A DNA stretch of 42,396 nt. Source: a virus. The stretch covers positions 1 to 42,396 of IMG/VR virus record IMGVR_UViG_3300035681_000043; one strand, written 5' to 3'. Position 1 is the first letter of the stretch. The number at the start of each line of letters is the position of its first letter. The notes under the pieces were generated by a model. It worked only from the letters and a program-made list of their open reading frames with translations, had not been told where the DNA came from and did no database searches. This document shows, in pieces, positions 1 through 42,396 of the stretch. The position numbers and the translations under genes were made by a program.

Positions 1-1620
1 TTGAAACTTGACTTTAAGAACTTTTACTTTAACAGTTTTTTCTTCGTAGTTCCTATGTACAAGTAATCCATGATAAGAGGCATCATACCATTCGCCTCCG
101 CCTTTAATTGAATACATTGTTGGTTCTTCAATTTTACCATCTTTATCTTTATACATTTTTGTAGGATGCGCGACTATAAAAACTAATACATCAAACTTCT
201 TAGCAAATATTTCTATCTTAGATAGATATTCCATAGTATATTTGTTAACGTCTTCAGTGGCACAGTCTACATCTCTAACCTTATTGAATGGATCTATAAC
301 TAAGCATTTTATACCTTTTCTTTTTACAAGCTCACCTGCTTTTCTTAAAACAGATTCTAAAGTATATCTTTCCATATCAATGTGAAAGAAGCTTTGGTTG
401 CAGTGATCAGCTATTCTATTCCATTTTTCTGTACCTATATCTTCTTTGGAAGGCATTCCTTGCCACACTTTTCGCATAAGTTTGTGTGCATGCAAGTACG
501 TTGGTACATTTTCTGGAGAAGCAAACGCCGTTTTCCACCCATATTTTTCATTGTAACCAATAACCATCTGGTCGACAAAATCCGATTTACCTGAACTTGG
601 TACACCAGTAACAGTAATAAATTGACCAGTATAAGTTGAAAATATATCATCAAAGTTTTGAAGTCCAACTTGAAAACCAGGTTTGAAACCGTTATGCACG
701 AAATCAGTAATCTCCCCCTCAATATCTCTGAATGTTGTAACATTCTCCATTGGTACAGGCTTTGATCCACTGATACATTGTGATAATTTTTCTTTTCCAT
801 ATTTTAATAAGTATTCGTTAGCGTCTTTACAATCTCCAAATGTTGCGATATATACAAGTTCTGATCCTAGTCTTCTAATTAATTCTACTTGTAATGCTTG
901 TCCTGCTTCATCTGAATCAACAGCAATAATAATTCTATCTTTATCATCAAAATAATCTATACAATTATCTAAGTAATCAAGATTGTTATTATTTAATGTT
1001 GCTCCGTTTGGAACAGATATTACGTTTGTTATTCCTGCTTCATGTAATGCAAGAACATCCATCTCGCCTTCTACAATAACACAATATTCAAATCCTACAA
1101 TGCTATTAATGTTATAGAATATTTTTTCAGCACCCTTGTAAAGTTTAAAATGTTTTCTGCCATCTCTATATTTTATGTTAACAAGATCATCACCCATAAA
1201 ATAATTGAATTGAATAACATTCTCTTCCTTACTTGTTTGTGGCATAAACTCTTTGCCTTCAGATATTTTTAATTCTTGTAATGTGCTTGCGGATATACCA
1301 CGTTCTTCAAACCATTTCAACACTTTTTCACTATACGGATATTCTAAACCAGAATCAATTACCGCATCTCTTTCTGGTTTTGTATATACTTTTTCAGATT
1401 TACCTTTGCGTTGGTATGTGTGTAATTGAAATGATTTATTACAGTTGTGACAAGTACCAATACCTCTTTCCCAATCGTAAGATGCACATTTTGCTTTTTT
1501 ATGTTCACCTTTTCTATCAGCGGAACATAATGGGCATGTACCTTGTGTTTTCTCTTCTAATCCATATTGATTAAAAGTATCTATTTGGAAGCCATTTATT
1601 TCTGTTCTATTTACTTGCAT
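1..1620 (-). CDS. Primase-helicase (T7 gp4 / Twinkle type), 3' end outside window
   Basis: Replicative protein that makes RNA primers and unwinds DNA at the phage fork. It is read here from the ATG at 1618-1620 as 540 codons with no stop before the left edge, so the C-terminus is missing. In order: a zinc-ribbon primase domain (CPLC at about 29-32, CHNC at about 57-60), a Toprim domain (VEGEMD at about 183-188, VDSDEAG at about 234-240), then a RecA-like DnaB-type helicase with Walker A GVPSSGKS (339-346), Walker B CLVIDPFN (439-446) and FIVAHP (481-486). All expected catalytic residues are visible. It follows the SSB-like gene after a hairpin terminator, in a leader containing AGTAAC-type sequence like its neighbours. 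The assignment is firm; only the 3' end is unknown. Confidence 0.95.
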   Translation of the reverse strand, partial: MQVNRTEINGFQIDTFNQYGLEEKTQGTCPLCSADRKGEHKKAKCASYDWERGIGTCHNCNKSFQLHTYQRKGKSEKVYTKPERDAVIDSGLEYPYSEKVLKWFEERGISASTLQELKISEGKEFMPQTSKEENVIQFNYFMGDDLVNIKYRDGRKHFKLYKGAEKIFYNINSIVGFEYCVIVEGEMDVLALHEAGITNVISVPNGATLNNNNLDYLDNCIDYFDDKDRIIIAVDSDEAGQALQVELIRRLGSELVYIATFGDCKDANEYLLKYGKEKLSQCISGSKPVPMENVTTFRDIEGEITDFVHNGFKPGFQVGLQNFDDIFSTYTGQFITVTGVPSSGKSDFVDQMVIGYNEKYGWKTAFASPENVPTYLHAHKLMRKVWQGMPSKEDIGTEKWNRIADHCNQSFFHIDMERYTLESVLRKAGELVKRKGIKCLVIDPFNKVRDVDCATEDVNKYTMEYLSKIEIFAKKFDVLVFIVAHPTKMYKDKDGKIEEPTMYSIKGGGEWYDASYHGLLVHRNYEEKTVKVKVLKVKFQ

Positions 1621-1654
1621 ATAAGATGATTTAATTGTTACTAATTATAGATAG

Positions 1655-1676
1655 AAAAACCCCAATTAATGGGGTC
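1655..1676 (-). terminator. Rho-independent terminator after the SSB-like gene
   Basis: On the minus strand a GACCCC / GGGG(T) stem with a 7-base AT loop (ATTAATT) is followed by TTTTT. It sits between the stop of the SSB-like gene and the primase-helicase start, so it would end or attenuate the recombination operon transcript before the primase gene. The plus-strand side has a weaker T-run (CTTTCTT). Confidence 0.7.
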
Positions 1677-1743
1677 TTTCTTACTACAGTTTGTTATGCG
1701 TTCTATTGAAATTGGAAGTTAGTGCGCCTATACCTTATTATTG

Positions 1744-2064
1744 TTAGAATGGTAAATCATCCGCCTGTGGAGCAAACGATTGTGCTTGTTTCTGTGGTGG
1801 TGCTTGTCCATCTTGTCTAGGAGCTGCATCAACATTTGTTCCGTTTGTCCATACTACTTTTACATTACCAAGATAAACTTTTGCCGCTTTTGATTCGCGT
1901 TCCTCTTTTGATTGTTCTACCATTACAGGTCCTTGGTTTCCAAATTGATCAACTTCATCATTTAATGTAATTGTGATAGGAAGGTATTTTCCTTTAGCAC
2001 CGTTGATGATCTTGTGTTTTGGAATGTCGTTTAAATTGATTGAACATTTAATAATACTTGCCAT
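1744..2064 (-). CDS. Single-stranded DNA-binding protein (SSB-like)
   Basis: 106 aa. The N-terminal ~80 residues are beta-rich and compatible with an OB fold. The C-terminus is a Gln/Pro/Ala-rich linker ending in the acidic-hydrophobic tip ADDLPF, the hallmark SSB tail used to recruit partner proteins. It is short compared with bacterial SSB (~150-180 aa), as is common in phages. It lies directly between the primase-helicase and nuclease/annealing genes, the expected context for a protein coating single strands at forks and recombination intermediates. Family assignment rests mainly on the tail and context. Confidence 0.75.
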   Translation of the reverse strand: MASIIKCSINLNDIPKHKIINGAKGKYLPITITLNDEVDQFGNQGPVMVEQSKEERESKAAKVYLGNVKVVWTNGTNVDAAPRQDGQAPPQKQAQSFAPQADDLPF

Positions 2065-2093
2065 ATATAATTGTTTATTAGTTACTAATTTTT

Positions 2094-2414
2094 TTAAAGT
2101 GTTTCTGTTTGTTTTAAATATTTAATTGCTTTTCTAAGTAAATATATATCATCTTTTAATTTTCCAAGAGCTGTATTACAATTTGTACACAATATCCCTC
2201 TAACAATTCCTGTTTTATGACAGTGATCTATGTTTTTCGTTTTCATGTATATACCACATAAATCACAATATTCATTAGACAAGAGTTCAATAATTTTCTC
2301 TTTTGGAATTTTATATTTGCTAACTTTTACTCTAAGGCCATGGCAGCTTCTGCAGCAATGCCTTTTTTTAGCACCTTGCGTAAACTCTTTACCACAATCC
2401 TTACAAAGTTTCAT
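2094..2414 (-). CDS. Endonuclease VII-like HNH/His-Me nuclease
   Basis: 106 aa. An N-terminal Cys/His cluster (CKDCGKEF near residue 4, CCRSCH near 20) is followed by the recombination endonuclease VII signature: CDLCG, then DHCHKTG, VRGILC, and CNTALG. In that family (T4 gp49 type) the DHCH motif is catalytic and the four cysteines bind structural zinc; the enzyme resolves branched DNA before packaging. The start overlaps the end of the upstream RecE-like gene by 14 bases, implying coupled translation. A homing-type free-standing HNH nuclease is the alternative, but the location in a recombination operon favours a resolvase role. Confidence 0.8.
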   Translation of the reverse strand: MKLCKDCGKEFTQGAKKRHCCRSCHGLRVKVSKYKIPKEKIIELLSNEYCDLCGIYMKTKNIDHCHKTGIVRGILCTNCNTALGKLKDDIYLLRKAIKYLKQTETL

Positions 2415-3138
2415 TGATACAATAATTTTTTAAATCGAAATTTGCGTCTTTAAAGAATAGTCTATAAGCATCAATTGCTCTTTCAACTTTATCTTTACCC
2501 CGCTCTAAGAATTGTGGTGAGCAGTCATATATTCCAATCTTTCTTGTGGTTTTATCTACCGCGATGAATACCATATCCATATTAAAATATGTAGAATAAA
2601 TATATGCTTGACTGTCATAGTTATATTCTTTTGCAGAGTATCTGAACTTATCTATATCTGATGTTGTCTTTAAATCAACTATCAATGATTGTGTATTGTT
2701 CTTTATATCTGCCTTAAGCTTAAACCATTCGCCCATATTAACTAATCCAGGAACTTCATACTCAACATCGATATCTCTAATAAGATCTCTTGTTATATTG
2801 TTTTCCATAACAGCATCTCGTAATAAATTTAAAGAGTCTGCTTCATGCTGTAATAAACACATCTCTCCGTTTGATAATTCTTTGTATTTAGAAGTATTAC
2901 GTGTAGTTGTATCAATTATACGAATCCTATCTAATTTATCTGGTTCTAATATCAATGTGTGAAAATATGAACCTTTAATCAAATTAGGATTGCCTGTTAT
3001 TGGTTGCTTGAATGTTAATGGATCTTTTAATAAGGATCTGATGTCTGAGTTAGATAAGAATTTTTTACCCAGATCTCCATAATAGTCTTCATCATTCTCT
3101 AATCGTTTTAATATCTTTTTAATTTGTTCGTCATCCAT
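2401..3138 (-). CDS. RecE/exonuclease VIII-like PD-(D/E)XK nuclease
   Basis: 245 aa, probable double-strand-end resecting exonuclease paired with the adjacent ERF annealase. Visible features are GSYFHTLILEP (about 56-66, like the GxxxHxxxLEP of RecE C-terminal nucleases), the core KLKADI then IVDLKTT (D...D-x-K type, about 139-158), and YDSQAYIY (about 174-181), matching the QxxxY motif of the Cas4/RecE clan. The next gene upstream ends 2 bases before it. Exonuclease-annealase pairs are a well-known two-component recombination module. Confidence 0.78.
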   Translation of the reverse strand: MDDEQIKKILKRLENDEDYYGDLGKKFLSNSDIRSLLKDPLTFKQPITGNPNLIKGSYFHTLILEPDKLDRIRIIDTTTRNTSKYKELSNGEMCLLQHEADSLNLLRDAVMENNITRDLIRDIDVEYEVPGLVNMGEWFKLKADIKNNTQSLIVDLKTTSDIDKFRYSAKEYNYDSQAYIYSTYFNMDMVFIAVDKTTRKIGIYDCSPQFLERGKDKVERAIDAYRLFFKDANFDLKNYCINETL

Positions 3139-3139
3139 A

Positions 3140-3715
3140 TTACAATTGAGATAAGATTGTTGTTGCTTCTGTTGTTAAATCATATTTAGATTTGATTGTA
3201 TCAATTGAACCACCTCCCTTAACGAAGTCTTTTGCTTTTTCAAATGCTGGATCTTTAACATCTAATTTTGTTTTTGCAACAGGTTTTGCATCTTTACCGT
3301 GTGTATTAGTTGCATCAGCATCTTGTGTATCATCAATCAAAAGTAAATTACCTAATGCATATTTCTTACCATAGGATGATGCTGAGCCAAATGCTTGTGG
3401 TGTTTGCATACCTTTTTGAACTAAGTCAACGCCAACTACCGCTGTAGCTTCAATGGATTCAGTACCGTTAATATCGTAAATTGCAGCACTTGATAACATA
3501 ATTGGCAATGAACCATTATAAGTTACATGTTCCTTAATTACAAAATAAACACCATACTTTTCATTAAAGGGTTTTAATGCTTCCAGTATGTCTTCTGCAG
3601 ATCTAAAATTGTATTTCCCAAAACTGTTGAACTTAGACTTAGCCGCTTTAAATTCTACTTGAATTCTGGATAATTTTTTATGCAAAGACATTACTTCTTC
3701 TTTTTTTTCTGCCAT
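3140..3715 (-). CDS. erf: ERF-family single-strand annealing protein
   Basis: 191 aa, close to the normal length of the family. The conserved ERF core is visible: FGKYNFRSAEDI (about 32-43), TAVVGVDL, then QAFGSASSYGKKYAL (about 106-120) and LLIDDTQDADA (about 124-134). ERF proteins anneal complementary single strands coated by SSB and promote circularisation or recombination of phage DNA. The C-terminus (from ~140) is a linker plus a short helical tail. It is the first gene of the leftward nuclease-SSB operon; its start is preceded by an AT-rich leader ending in TATATATG and by a divergent version of the repeated phage promoter. Confidence 0.88.
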   Translation of the reverse strand: MAEKKEEVMSLHKKLSRIQVEFKAAKSKFNSFGKYNFRSAEDILEALKPFNEKYGVYFVIKEHVTYNGSLPIMLSSAAIYDINGTESIEATAVVGVDLVQKGMQTPQAFGSASSYGKKYALGNLLLIDDTQDADATNTHGKDAKPVAKTKLDVKDPAFEKAKDFVKGGGSIDTIKSKYDLTTEATTILSQL

Positions 3716-3790
3716 ATATATTTGATTTAATTAGTTACTATTTATATTAATATAATCACATGTTTTGTCCCATATTTAGTATATTTTTGG
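3716..3790 (-). promoter_or_regulatory. Possible divergent promoter of the ERF operon
   Basis: On the minus strand the only sizeable gap of this operon carries AAATATGGG, then TGATTATAT, then a leader with AGTAACTAATTAAA before the ERF ATG. This resembles the repeated promoter of the 8-16 kb region (AATACG, TGATAATAT, TGTAACTAAAA) but has mismatches and a spacer about 2 bases longer. It may be an earlier or weaker class. Low confidence. Confidence 0.35.
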
Positions 3791-3809
3791 GACGAATTTT
3801 AGCTATAAC

Positions 3810-4574
3810 CTAAAGAAAATCAAGCACTTGAGAAGAATCGGTATTAGCTATTAATTTTACGATCGCTTGCTTCTTTATCTCAGAAATTCTTACATAAGCA
3901 CTAGCTCCTTCAATACCTAAATAGTCTGCAATTTGATTCGCTGAATGCTTATCACAATCTAATCCATAACTAAGACGTAATACATCTGCTTCAGTTGTGG
4001 TTAAATGCTTTTTAAATAGGTCAGTCAAATATGTGTTCATCATTCCTATGTTGTAAACTTCAGCTCGATCTGGAATTTGGTATAGCATATTATCTTCATC
4101 ATCATCGTTGATTTGTTCGTCAATACTTAAGAATATAGAATTAAAAAACATGGCAACCATTTTGTGATCTTGACCATTGTCCTTTCTTATTTCATTAAGC
4201 TTATGCTCTGGAAGTTTAATAGCGCCTCTATTGATATCTATAGCTCGTCTGATTGAGCCTTTGATTCTTTTTGATAGAAACGACTTAATTGTTTTTTCTT
4301 TGTCATTAGAAGTGCCTATTGTGTTCCATTCTATTTTATCAACAGCTAAGATCAATCCAATTGATCCGTATTGAATAAGATCTGTAATATCTAATACGCC
4401 ACTAGCCTGGGTTGTTGTTGAAAACTTCTTTGCGATATTCTCTACAAGTGGTAGGAATCTGGCAATAAGATTATCTCTTGAATATAAATTAAATGCATCT
4501 GATACATTGTTTTTGTTAACACGCATTATATCCTCTTTGTATCTAATGTAATTTTGTATGTTGTAACTTTTCAT
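3810..4574 (-). CDS. Phage sigma-70-like RNA polymerase sigma factor
   Basis: 254 aa. A region-2-like segment (about 35-113) contains LIARFLPLVENIAKKF, DITDLIQYGSIGLILAVDK (the core-binding/-10 helix, typical spacing) and FLSKRIKGSIRRAI. After an acidic linker (DEQINDDDEDN, about 152-162), a region-4 helix-turn-helix is visible at about 191-241: LTTTEADVLRLSYGL, SANQIADYLGI, YVRISEIKKQAIVKL. Group 3-like sigma factors of this layout redirect host RNA polymerase. An internal Met at residue 17 (MRVNKNN) is an alternative start. It ends the 5407-to-3810 operon. It is the obvious candidate for recognising the repeated TACAG/AATACG/TAATAT promoters; that link is inference. Confidence 0.85.
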   Translation of the reverse strand: MKSYNIQNYIRYKEDIMRVNKNNVSDAFNLYSRDNLIARFLPLVENIAKKFSTTTQASGVLDITDLIQYGSIGLILAVDKIEWNTIGTSNDKEKTIKSFLSKRIKGSIRRAIDINRGAIKLPEHKLNEIRKDNGQDHKMVAMFFNSIFLSIDEQINDDDEDNMLYQIPDRAEVYNIGMMNTYLTDLFKKHLTTTEADVLRLSYGLDCDKHSANQIADYLGIEGASAYVRISEIKKQAIVKLIANTDSSQVLDFL

Positions 4575-4577
4575 ATA

Positions 4578-4787
4578 TTATTTTGTTTTTAAATTTATAT
4601 AACCATCAAAATCTAATATTTTTAAATCCTCTCTATCACATCTAATCGCAAATTCTGCATATTCTTGTGATTGTTGTTTTTCCATTTCTTTGGCTTGTTT
4701 AAAATATTCTCTCTTGTCAATATCATATAAAGCGCTTCTTGGAATCATTCTTTCCAATCTTTCGTATAACCATTCTACTGCTGTCAT
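4578..4787 (-). CDS. Small phage protein of unknown function
   Basis: 69 aa, starting MTAVEWLYERLERM, followed by a charged helical segment (KQAKEMEKQQSQEYAEF) and ending in a mixed strand region. This short protein type is frequent in Bacteroidota phages, but no function is known to me. It overlaps the upstream HTH gene by 4 bases (ATGA) and ends 3 bases before the sigma factor start, so it is translationally coupled to both. No catalytic motif or membrane segment is seen. Confidence 0.75.
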   Translation of the reverse strand: MTAVEWLYERLERMIPRSALYDIDKREYFKQAKEMEKQQSQEYAEFAIRCDREDLKILDFDGYINLKTK

Positions 4788-5407
4788 AATGATTGATTTA
4801 GTAATTCTTTTTCTTTTTTAAGTTCGTTACTCATATTACGATGGATTGTTCTGCTCGTGCAACCAAAATGTTCTGCTATTTTTTTAATAGTGATTTTATA
4901 ACCAAGATCGTGCATGTATAGCATAATGTCATAAATATCGGATTCAGATACTTTTTTAGTTCTACCAATCATCTTTCCAACGATGCTTAGCTTCTCGTTT
5001 AATGTTAAACCACTGTTGTCTTTAAAAATAATCTTACGAGTTTTATTATGGGGCGGTTCCTCTAAATCTTTTAAAGATACATCGTACATCATGCTTTGTA
5101 ATAATTGTTCACTAACATTAAAAGTTATGAATCCATTTTTTTTGTCGCATACATGTCTAACAATACCTTCAAAAGCATTTTGATCTAATCCAGCATTCAA
5201 ATACCATAATACATATAGATGCCATCTTAATGATTTGTATGTGGTTATTTTTGCATTGCTTCTGAATAGTTCATAACATTCAGTTGTGCCTTTATCATAA
5301 TAAGTACCCCATTCAAATTCTTCAGTAGGTTTATCGTTTATTGGTCCTCGTCTATATATCACTCTTTTTTTATTTAAGTATTCTAAATTTCTTTCCATGT
5401 GTGACAT
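4784..5407 (-). CDS. Helix-turn-helix DNA-binding protein
   Basis: 207 aa. The C-terminal 45 residues form a clear HTH: ITIKKIAEHFGCTSRTIHRN (about 172-191), with KIAEHFG as the first helix and SRTIHRNM as recognition helix, followed by a basic Lys/Glu helix. A second basic segment (SIVGKMIGRTKKVSESDIYD) precedes it. The N-terminal ~130 residues are unassigned. A 45-base inverted repeat (5401-5445) covers its first start codon; a second in-frame ATG (5396-5398) lies just downstream, so autoregulation at that site is plausible. It could be a transcription regulator or a replication-initiation protein. It heads an operon with the sigma factor. Confidence 0.7.
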   Translation of the reverse strand: MSHMERNLEYLNKKRVIYRRGPINDKPTEEFEWGTYYDKGTTECYELFRSNAKITTYKSLRWHLYVLWYLNAGLDQNAFEGIVRHVCDKKNGFITFNVSEQLLQSMMYDVSLKDLEEPPHNKTRKIIFKDNSGLTLNEKLSIVGKMIGRTKKVSESDIYDIMLYMHDLGYKITIKKIAEHFGCTSRTIHRNMSNELKKEKELLNQSL

Positions 5408-5445
5408 TAGCTTATTATTTTAATAACTTAATTAGCTGACGTCAC
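5401..5445. promoter_or_regulatory. Inverted repeat copy 1 (operator-like)
   Basis: GTGACATTAGCT at 5401-5412 and AGCTGACGTCAC at 5434-5445 are imperfect inverted repeats around an A/T-only centre. The same architecture recurs at 13829-13876 and 16092-16140. It overlaps the first ATG of the HTH-protein gene. Function is unknown; an operator or initiator-binding site is likely. Confidence 0.6.
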
Positions 5446-5455
5446 TATTTTTAAA

Positions 5456-5716
5456 TCAGCCAGTAATTTTTTTTAATTTATCCTCTAATATATTTATTGT
5501 TTTTTTTATTTCACCTGCTAATATATAATCCTCTGTTTCAACATACTGTTTAAGTAACATTTCAGCAACAGCTAATTGTGTTACAATATATGTTGGATCA
5601 TCAGCATCCGTTTCAACTGGTACATTCATATTAAATTCTTTTTCCCATTCCTCTTGCTTCTTTAATATTTTTTGAAAAACTAATTCAGCAATTCTTTCTA
5701 CTTGATCATCTGTCAT
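5456..5716 (-). CDS. Small acidic protein, probable coiled coil
   Basis: 86 aa, not recognised. The N-terminus (MTDDQVERIAELVFQKILKK) and C-terminus (EDYILAGEIKKTINILEDKL) are heptad-like helices, with an Asp-rich turn (ETDADDPTY) between. It ends 10 bases before inverted repeat copy 1 and is separated by 2 bases from the upstream gene, so it is in the same leftward run. No enzyme motif is seen; an oligomeric adaptor or anti-factor is possible but unsupported. Confidence 0.7.
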   Translation of the reverse strand: MTDDQVERIAELVFQKILKKQEEWEKEFNMNVPVETDADDPTYIVTQLAVAEMLLKQYVETEDYILAGEIKKTINILEDKLKKITG

Positions 5717-5718
5717 AT

Positions 5719-5934
5719 CTATTGGTTTGTTTGGTTGTTAACAATATCATTTAATGTTTCCCATATTGATTGGGCATTTTCACCCCAATACATATCGCAA
5801 GTGAATTCATTATTTTTAACTACACCTGGTGTATTCCAAAAATAACTTTGTATTGCAGAAGTGGGAGCTGTATATCGGTGGCATTGATCTTTAACTGGAC
5901 ATTCAAATCCAGAACACTTTGTTATATCTGCCAT
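5719..5934 (-). CDS. Small Cys-containing protein of unknown function
   Basis: 71 aa beginning MADITKCSGFECPVKDQCHRY, with three closely spaced cysteines and a histidine (C7, C12, C17, H19) plus a later FTCDMYWGE. This Cys pattern recurs in small phage proteins and suggests a metal-binding knuckle, though a fourth ligand is uncertain. It ends 2 bases before the next gene. No function is known. Confidence 0.7.
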   Translation of the reverse strand: MADITKCSGFECPVKDQCHRYTAPTSAIQSYFWNTPGVVKNNEFTCDMYWGENAQSIWETLNDIVNNQTNQ

Positions 5935-5935
5935 A

Positions 5936-6112
5936 TTATTCTTCTTTTAATTGTTCTGCTAATTCTATTATATGTGACTCTATAGTATTAATATGCCATC
6001 CAGAAGCAATTAACATGCCTTTAAACGAATCAAATATTTGTTCTAAGCTTACATCCATATTATGGAATTCAGTTGTAAATGTCTCGTGTTTGTTTTCAAT
6101 TTTTATTATCAT
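5936..6112 (-). CDS. Small hypothetical protein (58 aa)
   Basis: Reading the minus strand from the ATG at 6110-6112 gives a 58-residue protein: start MIIKIENKHETF, core DVSLEQIFDSFKGMLIASGW, then IESHIIELAEQLKEE. The core is an amphipathic helix pair of the kind seen in many small Bacteroidota phage proteins. It overlaps the lysin gene end by 4 bases and reaches to within 2 bases of the next gene's start, which makes it very likely real despite its size. Confidence 0.7.
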   Translation of the reverse strand: MIIKIENKHETFTTEFHNMDVSLEQIFDSFKGMLIASGWHINTIESHIIELAEQLKEE

Positions 6113-6639
6113 AGTTTATTTGTTTTGATTATGTTTTTTAATAATTTACTATAGCCATCGCCTTCAGCATATACTTGATCAAGATATGAAAAGTATTCTG
6201 CTCTTGTTAGTTTAGATAGATATCTAGCTTCATATAAAGCTCTATCAGTTACGCAATATCTCCAGTTATCATAATATGCATGGTTTAAATTGGATCCATT
6301 AGCGGTTGTTATTCTAACCATTGCTTCACGCATACCAAACATATTATTGTTTTGCTTAAATACAGGAGCTTTAAAATGATTGCTCTCTGCTATAGCTTGT
6401 GCTTTAACAATGTCTGGGTATTTAAAAGAATACTTATCTATTTCTAAAAACAGTTTCTCTTTAGAGAATGAATCATCTGTCCTAAGCCGTACTTCTTTTT
6501 CAGCATGTATTATAACTACCTCTTTCCATATATAAGAACTCAATATAAAAACCATTATAAATCCTAAAATTATGATTGCAATGTATTTTTTTATATTCAC
6601 TTTCTCAAAGGCTAACTTCTCTGAATTAAATTTATACAT
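6109..6639 (-). CDS. Membrane-anchored glucosaminidase-like peptidoglycan hydrolase
   Basis: 176 aa. Residues ~17-42 form one hydrophobic segment (KYIAIIILGFIMVFILSSYIW), a signal anchor with the rest outside. The remainder resembles the FlgJ/LytG-type glucosaminidase fold: IVKAQAIAESNHFKAP (with the catalytic-type Glu of the A-x-E-S motif, ~82-88), NNNMFGMREA, YDNWRYCVTDRALYEARYL and YAEGDGYSKLLKNII. Such enzymes cut the glycan strand of peptidoglycan. A signal-anchor endolysin or a protein remodelling the wall early in infection are both possible. It is far from the M15 lysis cassette of the right arm. Confidence 0.75.
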   Translation of the reverse strand: MYKFNSEKLAFEKVNIKKYIAIIILGFIMVFILSSYIWKEVVIIHAEKEVRLRTDDSFSKEKLFLEIDKYSFKYPDIVKAQAIAESNHFKAPVFKQNNNMFGMREAMVRITTANGSNLNHAYYDNWRYCVTDRALYEARYLSKLTRAEYFSYLDQVYAEGDGYSKLLKNIIKTNKL

Positions 6640-6642
6640 ATC

Positions 6643-6729
6643 TTATTTCTTTTTAAATTGTTCAATAATAACAAATCTTATAAATAATCCTGCAATTATT
6701 CCAAATAATGCGAATATTACTTCTCTCAT
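6643..6729 (-). CDS. 28-aa single-pass membrane peptide
   Basis: The minus strand from ATG at 6727-6729 encodes MREVIFALFGIIAGLFIRF followed by VIIEQFKKK: one transmembrane helix with a basic tail. It lies between the 124-aa gene and the glucosaminidase gene, filling an otherwise empty gap in the operon, so it could be a small lysis or membrane-modulating peptide. Its last codons repeat the end of the upstream gene (EQFKKK), see the direct repeat. Confidence 0.5.
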   Translation of the reverse strand: MREVIFALFGIIAGLFIRFVIIEQFKKK

Positions 6730-6753
6730 ATTATTTCTTTTTAAATTGTTCAA
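6643..6753. repeat. 23-base direct repeat at the ends of two adjacent genes
   Basis: The plus-strand sequence TTATTTCTTTTTAAATTGTT (then CAA) occurs at 6643-6665 and again at 6731-6753. Each copy encodes EQFKKK-stop on the minus strand, once for the 28-aa peptide and once for the 124-aa protein. It looks like a local duplication or a recombination scar. Confidence 0.75.
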
Positions 6754-7105
6754 ACCATTCTTCCACTTCTTCTTTATCTGTATCACTATTACAAGATAGC
6801 TCAAACAAAATTTCTAACACTTCTTCCTCACTATACAATTTCTTGTCTTGTTCTTCTTTTGGAATGATGATTTTGTAACCATTGTTAAAACTCTCAATCC
6901 CAACACCTTTTACAATTTGTACACCATCTTTAATTAAGTCTTGGTCTGTTGTTAGAATGATTTTTTTTGGATTAGCAAATTGAACGTGAGATAATTTATA
7001 ACTTCTTTTTAATGAATTATTATCATCAGTAAACCAATCTCCTTCTTTAATTTCTGAATCATCAGTAATGTAGGTGTGTTGATTTATTTTATGTATGTTT
7101 TTCAT
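6731..7105 (-). CDS. Conserved-type phage protein of unknown function
   Basis: 124 aa. Beta-rich N-terminal half (HTYITDDSEIKEGDWF, HVQFANPKKIILTTDQDL, DGVQIVKGVG) and an acidic helical C-terminus (LYSEEEVLEILFEL, EEVEEWFEQFKKK). The phrase KIILTTDQDLIKDGVQ is typical of a small-protein family seen in phages of Bacteroidota; no function is known to me. Its start is coupled to the upstream 37-aa zinc-ribbon ORF by an ATGA overlap. Confidence 0.7.
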   Translation of the reverse strand: MKNIHKINQHTYITDDSEIKEGDWFTDDNNSLKRSYKLSHVQFANPKKIILTTDQDLIKDGVQIVKGVGIESFNNGYKIIIPKEEQDKKLYSEEEVLEILFELSCNSDTDKEEVEEWFEQFKKK

Positions 7106-7215
7106 ATTTTATTAATTTTTAGGTGACAATCTTTGCATCTGTAATACTTTTTTTTGTAGTTGTAAGTCCATCGATGTGAACAAAATAACTGTTTAAAAAA
7201 GATTATAATCCTCAT
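7102..7215 (-). CDS. 37-aa zinc-ribbon-like peptide
   Basis: ATG at 7213-7215, out of frame with the end of the upstream gene, gives MRIIIFFKQLFCSHRW, then YNYKKKYYRCKDCHLKINKI. Ligands C12, H14, C27, C30 and H31 fit a small CxH...CxxC(H) zinc ribbon. Its TGA overlaps the next ATG (ATGA), as in other junctions of this operon, which supports it as a real gene. Small zinc ribbons of this kind are common in phages; the target is unknown. Confidence 0.6.
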   Translation of the reverse strand: MRIIIFFKQLFCSHRWTYNYKKKYYRCKDCHLKINKI

Positions 7216-7471
7216 ATTTCTTTTCTTTTTTAAATATTTCTAATAGTTCATCCATATTATTATTTAGATACATATCGTAATCAATAGTGTCTATCTCACT
7301 AGATCTTAGTTCATCAACCCATTTAGCGAACTCAATAGCAAATTTGACAAAATCTTCTTTACACTTATCGCAAAACAATTCTTCAGTCTTTGGACCTGTA
7401 GATATTATAGTTCTACATCCGTTACAAAGCATTGCTCCTCTTCCGTTGTTAAACTTGTGTATTGGTTTCAT
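7193..7471 (-). CDS. Zinc-ribbon protein of unknown function
   Basis: 92 aa. The N-terminus MKPIHKFNNGRGAMLCNGC followed by FCDKCKEDF shows a two-CxxC zinc ribbon (C16/C19 and C34/C37). The C-terminal half is acidic and helical. The HKFNNGRGAxLC opening is a recurring phage small-protein signature in my experience. It overlaps the upstream gene by 23 bases and the 37-aa ribbon gene downstream by the same number, so it is tightly packed. A nucleic acid or host-protein binding role is only a guess. Confidence 0.75.
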   Translation of the reverse strand: MKPIHKFNNGRGAMLCNGCRTIISTGPKTEELFCDKCKEDFVKFAIEFAKWVDELRSSEIDTIDYDMYLNNNMDELLEIFKKEKKYEDYNLF

Positions 7472-7640
7472 TGTAATATAATTCTTTTTTTAATAAATCC
7501 ATATAAAAGTCACTAAGATCCCATTCGTTTCTTAACGCTTCTTGTATTCTTTTTACTTTGTTGCAAATCAATGTGTTATCATTACTATCTGCGACAGAAT
7601 AAATAGTATCAAGCTCTTCCATTATTTCTAGTTTTGTCAT
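7449..7640 (-). CDS. Small hypothetical protein (63 aa)
   Basis: Not recognised. Helical, acidic: MTKLEIMEELDTIYSVAD then CNKVKRIQEALRNEWDLSDF. Overlaps both neighbours (23 and 4 bases), so it is embedded in the operon and likely translated. No motif or membrane segment. Confidence 0.6.
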   Translation of the reverse strand: MTKLEIMEELDTIYSVADSNDNTLICNKVKRIQEALRNEWDLSDFYMDLLKKELYYNETNTQV

Positions 7641-7891
7641 AATCCTTTTTCTTTCATAAATTTTTTAATATCACCTATTGTAAAAATGCCTTGTTGCGTA
7701 TTATCCAAAGCATAAACTTTTATATCATCGCTTAAATAAGGGCCTACATCATTAATCCACCTTGAATATGTCCCTCTATGGAATACTGGTTCAAATATGC
7801 TTGTTGATATATAGTCTAATAAGTCTCCGTCTTCATCAACTAACTTTTCGTGTTCAATGTTTTGTGTTAAAATTCCAAATTTTGTACTCAT
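7637..7891 (-). CDS. Small hypothetical protein (84 aa)
   Basis: Not recognised. Mixed alpha/beta, starting MSTKFGILTQNIEHEKLVDE and ending FTIGDIKKFMKEKGL. It contains several aromatic and acidic residues but no catalytic pattern. It overlaps the upstream 147-aa gene and the downstream gene by 4 bases each (translational coupling). Confidence 0.65.
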   Translation of the reverse strand: MSTKFGILTQNIEHEKLVDEDGDLLDYISTSIFEPVFHRGTYSRWINDVGPYLSDDIKVYALDNTQQGIFTIGDIKKFMKEKGL

Positions 7892-8331
7892 AATTTATCT
7901 TTTAAGTGTGCTTTACCAAATTCATAATATTTTTTATAACCTTCAACTGCATCAGCCATTTTGTATTCATCGGGCATGCATTGCGGTGGATCGCAAAAGT
8001 CATCAGAGTGTATAGCAACCGGAACGTTAGCTAATACTTCACGACACTTTTCAATTGTTAAATGATATTTGCCATAACGTCGAGTATATTCAGCACCAAG
8101 AGCTAACATATATTCGTAGCACCATAAGTAATTAGAACGTGATGATCGTACCCATACTGCTGATGGATGATTCATGTGTGTTTTCTTATAGGGTACATCA
8201 TTAGGATTACCAGATAAGTGATGAGCTGTGCAAAGTAATTGAGCAGCTTCTAATACCATTTTAACAACATGCTTCCCGTAGTGCATTCTTGCTGCTTTAA
8301 CCGGGTCTCGATCTAAATAGAATATGTTCAT
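7888..8331 (-). CDS. Conserved phage protein, His/Cys-rich, unknown function
   Basis: 147 aa. Recognisable as a recurrent phage protein type: MNIFYLDRDPVKAARMHYGK, KHVVKMVLEAAQLLCTAHH, THMNHPSAVWVRSSRSNYLW, LGAEYTRRYGKYH. Many conserved His, Arg and Trp residues suggest an enzyme or nucleic acid-binding protein, and relatives are sometimes annotated near DNA glycosylase families; I cannot confirm that from sequence alone. It is the first gene after repeated promoter copy 1 (TAATAT box 24 bases before its ATG), so it heads a leftward transcription unit running to about 7.1 kb or further. Confidence 0.75.
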   Translation of the reverse strand: MNIFYLDRDPVKAARMHYGKHVVKMVLEAAQLLCTAHHLSGNPNDVPYKKTHMNHPSAVWVRSSRSNYLWCYEYMLALGAEYTRRYGKYHLTIEKCREVLANVPVAIHSDDFCDPPQCMPDEYKMADAVEGYKKYYEFGKAHLKDKL

Positions 8332-8355
8332 AGTTAATTTATTTTAGTTACATTA

Positions 8356-8388
8356 ATATTATCTTGTTTGGTTCGTATTCAGACTGTA
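8356..8388 (-). promoter_or_regulatory. Repeated phage promoter, copy 1
   Basis: Minus strand: TACAG, 4 bases, AATACG, 12 bases ending in AGA, TAATAT, then leader AATGTAACTAAAATAA. The -10-like box lies 24 bases before the ATG of the gene at 7888-8331. The promoter overlaps the last codons of the upstream 51-aa gene. Confidence 0.8.
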
Positions 8389-8514
8389 AGAGTAAATCTT
8401 TTTTAAGGAACTATATTGCCTATTATTATTACAATAAGAGCAATCACCATTATTTCTGCACTTATGACTAACTGCTTTACCTCCTGTTTTATTTTGTTTA
8501 ATTGTTCTACTCAT
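8359..8514 (-). CDS. Small Cys/Lys-rich phage protein (51 aa)
   Basis: The start at 8512-8514 (MSRTIKQNKTGGKAVSHKCR) is preferred over a longer reading that would run through the tRNA-like element upstream. NNGDCSYCNNNR gives a CxxC after an earlier Cys, a possible zinc knuckle; the opening MSRTIKQNKTGGKAVSH is a common small phage protein type. The C-terminal ten residues and the stop codon are encoded inside promoter copy 1, a notable case of coding and regulatory DNA sharing bases. Confidence 0.6.
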   Translation of the reverse strand: MSRTIKQNKTGGKAVSHKCRNNGDCSYCNNNRQYSSLKKIYSYSLNTNQTR

Positions 8515-8529
8515 AATAATTAATTTTGG

Positions 8530-8597
8530 AACTAAAAGAGGAATCGAACCCCAAAACCCGTCAGTTGTTACCAATTCAATGGCTACCAAACTTAGTT
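8530..8597 (-). tRNA. Degenerate tRNA-Gln(UUG)-like element
   Basis: Minus strand. A good 7-bp acceptor stem (AACTAAG with TTTAGTT, one G-U) encloses a classical T arm (GGGG-TTCGATT-CCTC). Between them TAGCC, TTGGTAA and ACGGGTTTTG resemble the D region and 5' anticodon arm of tRNA-Gln, with the anticodon TTG following. The 3' half of the anticodon stem and the variable region are missing: the T arm follows almost at once, and the total is only 68 bases. It is either a decayed tRNA or a tRNA-like 3' domain of the structured RNA upstream. Confidence 0.5.
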
Positions 8598-9086
8598 CTT
8601 TTTTGTTAGTGTGCAAACCGGTTATTTTCTTTATATGCACGCTTCAGTTACAACCTTGGATCCGTTCCGGTTAATTTTCACGTAACCCCAGTGACTAACA
8701 TTATTTTAGCACCCTCTATTCGTTATCTAGACCATCACAAGTGATTTCTAATATAACACTTCTAGTAGGGTCACGTAGTAAGAGATGTTCTAAATGTTTG
8801 CACCAGATAGACTGGGACACATTACTACTTGCCGAGAACTCATTTGTGTTGTAGTGTTCATTGTATCTACTCTTTACTGCATTCCTTTCTCAAGGGAACA
8901 ACACATCTACCATTACTGATAGTATCTTTATGTAAATTATTGTGGATTTAAACCACTTACCATTTATTTCTAAATGAGCCATTACAATCGGCATCTTTTA
9001 ACTTACAAAGGTATTCAATGTTTAACCTTTAGCTTCTAGCGGATTATAAGTTCCGGCGCTTTACACAGCTTAGCTATTTTCTTCAT
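8598..9086 (-). ncRNA. Candidate large structured non-coding RNA
   Basis: About 490 bases without a plausible gene, visibly less AT-rich than the surroundings and read in the same direction as its neighbours. Minus-strand hairpins include AAAGGT/ACCTTT (9007-9030) nested inside AACTTA/TAAGTT (9000-9052), CATTTA-GAAA-TAAATG with a GNRA tetraloop (8961-8976), GTGG/CCAC (8942-8956), CTATC/GGTAG (8907-8922), ATCAC/GTGAT (8734-8745), GGTTA/TAACC (8669-8687) and GTGCA/TGCAC (8611-8640). It leads directly into a tRNA-like element. Large phage RNAs next to tRNAs are known (GOLLD and ROOL classes); membership here is not shown. The 5' boundary is uncertain and its promoter is not evident. Confidence 0.55.
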
Positions 9087-9704
9087 TTATGATTCATAAG
9101 GTTTAAATTTAATTCCACGAGCTATTCTATAATTTTCCCACACTATAGCTTGTAATTCATGTGGTAGTAAGTCCAATTTAGCTGCTGCATATTCGTAGCA
9201 TTGTTCAAAGAAACTGTATTGATTATCCGTTAATACTGCTAATTTTTTATCCAATGGTCGAACATCATTATTATTCTGAATAGACGCTGCAATAGCATGG
9301 CGGTCAATAGTTACACCATAAATTTCATTAGGTAACAATATGTTTAAAAAGAATCGCTGTGTTTTATTACCGTTTAATATAGCTACAATTTCTTCTTTAG
9401 AGGTGGCCAACATAATTTTATGTGCTTTTGCTTTGTTAGCGTTAGTTTGGTTATGTGTATCACCTGTAGACAAGAATCTTTCTGCTTGTTTTTTGTTTTC
9501 TTCCCAAGACTTTTGAGGAGATAAAGAGCTGATCAAACCGCAAACGTTTAATAGCGGAGTGTTGTACTTAGCAGAAAGGTGTATAGCAAAGTCGTTAGCG
9601 TTAACATACCATGATTTGCCATAGTCGTTGTGTGCCCACATTTTTAATCTTTTCACTACAATTCTTTTTGACAATTTGTCACCTTTGAAATTTATTGTTT
9701 TCAT
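9087..9704 (-). CDS. Conserved phage protein, possible HhH-type DNA glycosylase-like fold
   Basis: 205 aa. Mostly helical with conserved-looking patches: HNDYGKSWYVNANDFAIHLS, NVCGLISSLSPQKSWEENKK, FFLNILLPNEIYGVTIDRHA, then LLPHELQAIVWENYRIARG. The arrangement of a helical bundle with TIDRHA (Asp in a conserved turn) and a late WENYR is reminiscent of the helix-hairpin-helix glycosylase superfamily, but no HhH hairpin is unambiguous, so treat the role as unknown. It ends immediately before the candidate structured RNA and begins 2 bases after the next upstream gene. Confidence 0.7.
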   Translation of the reverse strand: MKTINFKGDKLSKRIVVKRLKMWAHNDYGKSWYVNANDFAIHLSAKYNTPLLNVCGLISSLSPQKSWEENKKQAERFLSTGDTHNQTNANKAKAHKIMLATSKEEIVAILNGNKTQRFFLNILLPNEIYGVTIDRHAIAASIQNNNDVRPLDKKLAVLTDNQYSFFEQCYEYAAAKLDLLPHELQAIVWENYRIARGIKFKPYES

Positions 9705-9705
9705 A

Positions 9706-10149
9706 TCAATACCATTTACATTCAGGGTAGTTAGCTACCATTTTTTCTATTACTTGTTTTCTATATTCTAATTGCTGTGTTGTTGTACCGCTACGTTGAT
9801 CAGATGGTAATACAATTGCTTTGTTTTGTTGAAAATCCCAAATAGCTTTTTGTTTATTAGTCATACCTTCAATCAATGCAAATTTTAAGTTTGTCCAGTG
9901 AGTTGAAACGTCAAAGTATATTTTGTCATCATCGATCCATATACCTACAAATTGATTATGTAACAATTCAAAACAGTCTACAATTTCAATAAACAATGCT
10001 GGCGATAATTCATTTAGTGGAACGATTGCATCAACCTCTGGTTCACTAACCATAAAACCTTGATCTGGAGTAAATAAACTTTTTGATGTTGGGCAATAAG
10101 TTGCGCCGCCATTTTCTAATACATAGGTATATAAATCTTTTAGTGTCAT
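9706..10149 (-). CDS. Conserved-type phage protein of unknown function
   Basis: 147 aa. The opening MTLKDLYTYVLENGGATYC followed by GFMVSEPEVDAIVP, and the central FELLHNQFVGIWIDDDKIYF, DVSTHWTNLKFALIEGMTN, define a globular alpha/beta protein type common in Bacteroidota phages. An acidic face is evident. No enzymatic motif is recognisable. It is in the same leftward run as the 205-aa gene (2-base gap). Confidence 0.7.
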   Translation of the reverse strand: MTLKDLYTYVLENGGATYCPTSKSLFTPDQGFMVSEPEVDAIVPLNELSPALFIEIVDCFELLHNQFVGIWIDDDKIYFDVSTHWTNLKFALIEGMTNKQKAIWDFQQNKAIVLPSDQRSGTTTQQLEYRKQVIEKMVANYPECKWY

Positions 10150-10167
10150 AATATTACAGGTTTTAAT

Positions 10168-10416
10168 TTAATTATATTTATAATAATAATCACTCATATT
10201 ATTTATAAGTTCTCTGCCATACGCGGTATGAAAACCATAACTGTGTGTGTTACTTCCGATTGGTTTATTCTCTAATAATAAATACAACATATCAAATTCA
10301 TTCTCTTCAAATTTTTTGCTTACTTTTGTTATAGCTTTTGCTAAAGCATTACAGTCATGTCTTGGTGTTTGTTGTAATTCATTTTCTATATAGTCTTTAA
10401 TTTGTTTTGAGGTCAT
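10168..10416 (-). CDS. Small hypothetical protein (82 aa)
   Basis: Not recognised. N-terminal helix (MTSKQIKDYIENELQQTP), CNALAKAITKVSKKF, and a Tyr/His-rich C-terminus (SYGFHTAYGRELINN, SDYYYKYN). Overlaps the upstream SH3-like gene by 4 bases. No domain assigned. Confidence 0.6.
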   Translation of the reverse strand: MTSKQIKDYIENELQQTPRHDCNALAKAITKVSKKFEENEFDMLYLLLENKPIGSNTHSYGFHTAYGRELINNMSDYYYKYN

Positions 10417-10676
10417 AATATTACTGTTTGTCCGTGAGCTTTTACTTTTAATAATCTATCAAAACTGAATGTTCTGAATGCATCATCATGCATCGAGAAT
10501 ACTACTACATTATTACGCGATTCTGGATTATATTTCATTCCAGCACCAGTAACATACTTTCTAACACCGAATCTAACTACCATAGTTCGAACGGTATAAT
10601 CTTTCTTTAAGAAGGTAACACTGAATAGCTTACCTTCATTTCCTACAAATTCTTTTAAGTCGTTAATTGTTTTCAT
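10413..10676 (-). CDS. SH3 beta-barrel-like small protein (DUF2693-type)
   Basis: 87 aa, dominated by alternating beta strands: GKLFSVTFLKKDYTVRTMVV, RFGVRKYVTGAGMKYN, NNVVVFSMHDDAFRTFSFDR, LLKVKAHGQTVIL. The pattern (FxKKDGTxR ... VFDxxxxxFRxFxxxRLLxV) is that of the small SH3-barrel proteins widespread in Bacteroidetes and their phages. A nucleic acid-binding function is often assumed but not demonstrated. It overlaps its downstream neighbour by 4 bases. Confidence 0.65.
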   Translation of the reverse strand: MKTINDLKEFVGNEGKLFSVTFLKKDYTVRTMVVRFGVRKYVTGAGMKYNPESRNNVVVFSMHDDAFRTFSFDRLLKVKAHGQTVIL

Positions 10677-10682
10677 ACTTTA

Positions 10683-11039
10683 TTATTTTTTATCTTGTTG
10701 TAGTATTTCAGATAATTCTTCTGAGAAATTTCTAATAAAACTACGGTCATCAAATGATGTGTTAAATTCAAGTGAATAGTTTCCACTATAACCACCATTT
10801 AATTCTGGTTCAACCTCTATGCAATCTTCAAATGGGTAGTTATCAAGTACCTCTCCAGCGGCTTTTACTATTGTGTCAATGTCATAACCGGTTGTTGGAG
10901 TGGTTTCTGGTAAGCTAGTAAATTGTTCTTGTAAAGATGCAATAAGATTTATTACATCATTTTTAGCAAAGATGCTGCTAGATGAGTTGTCTATTCGTGA
11001 TATCATACTATCGAATAAAGTGTTTTGTTCTTGTGTCAT
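10683..11039 (-). CDS. Acidic hypothetical protein (118 aa)
   Basis: Not recognised. Acidic overall; starts MTQEQNTLFDSMISRIDNSS, central TGYDIDTIVKAAGEVLDNYP, ends SFIRNFSEELSEILQQDKK. First gene behind promoter copy 2 (-10-like box 25 bases before its ATG), so it probably heads a unit that includes the SH3-like gene and those further left. The small, acidic character fits host-modifying or DNA-mimic proteins, without direct evidence. Confidence 0.65.
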   Translation of the reverse strand: MTQEQNTLFDSMISRIDNSSSSIFAKNDVINLIASLQEQFTSLPETTPTTGYDIDTIVKAAGEVLDNYPFEDCIEVEPELNGGYSGNYSLEFNTSFDDRSFIRNFSEELSEILQQDKK

Positions 11040-11063
11040 GATTATTTATTTTTAGTTACATTT

Positions 11064-11096
11064 ATATTATCAATTTGTTATCGTGTTTGGTCTGTA
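11064..11096 (-). promoter_or_regulatory. Repeated phage promoter, copy 2
   Basis: TACAG, 4 bases, AACACG (one change from AATACG), 12 bases ending in TGA, TAATAT, then leader AATGTAACTAAAAATAA. It abuts the TAA stop of the upstream 73-aa gene and sits 25 bases before the ATG of the gene at 10683-11039. Confidence 0.82.
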
Positions 11097-11318
11097 TTAG
11101 ATTTGTTTTTCTTCAAAGTATAAACCTTCAGTTAATGGAAAGCATATTGTACCGTCTTCTTCGTGTAGATAGCCACCGTCATTAGCGGATACTTGAGTAA
11201 AGAATATAGTCTTGTTTTCTATTCTATTGAGTACTACCTCACAATCGTTTTTAGCATCGGTATAATAAACAACACCGGGTTTTATTTTATTCAATTCAAC
11301 CATTTTAGCCATAAGCAT
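11097..11318 (-). CDS. Small hypothetical protein (73 aa)
   Basis: Beta-rich: MVELNKIKPGVVYYTDAKN, CEVVLNRIENKTIFFTQV, TICFPLTEGLYFEEKQI. Several Met codons near the start (residues 1, 3, 6) leave the exact start open. Its stop codon abuts promoter copy 2. Looks like a small barrel; function unknown. Confidence 0.6.
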   Translation of the reverse strand: MLMAKMVELNKIKPGVVYYTDAKNDCEVVLNRIENKTIFFTQVSANDGGYLHEEDGTICFPLTEGLYFEEKQI

Positions 11319-11327
11319 ATATTTTTA

Positions 11328-11504
11328 TTATTTAGCAATGTAGGTGAAACCTTTGTAGTTAAACCATCTCGTAATACCCTGTTGATCTTTTTCGTCGTTA
11401 GCTATAAAGCCAAACGTTTGTGGTAAATCGCCAACTAAGTACGGAGTGTATAGCACACCGTTAAGGCGTATTAAGTTGTTCTTTAAAAATTTAATTTTCT
11501 TCAT
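11328..11504 (-). CDS. Small basic hypothetical protein (58 aa)
   Basis: Minus-strand ATG at 11502-11504 gives MKKIKFLKNNLIRLNGVLYT, then LVGDLPQTFGFIANDEKDQQ and ends WFNYKGFTYIAK. It fills the gap between two other genes and overlaps the end of the upstream gene by 14 bases. A beta-rich, well-formed small protein; function unknown. Confidence 0.55.
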   Translation of the reverse strand: MKKIKFLKNNLIRLNGVLYTPYLVGDLPQTFGFIANDEKDQQGITRWFNYKGFTYIAK

Positions 11505-11709
11505 AGTCGTTAGTTAATTTTAGTATAAAATTCCATATATCTAATTCTCTTTGTGAGGATAGTAAGCACAGTTCTAACTGTTCCGTGCTTAATACCCCAT
11601 TACCTTTTGATTCTCTTAATTCTTTTCTGTAGTCTGCTACATCAAATCCAAGAGTCGTTACCTTCGCTAGCGCTTTAAGTCTAGTTCTTTCCGTTATAGT
11701 TTCTACCAT
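11491..11709 (-). CDS. Small helical protein (72 aa)
   Basis: The ATG at 11707-11709 (MVETITERTRLKALAKV) is preferred to a TTG three codons upstream. Helical, with LSTEQLELCLLSSQRELDIW and a Asp/Glu C-terminus. Overlaps both neighbours. Not recognised. Confidence 0.6.
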   Translation of the reverse strand: MVETITERTRLKALAKVTTLGFDVADYRKELRESKGNGVLSTEQLELCLLSSQRELDIWNFILKLTNDYEEN

Positions 11710-11818
11710 CTTTATCAATCATTGAGGTGAATGCTTGCAACATTTTTTCGTTGTCTGAGTAATAATAACTTTTCACTACATCACGCATCCACGTGTTAAA
11801 CTTATCTGCATTTTCCAT
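11681..11818 (-). CDS. 45-aa hypothetical protein
   Basis: ATG at 11816-11818 on the minus strand: MENADKFNTWMRDVVKSYYY, then SDNEKMLQAFTSMIDKDGRN. It occupies the gap between two genes and overlaps the downstream one by 29 bases. Short but with normal codon use and a tight fit to its upstream neighbour; moderate confidence. Confidence 0.45.
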   Translation of the reverse strand: MENADKFNTWMRDVVKSYYYSDNEKMLQAFTSMIDKDGRNYNGKN

Positions 11819-11819
11819 A

Positions 11820-12020
11820 TTATAATTCATTTAAAAATATTTCCATAATTTCATCAATATCAGTCTCGCTTAGTATATTTATTATATCAACATCTTTGTA
11901 ATATACCGCTTGTAATTCGTAGTCAGGATGTTCTTCTGGTTGCCAGCGTGTGGCCGGTGTGTATTCACCATATTGTTTTACATCTACTTCGATCAATTCA
12001 CCTCTATACTCCAGATTCAT
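11820..12020 (-). CDS. Small acidic hypothetical protein (66 aa)
   Basis: Start at 12018-12020 (MNLEYRGELIEVDVKQYG) is preferred because of its A-rich leader AAAAAAGAACAAC; an in-frame ATG 11 codons upstream exists. The segment PATRWQPEEHPDYELQAVYY followed by DIINILSETDIDEIMEIF is a recurrent small phage protein pattern. Function unknown. Overlaps the upstream gene by 17 bases. Confidence 0.6.
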   Translation of the reverse strand: MNLEYRGELIEVDVKQYGEYTPATRWQPEEHPDYELQAVYYKDVDIINILSETDIDEIMEIFLNEL

Positions 12021-12219
12021 GTTGTTCTTTTTTAATGTTATACCAATACTCAAAACCTTCGTTTGTTTCGTCTAAAGGACACCAAGAATATATATCAAAT
12101 TTTTCACTTGATATTAAGTAAGCTAAGTATTCAACGTCATATACTTTCAATGTATTGTTAATAGCTTTTACTTGGTCTATTCTACTCAATTTTCTAAAAT
12201 CTATATTCATCTTTTTCAT
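12004..12219 (-). CDS. Small hypothetical protein (71 aa)
   Basis: Not recognised. MKKMNIDFRKLSRIDQVKAI then KVYDVEYLAYLISSEKFDIY and an aromatic C-terminus (GFEYWYNIKKEQHESGV). One base separates it from the upstream gene. Probably globular; function unknown. Confidence 0.6.
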   Translation of the reverse strand: MKKMNIDFRKLSRIDQVKAINNTLKVYDVEYLAYLISSEKFDIYSWCPLDETNEGFEYWYNIKKEQHESGV

Positions 12220-12220
12220 A

Positions 12221-12460
12221 TTATTCTATTATTAAAGTTTCACCTGCTGTTAATACTCGCACTTTTAAAGTGTTACAATCTATGTCTGTCCAATGACGCC
12301 CATATTCCATACCTAAGGATATAGCCACGTTACCAAATCTTTGTACAATTCTACCTTTATAATCTTGGTATCCATTCTCTACTATAATAGCTATTTGACC
12401 GTCTTTTAACTGATTCATCTCTATAGCATTTAATTCTGGGTCTTGTTTTAATCTTACCAT
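12221..12460 (-). CDS. Small beta-rich hypothetical protein (79 aa)
   Basis: Beta-strand rich: QLKDGQIAIIVENGYQDYKG, RIVQRFGNVAISLGMEYG, TLKVRVLTAGETLIIE. Compatible with a small barrel fold. The stop lies 1 base upstream of the next gene and the start 1 base after the previous gene. Function unknown. Confidence 0.6.
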   Translation of the reverse strand: MVRLKQDPELNAIEMNQLKDGQIAIIVENGYQDYKGRIVQRFGNVAISLGMEYGRHWTDIDCNTLKVRVLTAGETLIIE

Positions 12461-12461
12461 G

Positions 12462-12632
12462 TTATTTATATATTATGTTTAATTCATCAACTAACATCCA
12501 CTCACAATTACTGTCTAATACATAGACACCATTTTTATCCGTAAAATCTTCCGGACAATCAAATTTACTATCATCGTACGTATATACATACACTTCACCA
12601 ACGCCGTGGTCTAATACAACTAATTTTTTCAT
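12462..12632 (-). CDS. 56-aa hypothetical protein
   Basis: ATG at 12630-12632: MKKLVVLDHGVGEVYVYTYD, then FDCPEDFTDKNGVYVLDSNC and ends WMLVDELNIIYK. This MKKLVVLDHG...VYVYxYD protein type is frequent in phages of Bacteroidota, function unknown. It lies exactly 25 bases behind the -10-like box of promoter copy 3, which strongly supports it. Confidence 0.65.
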   Translation of the reverse strand: MKKLVVLDHGVGEVYVYTYDDSKFDCPEDFTDKNGVYVLDSNCEWMLVDELNIIYK

Positions 12633-12656
12633 ATTACTTTATTTTTAATTACACTT

Positions 12657-12689
12657 ATATTATCATTTAACAATCGTATTAAGACTGTA
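12657..12689 (-). promoter_or_regulatory. Repeated phage promoter, copy 3
   Basis: TACAG, 4 bases, AATACG, 12 bases ending in TGA, TAATAT, leader AAGTGTAATTAAAAATAA. Drives the 56-aa gene. The TAA stop of the upstream zinc-knuckle gene is one base from the TACAG box. Confidence 0.85.
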
Positions 12690-12690
12690 T

Positions 12691-12852
12691 TTAATCATCA
12701 TCACCGTATGGTGCTTCATTCCAAGTTTTAAAATCATCTTCTTCATCTTCTCCGTCCCAATCCGTAAACTCACAATGCTCTAAACAATCGGCACACAACT
12801 CATCAAATATATGGTGTCTACCTGCTCCGCAACAATTACTATATTCTTCCAT
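12691..12852 (-). CDS. Small acidic zinc-knuckle protein (53 aa)
   Basis: ATG at 12850-12852: MEEYSNCCGAGRHHIF, then LCADCLEHCEFTDWDGEDEE and ending APYGDDD. Two Cys pairs (C7/C8 and C20/C23, with C27) and an Asp/Glu-rich tail match the common phage four-cysteine 'CCGA...CxxCxEHC' small-protein type. Likely binds one zinc. Function unknown. Confidence 0.6.
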   Translation of the reverse strand: MEEYSNCCGAGRHHIFDELCADCLEHCEFTDWDGEDEEDDFKTWNEAPYGDDD

Positions 12853-12869
12853 CTTACTTTATTTTTTAG

Positions 12870-13085
12870 TTATACAATAGGAACGTTGTAATGGTTCCAC
12901 AATCCTCTAAACGCATGGGTCTTACCTTTACGGAATACCGACTTACTACGGGTAATTACCTTACTACTCTCCTTAGCGGTGAAACATCGTATCTCACCGT
13001 ATTGTAATCTTACCAACTCTAAATGTGCATTACACTTAGCTCTCCTAGTACGTTCTCTGTACTCACAAACTTCTTGCATCGTCAT
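12870..13085 (-). CDS. Basic hypothetical protein (71 aa)
   Basis: Strongly basic (many Arg/Lys): QEVCEYRERTRRAKCNAHLE, then FTAKESSKVITRSKSVFRKG and ending FRGLWNHYNVPIV. Such composition suggests nucleic acid binding. Local base composition is less AT-rich than its neighbours. Not recognised. Confidence 0.55.
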   Translation of the reverse strand: MTMQEVCEYRERTRRAKCNAHLELVRLQYGEIRCFTAKESSKVITRSKSVFRKGKTHAFRGLWNHYNVPIV

Positions 13086-13102
13086 AATATATCTTTTTTT
13101 TA

Positions 13103-13366
13103 TTAGTTATTTTCGTAATCAAAGTGCGCCCAAATAGCTTGGTTAATTCGTTCAAGTTCGGTATCACCATTCAAATACCCTTTTACGGAATTATAGAACT
13201 TAGTTAACTCTACATCAATATTACTATAATCACTTTCAAAATACTCCAAACCCTCACCTTGCATATAGTTCAATCCAACAATATTACCATCTTCACGGAC
13301 AATTAACACATAACGGTCATCACCTTGACACCAATAAATCTCTTTACTTTTTACTAATTCATTCAT
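13103..13366 (-). CDS. Acidic hypothetical protein (87 aa)
   Basis: Start at 13364-13366 (MNELVKSKEIYWCQGDDRYV) is preferred because of its A-rich leader; an in-frame ATG nine codons upstream exists. It contains VLIVREDGNIVGLNYMQGEG, LEYFESDYSNIDVELTKF and a Trp-containing helical end. Acidic, probably globular; function unknown. Confidence 0.6.
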   Translation of the reverse strand: MNELVKSKEIYWCQGDDRYVLIVREDGNIVGLNYMQGEGLEYFESDYSNIDVELTKFYNSVKGYLNGDTELERINQAIWAHFDYENN

Positions 13367-13392
13367 AATTACTATTTTTTTAGGGTTAAACA

Positions 13393-13491
13393 CTATCTTC
13401 TTAGCACATACGAGGCACTTTTCGCCGCTTCTAAGAACTCAAATTTTAATTTTAATACTACGAACCTAAGGACACTAGAATAATTCTTCAT
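13393..13491 (-). CDS. Possible 32-aa basic peptide
   Basis: ATG at 13489-13491: MKNYSSVLRFVVLKLKFEFL, then EAAKSASYVLRR. It is the only ORF behind promoter copy 4 (box 34 bases upstream) before the 87-aa gene, so it may be translated or may simply be leader of that unit. Confidence 0.35.
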   Translation of the reverse strand: MKNYSSVLRFVVLKLKFEFLEAAKSASYVLRR

Positions 13492-13524
13492 AATCGTTTA
13501 TATTTAGTTGTTAATCTTACATCT

Positions 13525-13557
13525 ATATTATCAATCTACCATCGTATTGGTCTTGTA
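13525..13557 (-). promoter_or_regulatory. Repeated phage promoter, copy 4
   Basis: TACAA (one change), 4 bases, AATACG, 12 bases ending in TGA, TAATAT, leader AGATGTAAGATTAACAA. Drives the 32-aa ORF and the 87-aa gene beyond it. Confidence 0.8.
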
Positions 13558-13623
13558 TAAGGGTGGTACTTCATTTGCTTGAATTTAAAGTACTACGGGT
13601 ATAATCCCCTATCTCTCAGCTAC

Positions 13624-13713
13624 TTACGTGTTATTTTCTAACATTTCATTGAAGGTATCAACAAAATTTAGGTACTCGATGTACTCTTCGGTGGTCTTAA
13701 AGTTGTGTTCCAT
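13624..13713 (-). CDS. Possible 29-aa peptide
   Basis: ATG at 13711-13713: MEHNFKTTEEYIEYLNFVDT then FNEMLENNT. Short acidic helix. It starts 28 bases behind the box of promoter copy 5, the same geometry as the well-supported genes, which argues it is expressed. Confidence 0.45.
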   Translation of the reverse strand: MEHNFKTTEEYIEYLNFVDTFNEMLENNT

Positions 13714-13740
13714 AGGTTATTTTGTTTGTTTGTTACACAT

Positions 13741-13773
13741 ATATTATCAAAATGGTCTCGTATTTAGTCTGTA
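13741..13773 (-). promoter_or_regulatory. Repeated phage promoter, copy 5
   Basis: TATAGCA then TACAG, 4 bases, AATACG, 12 bases ending in TGA, TAATAT, leader ATGTGTAACAAACAAAC. Precedes the 29-aa ORF. The TATAGCATACAG upstream extension is shared with copies 6 and 12. Confidence 0.85.
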
Positions 13774-13828
13774 TGCTATACATTCGGTGATTAAAGGTTC
13801 CGTGGCGACCCAACGGGCTTTGGGAAAA

Positions 13829-13876
13829 GTGTGACACTAGGGTCTTAAGTTAATAAATAGTAGGCTAACGTCACAC
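13829..13876. promoter_or_regulatory. Inverted repeat copy 2 (operator-like)
   Basis: GTGTGACACTAG (13829-13840) and CTAACGTCACAC (13865-13876), with an AT-rich centre containing TTAATAAATAG. Same arrangement as the elements at 5401 and 16092. It lies between promoter copies 5 and 6 in DNA without a convincing gene, so transcription from copy 6 must cross it. Confidence 0.65.
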
Positions 13877-13948
13877 TATTGGTGATCGTTAAATACCATG
13901 TAGGACGGAGTCTACTCTTCCGACGCTATTTCAAAGTCAGGCCCGTAT

Positions 13949-13981
13949 ATATTATCAGTAAGAAACCGTATTACCTCTGTA
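13949..13981 (-). promoter_or_regulatory. Repeated phage promoter, copy 6 (no gene directly behind it)
   Basis: TATAGCATACAG, 4 bases, AATACG, 12 bases ending in TGA, TAATAT, then ATACGGGCC. All boxes and spacings are intact, but the ~170 bases downstream to promoter copy 5 hold no plausible minus-strand ORF and lack the TGTAACTAAAA leader. Candidate promoter of a small non-coding RNA crossing inverted repeat copy 2. Confidence 0.75.
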
Positions 13982-13987
13982 TGCTAT

Positions 13988-14001
13988 ACCCCTTCCGGGG
14001 T
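13988..14001 (-). terminator. Short GC hairpin upstream of promoter copy 6
   Basis: ACCCC-GGAA-GGGGT on the minus strand, a perfect 5-bp stem with a GNRA-type loop, between the 29-aa membrane ORF and the TATAGCATACAG of promoter 6. Without a long T-run it may be a weak terminator or RNA end-stabiliser. Confidence 0.4.
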
Positions 14002-14005
14002 GCTA

Positions 14006-14095
14006 CTATGAGTGTATCAATGCGAGTGTTACAACAATGCCTCCAAGGAAGCACAGTACGGCTAATGCAATCACATCATTTCTTTGGTCGTTCAT
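14006..14095 (-). CDS. Possible 29-aa membrane peptide
   Basis: ATG at 14093-14095: MNDQRNDVIALAVLCFLGGI then VVTLALIHS. One hydrophobic helix of about 20 residues with a polar N-terminus. It overlaps the 40-aa ORF upstream by 20 bases and ends before the hairpin at 13988. Phages often encode such mini membrane proteins; role unknown. Confidence 0.45.
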   Translation of the reverse strand: MNDQRNDVIALAVLCFLGGIVVTLALIHS

Positions 14096-14198
14096 CTTTA
14101 TCTTCTTTTTTAGTTAATTTATCCTTTAAGAATTGATCGAATGTAGAGCTCACATTGCGATTTAACGCGAGCCTACGGTAGTATACATTACTTTTCAT
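14076..14198 (-). CDS. Possible 40-aa basic peptide
   Basis: ATG at 14196-14198: MKSNVYYRRLALNRNVSSTF, then FLKDKLTKKEDKDERPKK. Highly charged, likely disordered C-terminus. One base separates it from the upstream 50-aa ORF stop, and it shares bases with the membrane peptide downstream, as expected for a small operon. Confidence 0.45.
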   Translation of the reverse strand: MKSNVYYRRLALNRNVSSTFDQFLKDKLTKKEDKDERPKK

Positions 14199-14199
14199 G

Positions 14200-14352
14200 T
14201 TATATCATTTTAAATGTTGTTATATCTAGATTTAAGTACTCTCTGTGGTATTTTACTTCGTATGGTTCTACATCGATGTATATACCGTCTTTTAGAAAAG
14301 CTATTTGGTGAAAATTATCACCCATTATTGTAATTATAATTTCGTTGAACAT
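14200..14352 (-). CDS. 50-aa hypothetical protein
   Basis: ATG at 14350-14352: MFNEIIITIMGDNFHQIAFL, KDGIYIDVEPYEVKYHREY, LNLDITTFKMI. Beta-rich. The box of promoter copy 7 lies 25 bases upstream, the standard distance. It heads a unit of three mini-genes (50, 40 and 29 aa). Function unknown. Confidence 0.6.
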   Translation of the reverse strand: MFNEIIITIMGDNFHQIAFLKDGIYIDVEPYEVKYHREYLNLDITTFKMI

Positions 14353-14376
14353 GGTTATTTGTTTTTAGTTACATTC

Positions 14377-14409
14377 ATATTATCATTTGATCGTCGTATT
14401 TATTCCGTA
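14377..14409 (-). promoter_or_regulatory. Repeated phage promoter, copy 7
   Basis: TACGG (one change), 4 bases, AATACG, 12 bases ending in TGA, TAATAT, leader GAATGTAACTAAAAACAAATAA. A small TACC-TT-GGTA hairpin (14421-14430) at the end of the upstream gene precedes it. Confidence 0.82.
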
Positions 14410-14419
14410 AGTATAGCAA

Positions 14420-14659
14420 TTACCAAGGTATATGCATAATTTTAAGTGCATACTCAAATGCATAATCATAATCGATATCTAACATTTCATTTGTTCGTAT
14501 ATCTAATAAATCAAGATGTTCTTGACTAAGATTTTCTTCAAAAGAAACTATATCTCTAGCGTTATCATCAAAATGGTACATAAGGTCATTAGATACCAAG
14601 CTATCAATGTAGCTTTCAATGTCTCGTTTTGTCTTAATTTGTTTGTTTAAGAATTTCAT
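14420..14659 (-). CDS. Acidic hypothetical protein (79 aa)
   Basis: MKFLNKQIKTKRDIESYIDS, then MYHFDDNARDIVSFEENLSQ and DIRTNEMLDIDYDYAFEYAL, ending KIMHIPW. A basic N-terminus and a long acidic remainder. Single gene between promoter copies 8 and 7 (box 24 bases upstream), so it is probably a monocistronic unit. Function unknown. Confidence 0.65.
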   Translation of the reverse strand: MKFLNKQIKTKRDIESYIDSLVSNDLMYHFDDNARDIVSFEENLSQEHLDLLDIRTNEMLDIDYDYAFEYALKIMHIPW

Positions 14660-14682
14660 ATTATTTGTTTTTAGTTACACAT

Positions 14683-14715
14683 ATATTATCATTTGAACGT
14701 CGTATTCGTTTTGTA
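14683..14715 (-). promoter_or_regulatory. Repeated phage promoter, copy 8
   Basis: CTATACATACAA, 4 bases, AATACG, 12 bases ending in TGA, TAATAT, leader ATGTGTAACTAAAAACAAATAA. Drives the 79-aa gene. A short ACCC/GGGT hairpin (14724-14735) lies just upstream. Confidence 0.85.
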
Positions 14716-14743
14716 TGTATAGCACCCGTTAGGGTCTAGAAAC

Positions 14744-15115
14744 CTACTCTAAGGTAGGCTCTAGATTTTCAATAGTCGCTAAGTGTCTAACATTAGCCGG
14801 CATATCGGTTGATTGTGACCAATATTCGCGCTTAATCCAACATGGCATGATAGATAACTTTGGCAACATTACATTCAATACATCGTCGTGATTGTAAGTT
14901 ATTCGTTGATTCTTGTTGTTAACGAATGTTATTATTTGATTACGACCTAACCATGACTTACGAACCACAAAGTTTGCTCGTTCGATTGGCGGATAGATTA
15001 GAGCCAATTGCTCTGGACTTAACGATGCGATTGCATCCGCTATTAATTCTTTGCTAGTTTTAACAACTACTACTTCTTCTACTTGTACTTCTTGTACTTT
15101 GCTTGATTTTGACAT
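14744..15115 (-). CDS. Hypothetical protein (123 aa), possible DNA/nucleotide-binding
   Basis: Starts MSKSSKVQEVQVEEVVVVKT (low-complexity Val/Glu linker), then ELIADAIASLSPEQLALIYP, NFVVRKSWLGRNQIITFVNN, and an aromatic WIKREYWSQST. Single gene behind promoter copy 9 (box 39 bases upstream, with a longer leader). Not recognised. Confidence 0.65.
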   Translation of the reverse strand: MSKSSKVQEVQVEEVVVVKTSKELIADAIASLSPEQLALIYPPIERANFVVRKSWLGRNQIITFVNNKNQRITYNHDDVLNVMLPKLSIMPCWIKREYWSQSTDMPANVRHLATIENLEPTLE

Positions 15116-15153
15116 AATTTTATTATTTAGATTGTTATTATTTATTTACATTT

Positions 15154-15186
15154 ATATTATCATTAACTCGTCGTATTTACTTTGTA
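15154..15186 (-). promoter_or_regulatory. Repeated phage promoter, copy 9
   Basis: TACAA, 4 bases, AATACG, 12 bases ending in TGA, TAATAT, leader AAATGTAAATAAATAAT. The TAA stop of the upstream 43-aa gene lies inside the promoter (in the 4-base gap and first base of AATACG). Confidence 0.83.
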
Positions 15187-15308
15187 AACTCGTCATTATA
15201 ATATTCTAATTCTTCTTCTAAGACTTCGCTTAATGGATAGCCATTTGCTTCACAAAAGTCGCGCAATTCTTCAATTCTTCTTAGCAATTCTTTGTCTAAA
15301 CTTTTCAT
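15177..15308 (-). CDS. 43-aa acidic helical protein
   Basis: ATG at 15306-15308: MKSLDKELLRRIEELRDFCE, ANGYPLSEVLEEELEYYNDE, FTK. A helix-loop-helix acidic protein. Its last codons and stop are written by promoter copy 9. It follows promoter copy 10 (box 51 bases upstream) with a TAA/TTA-rich leader. Confidence 0.55.
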   Translation of the reverse strand: MKSLDKELLRRIEELRDFCEANGYPLSEVLEEELEYYNDEFTK

Positions 15309-15358
15309 AATTTTATTTATTTAGTTATTATTATTATTATTATTATTTATCTTCATTA

Positions 15359-15391
15359 TTATTATCAATTACTAGTCGTATTTATTCTGTA
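15359..15391 (-). promoter_or_regulatory. Repeated phage promoter, copy 10
   Basis: TACAG, 4 bases, AATACG, 12 bases ending in TGA, TAATAA (last base changed), then AATGAAGATAAATAAT. Overlaps the stop codon of the upstream 61-aa gene (GTT ACA GAA TAA). Confidence 0.75.
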
Positions 15392-15567
15392 ACAACTTTA
15401 TATTTATGAAAGTTATTATTTAATAATCGATCGACTATTTCAAAGTCATTCTTATCTATTATTAAGACATCGTTATTTATATAAAAGACATGCATCATTT
15501 TATTAGAATTTATTAATAAATTATAAATAATTGATTTAAAATTTTTATTAATTTTTAACTTTTTCAT
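15382..15567 (-). CDS. Basic hypothetical protein (61 aa)
   Basis: The start at 15565-15567 (MKKLKINKNFKSIIYNLLIN) is preferred: its leader AAATAAATAAAATT matches its neighbours. An in-frame extension upstream would read the repetitive Asn-rich leader and begin inside promoter copy 11. The rest reads VFYINNDVLIIDKNDFEIVD and ends KYKVVTE. Very AT-rich; function unknown. Confidence 0.55.
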   Translation of the reverse strand: MKKLKINKNFKSIIYNLLINSNKMMHVFYINNDVLIIDKNDFEIVDRLLNNNFHKYKVVTE

Positions 15568-15614
15568 AATTTTATTTATTTTATTATTATTATTATTACT
15601 TTTTAACTTCATAT

Positions 15615-15647
15615 ATATTATCATTTACTATCCGTATTTATACTGTA
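15615..15647 (-). promoter_or_regulatory. Repeated phage promoter, copy 11
   Basis: TACAG, 4 bases, AATACG, 12 bases ending in TGA, TAATAT, then ATATGAAGTTAAAAAG and an AATAAT-repeat leader. Drives the 61-aa gene (ATG 48 bases from the box), or an in-frame ATG immediately behind the box. Confidence 0.8.
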
Positions 15648-15672
15648 GATCAAGGTATAGGTAAGGTACGGA

Positions 15673-15711
15673 CTAAGCACGGGGAGGCGCGCTGCTACTA
15701 CGCAACTTCAT
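15673..15711 (-). other. 12-codon mini-ORF behind promoter copy 12
   Basis: ATG AAG at 15711, reading MKLRSSSAPPRA then TAG. It begins right behind promoter copy 12 with the same AATGAAGTT opening as promoter 11's leader. It could be a leader peptide, a chance ORF in a small RNA, or nothing. Its DNA is unusually GC-rich (GCGCGCCTCCCCG). Confidence 0.25.
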
Positions 15712-15713
15712 TT

Positions 15714-15746
15714 ATATTATCAGTAAGATCCCGTATCTGTTCTGTA
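15714..15746 (-). promoter_or_regulatory. Repeated phage promoter, copy 12 (right-most)
   Basis: TATAGCATACAG, 4 bases, GATACG, 12 bases ending in TGA, TAATAT, then AAATGAAGTT. The first promoter of the leftward arm. Only a 12-codon ORF and a GC-rich stretch lie between it and copy 11, 100 bases on. Confidence 0.8.
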
Positions 15747-16201
15747 TGCTATACGCTACGCTTCGCTCCGCGTATGTTATAGTTGTATATGTATGACGAT
15801 GCCTATGATGATCCCTATGATGATACTCCCAACGGACTATGCGCTAAACGTTCCTAATACAAAACTAGTAGCTAACTACAAATAGCTAATTAGCATGCCA
15901 TGCCGTAAACTAAAAGGCAAAACATTTTGAACAAATCCTATTTCAAGTGCCGGGGGTGGGAAATTTGAAACTGTTTTCTTTTCAAAAAGTTTATAACAAA
16001 AATTGTATATAACCCCTTACTTCTAAATATCTGATAAGCATTTTCAGTAACTACCCCTTGGTATTATTATTTTTTTTTTAGTTTTATAAACTAGTGACAT
16101 TAGCTAATTAAGTAATAAAATAGCAGGCTATTGTCGCATTGTTATTTACTGTAAAATTTTATGTCGATGCGTGATTGTATACCTTATATTAAAAGTATAT
16201 T
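15747..16201. other. Non-coding divergence region between the two arms
   Basis: No convincing gene on either strand in ~455 bases. It holds a GC-rich hairpin (ATACGC at 15751-15756 with GCGTAT at 15770-15775), a GATGATGATCC-like direct repeat (CCTATGATGAT twice near 15805-15825), homopolymer T and G runs, and inverted repeat copy 3. Leftward transcription begins at its left end and the rightward arm starts at its right end. Regulatory switch and/or replication origin are reasonable guesses; no rightward copy of the repeated promoter was seen. Confidence 0.6.
16092..16140. promoter_or_regulatory. Inverted repeat copy 3 (operator-like)
   Basis: TAGTGACATTAGC (16092-16104) and GGCTATTGTCGCATT (16126-16140) around TAATTAAGTAATAAAATAG. 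Same organisation as copies at 5401 and 13829, with the right arm more diverged. It lies 62 bases before the first rightward gene, a natural place for a regulator of the arm. Confidence 0.6.
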
Positions 16202-16480
16202 ATGGAAGTTCAATTAGGAATACAGTCGCCTTTGTTAAAGCAAAAGTTATCACCGTTAGCGGCTAAGAAAAAGGCTGTTAGGGATTTGGCTTATGCTAAA
16301 ACTGATGATAGAAGAATTAAGAAGGCACATGCGCAGAGAATGCATCGTAAAAACCCTGGTAGTAAAGGTATGGACTATGATCATGAAGATGGTAGGTTTG
16401 AATCCGTGAAGCAGAATAGGGGTAACGAAGGTGAAGGTACTAAGAAGGAGAGTGGTAAGAAATATAAGATCCGCGGATAA
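16202..16480 (+). CDS. Lys/Arg-rich small protein, probable virion-associated
   Basis: 92 aa, first gene of the rightward arm. Basic, with SPLLKQKLSPLAAKKKAV near the start, then KAHAQRMHRKNPGSKGMDYD and HEDGRFESVKQNRGNEGEG followed by a Lys-rich end. The G-x-DYDHEDGRFxSVxxNRGN signature recurs in small proteins of related phages. No enzymatic function is known; DNA-binding head protein or packaging cargo is a reasonable inference from charge and context. Its last base is shared with the next start. Confidence 0.65.
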   Translation: MEVQLGIQSPLLKQKLSPLAAKKKAVRDLAYAKTDDRRIKKAHAQRMHRKNPGSKGMDYDHEDGRFESVKQNRGNEGEGTKKESGKKYKIRG

Positions 16481-16749
16481 TGGCTACGCAGAAGTTTATG
16501 GGAGAAGGTCAATTGGTTAATAGATTGGCTGCACAGGTAGGTAGTAAGGAACTTGCTATTACGTTATTAAAGAAGAGGGGACACATGAATGCTAATGGTA
16601 CGCTTACGGCATCTGGTAGAGCTAGAAACAATATGACTGCTGAGCAGAGAGCTAAGGATAGAGCTTCTAAGGCAACAGGAGAATCTGTAAACAATTTTGC
16701 TTATAATCCGGCTACGAATAGGACTAAGAAACTAAATAGAAAAAAGTGA
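16480..16749 (+). CDS. Basic disordered small protein
   Basis: 89 aa: MATQKFMGEGQLVNRLAAQV, GSKELAITLLKKRGHMNANG, TLTASGRARNNMTAEQRAKD, ending NRTKKLNRKK. An N-terminal helix-rich part followed by Arg/Lys/Ala-rich sequence. Start overlaps the previous stop by one base. Probably a nucleic acid-binding structural protein; unrecognised as a named family. Confidence 0.65.
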   Translation: MATQKFMGEGQLVNRLAAQVGSKELAITLLKKRGHMNANGTLTASGRARNNMTAEQRAKDRASKATGESVNNFAYNPATNRTKKLNRKK

Positions 16750-16750
16750 T

Positions 16751-16954
16751 ATGAATTTAAGGGGAATAGGTCCTCAGGGGCTAGGTGTGAAAACAAACAA
16801 TGGCTATACTATTGGATCAGGGGGTAATAGTCCGATGAAGCAAACAGTAAAGGACGCATGTTATAAAAAAGTAAAAGCAACGTATGATGTATTTCCTTCG
16901 GCTTATGCTAGTGGTGCTATCGCTAAGTGTAGAAAGAATAAAGGTAAAAAGTAA
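16751..16954 (+). CDS. Small Lys/Cys phage protein (ACYxKVK...PSAYASGA type)
   Basis: 67 aa. MNLRGIGPQGLGVKTNN then GGNSPMKQTVKDACYKKVKA, TYDVFPSAYASGAIAKCRKN and KGKK. The CYxKVKxxYxVxPSAYASGAxxKCRK signature is a widespread phage domain, also found in marine phages and some giant viruses, of unknown function. It precedes a DUF5872-like gene by one shared base. Two conserved cysteines could bind metal or disulfide-link. Confidence 0.75.
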   Translation: MNLRGIGPQGLGVKTNNGYTIGSGGNSPMKQTVKDACYKKVKATYDVFPSAYASGAIAKCRKNKGKK

Positions 16955-17208
16955 TGGCAGTACGAAAAACCGAGAAAGGAGCATCATTAAAAAGATGGTT
17001 CAAAGAGAAGTGGACAGACGAGAAAGGTAATGTATGTGGATCTGCGGATAGAAAAGGTGTTAAAGCTTGTAGACCATCTGTTAGAGTAAGTAAAGATTCG
17101 CCTAAGCCTTGGGGTCAAATGACACAAGCAGAGAAAACAAAAGTTGTATCTGCTAAGAAGAAAGTTGGTATGGGAGCTAGAAGATCTAGTAAAAGTAATG
17201 TATCATAA
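16954..17208 (+). CDS. DUF5872-like small basic protein
   Basis: 84 aa. GASLKRWFKEKWTDEKGNVC, then GSADRKGVKACRPSVRVSKD, SPKPWGQMTQAEKTKVV and SAKKKVGMGARRSSKSNVS. The WFxExWxDxxGxxCG...CRPxxRVxxxTPxTWxE pattern is DUF5872. Paired cysteines, Trp residues and many Lys/Arg. Families of this type occur as short tandem genes in tailed phages, function unknown. Confidence 0.85.
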   Translation: MAVRKTEKGASLKRWFKEKWTDEKGNVCGSADRKGVKACRPSVRVSKDSPKPWGQMTQAEKTKVVSAKKKVGMGARRSSKSNVS

Positions 17209-17232
17209 ATAAAAACAATAATAAATAAAACA

Positions 17233-17676
17233 ATGGCAATAATTCCAGCAGAAGAGAAAGTCTTTATAGTTAGTAATAGTACTAACACAACGTATTCGGG
17301 TAGTGCTTCATTAAAAGCAATGCAACAGTGGTACACAATGGATGATGTATCAAGTACTGTTAGACCCTACAAAGTTTTTACAGCATTGCTTAATCAGGTT
17401 GACACAAGTGCTCCAGATATAACAGTACTAGAAGACACTATAGGAGGTATAACTTCTTACTATTATGGTGAAGGAAAATATGAGTTAAGAAAAGCAAATG
17501 CTTTCACAGAAGATAAAACCGTTGTCTTTATCAATAATGTAAATATCCAGGAAACAGATAATGTTATGATAGAAGGTTCCGGGGTTTCAAAAATAGCAAT
17601 AAGGTCATTAAGAGATGGGACTAAGGCTAATGATGTACTAAATAGAGCTAGTATTGAAATAAGAGTATACAACTAA
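17233..17676 (+). CDS. Probable virion protein (147 aa)
   Basis: MAIIPAEEKVFIVSNSTNTT, SASLKAMQQWYTMDDVSSTV, DITVLEDTIGGITSYYYGEG, VIEGSGVSKIAIR-like C-terminus (VMIEGSGVSKIAIRSLRDGT), ending IEIRVYN. Beta-strand rich, Gly/Thr-rich, like small structural proteins. Preceded by the A-rich leader AATAAATAAAACA. Overlaps the next gene by one base. Function not recognised. Confidence 0.65.
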   Translation: MAIIPAEEKVFIVSNSTNTTYSGSASLKAMQQWYTMDDVSSTVRPYKVFTALLNQVDTSAPDITVLEDTIGGITSYYYGEGKYELRKANAFTEDKTVVFINNVNIQETDNVMIEGSGVSKIAIRSLRDGTKANDVLNRASIEIRVYN

Positions 17677-17948
17677 TGGCAAAGACAGCAGCATGGACTC
17701 GTAAAGAAGGTAAAGATCCAAAAGGGGGATTAAACGCTAAGGGCGTTGCGAGTTATAGAAAAGAAAACCCAGGGTCTAAGTTACAAACGGCGGTTACTAA
17801 AAAACCATCGGAATTAAAAGCAGGTAGTAAAGATGCAAAGCGTAGAAAATCATTCTGTGCTAGAATGTCGGGTATGCCGGGTCCAATGAAGAAACCAAAT
17901 GGTGAACCTACTAGAAAAAAGTTAGCATTAGATAAATGGAACTGTTAA
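17676..17948 (+). CDS. DUF6321-like basic protein
   Basis: 90 aa. AWTRKEGKDPKGGLNAKGVA, SYRKENPGSKLQTAVTKKP, KRRKSFCARMSGMPGPMKKP, NGEPTRKKLALDKWNC. The WTRKEGKxPKGGLNxKGxxSYxxxxPGSxL...SFCARMxGMxGPMK...LxKWxC signature is DUF6321, a phage domain of unknown function typically near other small basic genes. Start overlaps the previous stop by one base. Confidence 0.88.
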   Translation: MAKTAAWTRKEGKDPKGGLNAKGVASYRKENPGSKLQTAVTKKPSELKAGSKDAKRRKSFCARMSGMPGPMKKPNGEPTRKKLALDKWNC

Positions 17949-17963
17949 TAAAAAAAACAATAA

Positions 17964-18956
17964 ATGGCAATAATATACAGTTATAGTAAAGCAAATGATG
18001 TACGGAGTACTGATACATTCATAATATCAAGATTCAATGAAGAAGACTTGGCTAATCCAAGGAGAACAATGAGTGTTGAAGCATCAACTTTAGCAGATTA
18101 CTTTTCTAGTAATATGCCTGTGGGCACTTTAAATGAAGTTTTAACAGCGGGTAATGAATCTTTATTAAATGCAAAAATAGGACAGTTATATCTTTATGAT
18201 ACATTTGCTACCGTAGGGTACATGCGTATTGAAGCAGATAAATCCAGATTTAACTTTTATGATAAGACTGGGGATTATAGTTTTTTTACTGTTTTAAATA
18301 GTGGATCAATTAGATTAACTAGTACATCTACTGGTACTTCATTTATTATTAATAAGCCCGCAGGTATAACAACAACTAAAACAGTTGAATTTCAAGACAA
18401 AGATGGCACAATAGCTTTGTTGAGTGATATACCAACCACTACAAATTATGGTTTAGCAGCTCAAATAGATCGATCGGTAGATATTGTTAATACTACAGTT
18501 GAATCATCGTTGATAGGGGATTATGAAGGAACATTATCTGTGCCTGCAAATGCATTTACAAAAGGTAGTTCTTTTAAAGCATCGTTAATGGGACATATAA
18601 ATTGTTTGAGTTCTGCAACATTACAAATACGAATAAAGACAGCGACGGGGGTCTTATTAGCTGAAACTGGAGTAATGGACTTGGACGTTGCTAGTGGAAA
18701 ACACTGGAAACTAGACGTTGAGTTTACGATAAGAGAAATTGGAGGAGAAGGTAGTGCGATTATAGTTAGTGGTGGCTCTTTTGCATATAATAGAAATGGA
18801 AGCAACAATCCTGAAGGATTTACATTTGTAAGTATAAACGATAACGATTTCGATACTACTATAGCTAACAATTTGTTAATTACTGCACAATGGAATAATG
18901 CAAGTGCTTCAAATAGCATATATTCTGATATATTCACATTAAACAAAGTATACTAA
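17964..18956 (+). CDS. Fibre-like virion protein (330 aa)
   Basis: Ser/Thr/Gly-rich, beta-strand throughout: MAIIYSYSKANDVRSTDTFI, ISRFNEEDLANPRRTMSVEA, ADYFSSNMPVGTLNEVL, DGTIALLSDIPTTTNYGLAA near the middle, then a C-terminal jelly-roll-like part (SFKASLMGHINCLSSATLQI, FTIREIGGEGSAIIVSGGSF, FDTTIANNLLITAQWNNAS). The N-terminal half has the shape of a virion-anchoring region, the C-terminal that of a fibre head or decoration domain. Final stop overlaps the holin-like start (TAATG). Confidence 0.65.
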   Translation: MAIIYSYSKANDVRSTDTFIISRFNEEDLANPRRTMSVEASTLADYFSSNMPVGTLNEVLTAGNESLLNAKIGQLYLYDTFATVGYMRIEADKSRFNFYDKTGDYSFFTVLNSGSIRLTSTSTGTSFIINKPAGITTTKTVEFQDKDGTIALLSDIPTTTNYGLAAQIDRSVDIVNTTVESSLIGDYEGTLSVPANAFTKGSSFKASLMGHINCLSSATLQIRIKTATGVLLAETGVMDLDVASGKHWKLDVEFTIREIGGEGSAIIVSGGSFAYNRNGSNNPEGFTFVSINDNDFDTTIANNLLITAQWNNASASNSIYSDIFTLNKVY

Positions 18957-19153
18957 TGAGTAGAAAAGAACGAATAGATTTATTCTTATCCAAATGGGTA
19001 AGTAGAAAGTTGATGGCTTTTGTGATCGCGTCAATAGCTTTATTTACATCGAACATAGATTCAGACAATTGGACAGTAGTAGCGGCAATATATATAGGAT
19101 CACAAGCAGCTACCGAAATAGCAGAGCGTTTAATAAAAGCAAAAACAGTATGA
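18956..19153 (+). CDS. Holin-like membrane protein
   Basis: 65 aa with two weak-to-moderate hydrophobic segments (KLMAFVIASIALFTS and TVVAAIYIGSQAATEIA), charged ends and a basic N-terminus (MSRKERIDLFLSKWVSRK). It opens a cassette followed by a membrane-anchored protein and an M15 endopeptidase, the usual order holin - spanin - endolysin. Its start shares a base with the previous stop. Confidence 0.7.
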   Translation: MSRKERIDLFLSKWVSRKLMAFVIASIALFTSNIDSDNWTVVAAIYIGSQAATEIAERLIKAKTV

Positions 19154-19767
19154 CAAGAAACCACTTAAAAGTTTTATATTCAATAATACTAACTTTAATA
19201 GTAGTTTTGTTATTACAAAGGAGTTGTGACAAAGCAGAATCGATAGGAGATACTATAGAAGTAAAGACAGACACTATTTATAAACATGTACATGATACCG
19301 TAATTAAGAAAGTTACGGTTTTAAAGAAAGAGTATATACATATAAACAAACCAGAGTACTATCCTGGCGAAACTATTGATACATGTAAGACTAGATTTCA
19401 AAACCTTTTAAAAGAGCACCTGGTTAGAACAATATACACAGATACATTGAAATTAGATAGTCTCGGAACTATTGTTATTAAAGACACCGTATGGATAAAT
19501 AAGTTGTACGGTAAAAGAGAATACATAAAAGATTATAAAATACCACAAGTAACAAAAACTATTACTATAACAAAACATGAAGAACCTAAGAGGCAACTTT
19601 ATGTAGGTCTTAATGCTTTTGCCAATAGAAGTGATATCACTGCGTTTAGTCCTGGGTTTATGTATAAAACAAAAAAAGATCATGTTTACCAAGCGTCTAT
19701 TGGTGTTGGATTCAACGGGGTAGTTACTTATGGCTTTGGTACATATTGGAAAATTAAAATCAAATAA
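19150..19767 (+). CDS. Membrane-anchored protein in spanin position
   Basis: 205 aa; the ATG at 19150 overlaps the holin-like stop (ATGA). N-terminal single TM segment (VLYSIILTLIVVLLLQRS, about 8-25), then a long charged, helical periplasmic region, a Thr-rich strand block and a C-terminal GLNAFANRSDITAFSPGFMY and GVGFNGVVTYGFGTYW of outer-membrane beta-barrel appearance. Its place between holin and endolysin suggests bridging or disrupting the outer membrane (spanin-like), though it is not a classical Rz. Confidence 0.6.
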   Translation: MTRNHLKVLYSIILTLIVVLLLQRSCDKAESIGDTIEVKTDTIYKHVHDTVIKKVTVLKKEYIHINKPEYYPGETIDTCKTRFQNLLKEHLVRTIYTDTLKLDSLGTIVIKDTVWINKLYGKREYIKDYKIPQVTKTITITKHEEPKRQLYVGLNAFANRSDITAFSPGFMYKTKKDHVYQASIGVGFNGVVTYGFGTYWKIKIK

Positions 19768-19770
19768 TAA

Positions 19771-20199
19771 ATGGTAACAAGTGCACAATGCTTAAAGAAG
19801 TGGGGTGATCCTGCAATAACTACTAACGAGTTAAAATACATGACTCTTTGGGATGTGCCATTACATCTTGAGATAGGAGTTATACCAAAGAAATTATATT
19901 GTAACAAATTAATGATTGGTCCATTGATGCAAGCCTTCTCTAATATAATAGATAGAGGGCTTATAGATGAATTAAAAACGTGGGATGGTTGTTTCAATGT
20001 AAGAAAGAAAAGAGGTCTTAAATCAATGTCTTTACATTCTTGGGGAATAGCCATAGACATCAATGCCACATGGAATGGGTTAGGCAAGGAGCCTACTATG
20101 TCTAACAGATTAGTAAAGTGTTTTACTGATTGCGGATTTGAATGGGGAGGAACTTGGACAAGAAAGGACGGAATGCATTTTCAATTGAGATCAATATAG
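19771..20199 (+). CDS. M15-type D-Ala-D-Ala peptidase endolysin
   Basis: 142 aa. The M15 zinc signature is visible: SMSLHSWGIAIDINATWN (His and Asp ligands, about 87-104), then GFEWGGTWTRKDGMHFQL (Glu/Trp and the second His, about 121-138). These residues match the VanY/Ply118-like L-alanoyl-D-glutamate or D-Ala-D-Ala peptidase family. N-terminal part (ITTNELKYMTLWDVP) is typical of phage M15 endolysins. It cleaves peptide stems of peptidoglycan for host lysis and completes the lysis cassette. Confidence 0.88.
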   Translation: MVTSAQCLKKWGDPAITTNELKYMTLWDVPLHLEIGVIPKKLYCNKLMIGPLMQAFSNIIDRGLIDELKTWDGCFNVRKKRGLKSMSLHSWGIAIDINATWNGLGKEPTMSNRLVKCFTDCGFEWGGTWTRKDGMHFQLRSI

Positions 20200-20264
20200 T
20201 TGGTTTTGTGGGTAAAAATCAATTAAAATAAGTAATATATATATTAAATTAAATTCAATTAAAT

Positions 20265-21827
20265 ATGTCAAATGAGATAGTAAAGAATCTTAGCTTTGGT
20301 AAAGAAGCTAGGGATAATGTATTTGCTGGTATCACCAAATTAACTAGAGCTGTTAGTTCAACATTGGGAGCTGGTGGTAAATGTGTAATGTTAGAAGATG
20401 ATAAAGGTAGACCGCTAATCACTAAGGATGGGGTTACAGTAGCAGATAGTGTTACTCTATTAGATCCTGTAGAAAACATGGGAGCAAGACTTTTAAAAGA
20501 AGCCGCTAGAAAAACAGTTAAAGAAGCTGGAGATGGTACAACAACAGCAACAGTATTAGCGCATGCTATTTTAGAGGAAGCTTACTTAATACAAGATTTG
20601 GTAAGTTCTAGAGAATTAAAGAATGGTATTGAAGAAACTGTAGATTTAGTTGTGGAATACTTAGAGTCTATTAAAGTATCTGTAACGGGTGATATGATAG
20701 ATCATATTGCTACTATATCAACTAACAACGATCCAGTACTTGGTAAAATTATTGGTGATGCTTTTAGAGCTGTTGGTGAAACTGGAATTGTGATGATGGA
20801 ATCATCAGCAAATCCGGAAACCGAAATTGAAATTATTGATGGGGTACAATATGATAAAGGTTTGGTAAATTCAAACTTTATTACAAATCCAAATAAAAGA
20901 GTTGCAGAATTAGAAAACCCATTAGTATTAATCGTAGAGTCACCAGTTGAGTCTATTCGCCAAATACAATCGGTATTAGAATATGTAATAAAAAATAATA
21001 AACCATTATTGATTATAGCAGACATGGAACAAACTGTTTTATCTGCTTTAGCAATGAATAAGGTTAAAGGTAATATTAAAGTTAACGTTATTAATGCACC
21101 TACTTATGGTATCACAAAAAAGGATACACTAACTGATCTTGCTTTATTAACAGGAGCTACCATTATAAATGAAGATCTAGGTGACGATATGGACCTTATA
21201 GATATTGAATGCTTAGGCAGTTGCTTAAAAGCAATTACAGATGATAGCGAAACAATATTACATGTAGGAGAAACTAAACCAGCAGTTCAAGAACTGATTG
21301 ATGAGTTAAATTCACAATTAGCAAAAGCTACTGCTCCAGGAGAAGTAATTAGATTAGAAAAAAGATTAGCAAGGTTATCAGCAAAAGTAGCTGTAGTAAA
21401 AGTAGGTGCTGGTTCTGATTTAGAATTAAAAGAGAAAGCAGATAGAGTTGAAGATGCGATATGTGCAACTAAAGCAGCTATTAAAGAAGGAATTGTTCCA
21501 GGAGGAGGAATTGCTCTTTTAGATGCATCGAATAAAATAAAAGCATTGAACCAAGGATCACTTGCTTTATTAGAAGCTATTAAAGCTCCGTTTAAGACGA
21601 TATTATCTAATGCTGGTATTGATCATCCAAACAAGGATTGGAATCGCTTAGAAGGTCACGGATTGAATGCTGTAACTGGCGAACAAGTTAACATGATAGA
21701 AGCAGGAATTATTGATCCTTTATCTGTTACAAAAAGCGCTTTAAGAAATGCTGCTTCTGTAGCTGTTACGATATTGTCAACTGATTGTATAATTAATAAT
21801 TTAAGAATCAATGAAGGCAATAGGTAA
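20265..21827 (+). CDS. groEL: Phage-encoded chaperonin GroEL
   Basis: 520 aa, slightly shorter than bacterial GroEL (~548). Equatorial, intermediate and apical domains are all recognisable: LITKDGVTVA, GDGTTTATVLAHA with catalytic-type D90 (GroEL D87), PLLIIADMEQ apical segment, KADRVEDAICATKAA with D397 (GroEL D398) and EGIVPGGGIALL. The GroEL Asp52 position appears to be Glu44 (MLEDDKGRPLITKDG), and the C-terminal GGM tail is absent, ending INNLRINEGNR. It overlaps its GroES gene by 17 bases. Likely folds late proteins such as capsid subunits. Confidence 0.95.
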   Translation: MSNEIVKNLSFGKEARDNVFAGITKLTRAVSSTLGAGGKCVMLEDDKGRPLITKDGVTVADSVTLLDPVENMGARLLKEAARKTVKEAGDGTTTATVLAHAILEEAYLIQDLVSSRELKNGIEETVDLVVEYLESIKVSVTGDMIDHIATISTNNDPVLGKIIGDAFRAVGETGIVMMESSANPETEIEIIDGVQYDKGLVNSNFITNPNKRVAELENPLVLIVESPVESIRQIQSVLEYVIKNNKPLLIIADMEQTVLSALAMNKVKGNIKVNVINAPTYGITKKDTLTDLALLTGATIINEDLGDDMDLIDIECLGSCLKAITDDSETILHVGETKPAVQELIDELNSQLAKATAPGEVIRLEKRLARLSAKVAVVKVGAGSDLELKEKADRVEDAICATKAAIKEGIVPGGGIALLDASNKIKALNQGSLALLEAIKAPFKTILSNAGIDHPNKDWNRLEGHGLNAVTGEQVNMIEAGIIDPLSVTKSALRNAASVAVTILSTDCIINNLRINEGNR

Positions 21828-22071
21828 TAATATAGTGATACTACCAAAGAAAGTAGGTGTATCACAAACAGAGAGCGGATTATTATTAAAGGAAAAAGAC
21901 AAAGAAAATATACGATATAAAGAAGCTGTTGTTATATCAGTGAGCGATGATATTAAATGTTTAAAGCAAGCAGATGTTATTTACTATGATAAAGCTGCTG
22001 GTCACGGTATAGAATTTGATGGTCAAGATTATCAGGTTATAAGATTGCAGGATGTTGTAATAGTTTTATGA
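21811..22071 (+). CDS. groES: Phage co-chaperonin GroES
   Basis: 86 aa, near the normal ~95. MKAIGNNIVILPKKVGVSQT then SGLLLKEKDKENIRYKEAVV: the mobile-loop hydrophobic triad GLLL corresponds to GIVL of GroES. The C-terminal half, QADVIYYDKAAGHGIEFDGQ and DYQVIRLQDVVIVL, is the typical GroES barrel end. Starts within the groEL 3' end, so both are made from one message. It overlaps the next gene by 4 bases. Confidence 0.88.
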   Translation: MKAIGNNIVILPKKVGVSQTESGLLLKEKDKENIRYKEAVVISVSDDIKCLKQADVIYYDKAAGHGIEFDGQDYQVIRLQDVVIVL

Positions 22072-22514
22072 AAAGATTAGAGGCTACAGACATAAAAGAG
22101 CTTAACTTATTAAAACATTATAGACTTATTCGTAAGTGGGCTTGTAGAAATTATAATCTTACAGATGCTGATCTTGAGTTGCTAGTATATTTTGATTGCA
22201 TGGACTTTTTTACCAAGCAAGATTATAAGGTAGGTACTTATGCATATAGTTGGGACAATAAGCGCTGGAACAATTTATTGAAAGAAGGATGGATAGTGGT
22301 ATGGAGAACAAGAAACCATACAACCCAGAAATACAATATATATAAAGTTTCATTCAAGTGCAAACAACTAATAAACAGAATGTACCGTATAATGCTTGGG
22401 ACGGAAGATATACCAACAACATCGAGGAGTAATAAGATAATGAAAAATAATACATATACCGATATAGTATTACGAGCAGCAATAAATAATGTAAATAAAG
22501 ATAAAACACGATGA
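22068..22514 (+). CDS. Winged-helix-like protein of unknown function
   Basis: 148 aa. Helical with LIRKWACRNYNLTDADLELL, VYFDCMDFFTKQDYKVGTYA, YSWDNKRWNNLLKEGWIVVW (a beta-wing-like WIVVWR following a helix) and YKVSFKCKQLINRMYRIM. This shape recalls MarR-like winged helix proteins found among phage structural genes. Overlaps groES by 4 bases and the next gene by 4 bases. DNA-binding role is inference. Confidence 0.6.
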   Translation: MKRLEATDIKELNLLKHYRLIRKWACRNYNLTDADLELLVYFDCMDFFTKQDYKVGTYAYSWDNKRWNNLLKEGWIVVWRTRNHTTQKYNIYKVSFKCKQLINRMYRIMLGTEDIPTTSRSNKIMKNNTYTDIVLRAAINNVNKDKTR

Positions 22515-22777
22515 GATACAATAATTCTTTAAGTAAGCCAAGCAACAATCCGGGTATGATGCCAGTTAATGATCAACCTGCAATGGGATTAGTAGGAGAT
22601 GCTTCTATGCAAATGCCTACGGTTTCAACACCTAGAACAGCTTATAATCCGGGTATAAAACCTAGTGGCGCTCCGGTTAATTTTAATCCAAAAGCACAAG
22701 CTTCTATGACAGGTATGTTTGGTATGCCAGAGGAAGGAACTTATGATAGAGCATTACCAGTAAGCCCAACAATCTAA
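22511..22777 (+). CDS. Pro/Met/Asn-rich disordered small protein
   Basis: 88 aa, low complexity: MRYNNSLSKPSNNPGMMPVN, ASMQMPTVSTPRTAYNPGIK, ASMTGMFGMPEEGTYDRALP. No globular domain. It overlaps the winged-helix gene by 4 bases and sits among small virion-type proteins. Perhaps an internal head protein; not recognised. Confidence 0.55.
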   Translation: MRYNNSLSKPSNNPGMMPVNDQPAMGLVGDASMQMPTVSTPRTAYNPGIKPSGAPVNFNPKAQASMTGMFGMPEEGTYDRALPVSPTI

Positions 22778-22791
22778 ATAATAAAAGTAAT

Positions 22792-22998
22792 ATGATGAAA
22801 TTATCAACACCTGCCGTAAAAAGAATAGAAAACGATGGTATCACAGGAGCTAATGCTCTTTGGAATGGTCCATTAGATATAACTGGCTTTCCTTTAGGAA
22901 AAGGGTCAAGCAGCGGTAAAAACGGAATGGAAGTAAGTAAAGCCTCTTGTTCTTACAAGAGCGCTCCTATAACACAACGGGCAAAATGTAAACTGTAA
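22792..22998 (+). CDS. Small hypothetical protein (68 aa)
   Basis: MMKLSTPAVKRIENDGITGA, NALWNGPLDITGFPLGKGSS, then SKASCSYKSAPITQRAKCKL. Two Met codons at the start leave the exact one open. Basic C-terminus with two cysteines. Found in the gap between virion-type genes. Function unknown. Confidence 0.55.
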   Translation: MMKLSTPAVKRIENDGITGANALWNGPLDITGFPLGKGSSSGKNGMEVSKASCSYKSAPITQRAKCKL

Positions 22999-23166
22999 AT
23001 GGAAATGACAGACCTCAAACTGTATGCTTTAAATGTATTAGCTTTTTCTATAACTTTAACAAGCATTGAACCTATATTAAAAATAGTTCTTCTGGTACTT
23101 TCTATTGGTTACACAGCAATTAGAATATATAGTCACTTTGAAGATAAAAAAAATAAAGATAAATAA
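22999..23166 (+). CDS. 55-aa membrane protein (possible second holin)
   Basis: ATG at 22999, directly behind the previous stop: MEMTDLKLYALNVLAFSITL, then IEPILKIVLLVLSIGYTAIR and IYSHFEDKKNKDK. Two hydrophobic segments with a charged C-terminal tail, a small-holin profile. It resembles a recurrent Bacteroidota phage membrane protein. Its location away from the main lysis cassette leaves the role open. Confidence 0.6.
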   Translation: MEMTDLKLYALNVLAFSITLTSIEPILKIVLLVLSIGYTAIRIYSHFEDKKNKDK

Positions 23167-23200
23167 CCAAAACAATTAACAAACAACTAAAACAAAAACA

Positions 23201-23536
23201 ATGGCAAAATTCATTACAGTTCCGTCAACAGATACGGGTTACGCAACAGCTACAGTACCTAACGGAGGACCTATTAACTTACCTGTAGATCTTATCTTTG
23301 ATGTAAAACAAACTGCAGCTACAACTACAGTTATTTACTTTGATAACAGATTAGGAGCTGGGCAAAAAACTCTTACGTTAACTCATACATCGACTGCAGC
23401 TGCTGGTACTGCTCCTGTTGTTGCTGATGCAATTTATAATGCGTTAAATGTATTACCTGGTGGTACTTTTGTTCCTGTTTCAATGCCAACAGTAGGTGGT
23501 GTTAAAATTGAGGTAACAGAAGCATTATACGCATAA
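23201..23536 (+). CDS. Probable abundant virion protein (111 aa)
   Basis: Beta-rich Thr/Ala/Val/Gly composition: MAKFITVPSTDTGYATATVP, NGGPINLPVDLIFDVKQTAA, TTTVIYFDNRLGAGQKTLTL, VGGVKIEVTEALYA. No charged tails. A 28-base A-rich leader (CAAAACAATTAACAAAC type) and a strong hairpin immediately downstream suggest a highly expressed, separately terminated message, as for decoration or head proteins. Name not recognised. Confidence 0.65.
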   Translation: MAKFITVPSTDTGYATATVPNGGPINLPVDLIFDVKQTAATTTVIYFDNRLGAGQKTLTLTHTSTAAAGTAPVVADAIYNALNVLPGGTFVPVSMPTVGGVKIEVTEALYA

Positions 23537-23546
23537 CAATATATTA

Positions 23547-23579
23547 AGGGTTTGTTGCTAATATATTGTGGCAAACCCT
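23547..23579 (+). terminator. Strong hairpin after the 111-aa virion gene
   Basis: AGGGTTTG (23547-23554) pairs perfectly with CAAACCCT (23572-23579) around an AT-rich loop, followed by ATAATATTTAAAC. The T-run is weak, so it may be a terminator, attenuator or RNA-stabilising end. Confidence 0.6.
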
Positions 23580-23601
23580 ATAATATTTAAACTATATAAA
23601 A

Positions 23602-23916
23602 ATGGCATTTAAAATGAGCGGGCCTCCTTATAATATTGATAATACACCAATATATAGTAGAGGTATGGATGGAAACATTCTTGGTATGGCCCAATCAAAT
23701 GGAACTATACTTGTAAACAAAGATGTTTCGCCATTAGAGTTGAAAAAGAACAGAACAGTAGAGCATGAAAAAATACATATTAATCAAATGAAAAGGGGAG
23801 ATCTTGATTATGACGATGATAATGTATTTTGGAAAGGTAAGAAATATCCAAGGTCAAAAATGCAGGAAGGATCAAAAAAACTTCCGTGGGAGATTGAAGC
23901 TTATAAAAAGCAATAA
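23602..23916 (+). CDS. Putative zinc metallopeptidase with HEKIH motif
   Basis: 104 aa. KNRTVEHEKIHINQMKRG carries H55-E56-x-x-H59, the zincin active site motif; the late KKLPWEIEAYKK offers a Glu (E97 or E99) as third ligand, as in gluzincins. DYDDDNVFWKGKKYPR lies between. It is far smaller than classical zincins, so it might be an inactive or minimal form. It lies in the virion gene region, which would fit proteolysis of head or tail proteins, or a virion cargo enzyme. Catalysis is inference. Confidence 0.6.
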   Translation: MAFKMSGPPYNIDNTPIYSRGMDGNILGMAQSNGTILVNKDVSPLELKKNRTVEHEKIHINQMKRGDLDYDDDNVFWKGKKYPRSKMQEGSKKLPWEIEAYKKQ

Positions 23917-23957
23917 ACTTGCGTAATAATAATAATATAACTTTAATCTAATTTATT

Positions 23958-24329
23958 ATGAAAAATTTATTATTAACAATCGTTTTTGTTTTAGGGTGTG
24001 TACAAGTTAATGCTCAAAAAATGTCAAAGAAATTCTTAGAAGGAACATGGATACCAGAAACGTATGCATCAGAACTTACATTCTCAGGAACAACTAAGAA
24101 AACTTTCAAAGTAGAAATGACAACAAGCGATGAAGAAAGGGAGTCGCTTAAAGTGATTTCTTACAATTTTCAAAAAAATAATTTTTATTTAAAGTCCTTG
24201 TACGAACCAACTAATTGGGAATGTCTTGGTGTATTTACAATAATAGACGAAAATACAATTGCTGTTGATTACATTAGTGAAGCTTCTGCAGTTGTAATAT
24301 ACAGAAGAAAACAACAAAACAACTATTAA
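23958..24329 (+). CDS. Secreted small protein, lipocalin-like
   Basis: 123 aa. Classic signal peptide: MKNLLLTIVFVLGCVQVNAQ, with a probable signal peptidase I site near NA-Q (or a lipobox-like VLGC). The mature part is beta-rich with KFLEGTWIPETYASELTFSG, EDERESL-type charged turn, NFYLKSLYEPTNWECLGVFT and TIAVDYISEASAVVIYRRK: the GTW opening and strand pattern are lipocalin-like. A host-derived or moron-type gene inside the virion cluster; perhaps superinfection exclusion. Function unproven. Confidence 0.6.
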   Translation: MKNLLLTIVFVLGCVQVNAQKMSKKFLEGTWIPETYASELTFSGTTKKTFKVEMTTSDEERESLKVISYNFQKNNFYLKSLYEPTNWECLGVFTIIDENTIAVDYISEASAVVIYRRKQQNNY

Positions 24330-24342
24330 AAAAAAACAAAAA

Positions 24343-24846
24343 ATGGCTTACAAACAATCTCCAGGCAGAATGGCTATGGCTAAAACAGGTAGAGGAATTT
24401 CTCCTGCTTTGATGGGAAAATGTGGTTCCCCAATGAAACAAACTCAAGACCCCGATTTAACAAGAAAAGGGGCTGAATCTCGTAAAAAAGTATTAGCAAG
24501 TGCTCCAAAAAGAACTGGCGAAAAAGACCCACAAGGAATAAAAGTAGATCCTACTACGGGTAAAGCGGTGGCTAAAGCTTATGAAAAAAAATACGAAGCA
24601 GGTAAACCAGGTCAAAAAGACAGAGTTTTAGACTCTAAAGGTAAAATTGTTAAAGAAGCAAAAAAGCCTACTAGAACTGGCGAAAAAAACAATGCAGAGC
24701 TTAGAAAAGAGTTTGTTAGAGATAGCGCAAATACTATGAATTCTAGAAATAGAAATGCTAGATTCTACAATGTACAGGCAGGAAAAGAAAAACCTAATGC
24801 TGCAGAAGCACGTAGTGGACAAAACAGAGGATTTTTCGCAAGATAA
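24343..24846 (+). CDS. Lys/Arg-rich disordered protein (167 aa)
   Basis: MAYKQSPGRMAMAKTGRGIS, PALMGKCGSPMKQTQDPDLT, then three Lys-rich repeat-like stretches (RKGAESRKKVLASAPKRTGE, KAYEKKYEAGKPGQKDRVLD) and an Arg/Asn-rich end (NSRNRNARFYNVQAGKE, SGQNRGFFAR). Two RTGEK motifs (about 57-61 and 111-115) hint at internal duplication. Probably DNA- or capsid-binding virion protein. Unnamed family. Confidence 0.6.
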   Translation: MAYKQSPGRMAMAKTGRGISPALMGKCGSPMKQTQDPDLTRKGAESRKKVLASAPKRTGEKDPQGIKVDPTTGKAVAKAYEKKYEAGKPGQKDRVLDSKGKIVKEAKKPTRTGEKNNAELRKEFVRDSANTMNSRNRNARFYNVQAGKEKPNAAEARSGQNRGFFAR

Positions 24847-24853
24847 ATAAATT

Positions 24854-25096
24854 ATGAATATATCTAAAACAGGCTATAAGAAAAATAGCAAAGACAAAAA
24901 CAATCCTTATAATATTATACCAAGTGGTAATATAACAATGGAAGGAGTAGAGTTTGATGTTTTGGGCATAGACAATTTGGGTAATAAAAAAACAATGAAG
25001 CCAGGGAATAATTATGTGTTCCCTGGTAATGTTGTTTTAGAAATACCTATCAAGAAGGAATCTTTATATAAAAAGTACTTTTCAAAAAACAAATAG
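24854..25096 (+). CDS. Small virion-type protein (80 aa)
   Basis: MNISKTGYKKNSKDKNNPYN, IIPSGNITMEGVEFDVLGID, NLGNKKTMKPGNNYVFPGN, VVLEIPIKKESLYKKYFSKN. The NPYNIIPSGxITMExVxFxVxGxDNxGxxxxMxPGxxYxFPGxxVxExP arrangement is recurrent in small proteins of related phages. Beta-rich with basic tails. Its TAG stop is also the first bases of the tRNA below. Confidence 0.65.
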   Translation: MNISKTGYKKNSKDKNNPYNIIPSGNITMEGVEFDVLGIDNLGNKKTMKPGNNYVFPGNVVLEIPIKKESLYKKYFSKNK

Positions 25097-25168
25097 CAGG
25101 TGGGAGGTAAGGTATCTCACGGGTCTCATAAGCCCGCTAAAACTGGTTCGACTCCAGTACGTTGCTAC
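25094..25168 (+). tRNA. tRNA-Met(CAU), slightly irregular acceptor
   Basis: Anticodon arm CGGGT-CTCATAA-GCCCG with anticodon CAT (T33, A37 correct), T arm ACTGG-TTCGACT-CCAGT and a D arm with GGGA/TCTC and a GGTAAGG loop are all present. The acceptor stem is TAGCAG with TTGCTA plus a mismatch and possibly a two-base slip next to the T stem. No CCA is encoded. Overlaps the stop codon of the gene upstream. CAU could be elongator Met or Ile (if the C is modified). Confidence 0.8.
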
Positions 25169-25194
25169 TAATATTAATATACAAAATAAAATAA

Positions 25195-25464
25195 ATGGGA
25201 CAATACGGTAATCAACCAGATTTTGCTACGAGAGTAGACACTATTTCAGCATATCCTACTAATGATATAAGATCAGCAGCTATATATATTGGAGCTGTAA
25301 CGGATCCAGATTTAACAACTACGTCTATAACTGTTAGACCGGTAGGTAATATTGCAGATGTTACATTCACAGGATTAACTAGTGGTAGTTTTTTACCTGT
25401 TATAGTTACATCAATAACCTCTGCTGTTAACATCCCTGTTGGCAGCGTTTTATTAGTATACTAA
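25195..25464 (+). CDS. Small virion protein, spike-base-like
   Basis: 89 aa: MGQYGNQPDFATRVDTISAY, PTNDIRSAAIYIGAVTDPDL, TVRPVGNIADVTFTGLTSGS, FLPVIVTSITSAVNIPVGSV. The NxPDFxTR opening and FTGLxxGSxLPVxVTxI pattern match spike-base-type small structural proteins seen in many phages. Directly follows the tRNA and precedes the fibre-like gene by one base. Confidence 0.7.
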   Translation: MGQYGNQPDFATRVDTISAYPTNDIRSAAIYIGAVTDPDLTTTSITVRPVGNIADVTFTGLTSGSFLPVIVTSITSAVNIPVGSVLLVY

Positions 25465-25465
25465 T

Positions 25466-26257
25466 ATGATAGGGTTAGGCTTATCTATAGGTTGGAAAGA
25501 TAATTCAGGAGGTGGAGGAAGTGCATACGATGCAGATTATCAAGCTGTGTTGAATAGAGCTATTGCGCTTGGTTATAATTTGCCTAATTCTTCCCAGCAA
25601 GTTAAACAAAATCAATTGGTTTTAGATTTAAAAGCAGGGGGCATATGGACTAAACTTGACGTATTATATATTTTTGCAAATAATGGTGGACAAGATTTTG
25701 GAACGTTAAATTGGAAAGCGCCTACATTAAATCAATCAACTTTAATTAACTCTCCAACTTTTACAACTAATCAAGGATTTCAAGGTAATGGAACAAGTAG
25801 TTATATTGATACCAATTTTAATGCGGTTACTCAAGGAGTTAATTATGTTCAGGATGATGCAAGTAGATATTTATATTTATATACCGCAAGTGGAACTGGA
25901 GCTTTAGATGGTAAATCAGTTGTTTCTATTAATAATATGACAAGAGCTTCTACTGGTAATCAAAGAATTAATCAAGGTGCAACTGGATTGACTGGTGGTT
26001 CATTTAATTTTACAGCTATTCAAGAAATGAAATCAATACATCGTACAAATTCTACAAACGTAGAGTTGTTTAATGCTACAACGCAAACAAGTAGAACAGC
26101 AACATCGGCAAGTATGAATAGTAATAATCAATTTGTTTTACGTTCTGGTGCAGTATATGGAGCACATACAATATCAATGTATGCAAATGGTGCTTCTTTG
26201 GTAGCTGAAAATACAGATTTTGTAAATGCGTTTAACACTTATATAACTTCTTTATAA
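25466..26257 (+). CDS. Tail fibre / adhesin-like protein
   Basis: 263 aa. MIGLGLSIGWKDNSGGGGSA, then DADYQAVLNRAIALGYNLP, AGGIWTKLDVLYIFANNGGQ, FGTLNWKAPTLNQSTLINSP, GFQGNGTSSYIDTNFNAVTQ and a long Ser/Thr/Asn-rich beta region. Glycine linker then a LamG/carbohydrate-module-like body. The pattern 'FxGNGTSSYIDTNFN' is typical for virion proteins of Bacteroidota phages. Possible receptor or polysaccharide binding. Confidence 0.65.
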   Translation: MIGLGLSIGWKDNSGGGGSAYDADYQAVLNRAIALGYNLPNSSQQVKQNQLVLDLKAGGIWTKLDVLYIFANNGGQDFGTLNWKAPTLNQSTLINSPTFTTNQGFQGNGTSSYIDTNFNAVTQGVNYVQDDASRYLYLYTASGTGALDGKSVVSINNMTRASTGNQRINQGATGLTGGSFNFTAIQEMKSIHRTNSTNVELFNATTQTSRTATSASMNSNNQFVLRSGAVYGAHTISMYANGASLVAENTDFVNAFNTYITSL

Positions 26258-26258
26258 T

Positions 26259-26456
26259 ATGTTAGTACTACACCCAAATACAGAACAATATACCGCTTTG
26301 AATGGGTATAAAAACAACGCTTCTGAGTTACTATTTGTAAAAGATGGTAGCAATAGGTGGATAGTTGGCCTTGAAGTTCTAAAAGATTCTAATTTTTTAG
26401 AAATTTATGACCAACTTAATGAGTTAGAACGTATTGAATACACACCTATTGTATAG
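26259..26456 (+). CDS. Small hypothetical protein (65 aa)
   Basis: MLVLHPNTEQYTALNGYKNN, ASELLFVKDGSNRWIVGLEV, FLEIYDQLNELERIEYTPIV. Globular alpha/beta look, often found directly after fibre-like genes; possibly a fibre chaperone or accessory. Starts one base behind the previous stop. Not recognised. Confidence 0.6.
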   Translation: MLVLHPNTEQYTALNGYKNNASELLFVKDGSNRWIVGLEVLKDSNFLEIYDQLNELERIEYTPIV

Positions 26457-26490
26457 GAAATATAAAAAATTAACAATTAAATTAAATAAA

Positions 26491-26736
26491 ATGGAAGTAG
26501 TAAAACAAATTACACAAGAACAATTAGAATTAATTTCAGGTCAGCACAAAGAATTAAACGATGCATTGGCTAATATAGGTTTATATGAGTCTCAAAAACA
26601 TGCTATTCTACATAGATTAGCAGACATAAATAGAGCCATCGAAGAAACAAAAAATAAACTTCAAGAAGAATACGGGGCTATTAATATAAATTTAGCGGAT
26701 GGATCTTATACTGAAATCAAACAAGAAGAGGTATAA
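26491..26736 (+). CDS. Coiled-coil protein (81 aa)
   Basis: The ATG at 26491 (MEVVKQITQEQLELISGQHK) is preferred over an upstream in-frame start overlapping the previous gene. Long amphipathic helices: ELNDALANIGLYESQKHAIL, HRLADINRAIEETKNKLQEE. Its C-terminus (YGAININLADGSYTEIKQEE) is beta-like. Probable chaperone or scaffold-type helper; overlaps the next gene by one base. Confidence 0.7.
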   Translation: MEVVKQITQEQLELISGQHKELNDALANIGLYESQKHAILHRLADINRAIEETKNKLQEEYGAININLADGSYTEIKQEEV

Positions 26737-26963
26737 TGGATTCAGTAGTTAGAAAAATAAGTATAGGCACTAATTATAAAGATGATGCGATGCATTATTC
26801 CGTGGGTCAAGAGGTTTATGGGGGGCATCGTATATCCTATATACTATTAGATCATTCTGATAATTCTTACAATATTTATATAAAGAAGGAAGAAGAAGTG
26901 ATGCCTTGGAAAAAGTTCAATTGCAATATGGCAATTTCGGTTGAATATGATTTAGAGTATTAA
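26736..26963 (+). CDS. Small hypothetical protein (75 aa)
   Basis: MDSVVRKISIGTNYKDDAMH, YSVGQEVYGGHRISYILLDH, SDNSYNIYIKKEEEVMPWKK, then FNCNMAISVEYDLEY. Beta-rich; overlaps both neighbours by one base, showing tight coupling to the GroES-like gene. Function unknown. Confidence 0.65.
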   Translation: MDSVVRKISIGTNYKDDAMHYSVGQEVYGGHRISYILLDHSDNSYNIYIKKEEEVMPWKKFNCNMAISVEYDLEY

Positions 26964-27610
26964 TGAACATGACAGCTGTATTCGATTTTATAATCAAACC
27001 AGTAGGGTCTAGATATAATAATAGCGTTGATATTGACGGTAAACAACTTATTGTAAACACAAGAATAGAAAGCTTTAAATCAGTTAACAAATTGGCAGAA
27101 GTGGTTTCAATACCATTAGCTATAGAAACTGATATAAAAGTTGGAGATATTATTGTAATACATCATAATGTGTTTAGAAGATTCTACGATATTAAAGGCA
27201 GACAAAAGAACAGTAGATCTTATTTTAAAGAGGATTTATATTTTTGTGCACCTGATCAGATATACTTATATAAACGGGATAACGAATGGCAATCTTTTGG
27301 AGATCGTTGTTTTGTAAAACCCGTAAAGAATAAAGACCAATTTAAGATGTCAAAAGAACAAAAGCATATTGGAATACTAAAATATGGTAATGACTCTTTA
27401 AACAAGCTTAAAATCAATCCTGGTGATCTTGTAGGGTTCAAACCTTTTGGAGAGTTTGAATTTATAATAGATGGCCAGAGATTATATTGTATGAAATCTA
27501 ATGATATTGTAATTAAATATGAATATAAAGGAGACGAAGCAACAGATAATCCAAGCTGGGCACAAAGCAGTATTGGAATTAATAAAAGTAGCGGAGGAAG
27601 CAATTCTTGA
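26963..27610 (+). CDS. Likely tandem GroES-fold (co-chaperonin-like) protein
   Basis: 215 aa. Residues ~15-105 contain GKQLIVNTRIE, a AEVVSIPLAIETDIKVGDII stretch (VGDIIVIHHNVFRRF like the GroES GDxVxF motif) and a strand end at APDQIYLYKR. Residues ~130-205 repeat this theme: HIGILKYGN, INPGDLVGFKPFGEFEFIID, GQRLYCMKSNDIVIKYEY, closely resembling the C-terminal half of GroES (GDxVxF...YxxxxxGxxYxxxxxxDIxxxx). Two GroES-like barrels in one chain is inference from these patterns. Overlaps the next ORF by 92 bases. Confidence 0.6.
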   Translation: MNMTAVFDFIIKPVGSRYNNSVDIDGKQLIVNTRIESFKSVNKLAEVVSIPLAIETDIKVGDIIVIHHNVFRRFYDIKGRQKNSRSYFKEDLYFCAPDQIYLYKRDNEWQSFGDRCFVKPVKNKDQFKMSKEQKHIGILKYGNDSLNKLKINPGDLVGFKPFGEFEFIIDGQRLYCMKSNDIVIKYEYKGDEATDNPSWAQSSIGINKSSGGSNS

Positions 27611-27794
27611 TAATGGCGAAGATGATTTATCAGCCGATAAATTGAAGAATGCAGCGGCTACAAAAAAGTTAGCTATATTTGATGCGTTTGAAATATTAAG
27701 CAGGATTCAAGAAGAAGAAAGAATGATAGAGGAATCCGAAAAGCAAACAGAAACAAAAGTGTTTAAAGGTTTTGCAGAGGGGAGGTCTAAATAA
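27519..27794 (+). CDS. Small terminase subunit candidate
   Basis: 91 aa. Helical: MNIKETKQQIIQAGHKAVLE, LIKVAEEAILDNGEDDLSAD, KLKNAAATKKLAIFDAFEIL, SRIQEEERMIEESEKQTETK. The KLKNAAATKKLAIFDAFEIL core is a widespread phage sequence directly preceding the large terminase gene. Position, size and helical content fit TerS; no direct DNA-binding HTH is obvious. The 92-base overlap with the GroES-like gene in another frame is unusually long, but the downstream part is unambiguous. Confidence 0.6.
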   Translation: MNIKETKQQIIQAGHKAVLELIKVAEEAILDNGEDDLSADKLKNAAATKKLAIFDAFEILSRIQEEERMIEESEKQTETKVFKGFAEGRSK

Positions 27795-30016
27795 TGTACG
27801 AACAAAATTTATACCAAATACTTGACAACCATATAAAACCAAGTGTAATAAAACAAAAAAACCGATTTAATAAATGGGAGTACGGATATAACAAAGAGCA
27901 TGATGTTGTTGTTATAAGTCGCACTGGTAAGATTGGTGAAATATATGAAATACAGAATCTTAAAATAGCTTTGCCTTTTATAGAGAAAGCTTATAAACGA
28001 TCTGACAAGAAAGAAGAACAATATTGGGAACAATCAGAATTCCCAAAAGAGCTTTCTAGAATTAAAAATGTATTTGATTGGAATAAATATCCAGACGTGT
28101 TTAAGGAACGTTGGTACGATTATATTGACCAAGAGTTTAAACATAGAGAAGAAGGTTTTGGATTTTATAATAATGGAAAACCCACATATATAACAGGTAC
28201 ACACTATATGTACTTGCAGTGGAGCAAGATAGATGTAGGTGCTCCCGATTTTAGAGAGTCTAATAGACTTTTCTTTATATTTTGGGAAGCTTGTAAAGCA
28301 GATGATAGATGTTATGGAATGTGCTATTTAAAGAATAGACGTTCTGGATTTTCATTCATGTCCTCTGCGGAATTAGTTAATCAAGCAACAATATCTAGTG
28401 ATGCCCGTTTTGGTATATTATCAAAGTCTGGAGCCGATGCTAAAAAGATGTTTACTGATAAGGTTGTTCCTATATCAATAAACTATCCTTTCTTTTTTAA
28501 ACCTATCCAAGATGGTATGGATAGACCTAAAACAGAATTAGCATATAGAATACCGGCGTCTAAACTTACGCGTAAGAAATTAGATACAAATGAGAAACTA
28601 GAAGAGCTTGATGGATTAGATACAACAATTGACTGGAAAAATACCGGAGACAATAGTTATGATGGTGAGAAGTTAAAACTTCTAGCACATGACGAAAGTG
28701 GTAAATGGGAAAGACCAGACAATATATTAAATAACTGGAGAGTTACAAAAACATGTTTAAGATTAGGGTCCAAGATCATAGGTAAATGTATGATGGGTTC
28801 TACTTCGAATGCATTAGATAAAGGAGGAGAAAACTTTAAGAAACTTTATTACAATTCAGATGTTACAAAAAGAAACCGCAATGGACAGACTAGCTCAGGA
28901 CTATATAGTTTGTTCATACCTATGGAATGGTCGTACGAGGGATTCATTGATACTCATGGCTTACCTGTCTTCGACACTCCAGAAAAACCGATAAAAGGTG
29001 TTGATGGTAAATGGATTGATGCGGGAGTTATCGAACACTGGCAAAATGAGGTTGAAGGCTTAAAATCTGACTCTGACGCTTTAAACGAATACTATAGACA
29101 GTTTCCAAGAACAGAACAGCATGCTTTTAGAGATGAGGCTAAACAAGCTTTATTTAATCTTACTAAGATATATGAGCAGATTGACTACAACGACGATTTA
29201 AGACATTCTAGTGTATTAACAAGAGGTAGTTTTCAATGGGAGAATGGGATACAAGATTCTAGGGTTATGTTCTATCCAAATAAAGACGGTAGATTCCTTA
29301 TTAGCTGGGTTCCCGATAAATTCTTACAAAACCGCGTAATAATAAAAGATGGTATGAAATATCCAGGTAATGAGCACTGCGGTGCCTTTGGTTGTGATAG
29401 TTACGATATATCAGGAACAGTAGATTCTAGAGGATCTAATGGTTCATTACACGGACTTACTAAGTTTACAATGGAAAACATACCTGTTAATCACTTTTTT
29501 TTAGAATATATTGCTAGACCACAAACAGCTGAGATATTTTTTGAAGAAGTATTAATGGCTTGCGTATTTTACGGAATGCCTATACTTGCAGAGAATAACA
29601 AAGCTAGGCTTTTGTATTATTTCAAGAGAAGAGGTTATAGAGGTTTTTCAATGAATCGTCCGGATAAAACGTGGAATAAATTATCACCAACAGAAAAAGA
29701 GATTGGAGGTATACCTAATTCAGGACAGGATATTATACAAGCACATGCTGCTGCTATAGAAACATATATTGAGAATCATGTTGGTATTCAAGGAGATAAT
29801 TGGGGATCCATGTATTTCCAACGTACCTTGAATGATTGGGCTCGATTTGATATTAGCAATAGAACAAAGCATGATGCATCTATTAGTTCTGGATTAGCAA
29901 TAATGGCGTGTAATAAACACATGTATTCTCCTGTATATGAAACGACTAAACAGTCAATTCCACTAAACTTTAAGAAATACGACAATAACGGCAATACTTC
30001 AAAAATAATACGATAA
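27794..30016 (+). CDS. terL: Terminase large subunit
   Basis: 740 aa, packaging motor ATPase and nuclease. ATPase N-half: a deviant Walker A region YLKNRRSGFSFMSS (~178-190), Walker B KLLAHDESG (~295-303), coupling motif GSTSNA (~335-340). Nuclease C-half: FGCDSYD (~532-538), with the acidic EEVLMACVFYG and the ILAENN segment (~598-602) as further metal ligands. The canonical GKT/S lysine loop is replaced by RRSGFS, which is usual for several tailed-phage terminases. Starts on the last base of the small subunit candidate and ends directly before the portal gene. Confidence 0.9.
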   Translation: MYEQNLYQILDNHIKPSVIKQKNRFNKWEYGYNKEHDVVVISRTGKIGEIYEIQNLKIALPFIEKAYKRSDKKEEQYWEQSEFPKELSRIKNVFDWNKYPDVFKERWYDYIDQEFKHREEGFGFYNNGKPTYITGTHYMYLQWSKIDVGAPDFRESNRLFFIFWEACKADDRCYGMCYLKNRRSGFSFMSSAELVNQATISSDARFGILSKSGADAKKMFTDKVVPISINYPFFFKPIQDGMDRPKTELAYRIPASKLTRKKLDTNEKLEELDGLDTTIDWKNTGDNSYDGEKLKLLAHDESGKWERPDNILNNWRVTKTCLRLGSKIIGKCMMGSTSNALDKGGENFKKLYYNSDVTKRNRNGQTSSGLYSLFIPMEWSYEGFIDTHGLPVFDTPEKPIKGVDGKWIDAGVIEHWQNEVEGLKSDSDALNEYYRQFPRTEQHAFRDEAKQALFNLTKIYEQIDYNDDLRHSSVLTRGSFQWENGIQDSRVMFYPNKDGRFLISWVPDKFLQNRVIIKDGMKYPGNEHCGAFGCDSYDISGTVDSRGSNGSLHGLTKFTMENIPVNHFFLEYIARPQTAEIFFEEVLMACVFYGMPILAENNKARLLYYFKRRGYRGFSMNRPDKTWNKLSPTEKEIGGIPNSGQDIIQAHAAAIETYIENHVGIQGDNWGSMYFQRTLNDWARFDISNRTKHDASISSGLAIMACNKHMYSPVYETTKQSIPLNFKKYDNNGNTSKIIR

Positions 30017-32419
30017 ATGATTTATACTAACAGTAATAGTTCTTTCCCAAGCCAGGTAGTACCTGATAGCGTAAAAGAGTCTCTAGAATATGGAGCTTTA
30101 GTAGGTAGAGCTATTGAAAACGAATGGTTTAGGGGAGACAGAGTAGGAGGAGCGGGAAACGATAGGTTTGGCTCTAACTGGCAAAACTTTCACAGATTAA
30201 GACTTTACGCTAGAGGCGAACAACCAATGCAAAAATACAAAGATGAATTATCCATTAATGGAGATTTGTCTTATCTTAATTTAGATTGGAAACCTATACC
30301 GATATTAGCTAAATTTGTGGACATCGTAGTAAATGGTATATCTAACAAGAGTTACAAAGTAAAAGCTTATGCTCAAGATCCAGCTTCTACAAAAGCAAAA
30401 ACTGATTATGCCGCTGGTATACTTAGAGATATGATGGCTAAAGATCTATTAGATGAAATACAAAACAAATTAGGTTCAAACTTATATAACTCATCGGATC
30501 CAAGCAACTTGCCAGAGAGCAAAGAAGAATTGGAAATGAGATTGCAGTTAGATTATAAGCCATCGATAGAAATAGCAGAGGAAGAAGTTATTAATCAAGT
30601 ATTGGCTACTAATAAATATGATTTAATAGCTAAGAGGTTAAACTACGATCTTACGGTAATTGGTATCGGATGTGCTAAAACGTCATGGAATCCTGCTAAT
30701 GGAATTGTTATTGATTATGTAGATCCAGCTTGTTTGGTTTATTCTTATACAGAAGATCCAAACTTTGAAGATGTTTATTATGTTGGAGAAGTAAAAGCTA
30801 TAAGTCTTGAAGAATTAAAAAAACAATTTCCTCAATTATCAGAAGATGAATTAAAGAGGATAGAAAAATATCCTGGAGATATGAATTATATTCGTAACTA
30901 TCCAGGTCAAAGCAATGATAATACAACAGTACAAGTACTATATTTTGAGTATAAGACATATTCAAACCAAGTATTTAAAATAAAACAAACAGAACAAGGG
31001 TTAGAAAAAGCTATTCAAAAAGATGATAGTTTTGATCCACCTGAGAATGATAATTTCAAAAGAGTTTCTAGAAGTATAGAGGTATTATATTCTGGAGCTA
31101 AAATTCTAGGCTACGAACAAATGTTAGAATGGAAATTAGCTGAGAATATGACACGTCCTTATGCTGATACGACTAAGGTACAGATGAATTATACTATCTG
31201 TGCGCCAAGAATATATAAAGGAAGAATAGAATCATTAGTTAGCAGAACAATCACGTTTGCTGATATGATACAACTAACGCATCTTAAATTGCAACAGGTG
31301 TTATCTAGAATGGTTCCAGATGGAGTATTCGTCGATGTTGACGGATTAGCTGAAGTTGATTTAGGTAACGGCACAAACTATAATCCAGCGGAAGCTCTTA
31401 ATATGTATTTCCAAACGGGGTCTATTGTAGGTAGATCAATGTCTCAAGACGGAGGTGTTAATCAAGGTAAAGTTCCTATTGTAGAATTACAATCATCAAA
31501 CGGGAATGCTAAGATCCAAGCTTTGATAGGTACTTATCAATATTATTTACAAATGATACGTGATGTTACCGGTCTTAATGAAGCTAGAGATGGAAGTACT
31601 CCAGATAGAGATGCTTTAGTAGGATTACAAAAGATGGCGGCTGCAAATTCAAATACTGCAACAAGGCACATAAAAGACGCGAGTTTATATTTAACATTAA
31701 GAACATGCGAAAACATTTCGTTACGCGTTAATGATTCTTTAAACTTTCCATTGACTAAGCAGTCTTTAATAGAGAGCATTTCGTTATTTAATGTTGAAAC
31801 TTTAAAAGAGATTGAAAATCTTAACTTACATGACTTTGGTATATTCCTTGAATTAGAACCAGAGGAAGAAGAAAAAGCGGCTTTCGAAAAGAATGTACAG
31901 ATAGCTTTACAGTCTGGAGGAATAGATTTAGAAGATGTTATTGACTTAAACAGAATTAATAACATTGACTTAGCTAATCAAGCTCTTAAATATAAAAGAA
32001 GAAAGAAACAAGAAAGAGATCAAGCTGTTCAACAAGCTAACATTAAAGCACAAGGAGAAGCTCAAGCTCAAGCATCTGAAGCGGCTGCTATGGCAGAGGT
32101 ACAAAAGAGAGAAGCAATTGCTCAAACTGAAATTCAAATATTACAAGCAAAAGCTAATTTGGAATTACAAAGAATGCAACAAGAATTACAGAATAAAAAA
32201 ATATTGTTAGCAGAGCAATTCAAGTATGATTTTGAATTAGGTAAAATGCAAGTAGATATTGCTAATGAAAAGTTAAGTCAAGCAGAAGATCGTAAAGACC
32301 AGAGAACTAAGATACAAGCAACACAACAATCAGAGTTAATTGAACAAAGAAAGAATAATACTTTGCCAAAAAACTTTGAAGATCAAGGGGCTAGTGAGTT
32401 TGATTTAGCTCTTATGTAA
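30017..32419 (+). CDS. Portal protein
   Basis: 800 aa, directly after terL (no gap). N-terminal half: LEYGALVGRAIENEWFRGDR, FHRLRLYARGEQPMQKYK, WKPIPILAKFVDIVVNGISN, then the central wing region with ASNPIV-like WNPANGIVIDYVDPACLV. VTGLNEARDGSTPDRDALVG (~519-538) is the familiar late portal motif of this phage type. The last ~150 residues are a long Ala/Gln/Glu coiled coil (QAQASEAAAMAEVQKREAIA) like a crown or barrel. Forms the dodecameric DNA gate. Confidence 0.88.
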   Translation: MIYTNSNSSFPSQVVPDSVKESLEYGALVGRAIENEWFRGDRVGGAGNDRFGSNWQNFHRLRLYARGEQPMQKYKDELSINGDLSYLNLDWKPIPILAKFVDIVVNGISNKSYKVKAYAQDPASTKAKTDYAAGILRDMMAKDLLDEIQNKLGSNLYNSSDPSNLPESKEELEMRLQLDYKPSIEIAEEEVINQVLATNKYDLIAKRLNYDLTVIGIGCAKTSWNPANGIVIDYVDPACLVYSYTEDPNFEDVYYVGEVKAISLEELKKQFPQLSEDELKRIEKYPGDMNYIRNYPGQSNDNTTVQVLYFEYKTYSNQVFKIKQTEQGLEKAIQKDDSFDPPENDNFKRVSRSIEVLYSGAKILGYEQMLEWKLAENMTRPYADTTKVQMNYTICAPRIYKGRIESLVSRTITFADMIQLTHLKLQQVLSRMVPDGVFVDVDGLAEVDLGNGTNYNPAEALNMYFQTGSIVGRSMSQDGGVNQGKVPIVELQSSNGNAKIQALIGTYQYYLQMIRDVTGLNEARDGSTPDRDALVGLQKMAAANSNTATRHIKDASLYLTLRTCENISLRVNDSLNFPLTKQSLIESISLFNVETLKEIENLNLHDFGIFLELEPEEEEKAAFEKNVQIALQSGGIDLEDVIDLNRINNIDLANQALKYKRRKKQERDQAVQQANIKAQGEAQAQASEAAAMAEVQKREAIAQTEIQILQAKANLELQRMQQELQNKKILLAEQFKYDFELGKMQVDIANEKLSQAEDRKDQRTKIQATQQSELIEQRKNNTLPKNFEDQGASEFDLALM

Positions 32420-32454
32420 AAAAAAAATATTAACCAATTTTATATTATTATATT

Positions 32455-33660
32455 ATGTCAGAGAACGTAAAACAAGAAGGAAGTTTTAAAATGCAAAAAC
32501 CAAAACCTGCTGCAAGAAAATTAAACAAACCTGTAGAGGTTACAAAAATTGATTTAAGAACACCTAAAGAAAATACTGATGCCATTCAAGAGCAAGTCAC
32601 AAATGAAAGCGTGCTACAGTCAGAACAGCCCCAAATGGGATTGCAAGAAGTGGAGCAAGGAAACGCCAAACAAGAAGTCGTTACCATTAAAATTGAAAAC
32701 GAAAAAGAAGTAACGGAAATTAATCAACAACCTGTTGCGGTTATACAAGAAATCTCGAATGAAGAAATAAACGCTTCATCTGCAGAACTTGAAGCTGAAG
32801 CTGTTGAAGCATTCAATGAGCTAGAGAAAACCGGAAGACAATTACCGGAGAACATCGAAAAGCTTGTATCTTTTATGGAGGACACAGGTGGTACCGTTGA
32901 AGACTACGTTAGATTGAATGCAGATTATTCAAATATTAATAATGAAGTATTATTAAAAGAATATTATAAAAAAACTAGACCTCATCTTAATGAAGAAGAA
33001 ATTGAATTCCTAATGGAAGACAGATTCTCTTATGATGAAGATGATGACGATGAGCGAGATATCCGTAAAAAGAAACTCGCATTTAAAGAAGAAGTTGCAA
33101 AAGCTAAGGGGTTTTTAGAAGATCTAAAAAGTAAATATTATGAGGAAGTTAAGTTACGACCTAGTATAAATAAGGATCAACAAAAAGCACTTGACTTTTT
33201 CAATAGATACCAAACAGAGCAGGAAATTGTGGAAACACAACATTCTAAATTTAAGAGCGACACAAAGAATTTTTTCTCTCAAGATTTCAAAGGTTTTGAT
33301 TTCAAATTGGGTGAAAAGAATTTTAGATATGGAGTTCAAAATACAGAAGTTGTGGCAGATAAACAATCAAACATTACCAATCTAGTCAAGAGGTTCTTGA
33401 ACGATAAAGGGGAGGTTACAGATTTGAAAGGTTATCACAAAGCAATGTATGCTGCAGAAAATGTAGATGCTTTAGCTAATCATTTCTATGAGCAAGGTAA
33501 AGCTGATGCCGTTAAAGAGATAACCGCAAAATCTAATAATATATCTGCTACGCCTAGACAAACGGCATCTGGCGAGATATTTGTTAATGGATTTAAAGTT
33601 AAAGCAATTAATGGTGTTGATTCTACGAAATTAAAAATAAAAAGTAAATTTAACAACTAA
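32455..33660 (+). CDS. Scaffold-like protein upstream of MCP
   Basis: 401 aa. The first ~110 residues are Gln/Glu/Lys-rich and disordered (MSENVKQEGSFKMQKPKPAA), then an acidic helical body: AEAVEAFNELEKTGRQLPE, MEDRFSYDEDDDDERDIRK, KLAFKEEVAKAKGFLED. Ends ATPRQTASGEIFVNGFKVK. An acidic, helical, moderately long protein between portal and capsid is the usual place for a scaffold. No protease motif seen. Confidence 0.72.
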   Translation: MSENVKQEGSFKMQKPKPAARKLNKPVEVTKIDLRTPKENTDAIQEQVTNESVLQSEQPQMGLQEVEQGNAKQEVVTIKIENEKEVTEINQQPVAVIQEISNEEINASSAELEAEAVEAFNELEKTGRQLPENIEKLVSFMEDTGGTVEDYVRLNADYSNINNEVLLKEYYKKTRPHLNEEEIEFLMEDRFSYDEDDDDERDIRKKKLAFKEEVAKAKGFLEDLKSKYYEEVKLRPSINKDQQKALDFFNRYQTEQEIVETQHSKFKSDTKNFFSQDFKGFDFKLGEKNFRYGVQNTEVVADKQSNITNLVKRFLNDKGEVTDLKGYHKAMYAAENVDALANHFYEQGKADAVKEITAKSNNISATPRQTASGEIFVNGFKVKAINGVDSTKLKIKSKFNN

Positions 33661-33672
33661 AATTAAAAAATT

Positions 33673-35124
33673 ATGGCAGATGTAACGCCTCAATTTGGGT
33701 CGATTAAACCGTCTCAAAAACAACAAGCTTTAGATACAAACTATTTAAACTTTACAGATCCCGCTAACGCGAATTTTGTATCTTTTGCAGAACAATATTT
33801 ACCAGAAATATATGAGTCTGAAGTAGAACGCTACGGAAACAGAACTCTTTCTGGATTCTTACGTATGGTAGGAGCTGAAATGCCTATGGCTTCAGATCAG
33901 GTTATTTGGTCAGAACAAAACAGATTACACATTGCTTATACAGGTGTTGATGTTGTAAGTGCTGCGGCAAATACATTACTTATCCCTGTTGACTTAACTC
34001 CAGCTGATCCAAAAAATTTCGTACAAAACGTTATTTCTATTAATCAGACTATCGTTATTATGAATCCTACTACAGGATTAGAAGTAAAAGCTGTAGTTAC
34101 CGCTAGTAATATTACTACTGGTGCTTTAACAGTTGCTCCTTATACTGCTGCTACTTTAGCTGCTGCTGGATTCACAGATGCAATGGATGATTTAAAGATC
34201 TTCGTTTATGGTTCTGAATATAGAAAAGGATCTACGTTAGCTAATGATTCTTACACAAGCATCGAACCATCATTCACTCAGTTCAATAACTCTCCAATTA
34301 TTATCCGTAATAAATATGTAGTTAATGGATCGGATACAGCTCAAATCGGGTGGGTAGAAATTGCTACTGAAGACGGAGCTGGTGGATATATGTGGTACTT
34401 AAAAGCAGAGTCTGAAACAAGATTACGTTTCGAAGATTACTTAGAAATGGCAGTTGTAGAAGGCGAGTTGGCTGCTACTGGCTCTGCTGCTTTAACAGCT
34501 GGTAAGAAAGGTACGCAAGGTTTATTCGCTGCAATTGAAGAAAGAGGTAACGTATTAAACAACTTTACTGCTGCTGCTGGACTAACTGAATTTGATTCTA
34601 TCTTAAGAAACTTAGATACTCAAGGAGCTATTGAAGAAAACATGCTTTTCTTAAACCGTCAAACTTCATTAGATTTTGATGATATGTTAGCTGCTTTATC
34701 TTCTGGTGCTGCTGGAGGGGTTGCTTACGGTTTATTTGAAAACTCAGAAGAAATGGCATTGAACTTAGGTTTCTCAGGTTTCCGTAGAGGGTCTTATGAT
34801 TTCTACAAAACTGACTGGAAATACTTAAACGACGCATCGACTAGAGGGGGTATGACTAAATCAGCTATTGATGGTGTATTAGTACCTGCTGGAACTTCTA
34901 CAGTTTACGATCAAGTATTAGGTACAAATATTCGTAGACCATTCTTACATGTTCGTTATAGAGCTTCTCAAGCTGACGATAGAAGAATGAAATCTTGGGT
35001 ATTAGGTTCTGTTGGTGGTGCATATACATCTGATTTAGATGCAATGGAGGTTAACTTCTTGTCTGAAAGATGTTTATGTGTACAAGGTGCTAATAACTTC
35101 GTGTTATTCACTTCAGTATCCTAG
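33673..35124 (+). CDS. Major capsid protein
   Basis: 483 aa. MADVTPQFGSIKPSQKQQAL, LPEIYESEVERYGNRTLSGF near the start; TEFDSILRNLDTQGAIEENM, LFLNRQTSLDFDDMLAALSS, ENSEEMALNLGFSGFRRGSY and DFYKTDWKYLNDASTRGGM in the C-terminal half. This last series is the recognisable capsid signature of flavobacterial and crAss-like phages and fits an HK97-type fold. Codon use is notably A/T-ending but G-richer than flanking genes, with a clean leader, consistent with high expression. A strong terminator follows. Confidence 0.9.
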   Translation: MADVTPQFGSIKPSQKQQALDTNYLNFTDPANANFVSFAEQYLPEIYESEVERYGNRTLSGFLRMVGAEMPMASDQVIWSEQNRLHIAYTGVDVVSAAANTLLIPVDLTPADPKNFVQNVISINQTIVIMNPTTGLEVKAVVTASNITTGALTVAPYTAATLAAAGFTDAMDDLKIFVYGSEYRKGSTLANDSYTSIEPSFTQFNNSPIIIRNKYVVNGSDTAQIGWVEIATEDGAGGYMWYLKAESETRLRFEDYLEMAVVEGELAATGSAALTAGKKGTQGLFAAIEERGNVLNNFTAAAGLTEFDSILRNLDTQGAIEENMLFLNRQTSLDFDDMLAALSSGAAGGVAYGLFENSEEMALNLGFSGFRRGSYDFYKTDWKYLNDASTRGGMTKSAIDGVLVPAGTSTVYDQVLGTNIRRPFLHVRYRASQADDRRMKSWVLGSVGGAYTSDLDAMEVNFLSERCLCVQGANNFVLFTSVS

Positions 35125-35144
35125 TCTAACAATTAGTGTAGATT

Positions 35145-35176
35145 TTACCCTCGTTGAAATTACGAGGGTAATTTTT
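35145..35176 (+). terminator. Rho-independent terminator after MCP
   Basis: TTACCCTCGT (35145-35154) and ACGAGGGTAA (35162-35171) form a perfect 10-bp stem with a 7-base loop, followed by TTTTTACTCTTTTTT. The best terminator in the window; it would isolate the capsid message from downstream genes or set their ratio. Confidence 0.9.
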
Positions 35177-35223
35177 ACTCTTTTTTACTCTTCAAATTAA
35201 AAAATAATTAATTATATCATATT

Positions 35224-35997
35224 ATGTCAAAAGAAAAAACAACTCCACAAACAGGTGGAGACACGTGGGAAGTTAAAGACCGCACTTATCTATTAATGGG
35301 ACCGCATAGTCCATTAACTTATACAATATCATCAAGACACTCTAGAAGGTTCCCATTGTTATGGTTTGATCCAGAAACAAAAGAACAAAGAGAATTGAGA
35401 TATGCAACAAATCAGAATTCGCCGTTTGTAAGCGAACAAAAAGGAGAAGCTACTCTTGGACACATTATGTTTAAGAATGGTGTTCTTACAGTTTCAAAAG
35501 ATCAACAAAATTTACAAAAGCTATTATCTCTTTATCATCCAATGCTAAATAGAAAGTATAGAGAATTTGATGCTGTAGTAACTGCTATAGACGAATTAGA
35601 TTACTTAGAACTAGAATTAGAAGCTATGACAGCTGCCTCAGGTATGGATGTTGATCAAGCAGAATCTATTTTAAGAGTTGAATTAGGATCTAAAGTTTCT
35701 AAAATGACATCTAAAGAAATAAAAAGAGATTTACTAATATTTGCTAAAAGAAACCCTGGGTTATTTTTAGATTTAGTTAACGATGAAAACATTCAACTTC
35801 GCAATTTCGCTATTAAAGCATGTGAAGCAAACATTATAAAGCTATCGCAAGATCAACGCGATTTCAAATGGGCAGCTAATGGTAAAAAACTAATGACTGT
35901 ACCTTTTGATGAAAATCCGTATTCGGCTATGGCTGCTTTTTTCAAAACAGATGAGGGGATAGAGGTATTCCAGTCTATTGAGAAAAAATTTCAATAA
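35224..35997 (+). CDS. Structural/head-associated protein of unknown role
   Basis: 257 aa. MSKEKTTPQTGGDTWEVKDR, LLMGPHSPLTYTISSRHSRR, FPLLWFDPETKEQRELRYAT, GHIMFKNGVLTVSKDQQNL, then a helical acidic C-terminal half (LELELEAMTAASGMDVDQAE, KRDLLIFAKRNPGLFLDLVN). A beta N-terminal and helical C-terminal half. Position between MCP and the ring-like proteins matches a conserved gene in related phages. Precise function unknown. Confidence 0.65.
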   Translation: MSKEKTTPQTGGDTWEVKDRTYLLMGPHSPLTYTISSRHSRRFPLLWFDPETKEQRELRYATNQNSPFVSEQKGEATLGHIMFKNGVLTVSKDQQNLQKLLSLYHPMLNRKYREFDAVVTAIDELDYLELELEAMTAASGMDVDQAESILRVELGSKVSKMTSKEIKRDLLIFAKRNPGLFLDLVNDENIQLRNFAIKACEANIIKLSQDQRDFKWAANGKKLMTVPFDENPYSAMAAFFKTDEGIEVFQSIEKKFQ

Positions 35998-36008
35998 CAC
36001 GTAATACT

Positions 36009-36056
36009 AATATTAGGGCGGCTATTGCGTAATAACGCGGTAGCTGCCTAAATATT
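36009..36056 (+). terminator. Large hairpin between structural genes
   Basis: AATATT (36009-36014) and AATATT (36051-36056) close a long imperfect stem containing GGCGGCTA/TAGCTGCC and TGCGT/ACGC(G) around an AATA loop. No T-run follows. Could be a processing or RNA-stability element in the late message. Confidence 0.55.
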
Positions 36057-36072
36057 ATAATAAAAACAAACA

Positions 36073-36825
36073 ATGGCAATAAACGTAGATACAGTTTACA
36101 AAACAGTACTTTCTATTCTTAATAAAGAACAGAGAGGCTATATGACTCCAGATGAGTTTAACAAAGTAGCAACACAGGTTCAATTAGAAATATTTGAATC
36201 TTATTTTGATGATTTAAACCAACAATTAAGGATTCCTCAATCTAATACGGAATATGCCGATAGACAAAAGAATATAGACAGTATGTTATCTATATTCAAA
36301 ACATTTGGCTCCTGTACTAAACCCGGGGGAACAGACTATTTTGTAGTACCTTCTAATCTACACAAGTTAGGTACCGTTATATATAAAGATGAAATAGAAA
36401 TAGAAAGGGTTCAAAAAGATCAATTGATATATCTTAATTTATCACCTCTTACAAAGCCAACAAAACAATTTCCAGTATACTTATATGAGAATGCCACATT
36501 AGGAGTTGTAGGTACAGCAGCAACATTGCCTCGTATATATGTTCATCCAAAAGATATAACATTAGCCGCGGATATAAGTGTTTCTTATATTAGAAAACCG
36601 GTAGATGTTGTGTGGGGTTATACTGGTATAGGTGGAGTTACTTGGACAAATGGACCATACATATATTCTGCTAGTAATTCTGTTCAATTTGATTTAGACT
36701 CAGCAGAACAAACTAATGTTATAACTAAGATATTATTATATGCTGGTGTTATAGTAAGAGACCCTGAGATTGTACAAATAGCAGCTCAAAAATCACAACA
36801 AGAAGAAAATAACTCTAAAAACTAA
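36073..36825 (+). CDS. Ring/connector-like structural protein
   Basis: 250 aa. MAINVDTVYKTVLSILNKEQ, RGYMTPDEFNKVATQVQLEI, FESYFDDLNQQLRIPQSNTE, then beta segments (YFVVPSNLHKLGTVIYKDEI, YVHPKDITLAADISVSYIRK, PVDVVWGY). This opening (LSxxNKEQRGYxTPxEFNxxAxQxQxxIFExYF) is widespread in Bacteroidota phages and matches the size and place of the collar/ring proteins under the portal of crAss-like phages. Exact ring number is uncertain. Confidence 0.68.
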   Translation: MAINVDTVYKTVLSILNKEQRGYMTPDEFNKVATQVQLEIFESYFDDLNQQLRIPQSNTEYADRQKNIDSMLSIFKTFGSCTKPGGTDYFVVPSNLHKLGTVIYKDEIEIERVQKDQLIYLNLSPLTKPTKQFPVYLYENATLGVVGTAATLPRIYVHPKDITLAADISVSYIRKPVDVVWGYTGIGGVTWTNGPYIYSASNSVQFDLDSAEQTNVITKILLYAGVIVRDPEIVQIAAQKSQQEENNSKN

Positions 36826-36830
36826 AATAT

Positions 36831-38069
36831 ATGCCAATGCCTAATGGCGGTTTAATTACCGAAACAAATAGACAATATTACGAAGGTGTTCAAAGTTTTG
36901 TAGGAGATGGAGTAACTTCTGTTTTCACTACAACATTCAATACTGACTTAGTTTTTTATTCCTATGATCCCAATGCCGAGAATTATCCATTAAATAACTT
37001 TAAACTTTATGTTAGCGTAACAGGAGGATTGCCTGGGTCGTTTGAAGAATATACAGATGAATACACTGTTGTTGGTAACTCAATAGATTTAATGGGAGTT
37101 ATCCCAGGAGTCAGCGATGTATTTGTTGTTCAATTAAAAATATTAACAGGTGGTAACTACGGCGACGAAGATGCTTTTGGAAATATTGTAGAAGAGAACT
37201 ATGGAGGATACCAATACACAAAGTTAAGTGATGTAATAAATAGTTTTATTGTTGCTTACGTTGGTAATGGCAAATTAATACCAGATGTAAAAAGAACAGA
37301 TGTAATATTCCATGCTAAGCGAGCTATGCAGGAATTTAGTTATGATACATTGAAAAGTATCAAATCACAAGAGTTAACTATCCCTCATTCTTTAAGTGTT
37401 GTATTACCGCAAGATTACGTAAACTATGTAGGTGTTTATTGGATCGATAGACAAGGCGTAAAGCATCCAATCTATCCAGCTAATAACTTAACTTCTAATC
37501 CGTCAGAAGCTCCTTTACAGGACGACAGAGGAGTTCCCACGCAAGATCAATTTAATAACAACATCGAAACTGAACCAATAATAGAAGAAAGATGGAGAAG
37601 AGCTAGTACAGACTTGTTAAATGGCACATACCTAGCTAATGGTTGGGGAGCAGATAATGATTTTGGTGGTTGGTATTATGGAATGGATAATTTCGGAGCT
37701 GTAGGTAGACAATATGGATTAGACCCACAATATGCGCAAGGCAACGGATGGTTTACTATAAATGACAGAGAGGGTAAAATGTCTTTTTCTAGCAATCTAC
37801 ATAAGATGATAATTACATTGGATTATATATCAGATGGATTAGCGTATGATTTAGATTCTAGAGTACCTAAAATGGCAGAAGAAGCAATGTATGCTTATAT
37901 ACTACACGCAATAGTATCTACAAGAAGAGATTCACCAGAATATCTTGTACAAAGATTGAATAGAGAAAAGTTTGCTAAATTAAGAAATGCTAAAATACGT
38001 TTATCTAATATCAAGTTACATGAGATTGTACAGGTTATGAGAGGTAAATCAAAATGGATTAAACACTAA
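36831..38069 (+). CDS. Ring/head-tail connector-like structural protein
   Basis: 412 aa. The N-terminal ~130 residues look like a Thr/Gly/Tyr beta domain (MPMPNGGLITETNRQYYEGV), followed by VGNGKLIPDVKRTDVIFHAK, RAMQEFSYDTLKSIKSQELT, VVLPQDYVNYVGVYWIDRQG and a late YAYILHAIVSTRRDSPEYLV. The central part matches a second ring/connector family of related phages. It is separated by 5 bases from the preceding ring-like gene and by 6 from the big vertex gene, one operon. Confidence 0.68.
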   Translation: MPMPNGGLITETNRQYYEGVQSFVGDGVTSVFTTTFNTDLVFYSYDPNAENYPLNNFKLYVSVTGGLPGSFEEYTDEYTVVGNSIDLMGVIPGVSDVFVVQLKILTGGNYGDEDAFGNIVEENYGGYQYTKLSDVINSFIVAYVGNGKLIPDVKRTDVIFHAKRAMQEFSYDTLKSIKSQELTIPHSLSVVLPQDYVNYVGVYWIDRQGVKHPIYPANNLTSNPSEAPLQDDRGVPTQDQFNNNIETEPIIEERWRRASTDLLNGTYLANGWGADNDFGGWYYGMDNFGAVGRQYGLDPQYAQGNGWFTINDREGKMSFSSNLHKMIITLDYISDGLAYDLDSRVPKMAEEAMYAYILHAIVSTRRDSPEYLVQRLNREKFAKLRNAKIRLSNIKLHEIVQVMRGKSKWIKH

Positions 38070-38075
38070 AATATA

Positions 38076-41000
38076 ATGGCAGAAATTAAAAATAATTTTA
38101 CTGGAGGAAAAATGAATAAAGATCTCGATGACAGGTTAGTTCCTGAAAACGAGTATCGAAATGCTGTAAATTTGCAAATAAGTAAGTCAGAAAATTCAGA
38201 TGTTGGCGCAATGCAAACAGTTCTAGGCAATAGTCTATTAGTTGATTTTAACGAATTAATTGATGAGACTGGGCTTGACTGTATTGGACAGACAATAGAC
38301 TTATCCAATAATGTAGGTTATTTTTTCTTAACAGATTATACAGACACAACCGGAACAAACCAATATTCTCCAACTGCTAAAAATTATATATTCACATATA
38401 ATTTCGGTACCAATGTTGCTACTAAATTAGTATCCGGAGCATTCTTAAATTTTTCAATAACAAATCCTATAATTGGGGTAAATTTATTAGAGAATTTATT
38501 GTTCTGGACAGACAATAGGAATCAGCCAAGAAAAATAAATGTAGATACAGCTTTTAGTACTCCAGATTATTATATAACAGAAGATATGATATCCGTTGCT
38601 AAATACTATCCATATAAACCAATAGAGCTTTGGCAAGAAAGTGAGGAGGCTCCTGAAAGTTACGAAACAACAATGAAGGATGTTTCATCATTATATTATC
38701 CAGATGGAGGAGAATGCTTTACCGATGGCGCTACCGGAATGACCGATACATTTACTATCAAAGGTATTACAGGAGTAATAACTCCTGGAGCAGATGTGGG
38801 ATATATTGATGGTACAGGGGAAATTATTCCTCGCGATGTAACAATTGTTAGTTTTAATGAAATTACTACAGAAATAACTTTATCAGGAGACGTGGATTTT
38901 GATGATAATACTCAATTGGTATTTTCGATTAATCCATATTATGATCCAGCGTTTCCAGGGGATCCTGACTATTTAAAAGATAAGTTTGTAAGATTTTCAT
39001 ATAGATTCAAATTTGATGATGGTGAATACTCTTTAATAGCGCCATTCACACAAATAGCGTTTATACCACAGCAAGATGGTTACTTTACATACAATGCGGA
39101 CTTCAACATTGATGATGAAGAAGCCACTTACAGAAGTACTGTTGTTGCTTTTATGCAGAACAAAGTAACCCAAATAAAATTAGTTATACCATTGCCTATT
39201 GGAAAATCTTTACTTCAAGAAGATTTAAAAATCACTGAATTAGATATTCTATACAAAGAATCTGATGGGTTATCTATAAAGGTATTAGATACATTAACTA
39301 TAGAAACAATCGAAGATCAGGTTGAAGGAGGAGAAGATTATTTTTTATATACTTACAGTTCTAAAAAACCATATAAAACATTACCAACAACAGAAACTAC
39401 TAGGGTATATGATATAGTTCCTGTAAAAGCTCTTGCTCAAGAGGTTATAAGTAATAGAGTTGTTTATGGTAATTACCAAGACAAGCACACTCCATTACCC
39501 ACTAACGTAAGGTTAGACTACAATGTAGCTGTGTCTACTAAATACGATTTTGATACCGTAAATGGTTTTACTAGTTATATTGAATACCCTAACCATAGTT
39601 TAAAATGTAATAGAAGTTATCAGGTGGGAGTTGTTTTGGCTGATAAATTTGGAAGACAGTCCACTGTATTATTATCTAGCAATACAGGGGCAGTAGTAGC
39701 AGAAGGCCAAACATTTTCTGGATCAACTGTATATGCCCCATATATAACAGAGTCTATTGATCCTATGACTTGGCCTGGTAATTCATTAAAAGTAATATTC
39801 AATCAGTTAATTCCAGCTGATCCGCAGTTTTCATCTGCTTATCCAGGGGTATATAACGGCGATCCATTATCGGCAGACTATAATCCTCTTGGATGGTATT
39901 CATATAAGATTGTTGTAAAACAAACAGAACAAGATTACTATAATGTTTATCTGCCAGGAGTAATGGCGGCCTATCCAGATGATATAGCTAAGGAAATAGG
40001 AAAAACATCTCATGTCGTATTAATAAACGATAATATAAACAAAGTGCCGCGAGATTTATCTGAAGTTGGACCTTTGCAAAAGCAATTTAGGAGCAGTGTT
40101 AGATTATTTAATAGAGTAAATCCAATAGAGAGAAGCTTTGTTATTGATCCGAATAATGTACAGTATTACCCAGGCAAAACATCAATGATAGTTAGTACTA
40201 TTGCCGACAATGTAGAGCTGTTTAATGGAGATGGCACAGCTGCTCCGTTTATTCCTTCTCCATACTTTTATAGCGTACAATCTAATCCATTAATAGGGCG
40301 AATATCAACAGTAAAACAATTTGGTGTTGTAGCAAGTGGTCCAGGACCTGACTATACTGTATACATGAATTTAGGTATTGCTGAAACAGCTCCTACAGAA
40401 TCGTTATTAGATATATTTTGGGAGACTACAACTACGGGATCTGTTATAGAACTAAATGAGGCTATTGCTTCTGGTTCAGGAGGAGATATTAGACTAAGTG
40501 ATTGGAATACAACTAGTTTTGATGAAGGAATAGCTATTGGGGCAAATGTAGTTACAGGTGGTTTTGCTTTAGTAGATCAAGCGGGTATACCTATTGATAA
40601 TGACCCTCAAATAATTACAGGTTTAACGATGACGGTAAATACTTTAGGCATCTATGGAACAGACGTTACTTCATATTTTGATCTAATACCGGATCCAGCA
40701 TACCCAATAACATCTCCAACTCCAAGATGGTTTATAAAAACTAAAGCGGCTTTTTATAACAATGTTTACTTTAGAGGAGGCGCTGAATCCCAATTAAATA
40801 ATTTTGTTTTTACATTTATAGCTACGGTAAGTGGTTTAGATAGAACATTATCTAGAACAGCAATATTAAGAAATGTTGATCCTATTGTAATCGATCCACC
40901 TGCTCCAGGAGAAATAATAGTTAGTAATCCTACTGTTACAGATTTAGTTGCGTTAGAGGGTCAAAATGGGTGTATAAATCCAGCTTTAGCAAATGATCCA

Positions 41001-41558
41001 CCATTGACATGGACATTATTAAGTGCTACCAATTTAGGTGGTACTCCGGTTCCTTCTGGATATTTTACTGTTAATAATTCTATACAAAGTAATTCAATGG
41101 AAGGAATGTTGTATAATAGTTATTATCCTAATATATTACCAATTGGACCATATATAATTACAATGAGATTAACGGATGCTGGAGGCGTTGGTGATTCGAC
41201 GGATACTACGTTTACTCTTAGATTAGGATTTAATCCCACGTTCGTTAGAGAGTATTCTTTTACTTCATCTTCTGGTAGAACAGAAAAATTTGTAATAATA
41301 CAGGTGCCTTCTATAGGAGCAGATCCGTATACTCCTGGTTATTATGCGTATGCTAATAGTTGGGTAGACTTAATAAGTGGAGGAAGTGTTATTTTAATAC
41401 CTAGTACGGGATATAGTTGCCCTAGCGGGTGGTTGTATAATTCTTCGGACTTAGCCTTGTTGATAACTGATACAAGACTTTGTATAGATCCATTGTCAAC
41501 AACGCTGCCTATATCTACGACAATTACAACAACTGGGTATACTTTTTCTTTCTCTTAA
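38076..41558 (+). CDS. Very large vertex (muzzle/stabilisation-like) protein
   Basis: 1160 aa. MAEIKNNFTGGKMNKDLDDR, LVPENEYRNAVNLQISKSEN at the N-terminus is the recognisable opening of large tail-vertex proteins of Bacteroidota phages (comparable with P22 gp10 and crAss muzzle proteins). It continues as a beta-propeller-like or Ig-like series rich in Asp, Pro and Tyr, ending with a Ser/Thr-rich tail (SGGSVILIPSTGYS, ISTTITTTGYTFSFS). The last ~200 residues look like appended Ig/decoration domains. It is probably fused or paired with the next ORF. Confidence 0.7.
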   Translation: MAEIKNNFTGGKMNKDLDDRLVPENEYRNAVNLQISKSENSDVGAMQTVLGNSLLVDFNELIDETGLDCIGQTIDLSNNVGYFFLTDYTDTTGTNQYSPTAKNYIFTYNFGTNVATKLVSGAFLNFSITNPIIGVNLLENLLFWTDNRNQPRKINVDTAFSTPDYYITEDMISVAKYYPYKPIELWQESEEAPESYETTMKDVSSLYYPDGGECFTDGATGMTDTFTIKGITGVITPGADVGYIDGTGEIIPRDVTIVSFNEITTEITLSGDVDFDDNTQLVFSINPYYDPAFPGDPDYLKDKFVRFSYRFKFDDGEYSLIAPFTQIAFIPQQDGYFTYNADFNIDDEEATYRSTVVAFMQNKVTQIKLVIPLPIGKSLLQEDLKITELDILYKESDGLSIKVLDTLTIETIEDQVEGGEDYFLYTYSSKKPYKTLPTTETTRVYDIVPVKALAQEVISNRVVYGNYQDKHTPLPTNVRLDYNVAVSTKYDFDTVNGFTSYIEYPNHSLKCNRSYQVGVVLADKFGRQSTVLLSSNTGAVVAEGQTFSGSTVYAPYITESIDPMTWPGNSLKVIFNQLIPADPQFSSAYPGVYNGDPLSADYNPLGWYSYKIVVKQTEQDYYNVYLPGVMAAYPDDIAKEIGKTSHVVLINDNINKVPRDLSEVGPLQKQFRSSVRLFNRVNPIERSFVIDPNNVQYYPGKTSMIVSTIADNVELFNGDGTAAPFIPSPYFYSVQSNPLIGRISTVKQFGVVASGPGPDYTVYMNLGIAETAPTESLLDIFWETTTTGSVIELNEAIASGSGGDIRLSDWNTTSFDEGIAIGANVVTGGFALVDQAGIPIDNDPQIITGLTMTVNTLGIYGTDVTSYFDLIPDPAYPITSPTPRWFIKTKAAFYNNVYFRGGAESQLNNFVFTFIATVSGLDRTLSRTAILRNVDPIVIDPPAPGEIIVSNPTVTDLVALEGQNGCINPALANDPPLTWTLLSATNLGGTPVPSGYFTVNNSIQSNSMEGMLYNSYYPNILPIGPYIITMRLTDAGGVGDSTDTTFTLRLGFNPTFVREYSFTSSSGRTEKFVIIQVPSIGADPYTPGYYAYANSWVDLISGGSVILIPSTGYSCPSGWLYNSSDLALLITDTRLCIDPLSTTLPISTTITTTGYTFSFS

Positions 41559-41598
41559 TATAGGGTAATTTATATAAAAATCAAGTAATAATAACTAT

Positions 41599-42396
41599 AT
41601 GGGCGCAATAATAGAAGTAAAATATTTCAATACATTTCTACTAAAGAAAACTACCAATTCTGATTATAAAGGAGAATGGGCCGGTTCATTGGGTATACCA
41701 GAGAGTTTAGGTGGATTTCCTAGGCCGGTTACTTTATCTACAGAAGAGCCATACAATTGGGTAATAGAAGAATCAAGAATAACAGGCGGATACAATAATA
41801 CATCTGTTGATTTTGGAGTAAGAGCATATTTAGTAGAGGAAGAACCTAATGCAAATATAAGAGGCAACTCAATGATATATTCTGGAATATTTAATTCTAG
41901 AACTGGAGTAAACAATACGAATGTATTTTCCATAGGGGAAGAGATAACTAGAAGTTTAGATCCAGCGAGTGGATCAATTCAAAAGTTATATGCAGAAGAT
42001 ACCAACTTAATAATCTTTCAAGAGAATAAAGTAAGTAGATCTTTAATAGAAAAAGACGCTATATATTCAGCGGAAGGAGGAGGAACAGTTACTTCCTCAA
42101 ATGCTGTAATTGGACAGAATATTCCTTATGCTGGTAATTATGGAATAAGTAAAGATCCACTTAGTTTTGCAGTATATGGTTATAGAAAATACTTTACAGA
42201 TAGATATAGAAATAGTGTTTTAAGATTGTCTCAAGACGGAATTACAGAAATATCAGAATATGGTATGACAGATTTCTTTAGAGATACTTTTGGGACTATA
42301 AGCTCATCAGAATTTGGGCAGGGTAATATAATAGGTAGTTGGGATTCATATAATAAACAATATATGGTTTCTTTACAAACTAGTGAGATAAATCCA
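41599..42396 (+). CDS. Second vertex/tail protein, 3' end outside window
   Basis: Read from ATG at 41599 to the right edge, 266 codons without a stop. MGAIIEVKYFNTFLLKKTTN, then ESRITGGYNNTSVDFGVRAY, LVEEEPNANIRGNSMIYSGI, FNSRTGVNNTNVFSIGEEIT, RSLDPASGSIQKLYAEDTNL and IIFQENKVSRSLIEKDAIYS. This 'EESRITGGYNNTSVDFGVxAYL' block is typical of large virion proteins in related phages, where it may be the C-terminal half of the same chain as the muzzle protein. Here a 40-base gap separates them. Confidence 0.75.
   Translation, partial: MGAIIEVKYFNTFLLKKTTNSDYKGEWAGSLGIPESLGGFPRPVTLSTEEPYNWVIEESRITGGYNNTSVDFGVRAYLVEEEPNANIRGNSMIYSGIFNSRTGVNNTNVFSIGEEITRSLDPASGSIQKLYAEDTNLIIFQENKVSRSLIEKDAIYSAEGGGTVTSSNAVIGQNIPYAGNYGISKDPLSFAVYGYRKYFTDRYRNSVLRLSQDGITEISEYGMTDFFRDTFGTISSSEFGQGNIIGSWDSYNKQYMVSLQTSEINP

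Follow-up and report, generated by a model that had tools for sequence, protein, structure and literature searches.

Structured RNA modules arrayed next to a tRNA-like element in a phage genome

A gene-free stretch found between two phage genes, and leading into a tRNA-like sequence, raises the question whether it encodes one large structured RNA, of a known or a new kind, or only hosts hairpins formed by chance. The stretch belongs to a viral DNA of 42,396 nucleotides (IMG/VR record IMGVR_UViG_3300035681_000043), analysed as a whole and called here the window. The original prediction placed a single large RNA at 8598-9086. The boundaries are corrected here to 9076-8529, and the non-coding structured region, encoded on the (-) strand, is resolved into separable modules in the order E1-A-B-T (Table 1), which occur in other orders and combinations in relatives.

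Layout and conservation of the modules

The array is flanked on the 5' side by ORF 9087-9704 (DUF7178) and on the 3' side by a small protein ORF (8362-8514), and sits in a co-directional gene run, oriented on the (-) strand like its neighbours, as had been surmised. The interval 8598-9086 is gene-free as described, since the longest open stretch is 57 codons and each frame includes 8-18 stops. The stretch had also been said to be less AT-rich than its flanks. Its GC content (36.0%) exceeds that of the upstream gene (33.2%) and of positions 8332-8525 (24.7%), but not that of the downstream gene (36.7%).

Table 1. Modules of the array and their parts in the window (positions of the whole stretch).
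Feature	Position	Strand	Remarks
Module E1	9030..9076	(-)	~47-nt three-way-junction RNA
Module A	8706..9028	(-)	323 nt (relatives, 255-508 nt); covariance model and covariation
A, helix P1, loop UAAACAUUGA	9009..9028	(-)	conserved in ~80 members
A, arm V1	8941..8994	(-)	GAAA-tetraloop hairpin and T-loop-like hairpin GUGGUUUAAAUCCAC; match in L196
A, helix CUAUC-AGUAAU-GGUAG	8907..8922	(-)	helix 1; compensatory changes at 6/6 pairs
A, central helix UGUGUUG/CAACACA	8845..8905	(-)	helices 2 and 3; encloses a hairpin and arm Vc
A, hairpin UUCC-CUUGAGAAA-GGAA	8882-8898	(-)	inside the central helix
A, core strand CAACACAAAUGAGUUCUCGGCAAG	8828..8851	(-)	part of the strand is the search bait
A, arm Vd UAGUAA...UUACUA	8776..8827	(-)	swappable cassette; same cassette in L148, L206
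A, 3' domain	8706..8775	(-)	CGUGACCCUACU, arm Ve, AUAGAGGGUGCUAA; helix 5
Module B	8605..8699	(-)	95-nt three-way-junction RNA; near-invariant loop AUAAAGAAWWUAACCGG
Module T	8529..8598	(-)	tRNA-like; acceptor GAACUAA/UUAGUUC; no canonical anticodon arm
T, T-arm GGGG-UUCGAUU-CCUC	8538-8552	(-)

Clean hairpins had been taken as a sign of structure. Single-sequence folding is unimpressive (z = -1.33; 12 of 100 shuffled sequences fold equally well), and relatives were therefore collected; it is their comparison alone that shows the structure to be real, hairpins by themselves being within chance. The units were recognised by comparing relatives of the window's downstream gene; related loci are denoted by L numbers.

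In the trimmed core alignment of module A (45 sequences) 95.6% of the cells are paired, and compensatory changes are found at 18 of 30 pairs. Covariation measures 0.290, against 0.097 +/- 0.007 in shuffled alignments and no more than 0.065 when the partners are slid. The central helix recurs in the compensatory forms GUGCUG/CAGCAC and GUGUAG/CUACAC. Helix P1, at the 5' end, was left out of the count because its spacing is too variable; stem replacements noted by eye, and uncounted, include GUCG/CGAC, CUCA/UGAG, GUGG/CCAC and CCGC/GCGG. The GAAA-tetraloop hairpin reported at 8961-8976 is real, CAUUUA-GAAA-UAAAUG being replaced in L196 by the compensatory CAUCUA-GAAA-UAGAUG. The nested pair drawn at 9000-9052 combines parts of two modules. 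Its inner hairpin (9009-9028) corresponds to helix P1 of A, and the outer pairing joins, without support, a conserved E1 loop to A. The UUCUC tract of the core strand is complementary to the loop UGAGAA, a complementarity that nearly all members retain, with no covariation. The pairing is a candidate pseudoknot, which covariation cannot probe because it is almost invariant.

The 12 members of module B feature compensatory changes at 12 of 22 pairs, and covariation of 0.428 against 0.229 in shuffled alignments; the alignment was fitted to its model, and the figures are hence biased toward structure. The member from L202 was found independently (E 2.3e-14). In E1 (10 aligned homologues) all cells are paired, 5 of 10 pairs are compensatory, and covariation is 0.340 versus 0.137. 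The alignments show A, B and E1 each to be structured RNAs kept by compensatory mutation, and the presence of structured modules in 8529-9076 is practically certain. A decayed coding sequence, or plain intergenic DNA in which the hairpins are fortuitous, would suit the non-significant single-sequence folding, but is refuted by covariation in the alignments of A (45 sequences), B (12) and E1 (10); stops are found in every frame, homology to a decayed gene is excluded, and the chance left to this explanation is negligible.

Other features of the region have been annotated. The protein encoded at 8362-8514 (-), directly after T, is small and basic (51 aa, MSRTIKQNKTGG..CRNNGDCSYC..NR), has homologues in L041, L043, L161, L202 and L232, all carriers of module A or B, and is possibly an RNA-binding partner. 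The repeated motif TGATAATANTAATGTAA has 17 matches versus 3.8 expected, mostly (-), at 8348-8364 and 8373-8387 (-) and, for the others, between 11 and 16 kb. It is preceded by ACAGTCTGAACACGA (4 matches versus 0.67 expected), and the two are likely a phage promoter. A GroEL-like phage chaperonin (PF00118) is encoded at 20265-21827 (+). The terminase is 66% identical to that of an uncultured podovirus and 45% to those of Flavobacterium elemo phages; from these identities, the host is probably a Bacteroidota.

The module A family and its arms

Members of the family have been collected from IMG/VR. An exact-pattern scan with a first bait, CAAATGAGTTCTCNGCAAG, gave 100 stretches, from which 90 distinct RNAs were extracted; every segment is recognised in 70, which measure 255-508 nt (median 326). 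The bait forces invariance of the 19-nt core strand, where conservation is thus partly ascertainment. A second scan, carried out with a different bait, has both variants of the core strand among the matches listed. It also reveals a shorter type II domain, CAACACAGAGG..CUCA..CCUC, in which the 5' and 3' domains present in A are nearly always missing. The core domain is present in at least 143 IMG/VR loci, with at least 89 occurrences of type I, as in A, and at least 63 of the short type II. Single phages may host short-form copies with different arms, two in L170 (10760-11080, (-)) and four in L297 (1960-3700, (+)).

The covariance model R1 scores the window, which belongs to its seed, at 83.3 bits (E 4e-17), and also finds phi14:2 and L007, the latter outside the seed (E 1.6e-8). 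RNA ends in phi14:2 are predicted at AGGUUAAAC and GGGUGCUAA. The CAAATGAGTTCTCNGCAAG pattern has one real match in 84,980 bacterial and archaeal genomes, in a Sphingobacteriales MAG contig (L232); the other six of the seven matches (L227-L231, L233) have no surrounding core and look like chance. R1 similarly matches one of 395 Bacteroidota genomes, the MAG of L232, under stricter filters that may miss weak matches. Distant blastn searches of phage records retrieve beyond noise only phi14:2 (A), phi4:1 and phi17:2 (3' end of A) and Flavobacterium elemo phages (E1), and no match to the short-form domain; phi4:1 and phi17:2 host the 3' domain without the rest of A. An association with homing endonucleases or introns was considered and dropped, as in phi14:2 and phi4:1 the gene adjacent to A corresponds to an unknown PHROG only.

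The arms vary independently of each other. Among 58 A RNAs with all four arms, pairs sharing an arm at 75% identity or more number 6 for V1, 10 for Vc, 12 for Vd and 15 for Ve, and in these pairs any given other arm is also common in 0 or 1 case. The V1 cassette of the window is found at the Vd position in L196 (46 nt, 93% identity), in an arm with a further match in the L169 V1 region. Outside A, L041 has a free-standing copy of the L007 Vd arm, and Vd is absent from L254, L276, L324 and L328. The B and T unit follows A in the window, and precedes it in L007. Sequence comparison shows module A to be an RNA family restricted to phages, in which the core is constant and each of the four arms can be exchanged. 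The arms move from phage to phage and from one position to another independently of each other, and recombination treats modules and arms alike as units. Further conserved non-coding modules are found in the arrays of L007 (4261-4430, GGTGTTATCGTGGGAAACAGCACG), L012 (after T, CGACTCAGGTAGCAGTGAGTTCG) and L014 (before E1, GGTGCTTRTCGCTG).

The window matches none of the 4227 families of Rfam 15. The gathering scan of the 42 kb gave 0 matches (group I and II introns, RNase P RNA, HEARO and others), and the scan of 8300-9200 at E<=5 only tRNA-Sec and Spy1186876 noise. Searches of the literature by terms and by core sequence, with preprints and many subscription papers outside their scope, found no account of the family. 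On the Rfam negative for the window and this search of limited coverage, the family is regarded as new. The original prediction, a structured minus-strand RNA ending at a tRNA-like element and possibly of a new class, is thus borne out by the covariation in three modules and the lack of Rfam matches; its observation holds in essence and is partly confirmed, and its interpretation is partly supported.

The GOLLD cage is a 14-mer RNA, and the ROOL cage is closed. GOLLD is a phage RNA made up of a conserved and a variable region and often encoded near tRNA islands; ROOL, of unknown function, is found near tRNA islands in phages and prophages, and both form cages with kissing loops (PMC12286853). 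Phage-encoded, associated with tRNA islands and of unknown function, they are the RNAs closest to module A in habit, and GOLLD is, like A, a structured RNA. In contrast, A is shorter than GOLLD, with another core and with four arms swapped independently of each other, and ROOL env-120 measures 659 nt and also differs in the core. The idea that the stretch is a divergent GOLLD or ROOL is not upheld: neither GOLLD (RF02032) nor ROOL (RF03087) matches the window at E<=10 or 8300-9200 at E<=5, the ROOL result at E<=10 being weak alone, as no control genome rang. Module A might still be a self-assembling RNA particle, unrelated to these RNAs and similar in working. It is phage-encoded, sometimes close to tRNA or tmRNA genes, and has a multi-helix core, and the complementarity UGAGAA/UUCUCA could also operate between molecules. 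This is quite unlikely, as A is smaller (255-508 nt versus 659 for ROOL env-120 and often more than 800 for GOLLD), its arms are wholly different between members, and no homology was found.

tRNA-like units and the tRNA neighbourhood

The tRNA-like sequence said to follow directly is present at 8598-8529. It combines a paired acceptor stem with a T-arm carrying a TTCRANY loop, and the acceptor covaries in L202 (GAACTAG/CTAGTTC), the middle region being hypervariable among relatives. ARAGORN finds 0 tRNA genes in T, which has no gathering match to tRNA (RF00005); its best Rfam score is 18.2 bits, to tRNA-Sec (gathering 47). Units with constant arms and hypervariable middles are found in L005, L008, L012, L015, L037 and, as about 140 units, in other loci; in L005, L008 and L037 a D-loop hairpin features compensatory changes. 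In Leu-type units the acceptor, D and T arms are constant, and a canonical anticodon arm is missing, by a crude test, from 143 of 219.

The RNAs, tRNA-like and arm-bearing, may be counter-defence decoys that titrate nucleases of the host or immune proteins that sense RNA, a role that would drive the turnover of arms and middle regions. Arms and tRNA-like middles are indeed hypervariable and swapped on constant scaffolds, many Leu-type units lack the canonical anticodon arm, and defences that cleave tRNAs exist (PMC12851939). A decoy, however, needs no strongly constant A core, and this role is rather improbable.

Among known RNAs, tmRNA (RF00023) shares the neighbourhood of the array, and T bears a loose likeness to the tRNA-like domain of tmRNA, limited to 17 nt of the T-arm (12.7 bits). 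Unlike tmRNA, T has neither a reading frame nor an mRNA-like domain and scores below gathering; no tmRNA was found in the window by ARAGORN or Rfam. In mascRNA/menRNA (RF01684) a tRNA-like element made of acceptor and T-arm marks the sites at which RNase P and RNase Z cut a non-coding RNA. The T unit of L202 is weakly similar to it (13.8 bits), but mascRNA/menRNA is a eukaryotic nuclear RNA, not homologous to T. The structured RNA freshwater-1 (RF02979) lies in the phage tRNA array of L270, which also carries the short-form domain; it differs in length (62 nt) and sequence, and was not found in the window.

Within 1 kb of A there are 36 tRNA and tmRNA genes, all of them oriented like A. Ten of the 11 tmRNAs detected near A are on the same strand, 18-752 nt downstream; the phi14:2 tmRNA (L027 4031-4500, by ARAGORN) lies 672 nt downstream of A. 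The density of tRNA plus tmRNA genes is not clearly raised near A (0.22 versus 0.19 per kb farther away), whereas that of tmRNA alone is. No tRNA or tmRNA was detected within 1 kb of 61 of the 89 A loci by ARAGORN, which overlooks tRNA-like units. A starts right after the 3' end of a tRNA or tRNA-like unit in 10 of 84 loci. Type II domains end 4-6 nt 5' of a tRNA or tRNA-like start in 31 of 63 cases, among the matches listed; around random positions a tRNA-like start falls within 12 nt in 13 of 3000. E1 is located directly 5' of A in 9 of 84 relatives, and directly before tRNA or tRNA-like genes in L014, L015, L028 and L037. In L028 (Flavobacterium phage elemoA) the tRNA-Ala annotated after E1 (3054-3129) has an apparent 10-nt anticodon loop (TGGGCAACTG), and is probably non-decoding. 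B is found in relatives before tRNA-like elements of two different kinds.

The fixed distance of 4-6 nt separating the short-form domain from tRNA 5' ends, the adjoining of E1 to tRNA-like genes and the tmRNAs that follow A in several phages would fit modules acting as mere insulators or leaders, which aid folding and maturation of the adjoining genes. Yet A is 255-508 nt long and has a conserved 3' domain of its own, often no tRNA is detected after it, and in L007 it comes after T, not before. A role of this type alone is accordingly unlikely.

A proposed function and its meaning

In the explanation we favour, at a probability of about 0.5, the array is E1-A-B-T, with excision, a core partner and adaptable arms: 8529-9076 (-) would be the non-coding part of a phage transcript carrying four folded modules in a row. 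Marks for cleavage by RNase P and RNase Z would be provided by T and, at other A loci, by the flanking tRNA-like units, tRNAs and tmRNA; cutting there would release from the longer transcript RNAs that are most likely stable. Excision at T is slightly favoured. A Bacteroidota promoter just before A is not enriched (3 of 84; controls 8, 1, 4 and 2), which agrees with A being cut out of a longer transcript. The constant core, located in its short form 4-6 nt ahead of phage tRNA 5' ends, would then engage a partner that is itself conserved and takes part in the maturation of tRNAs or in translation, RNase P being a first guess; this step is tentative. The swappable arms may be what adapts the RNA to partners that vary, host or defence factors for instance, and their being specificity elements is a somewhat stronger suggestion, still short of even odds.

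A broader and more doubtful reading is that Bacteroidota phages pool recombining RNA domains (scaffolds, arms, leaders, tRNA-like caps), much as protein domains recombine. The pseudoknot domain, common to A and to many pre-tRNA leaders, would act at tRNA 5' maturation, and the arms would retarget the RNA against changing host factors.

The data add a large structured RNA family, listed neither in Rfam 15 nor in the literature searched, present in at least about 140 phage loci, in contigs of up to 373 kb and in one cultured phage (Cellulophaga phi14:2). The fixed spacing of the short-form domain from tRNA genes provides a direct, testable link to tRNA maturation. The exchange of arms as cassettes points to domain shuffling as a route of RNA gene evolution, by which viruses may assemble functional RNAs from mixed parts.
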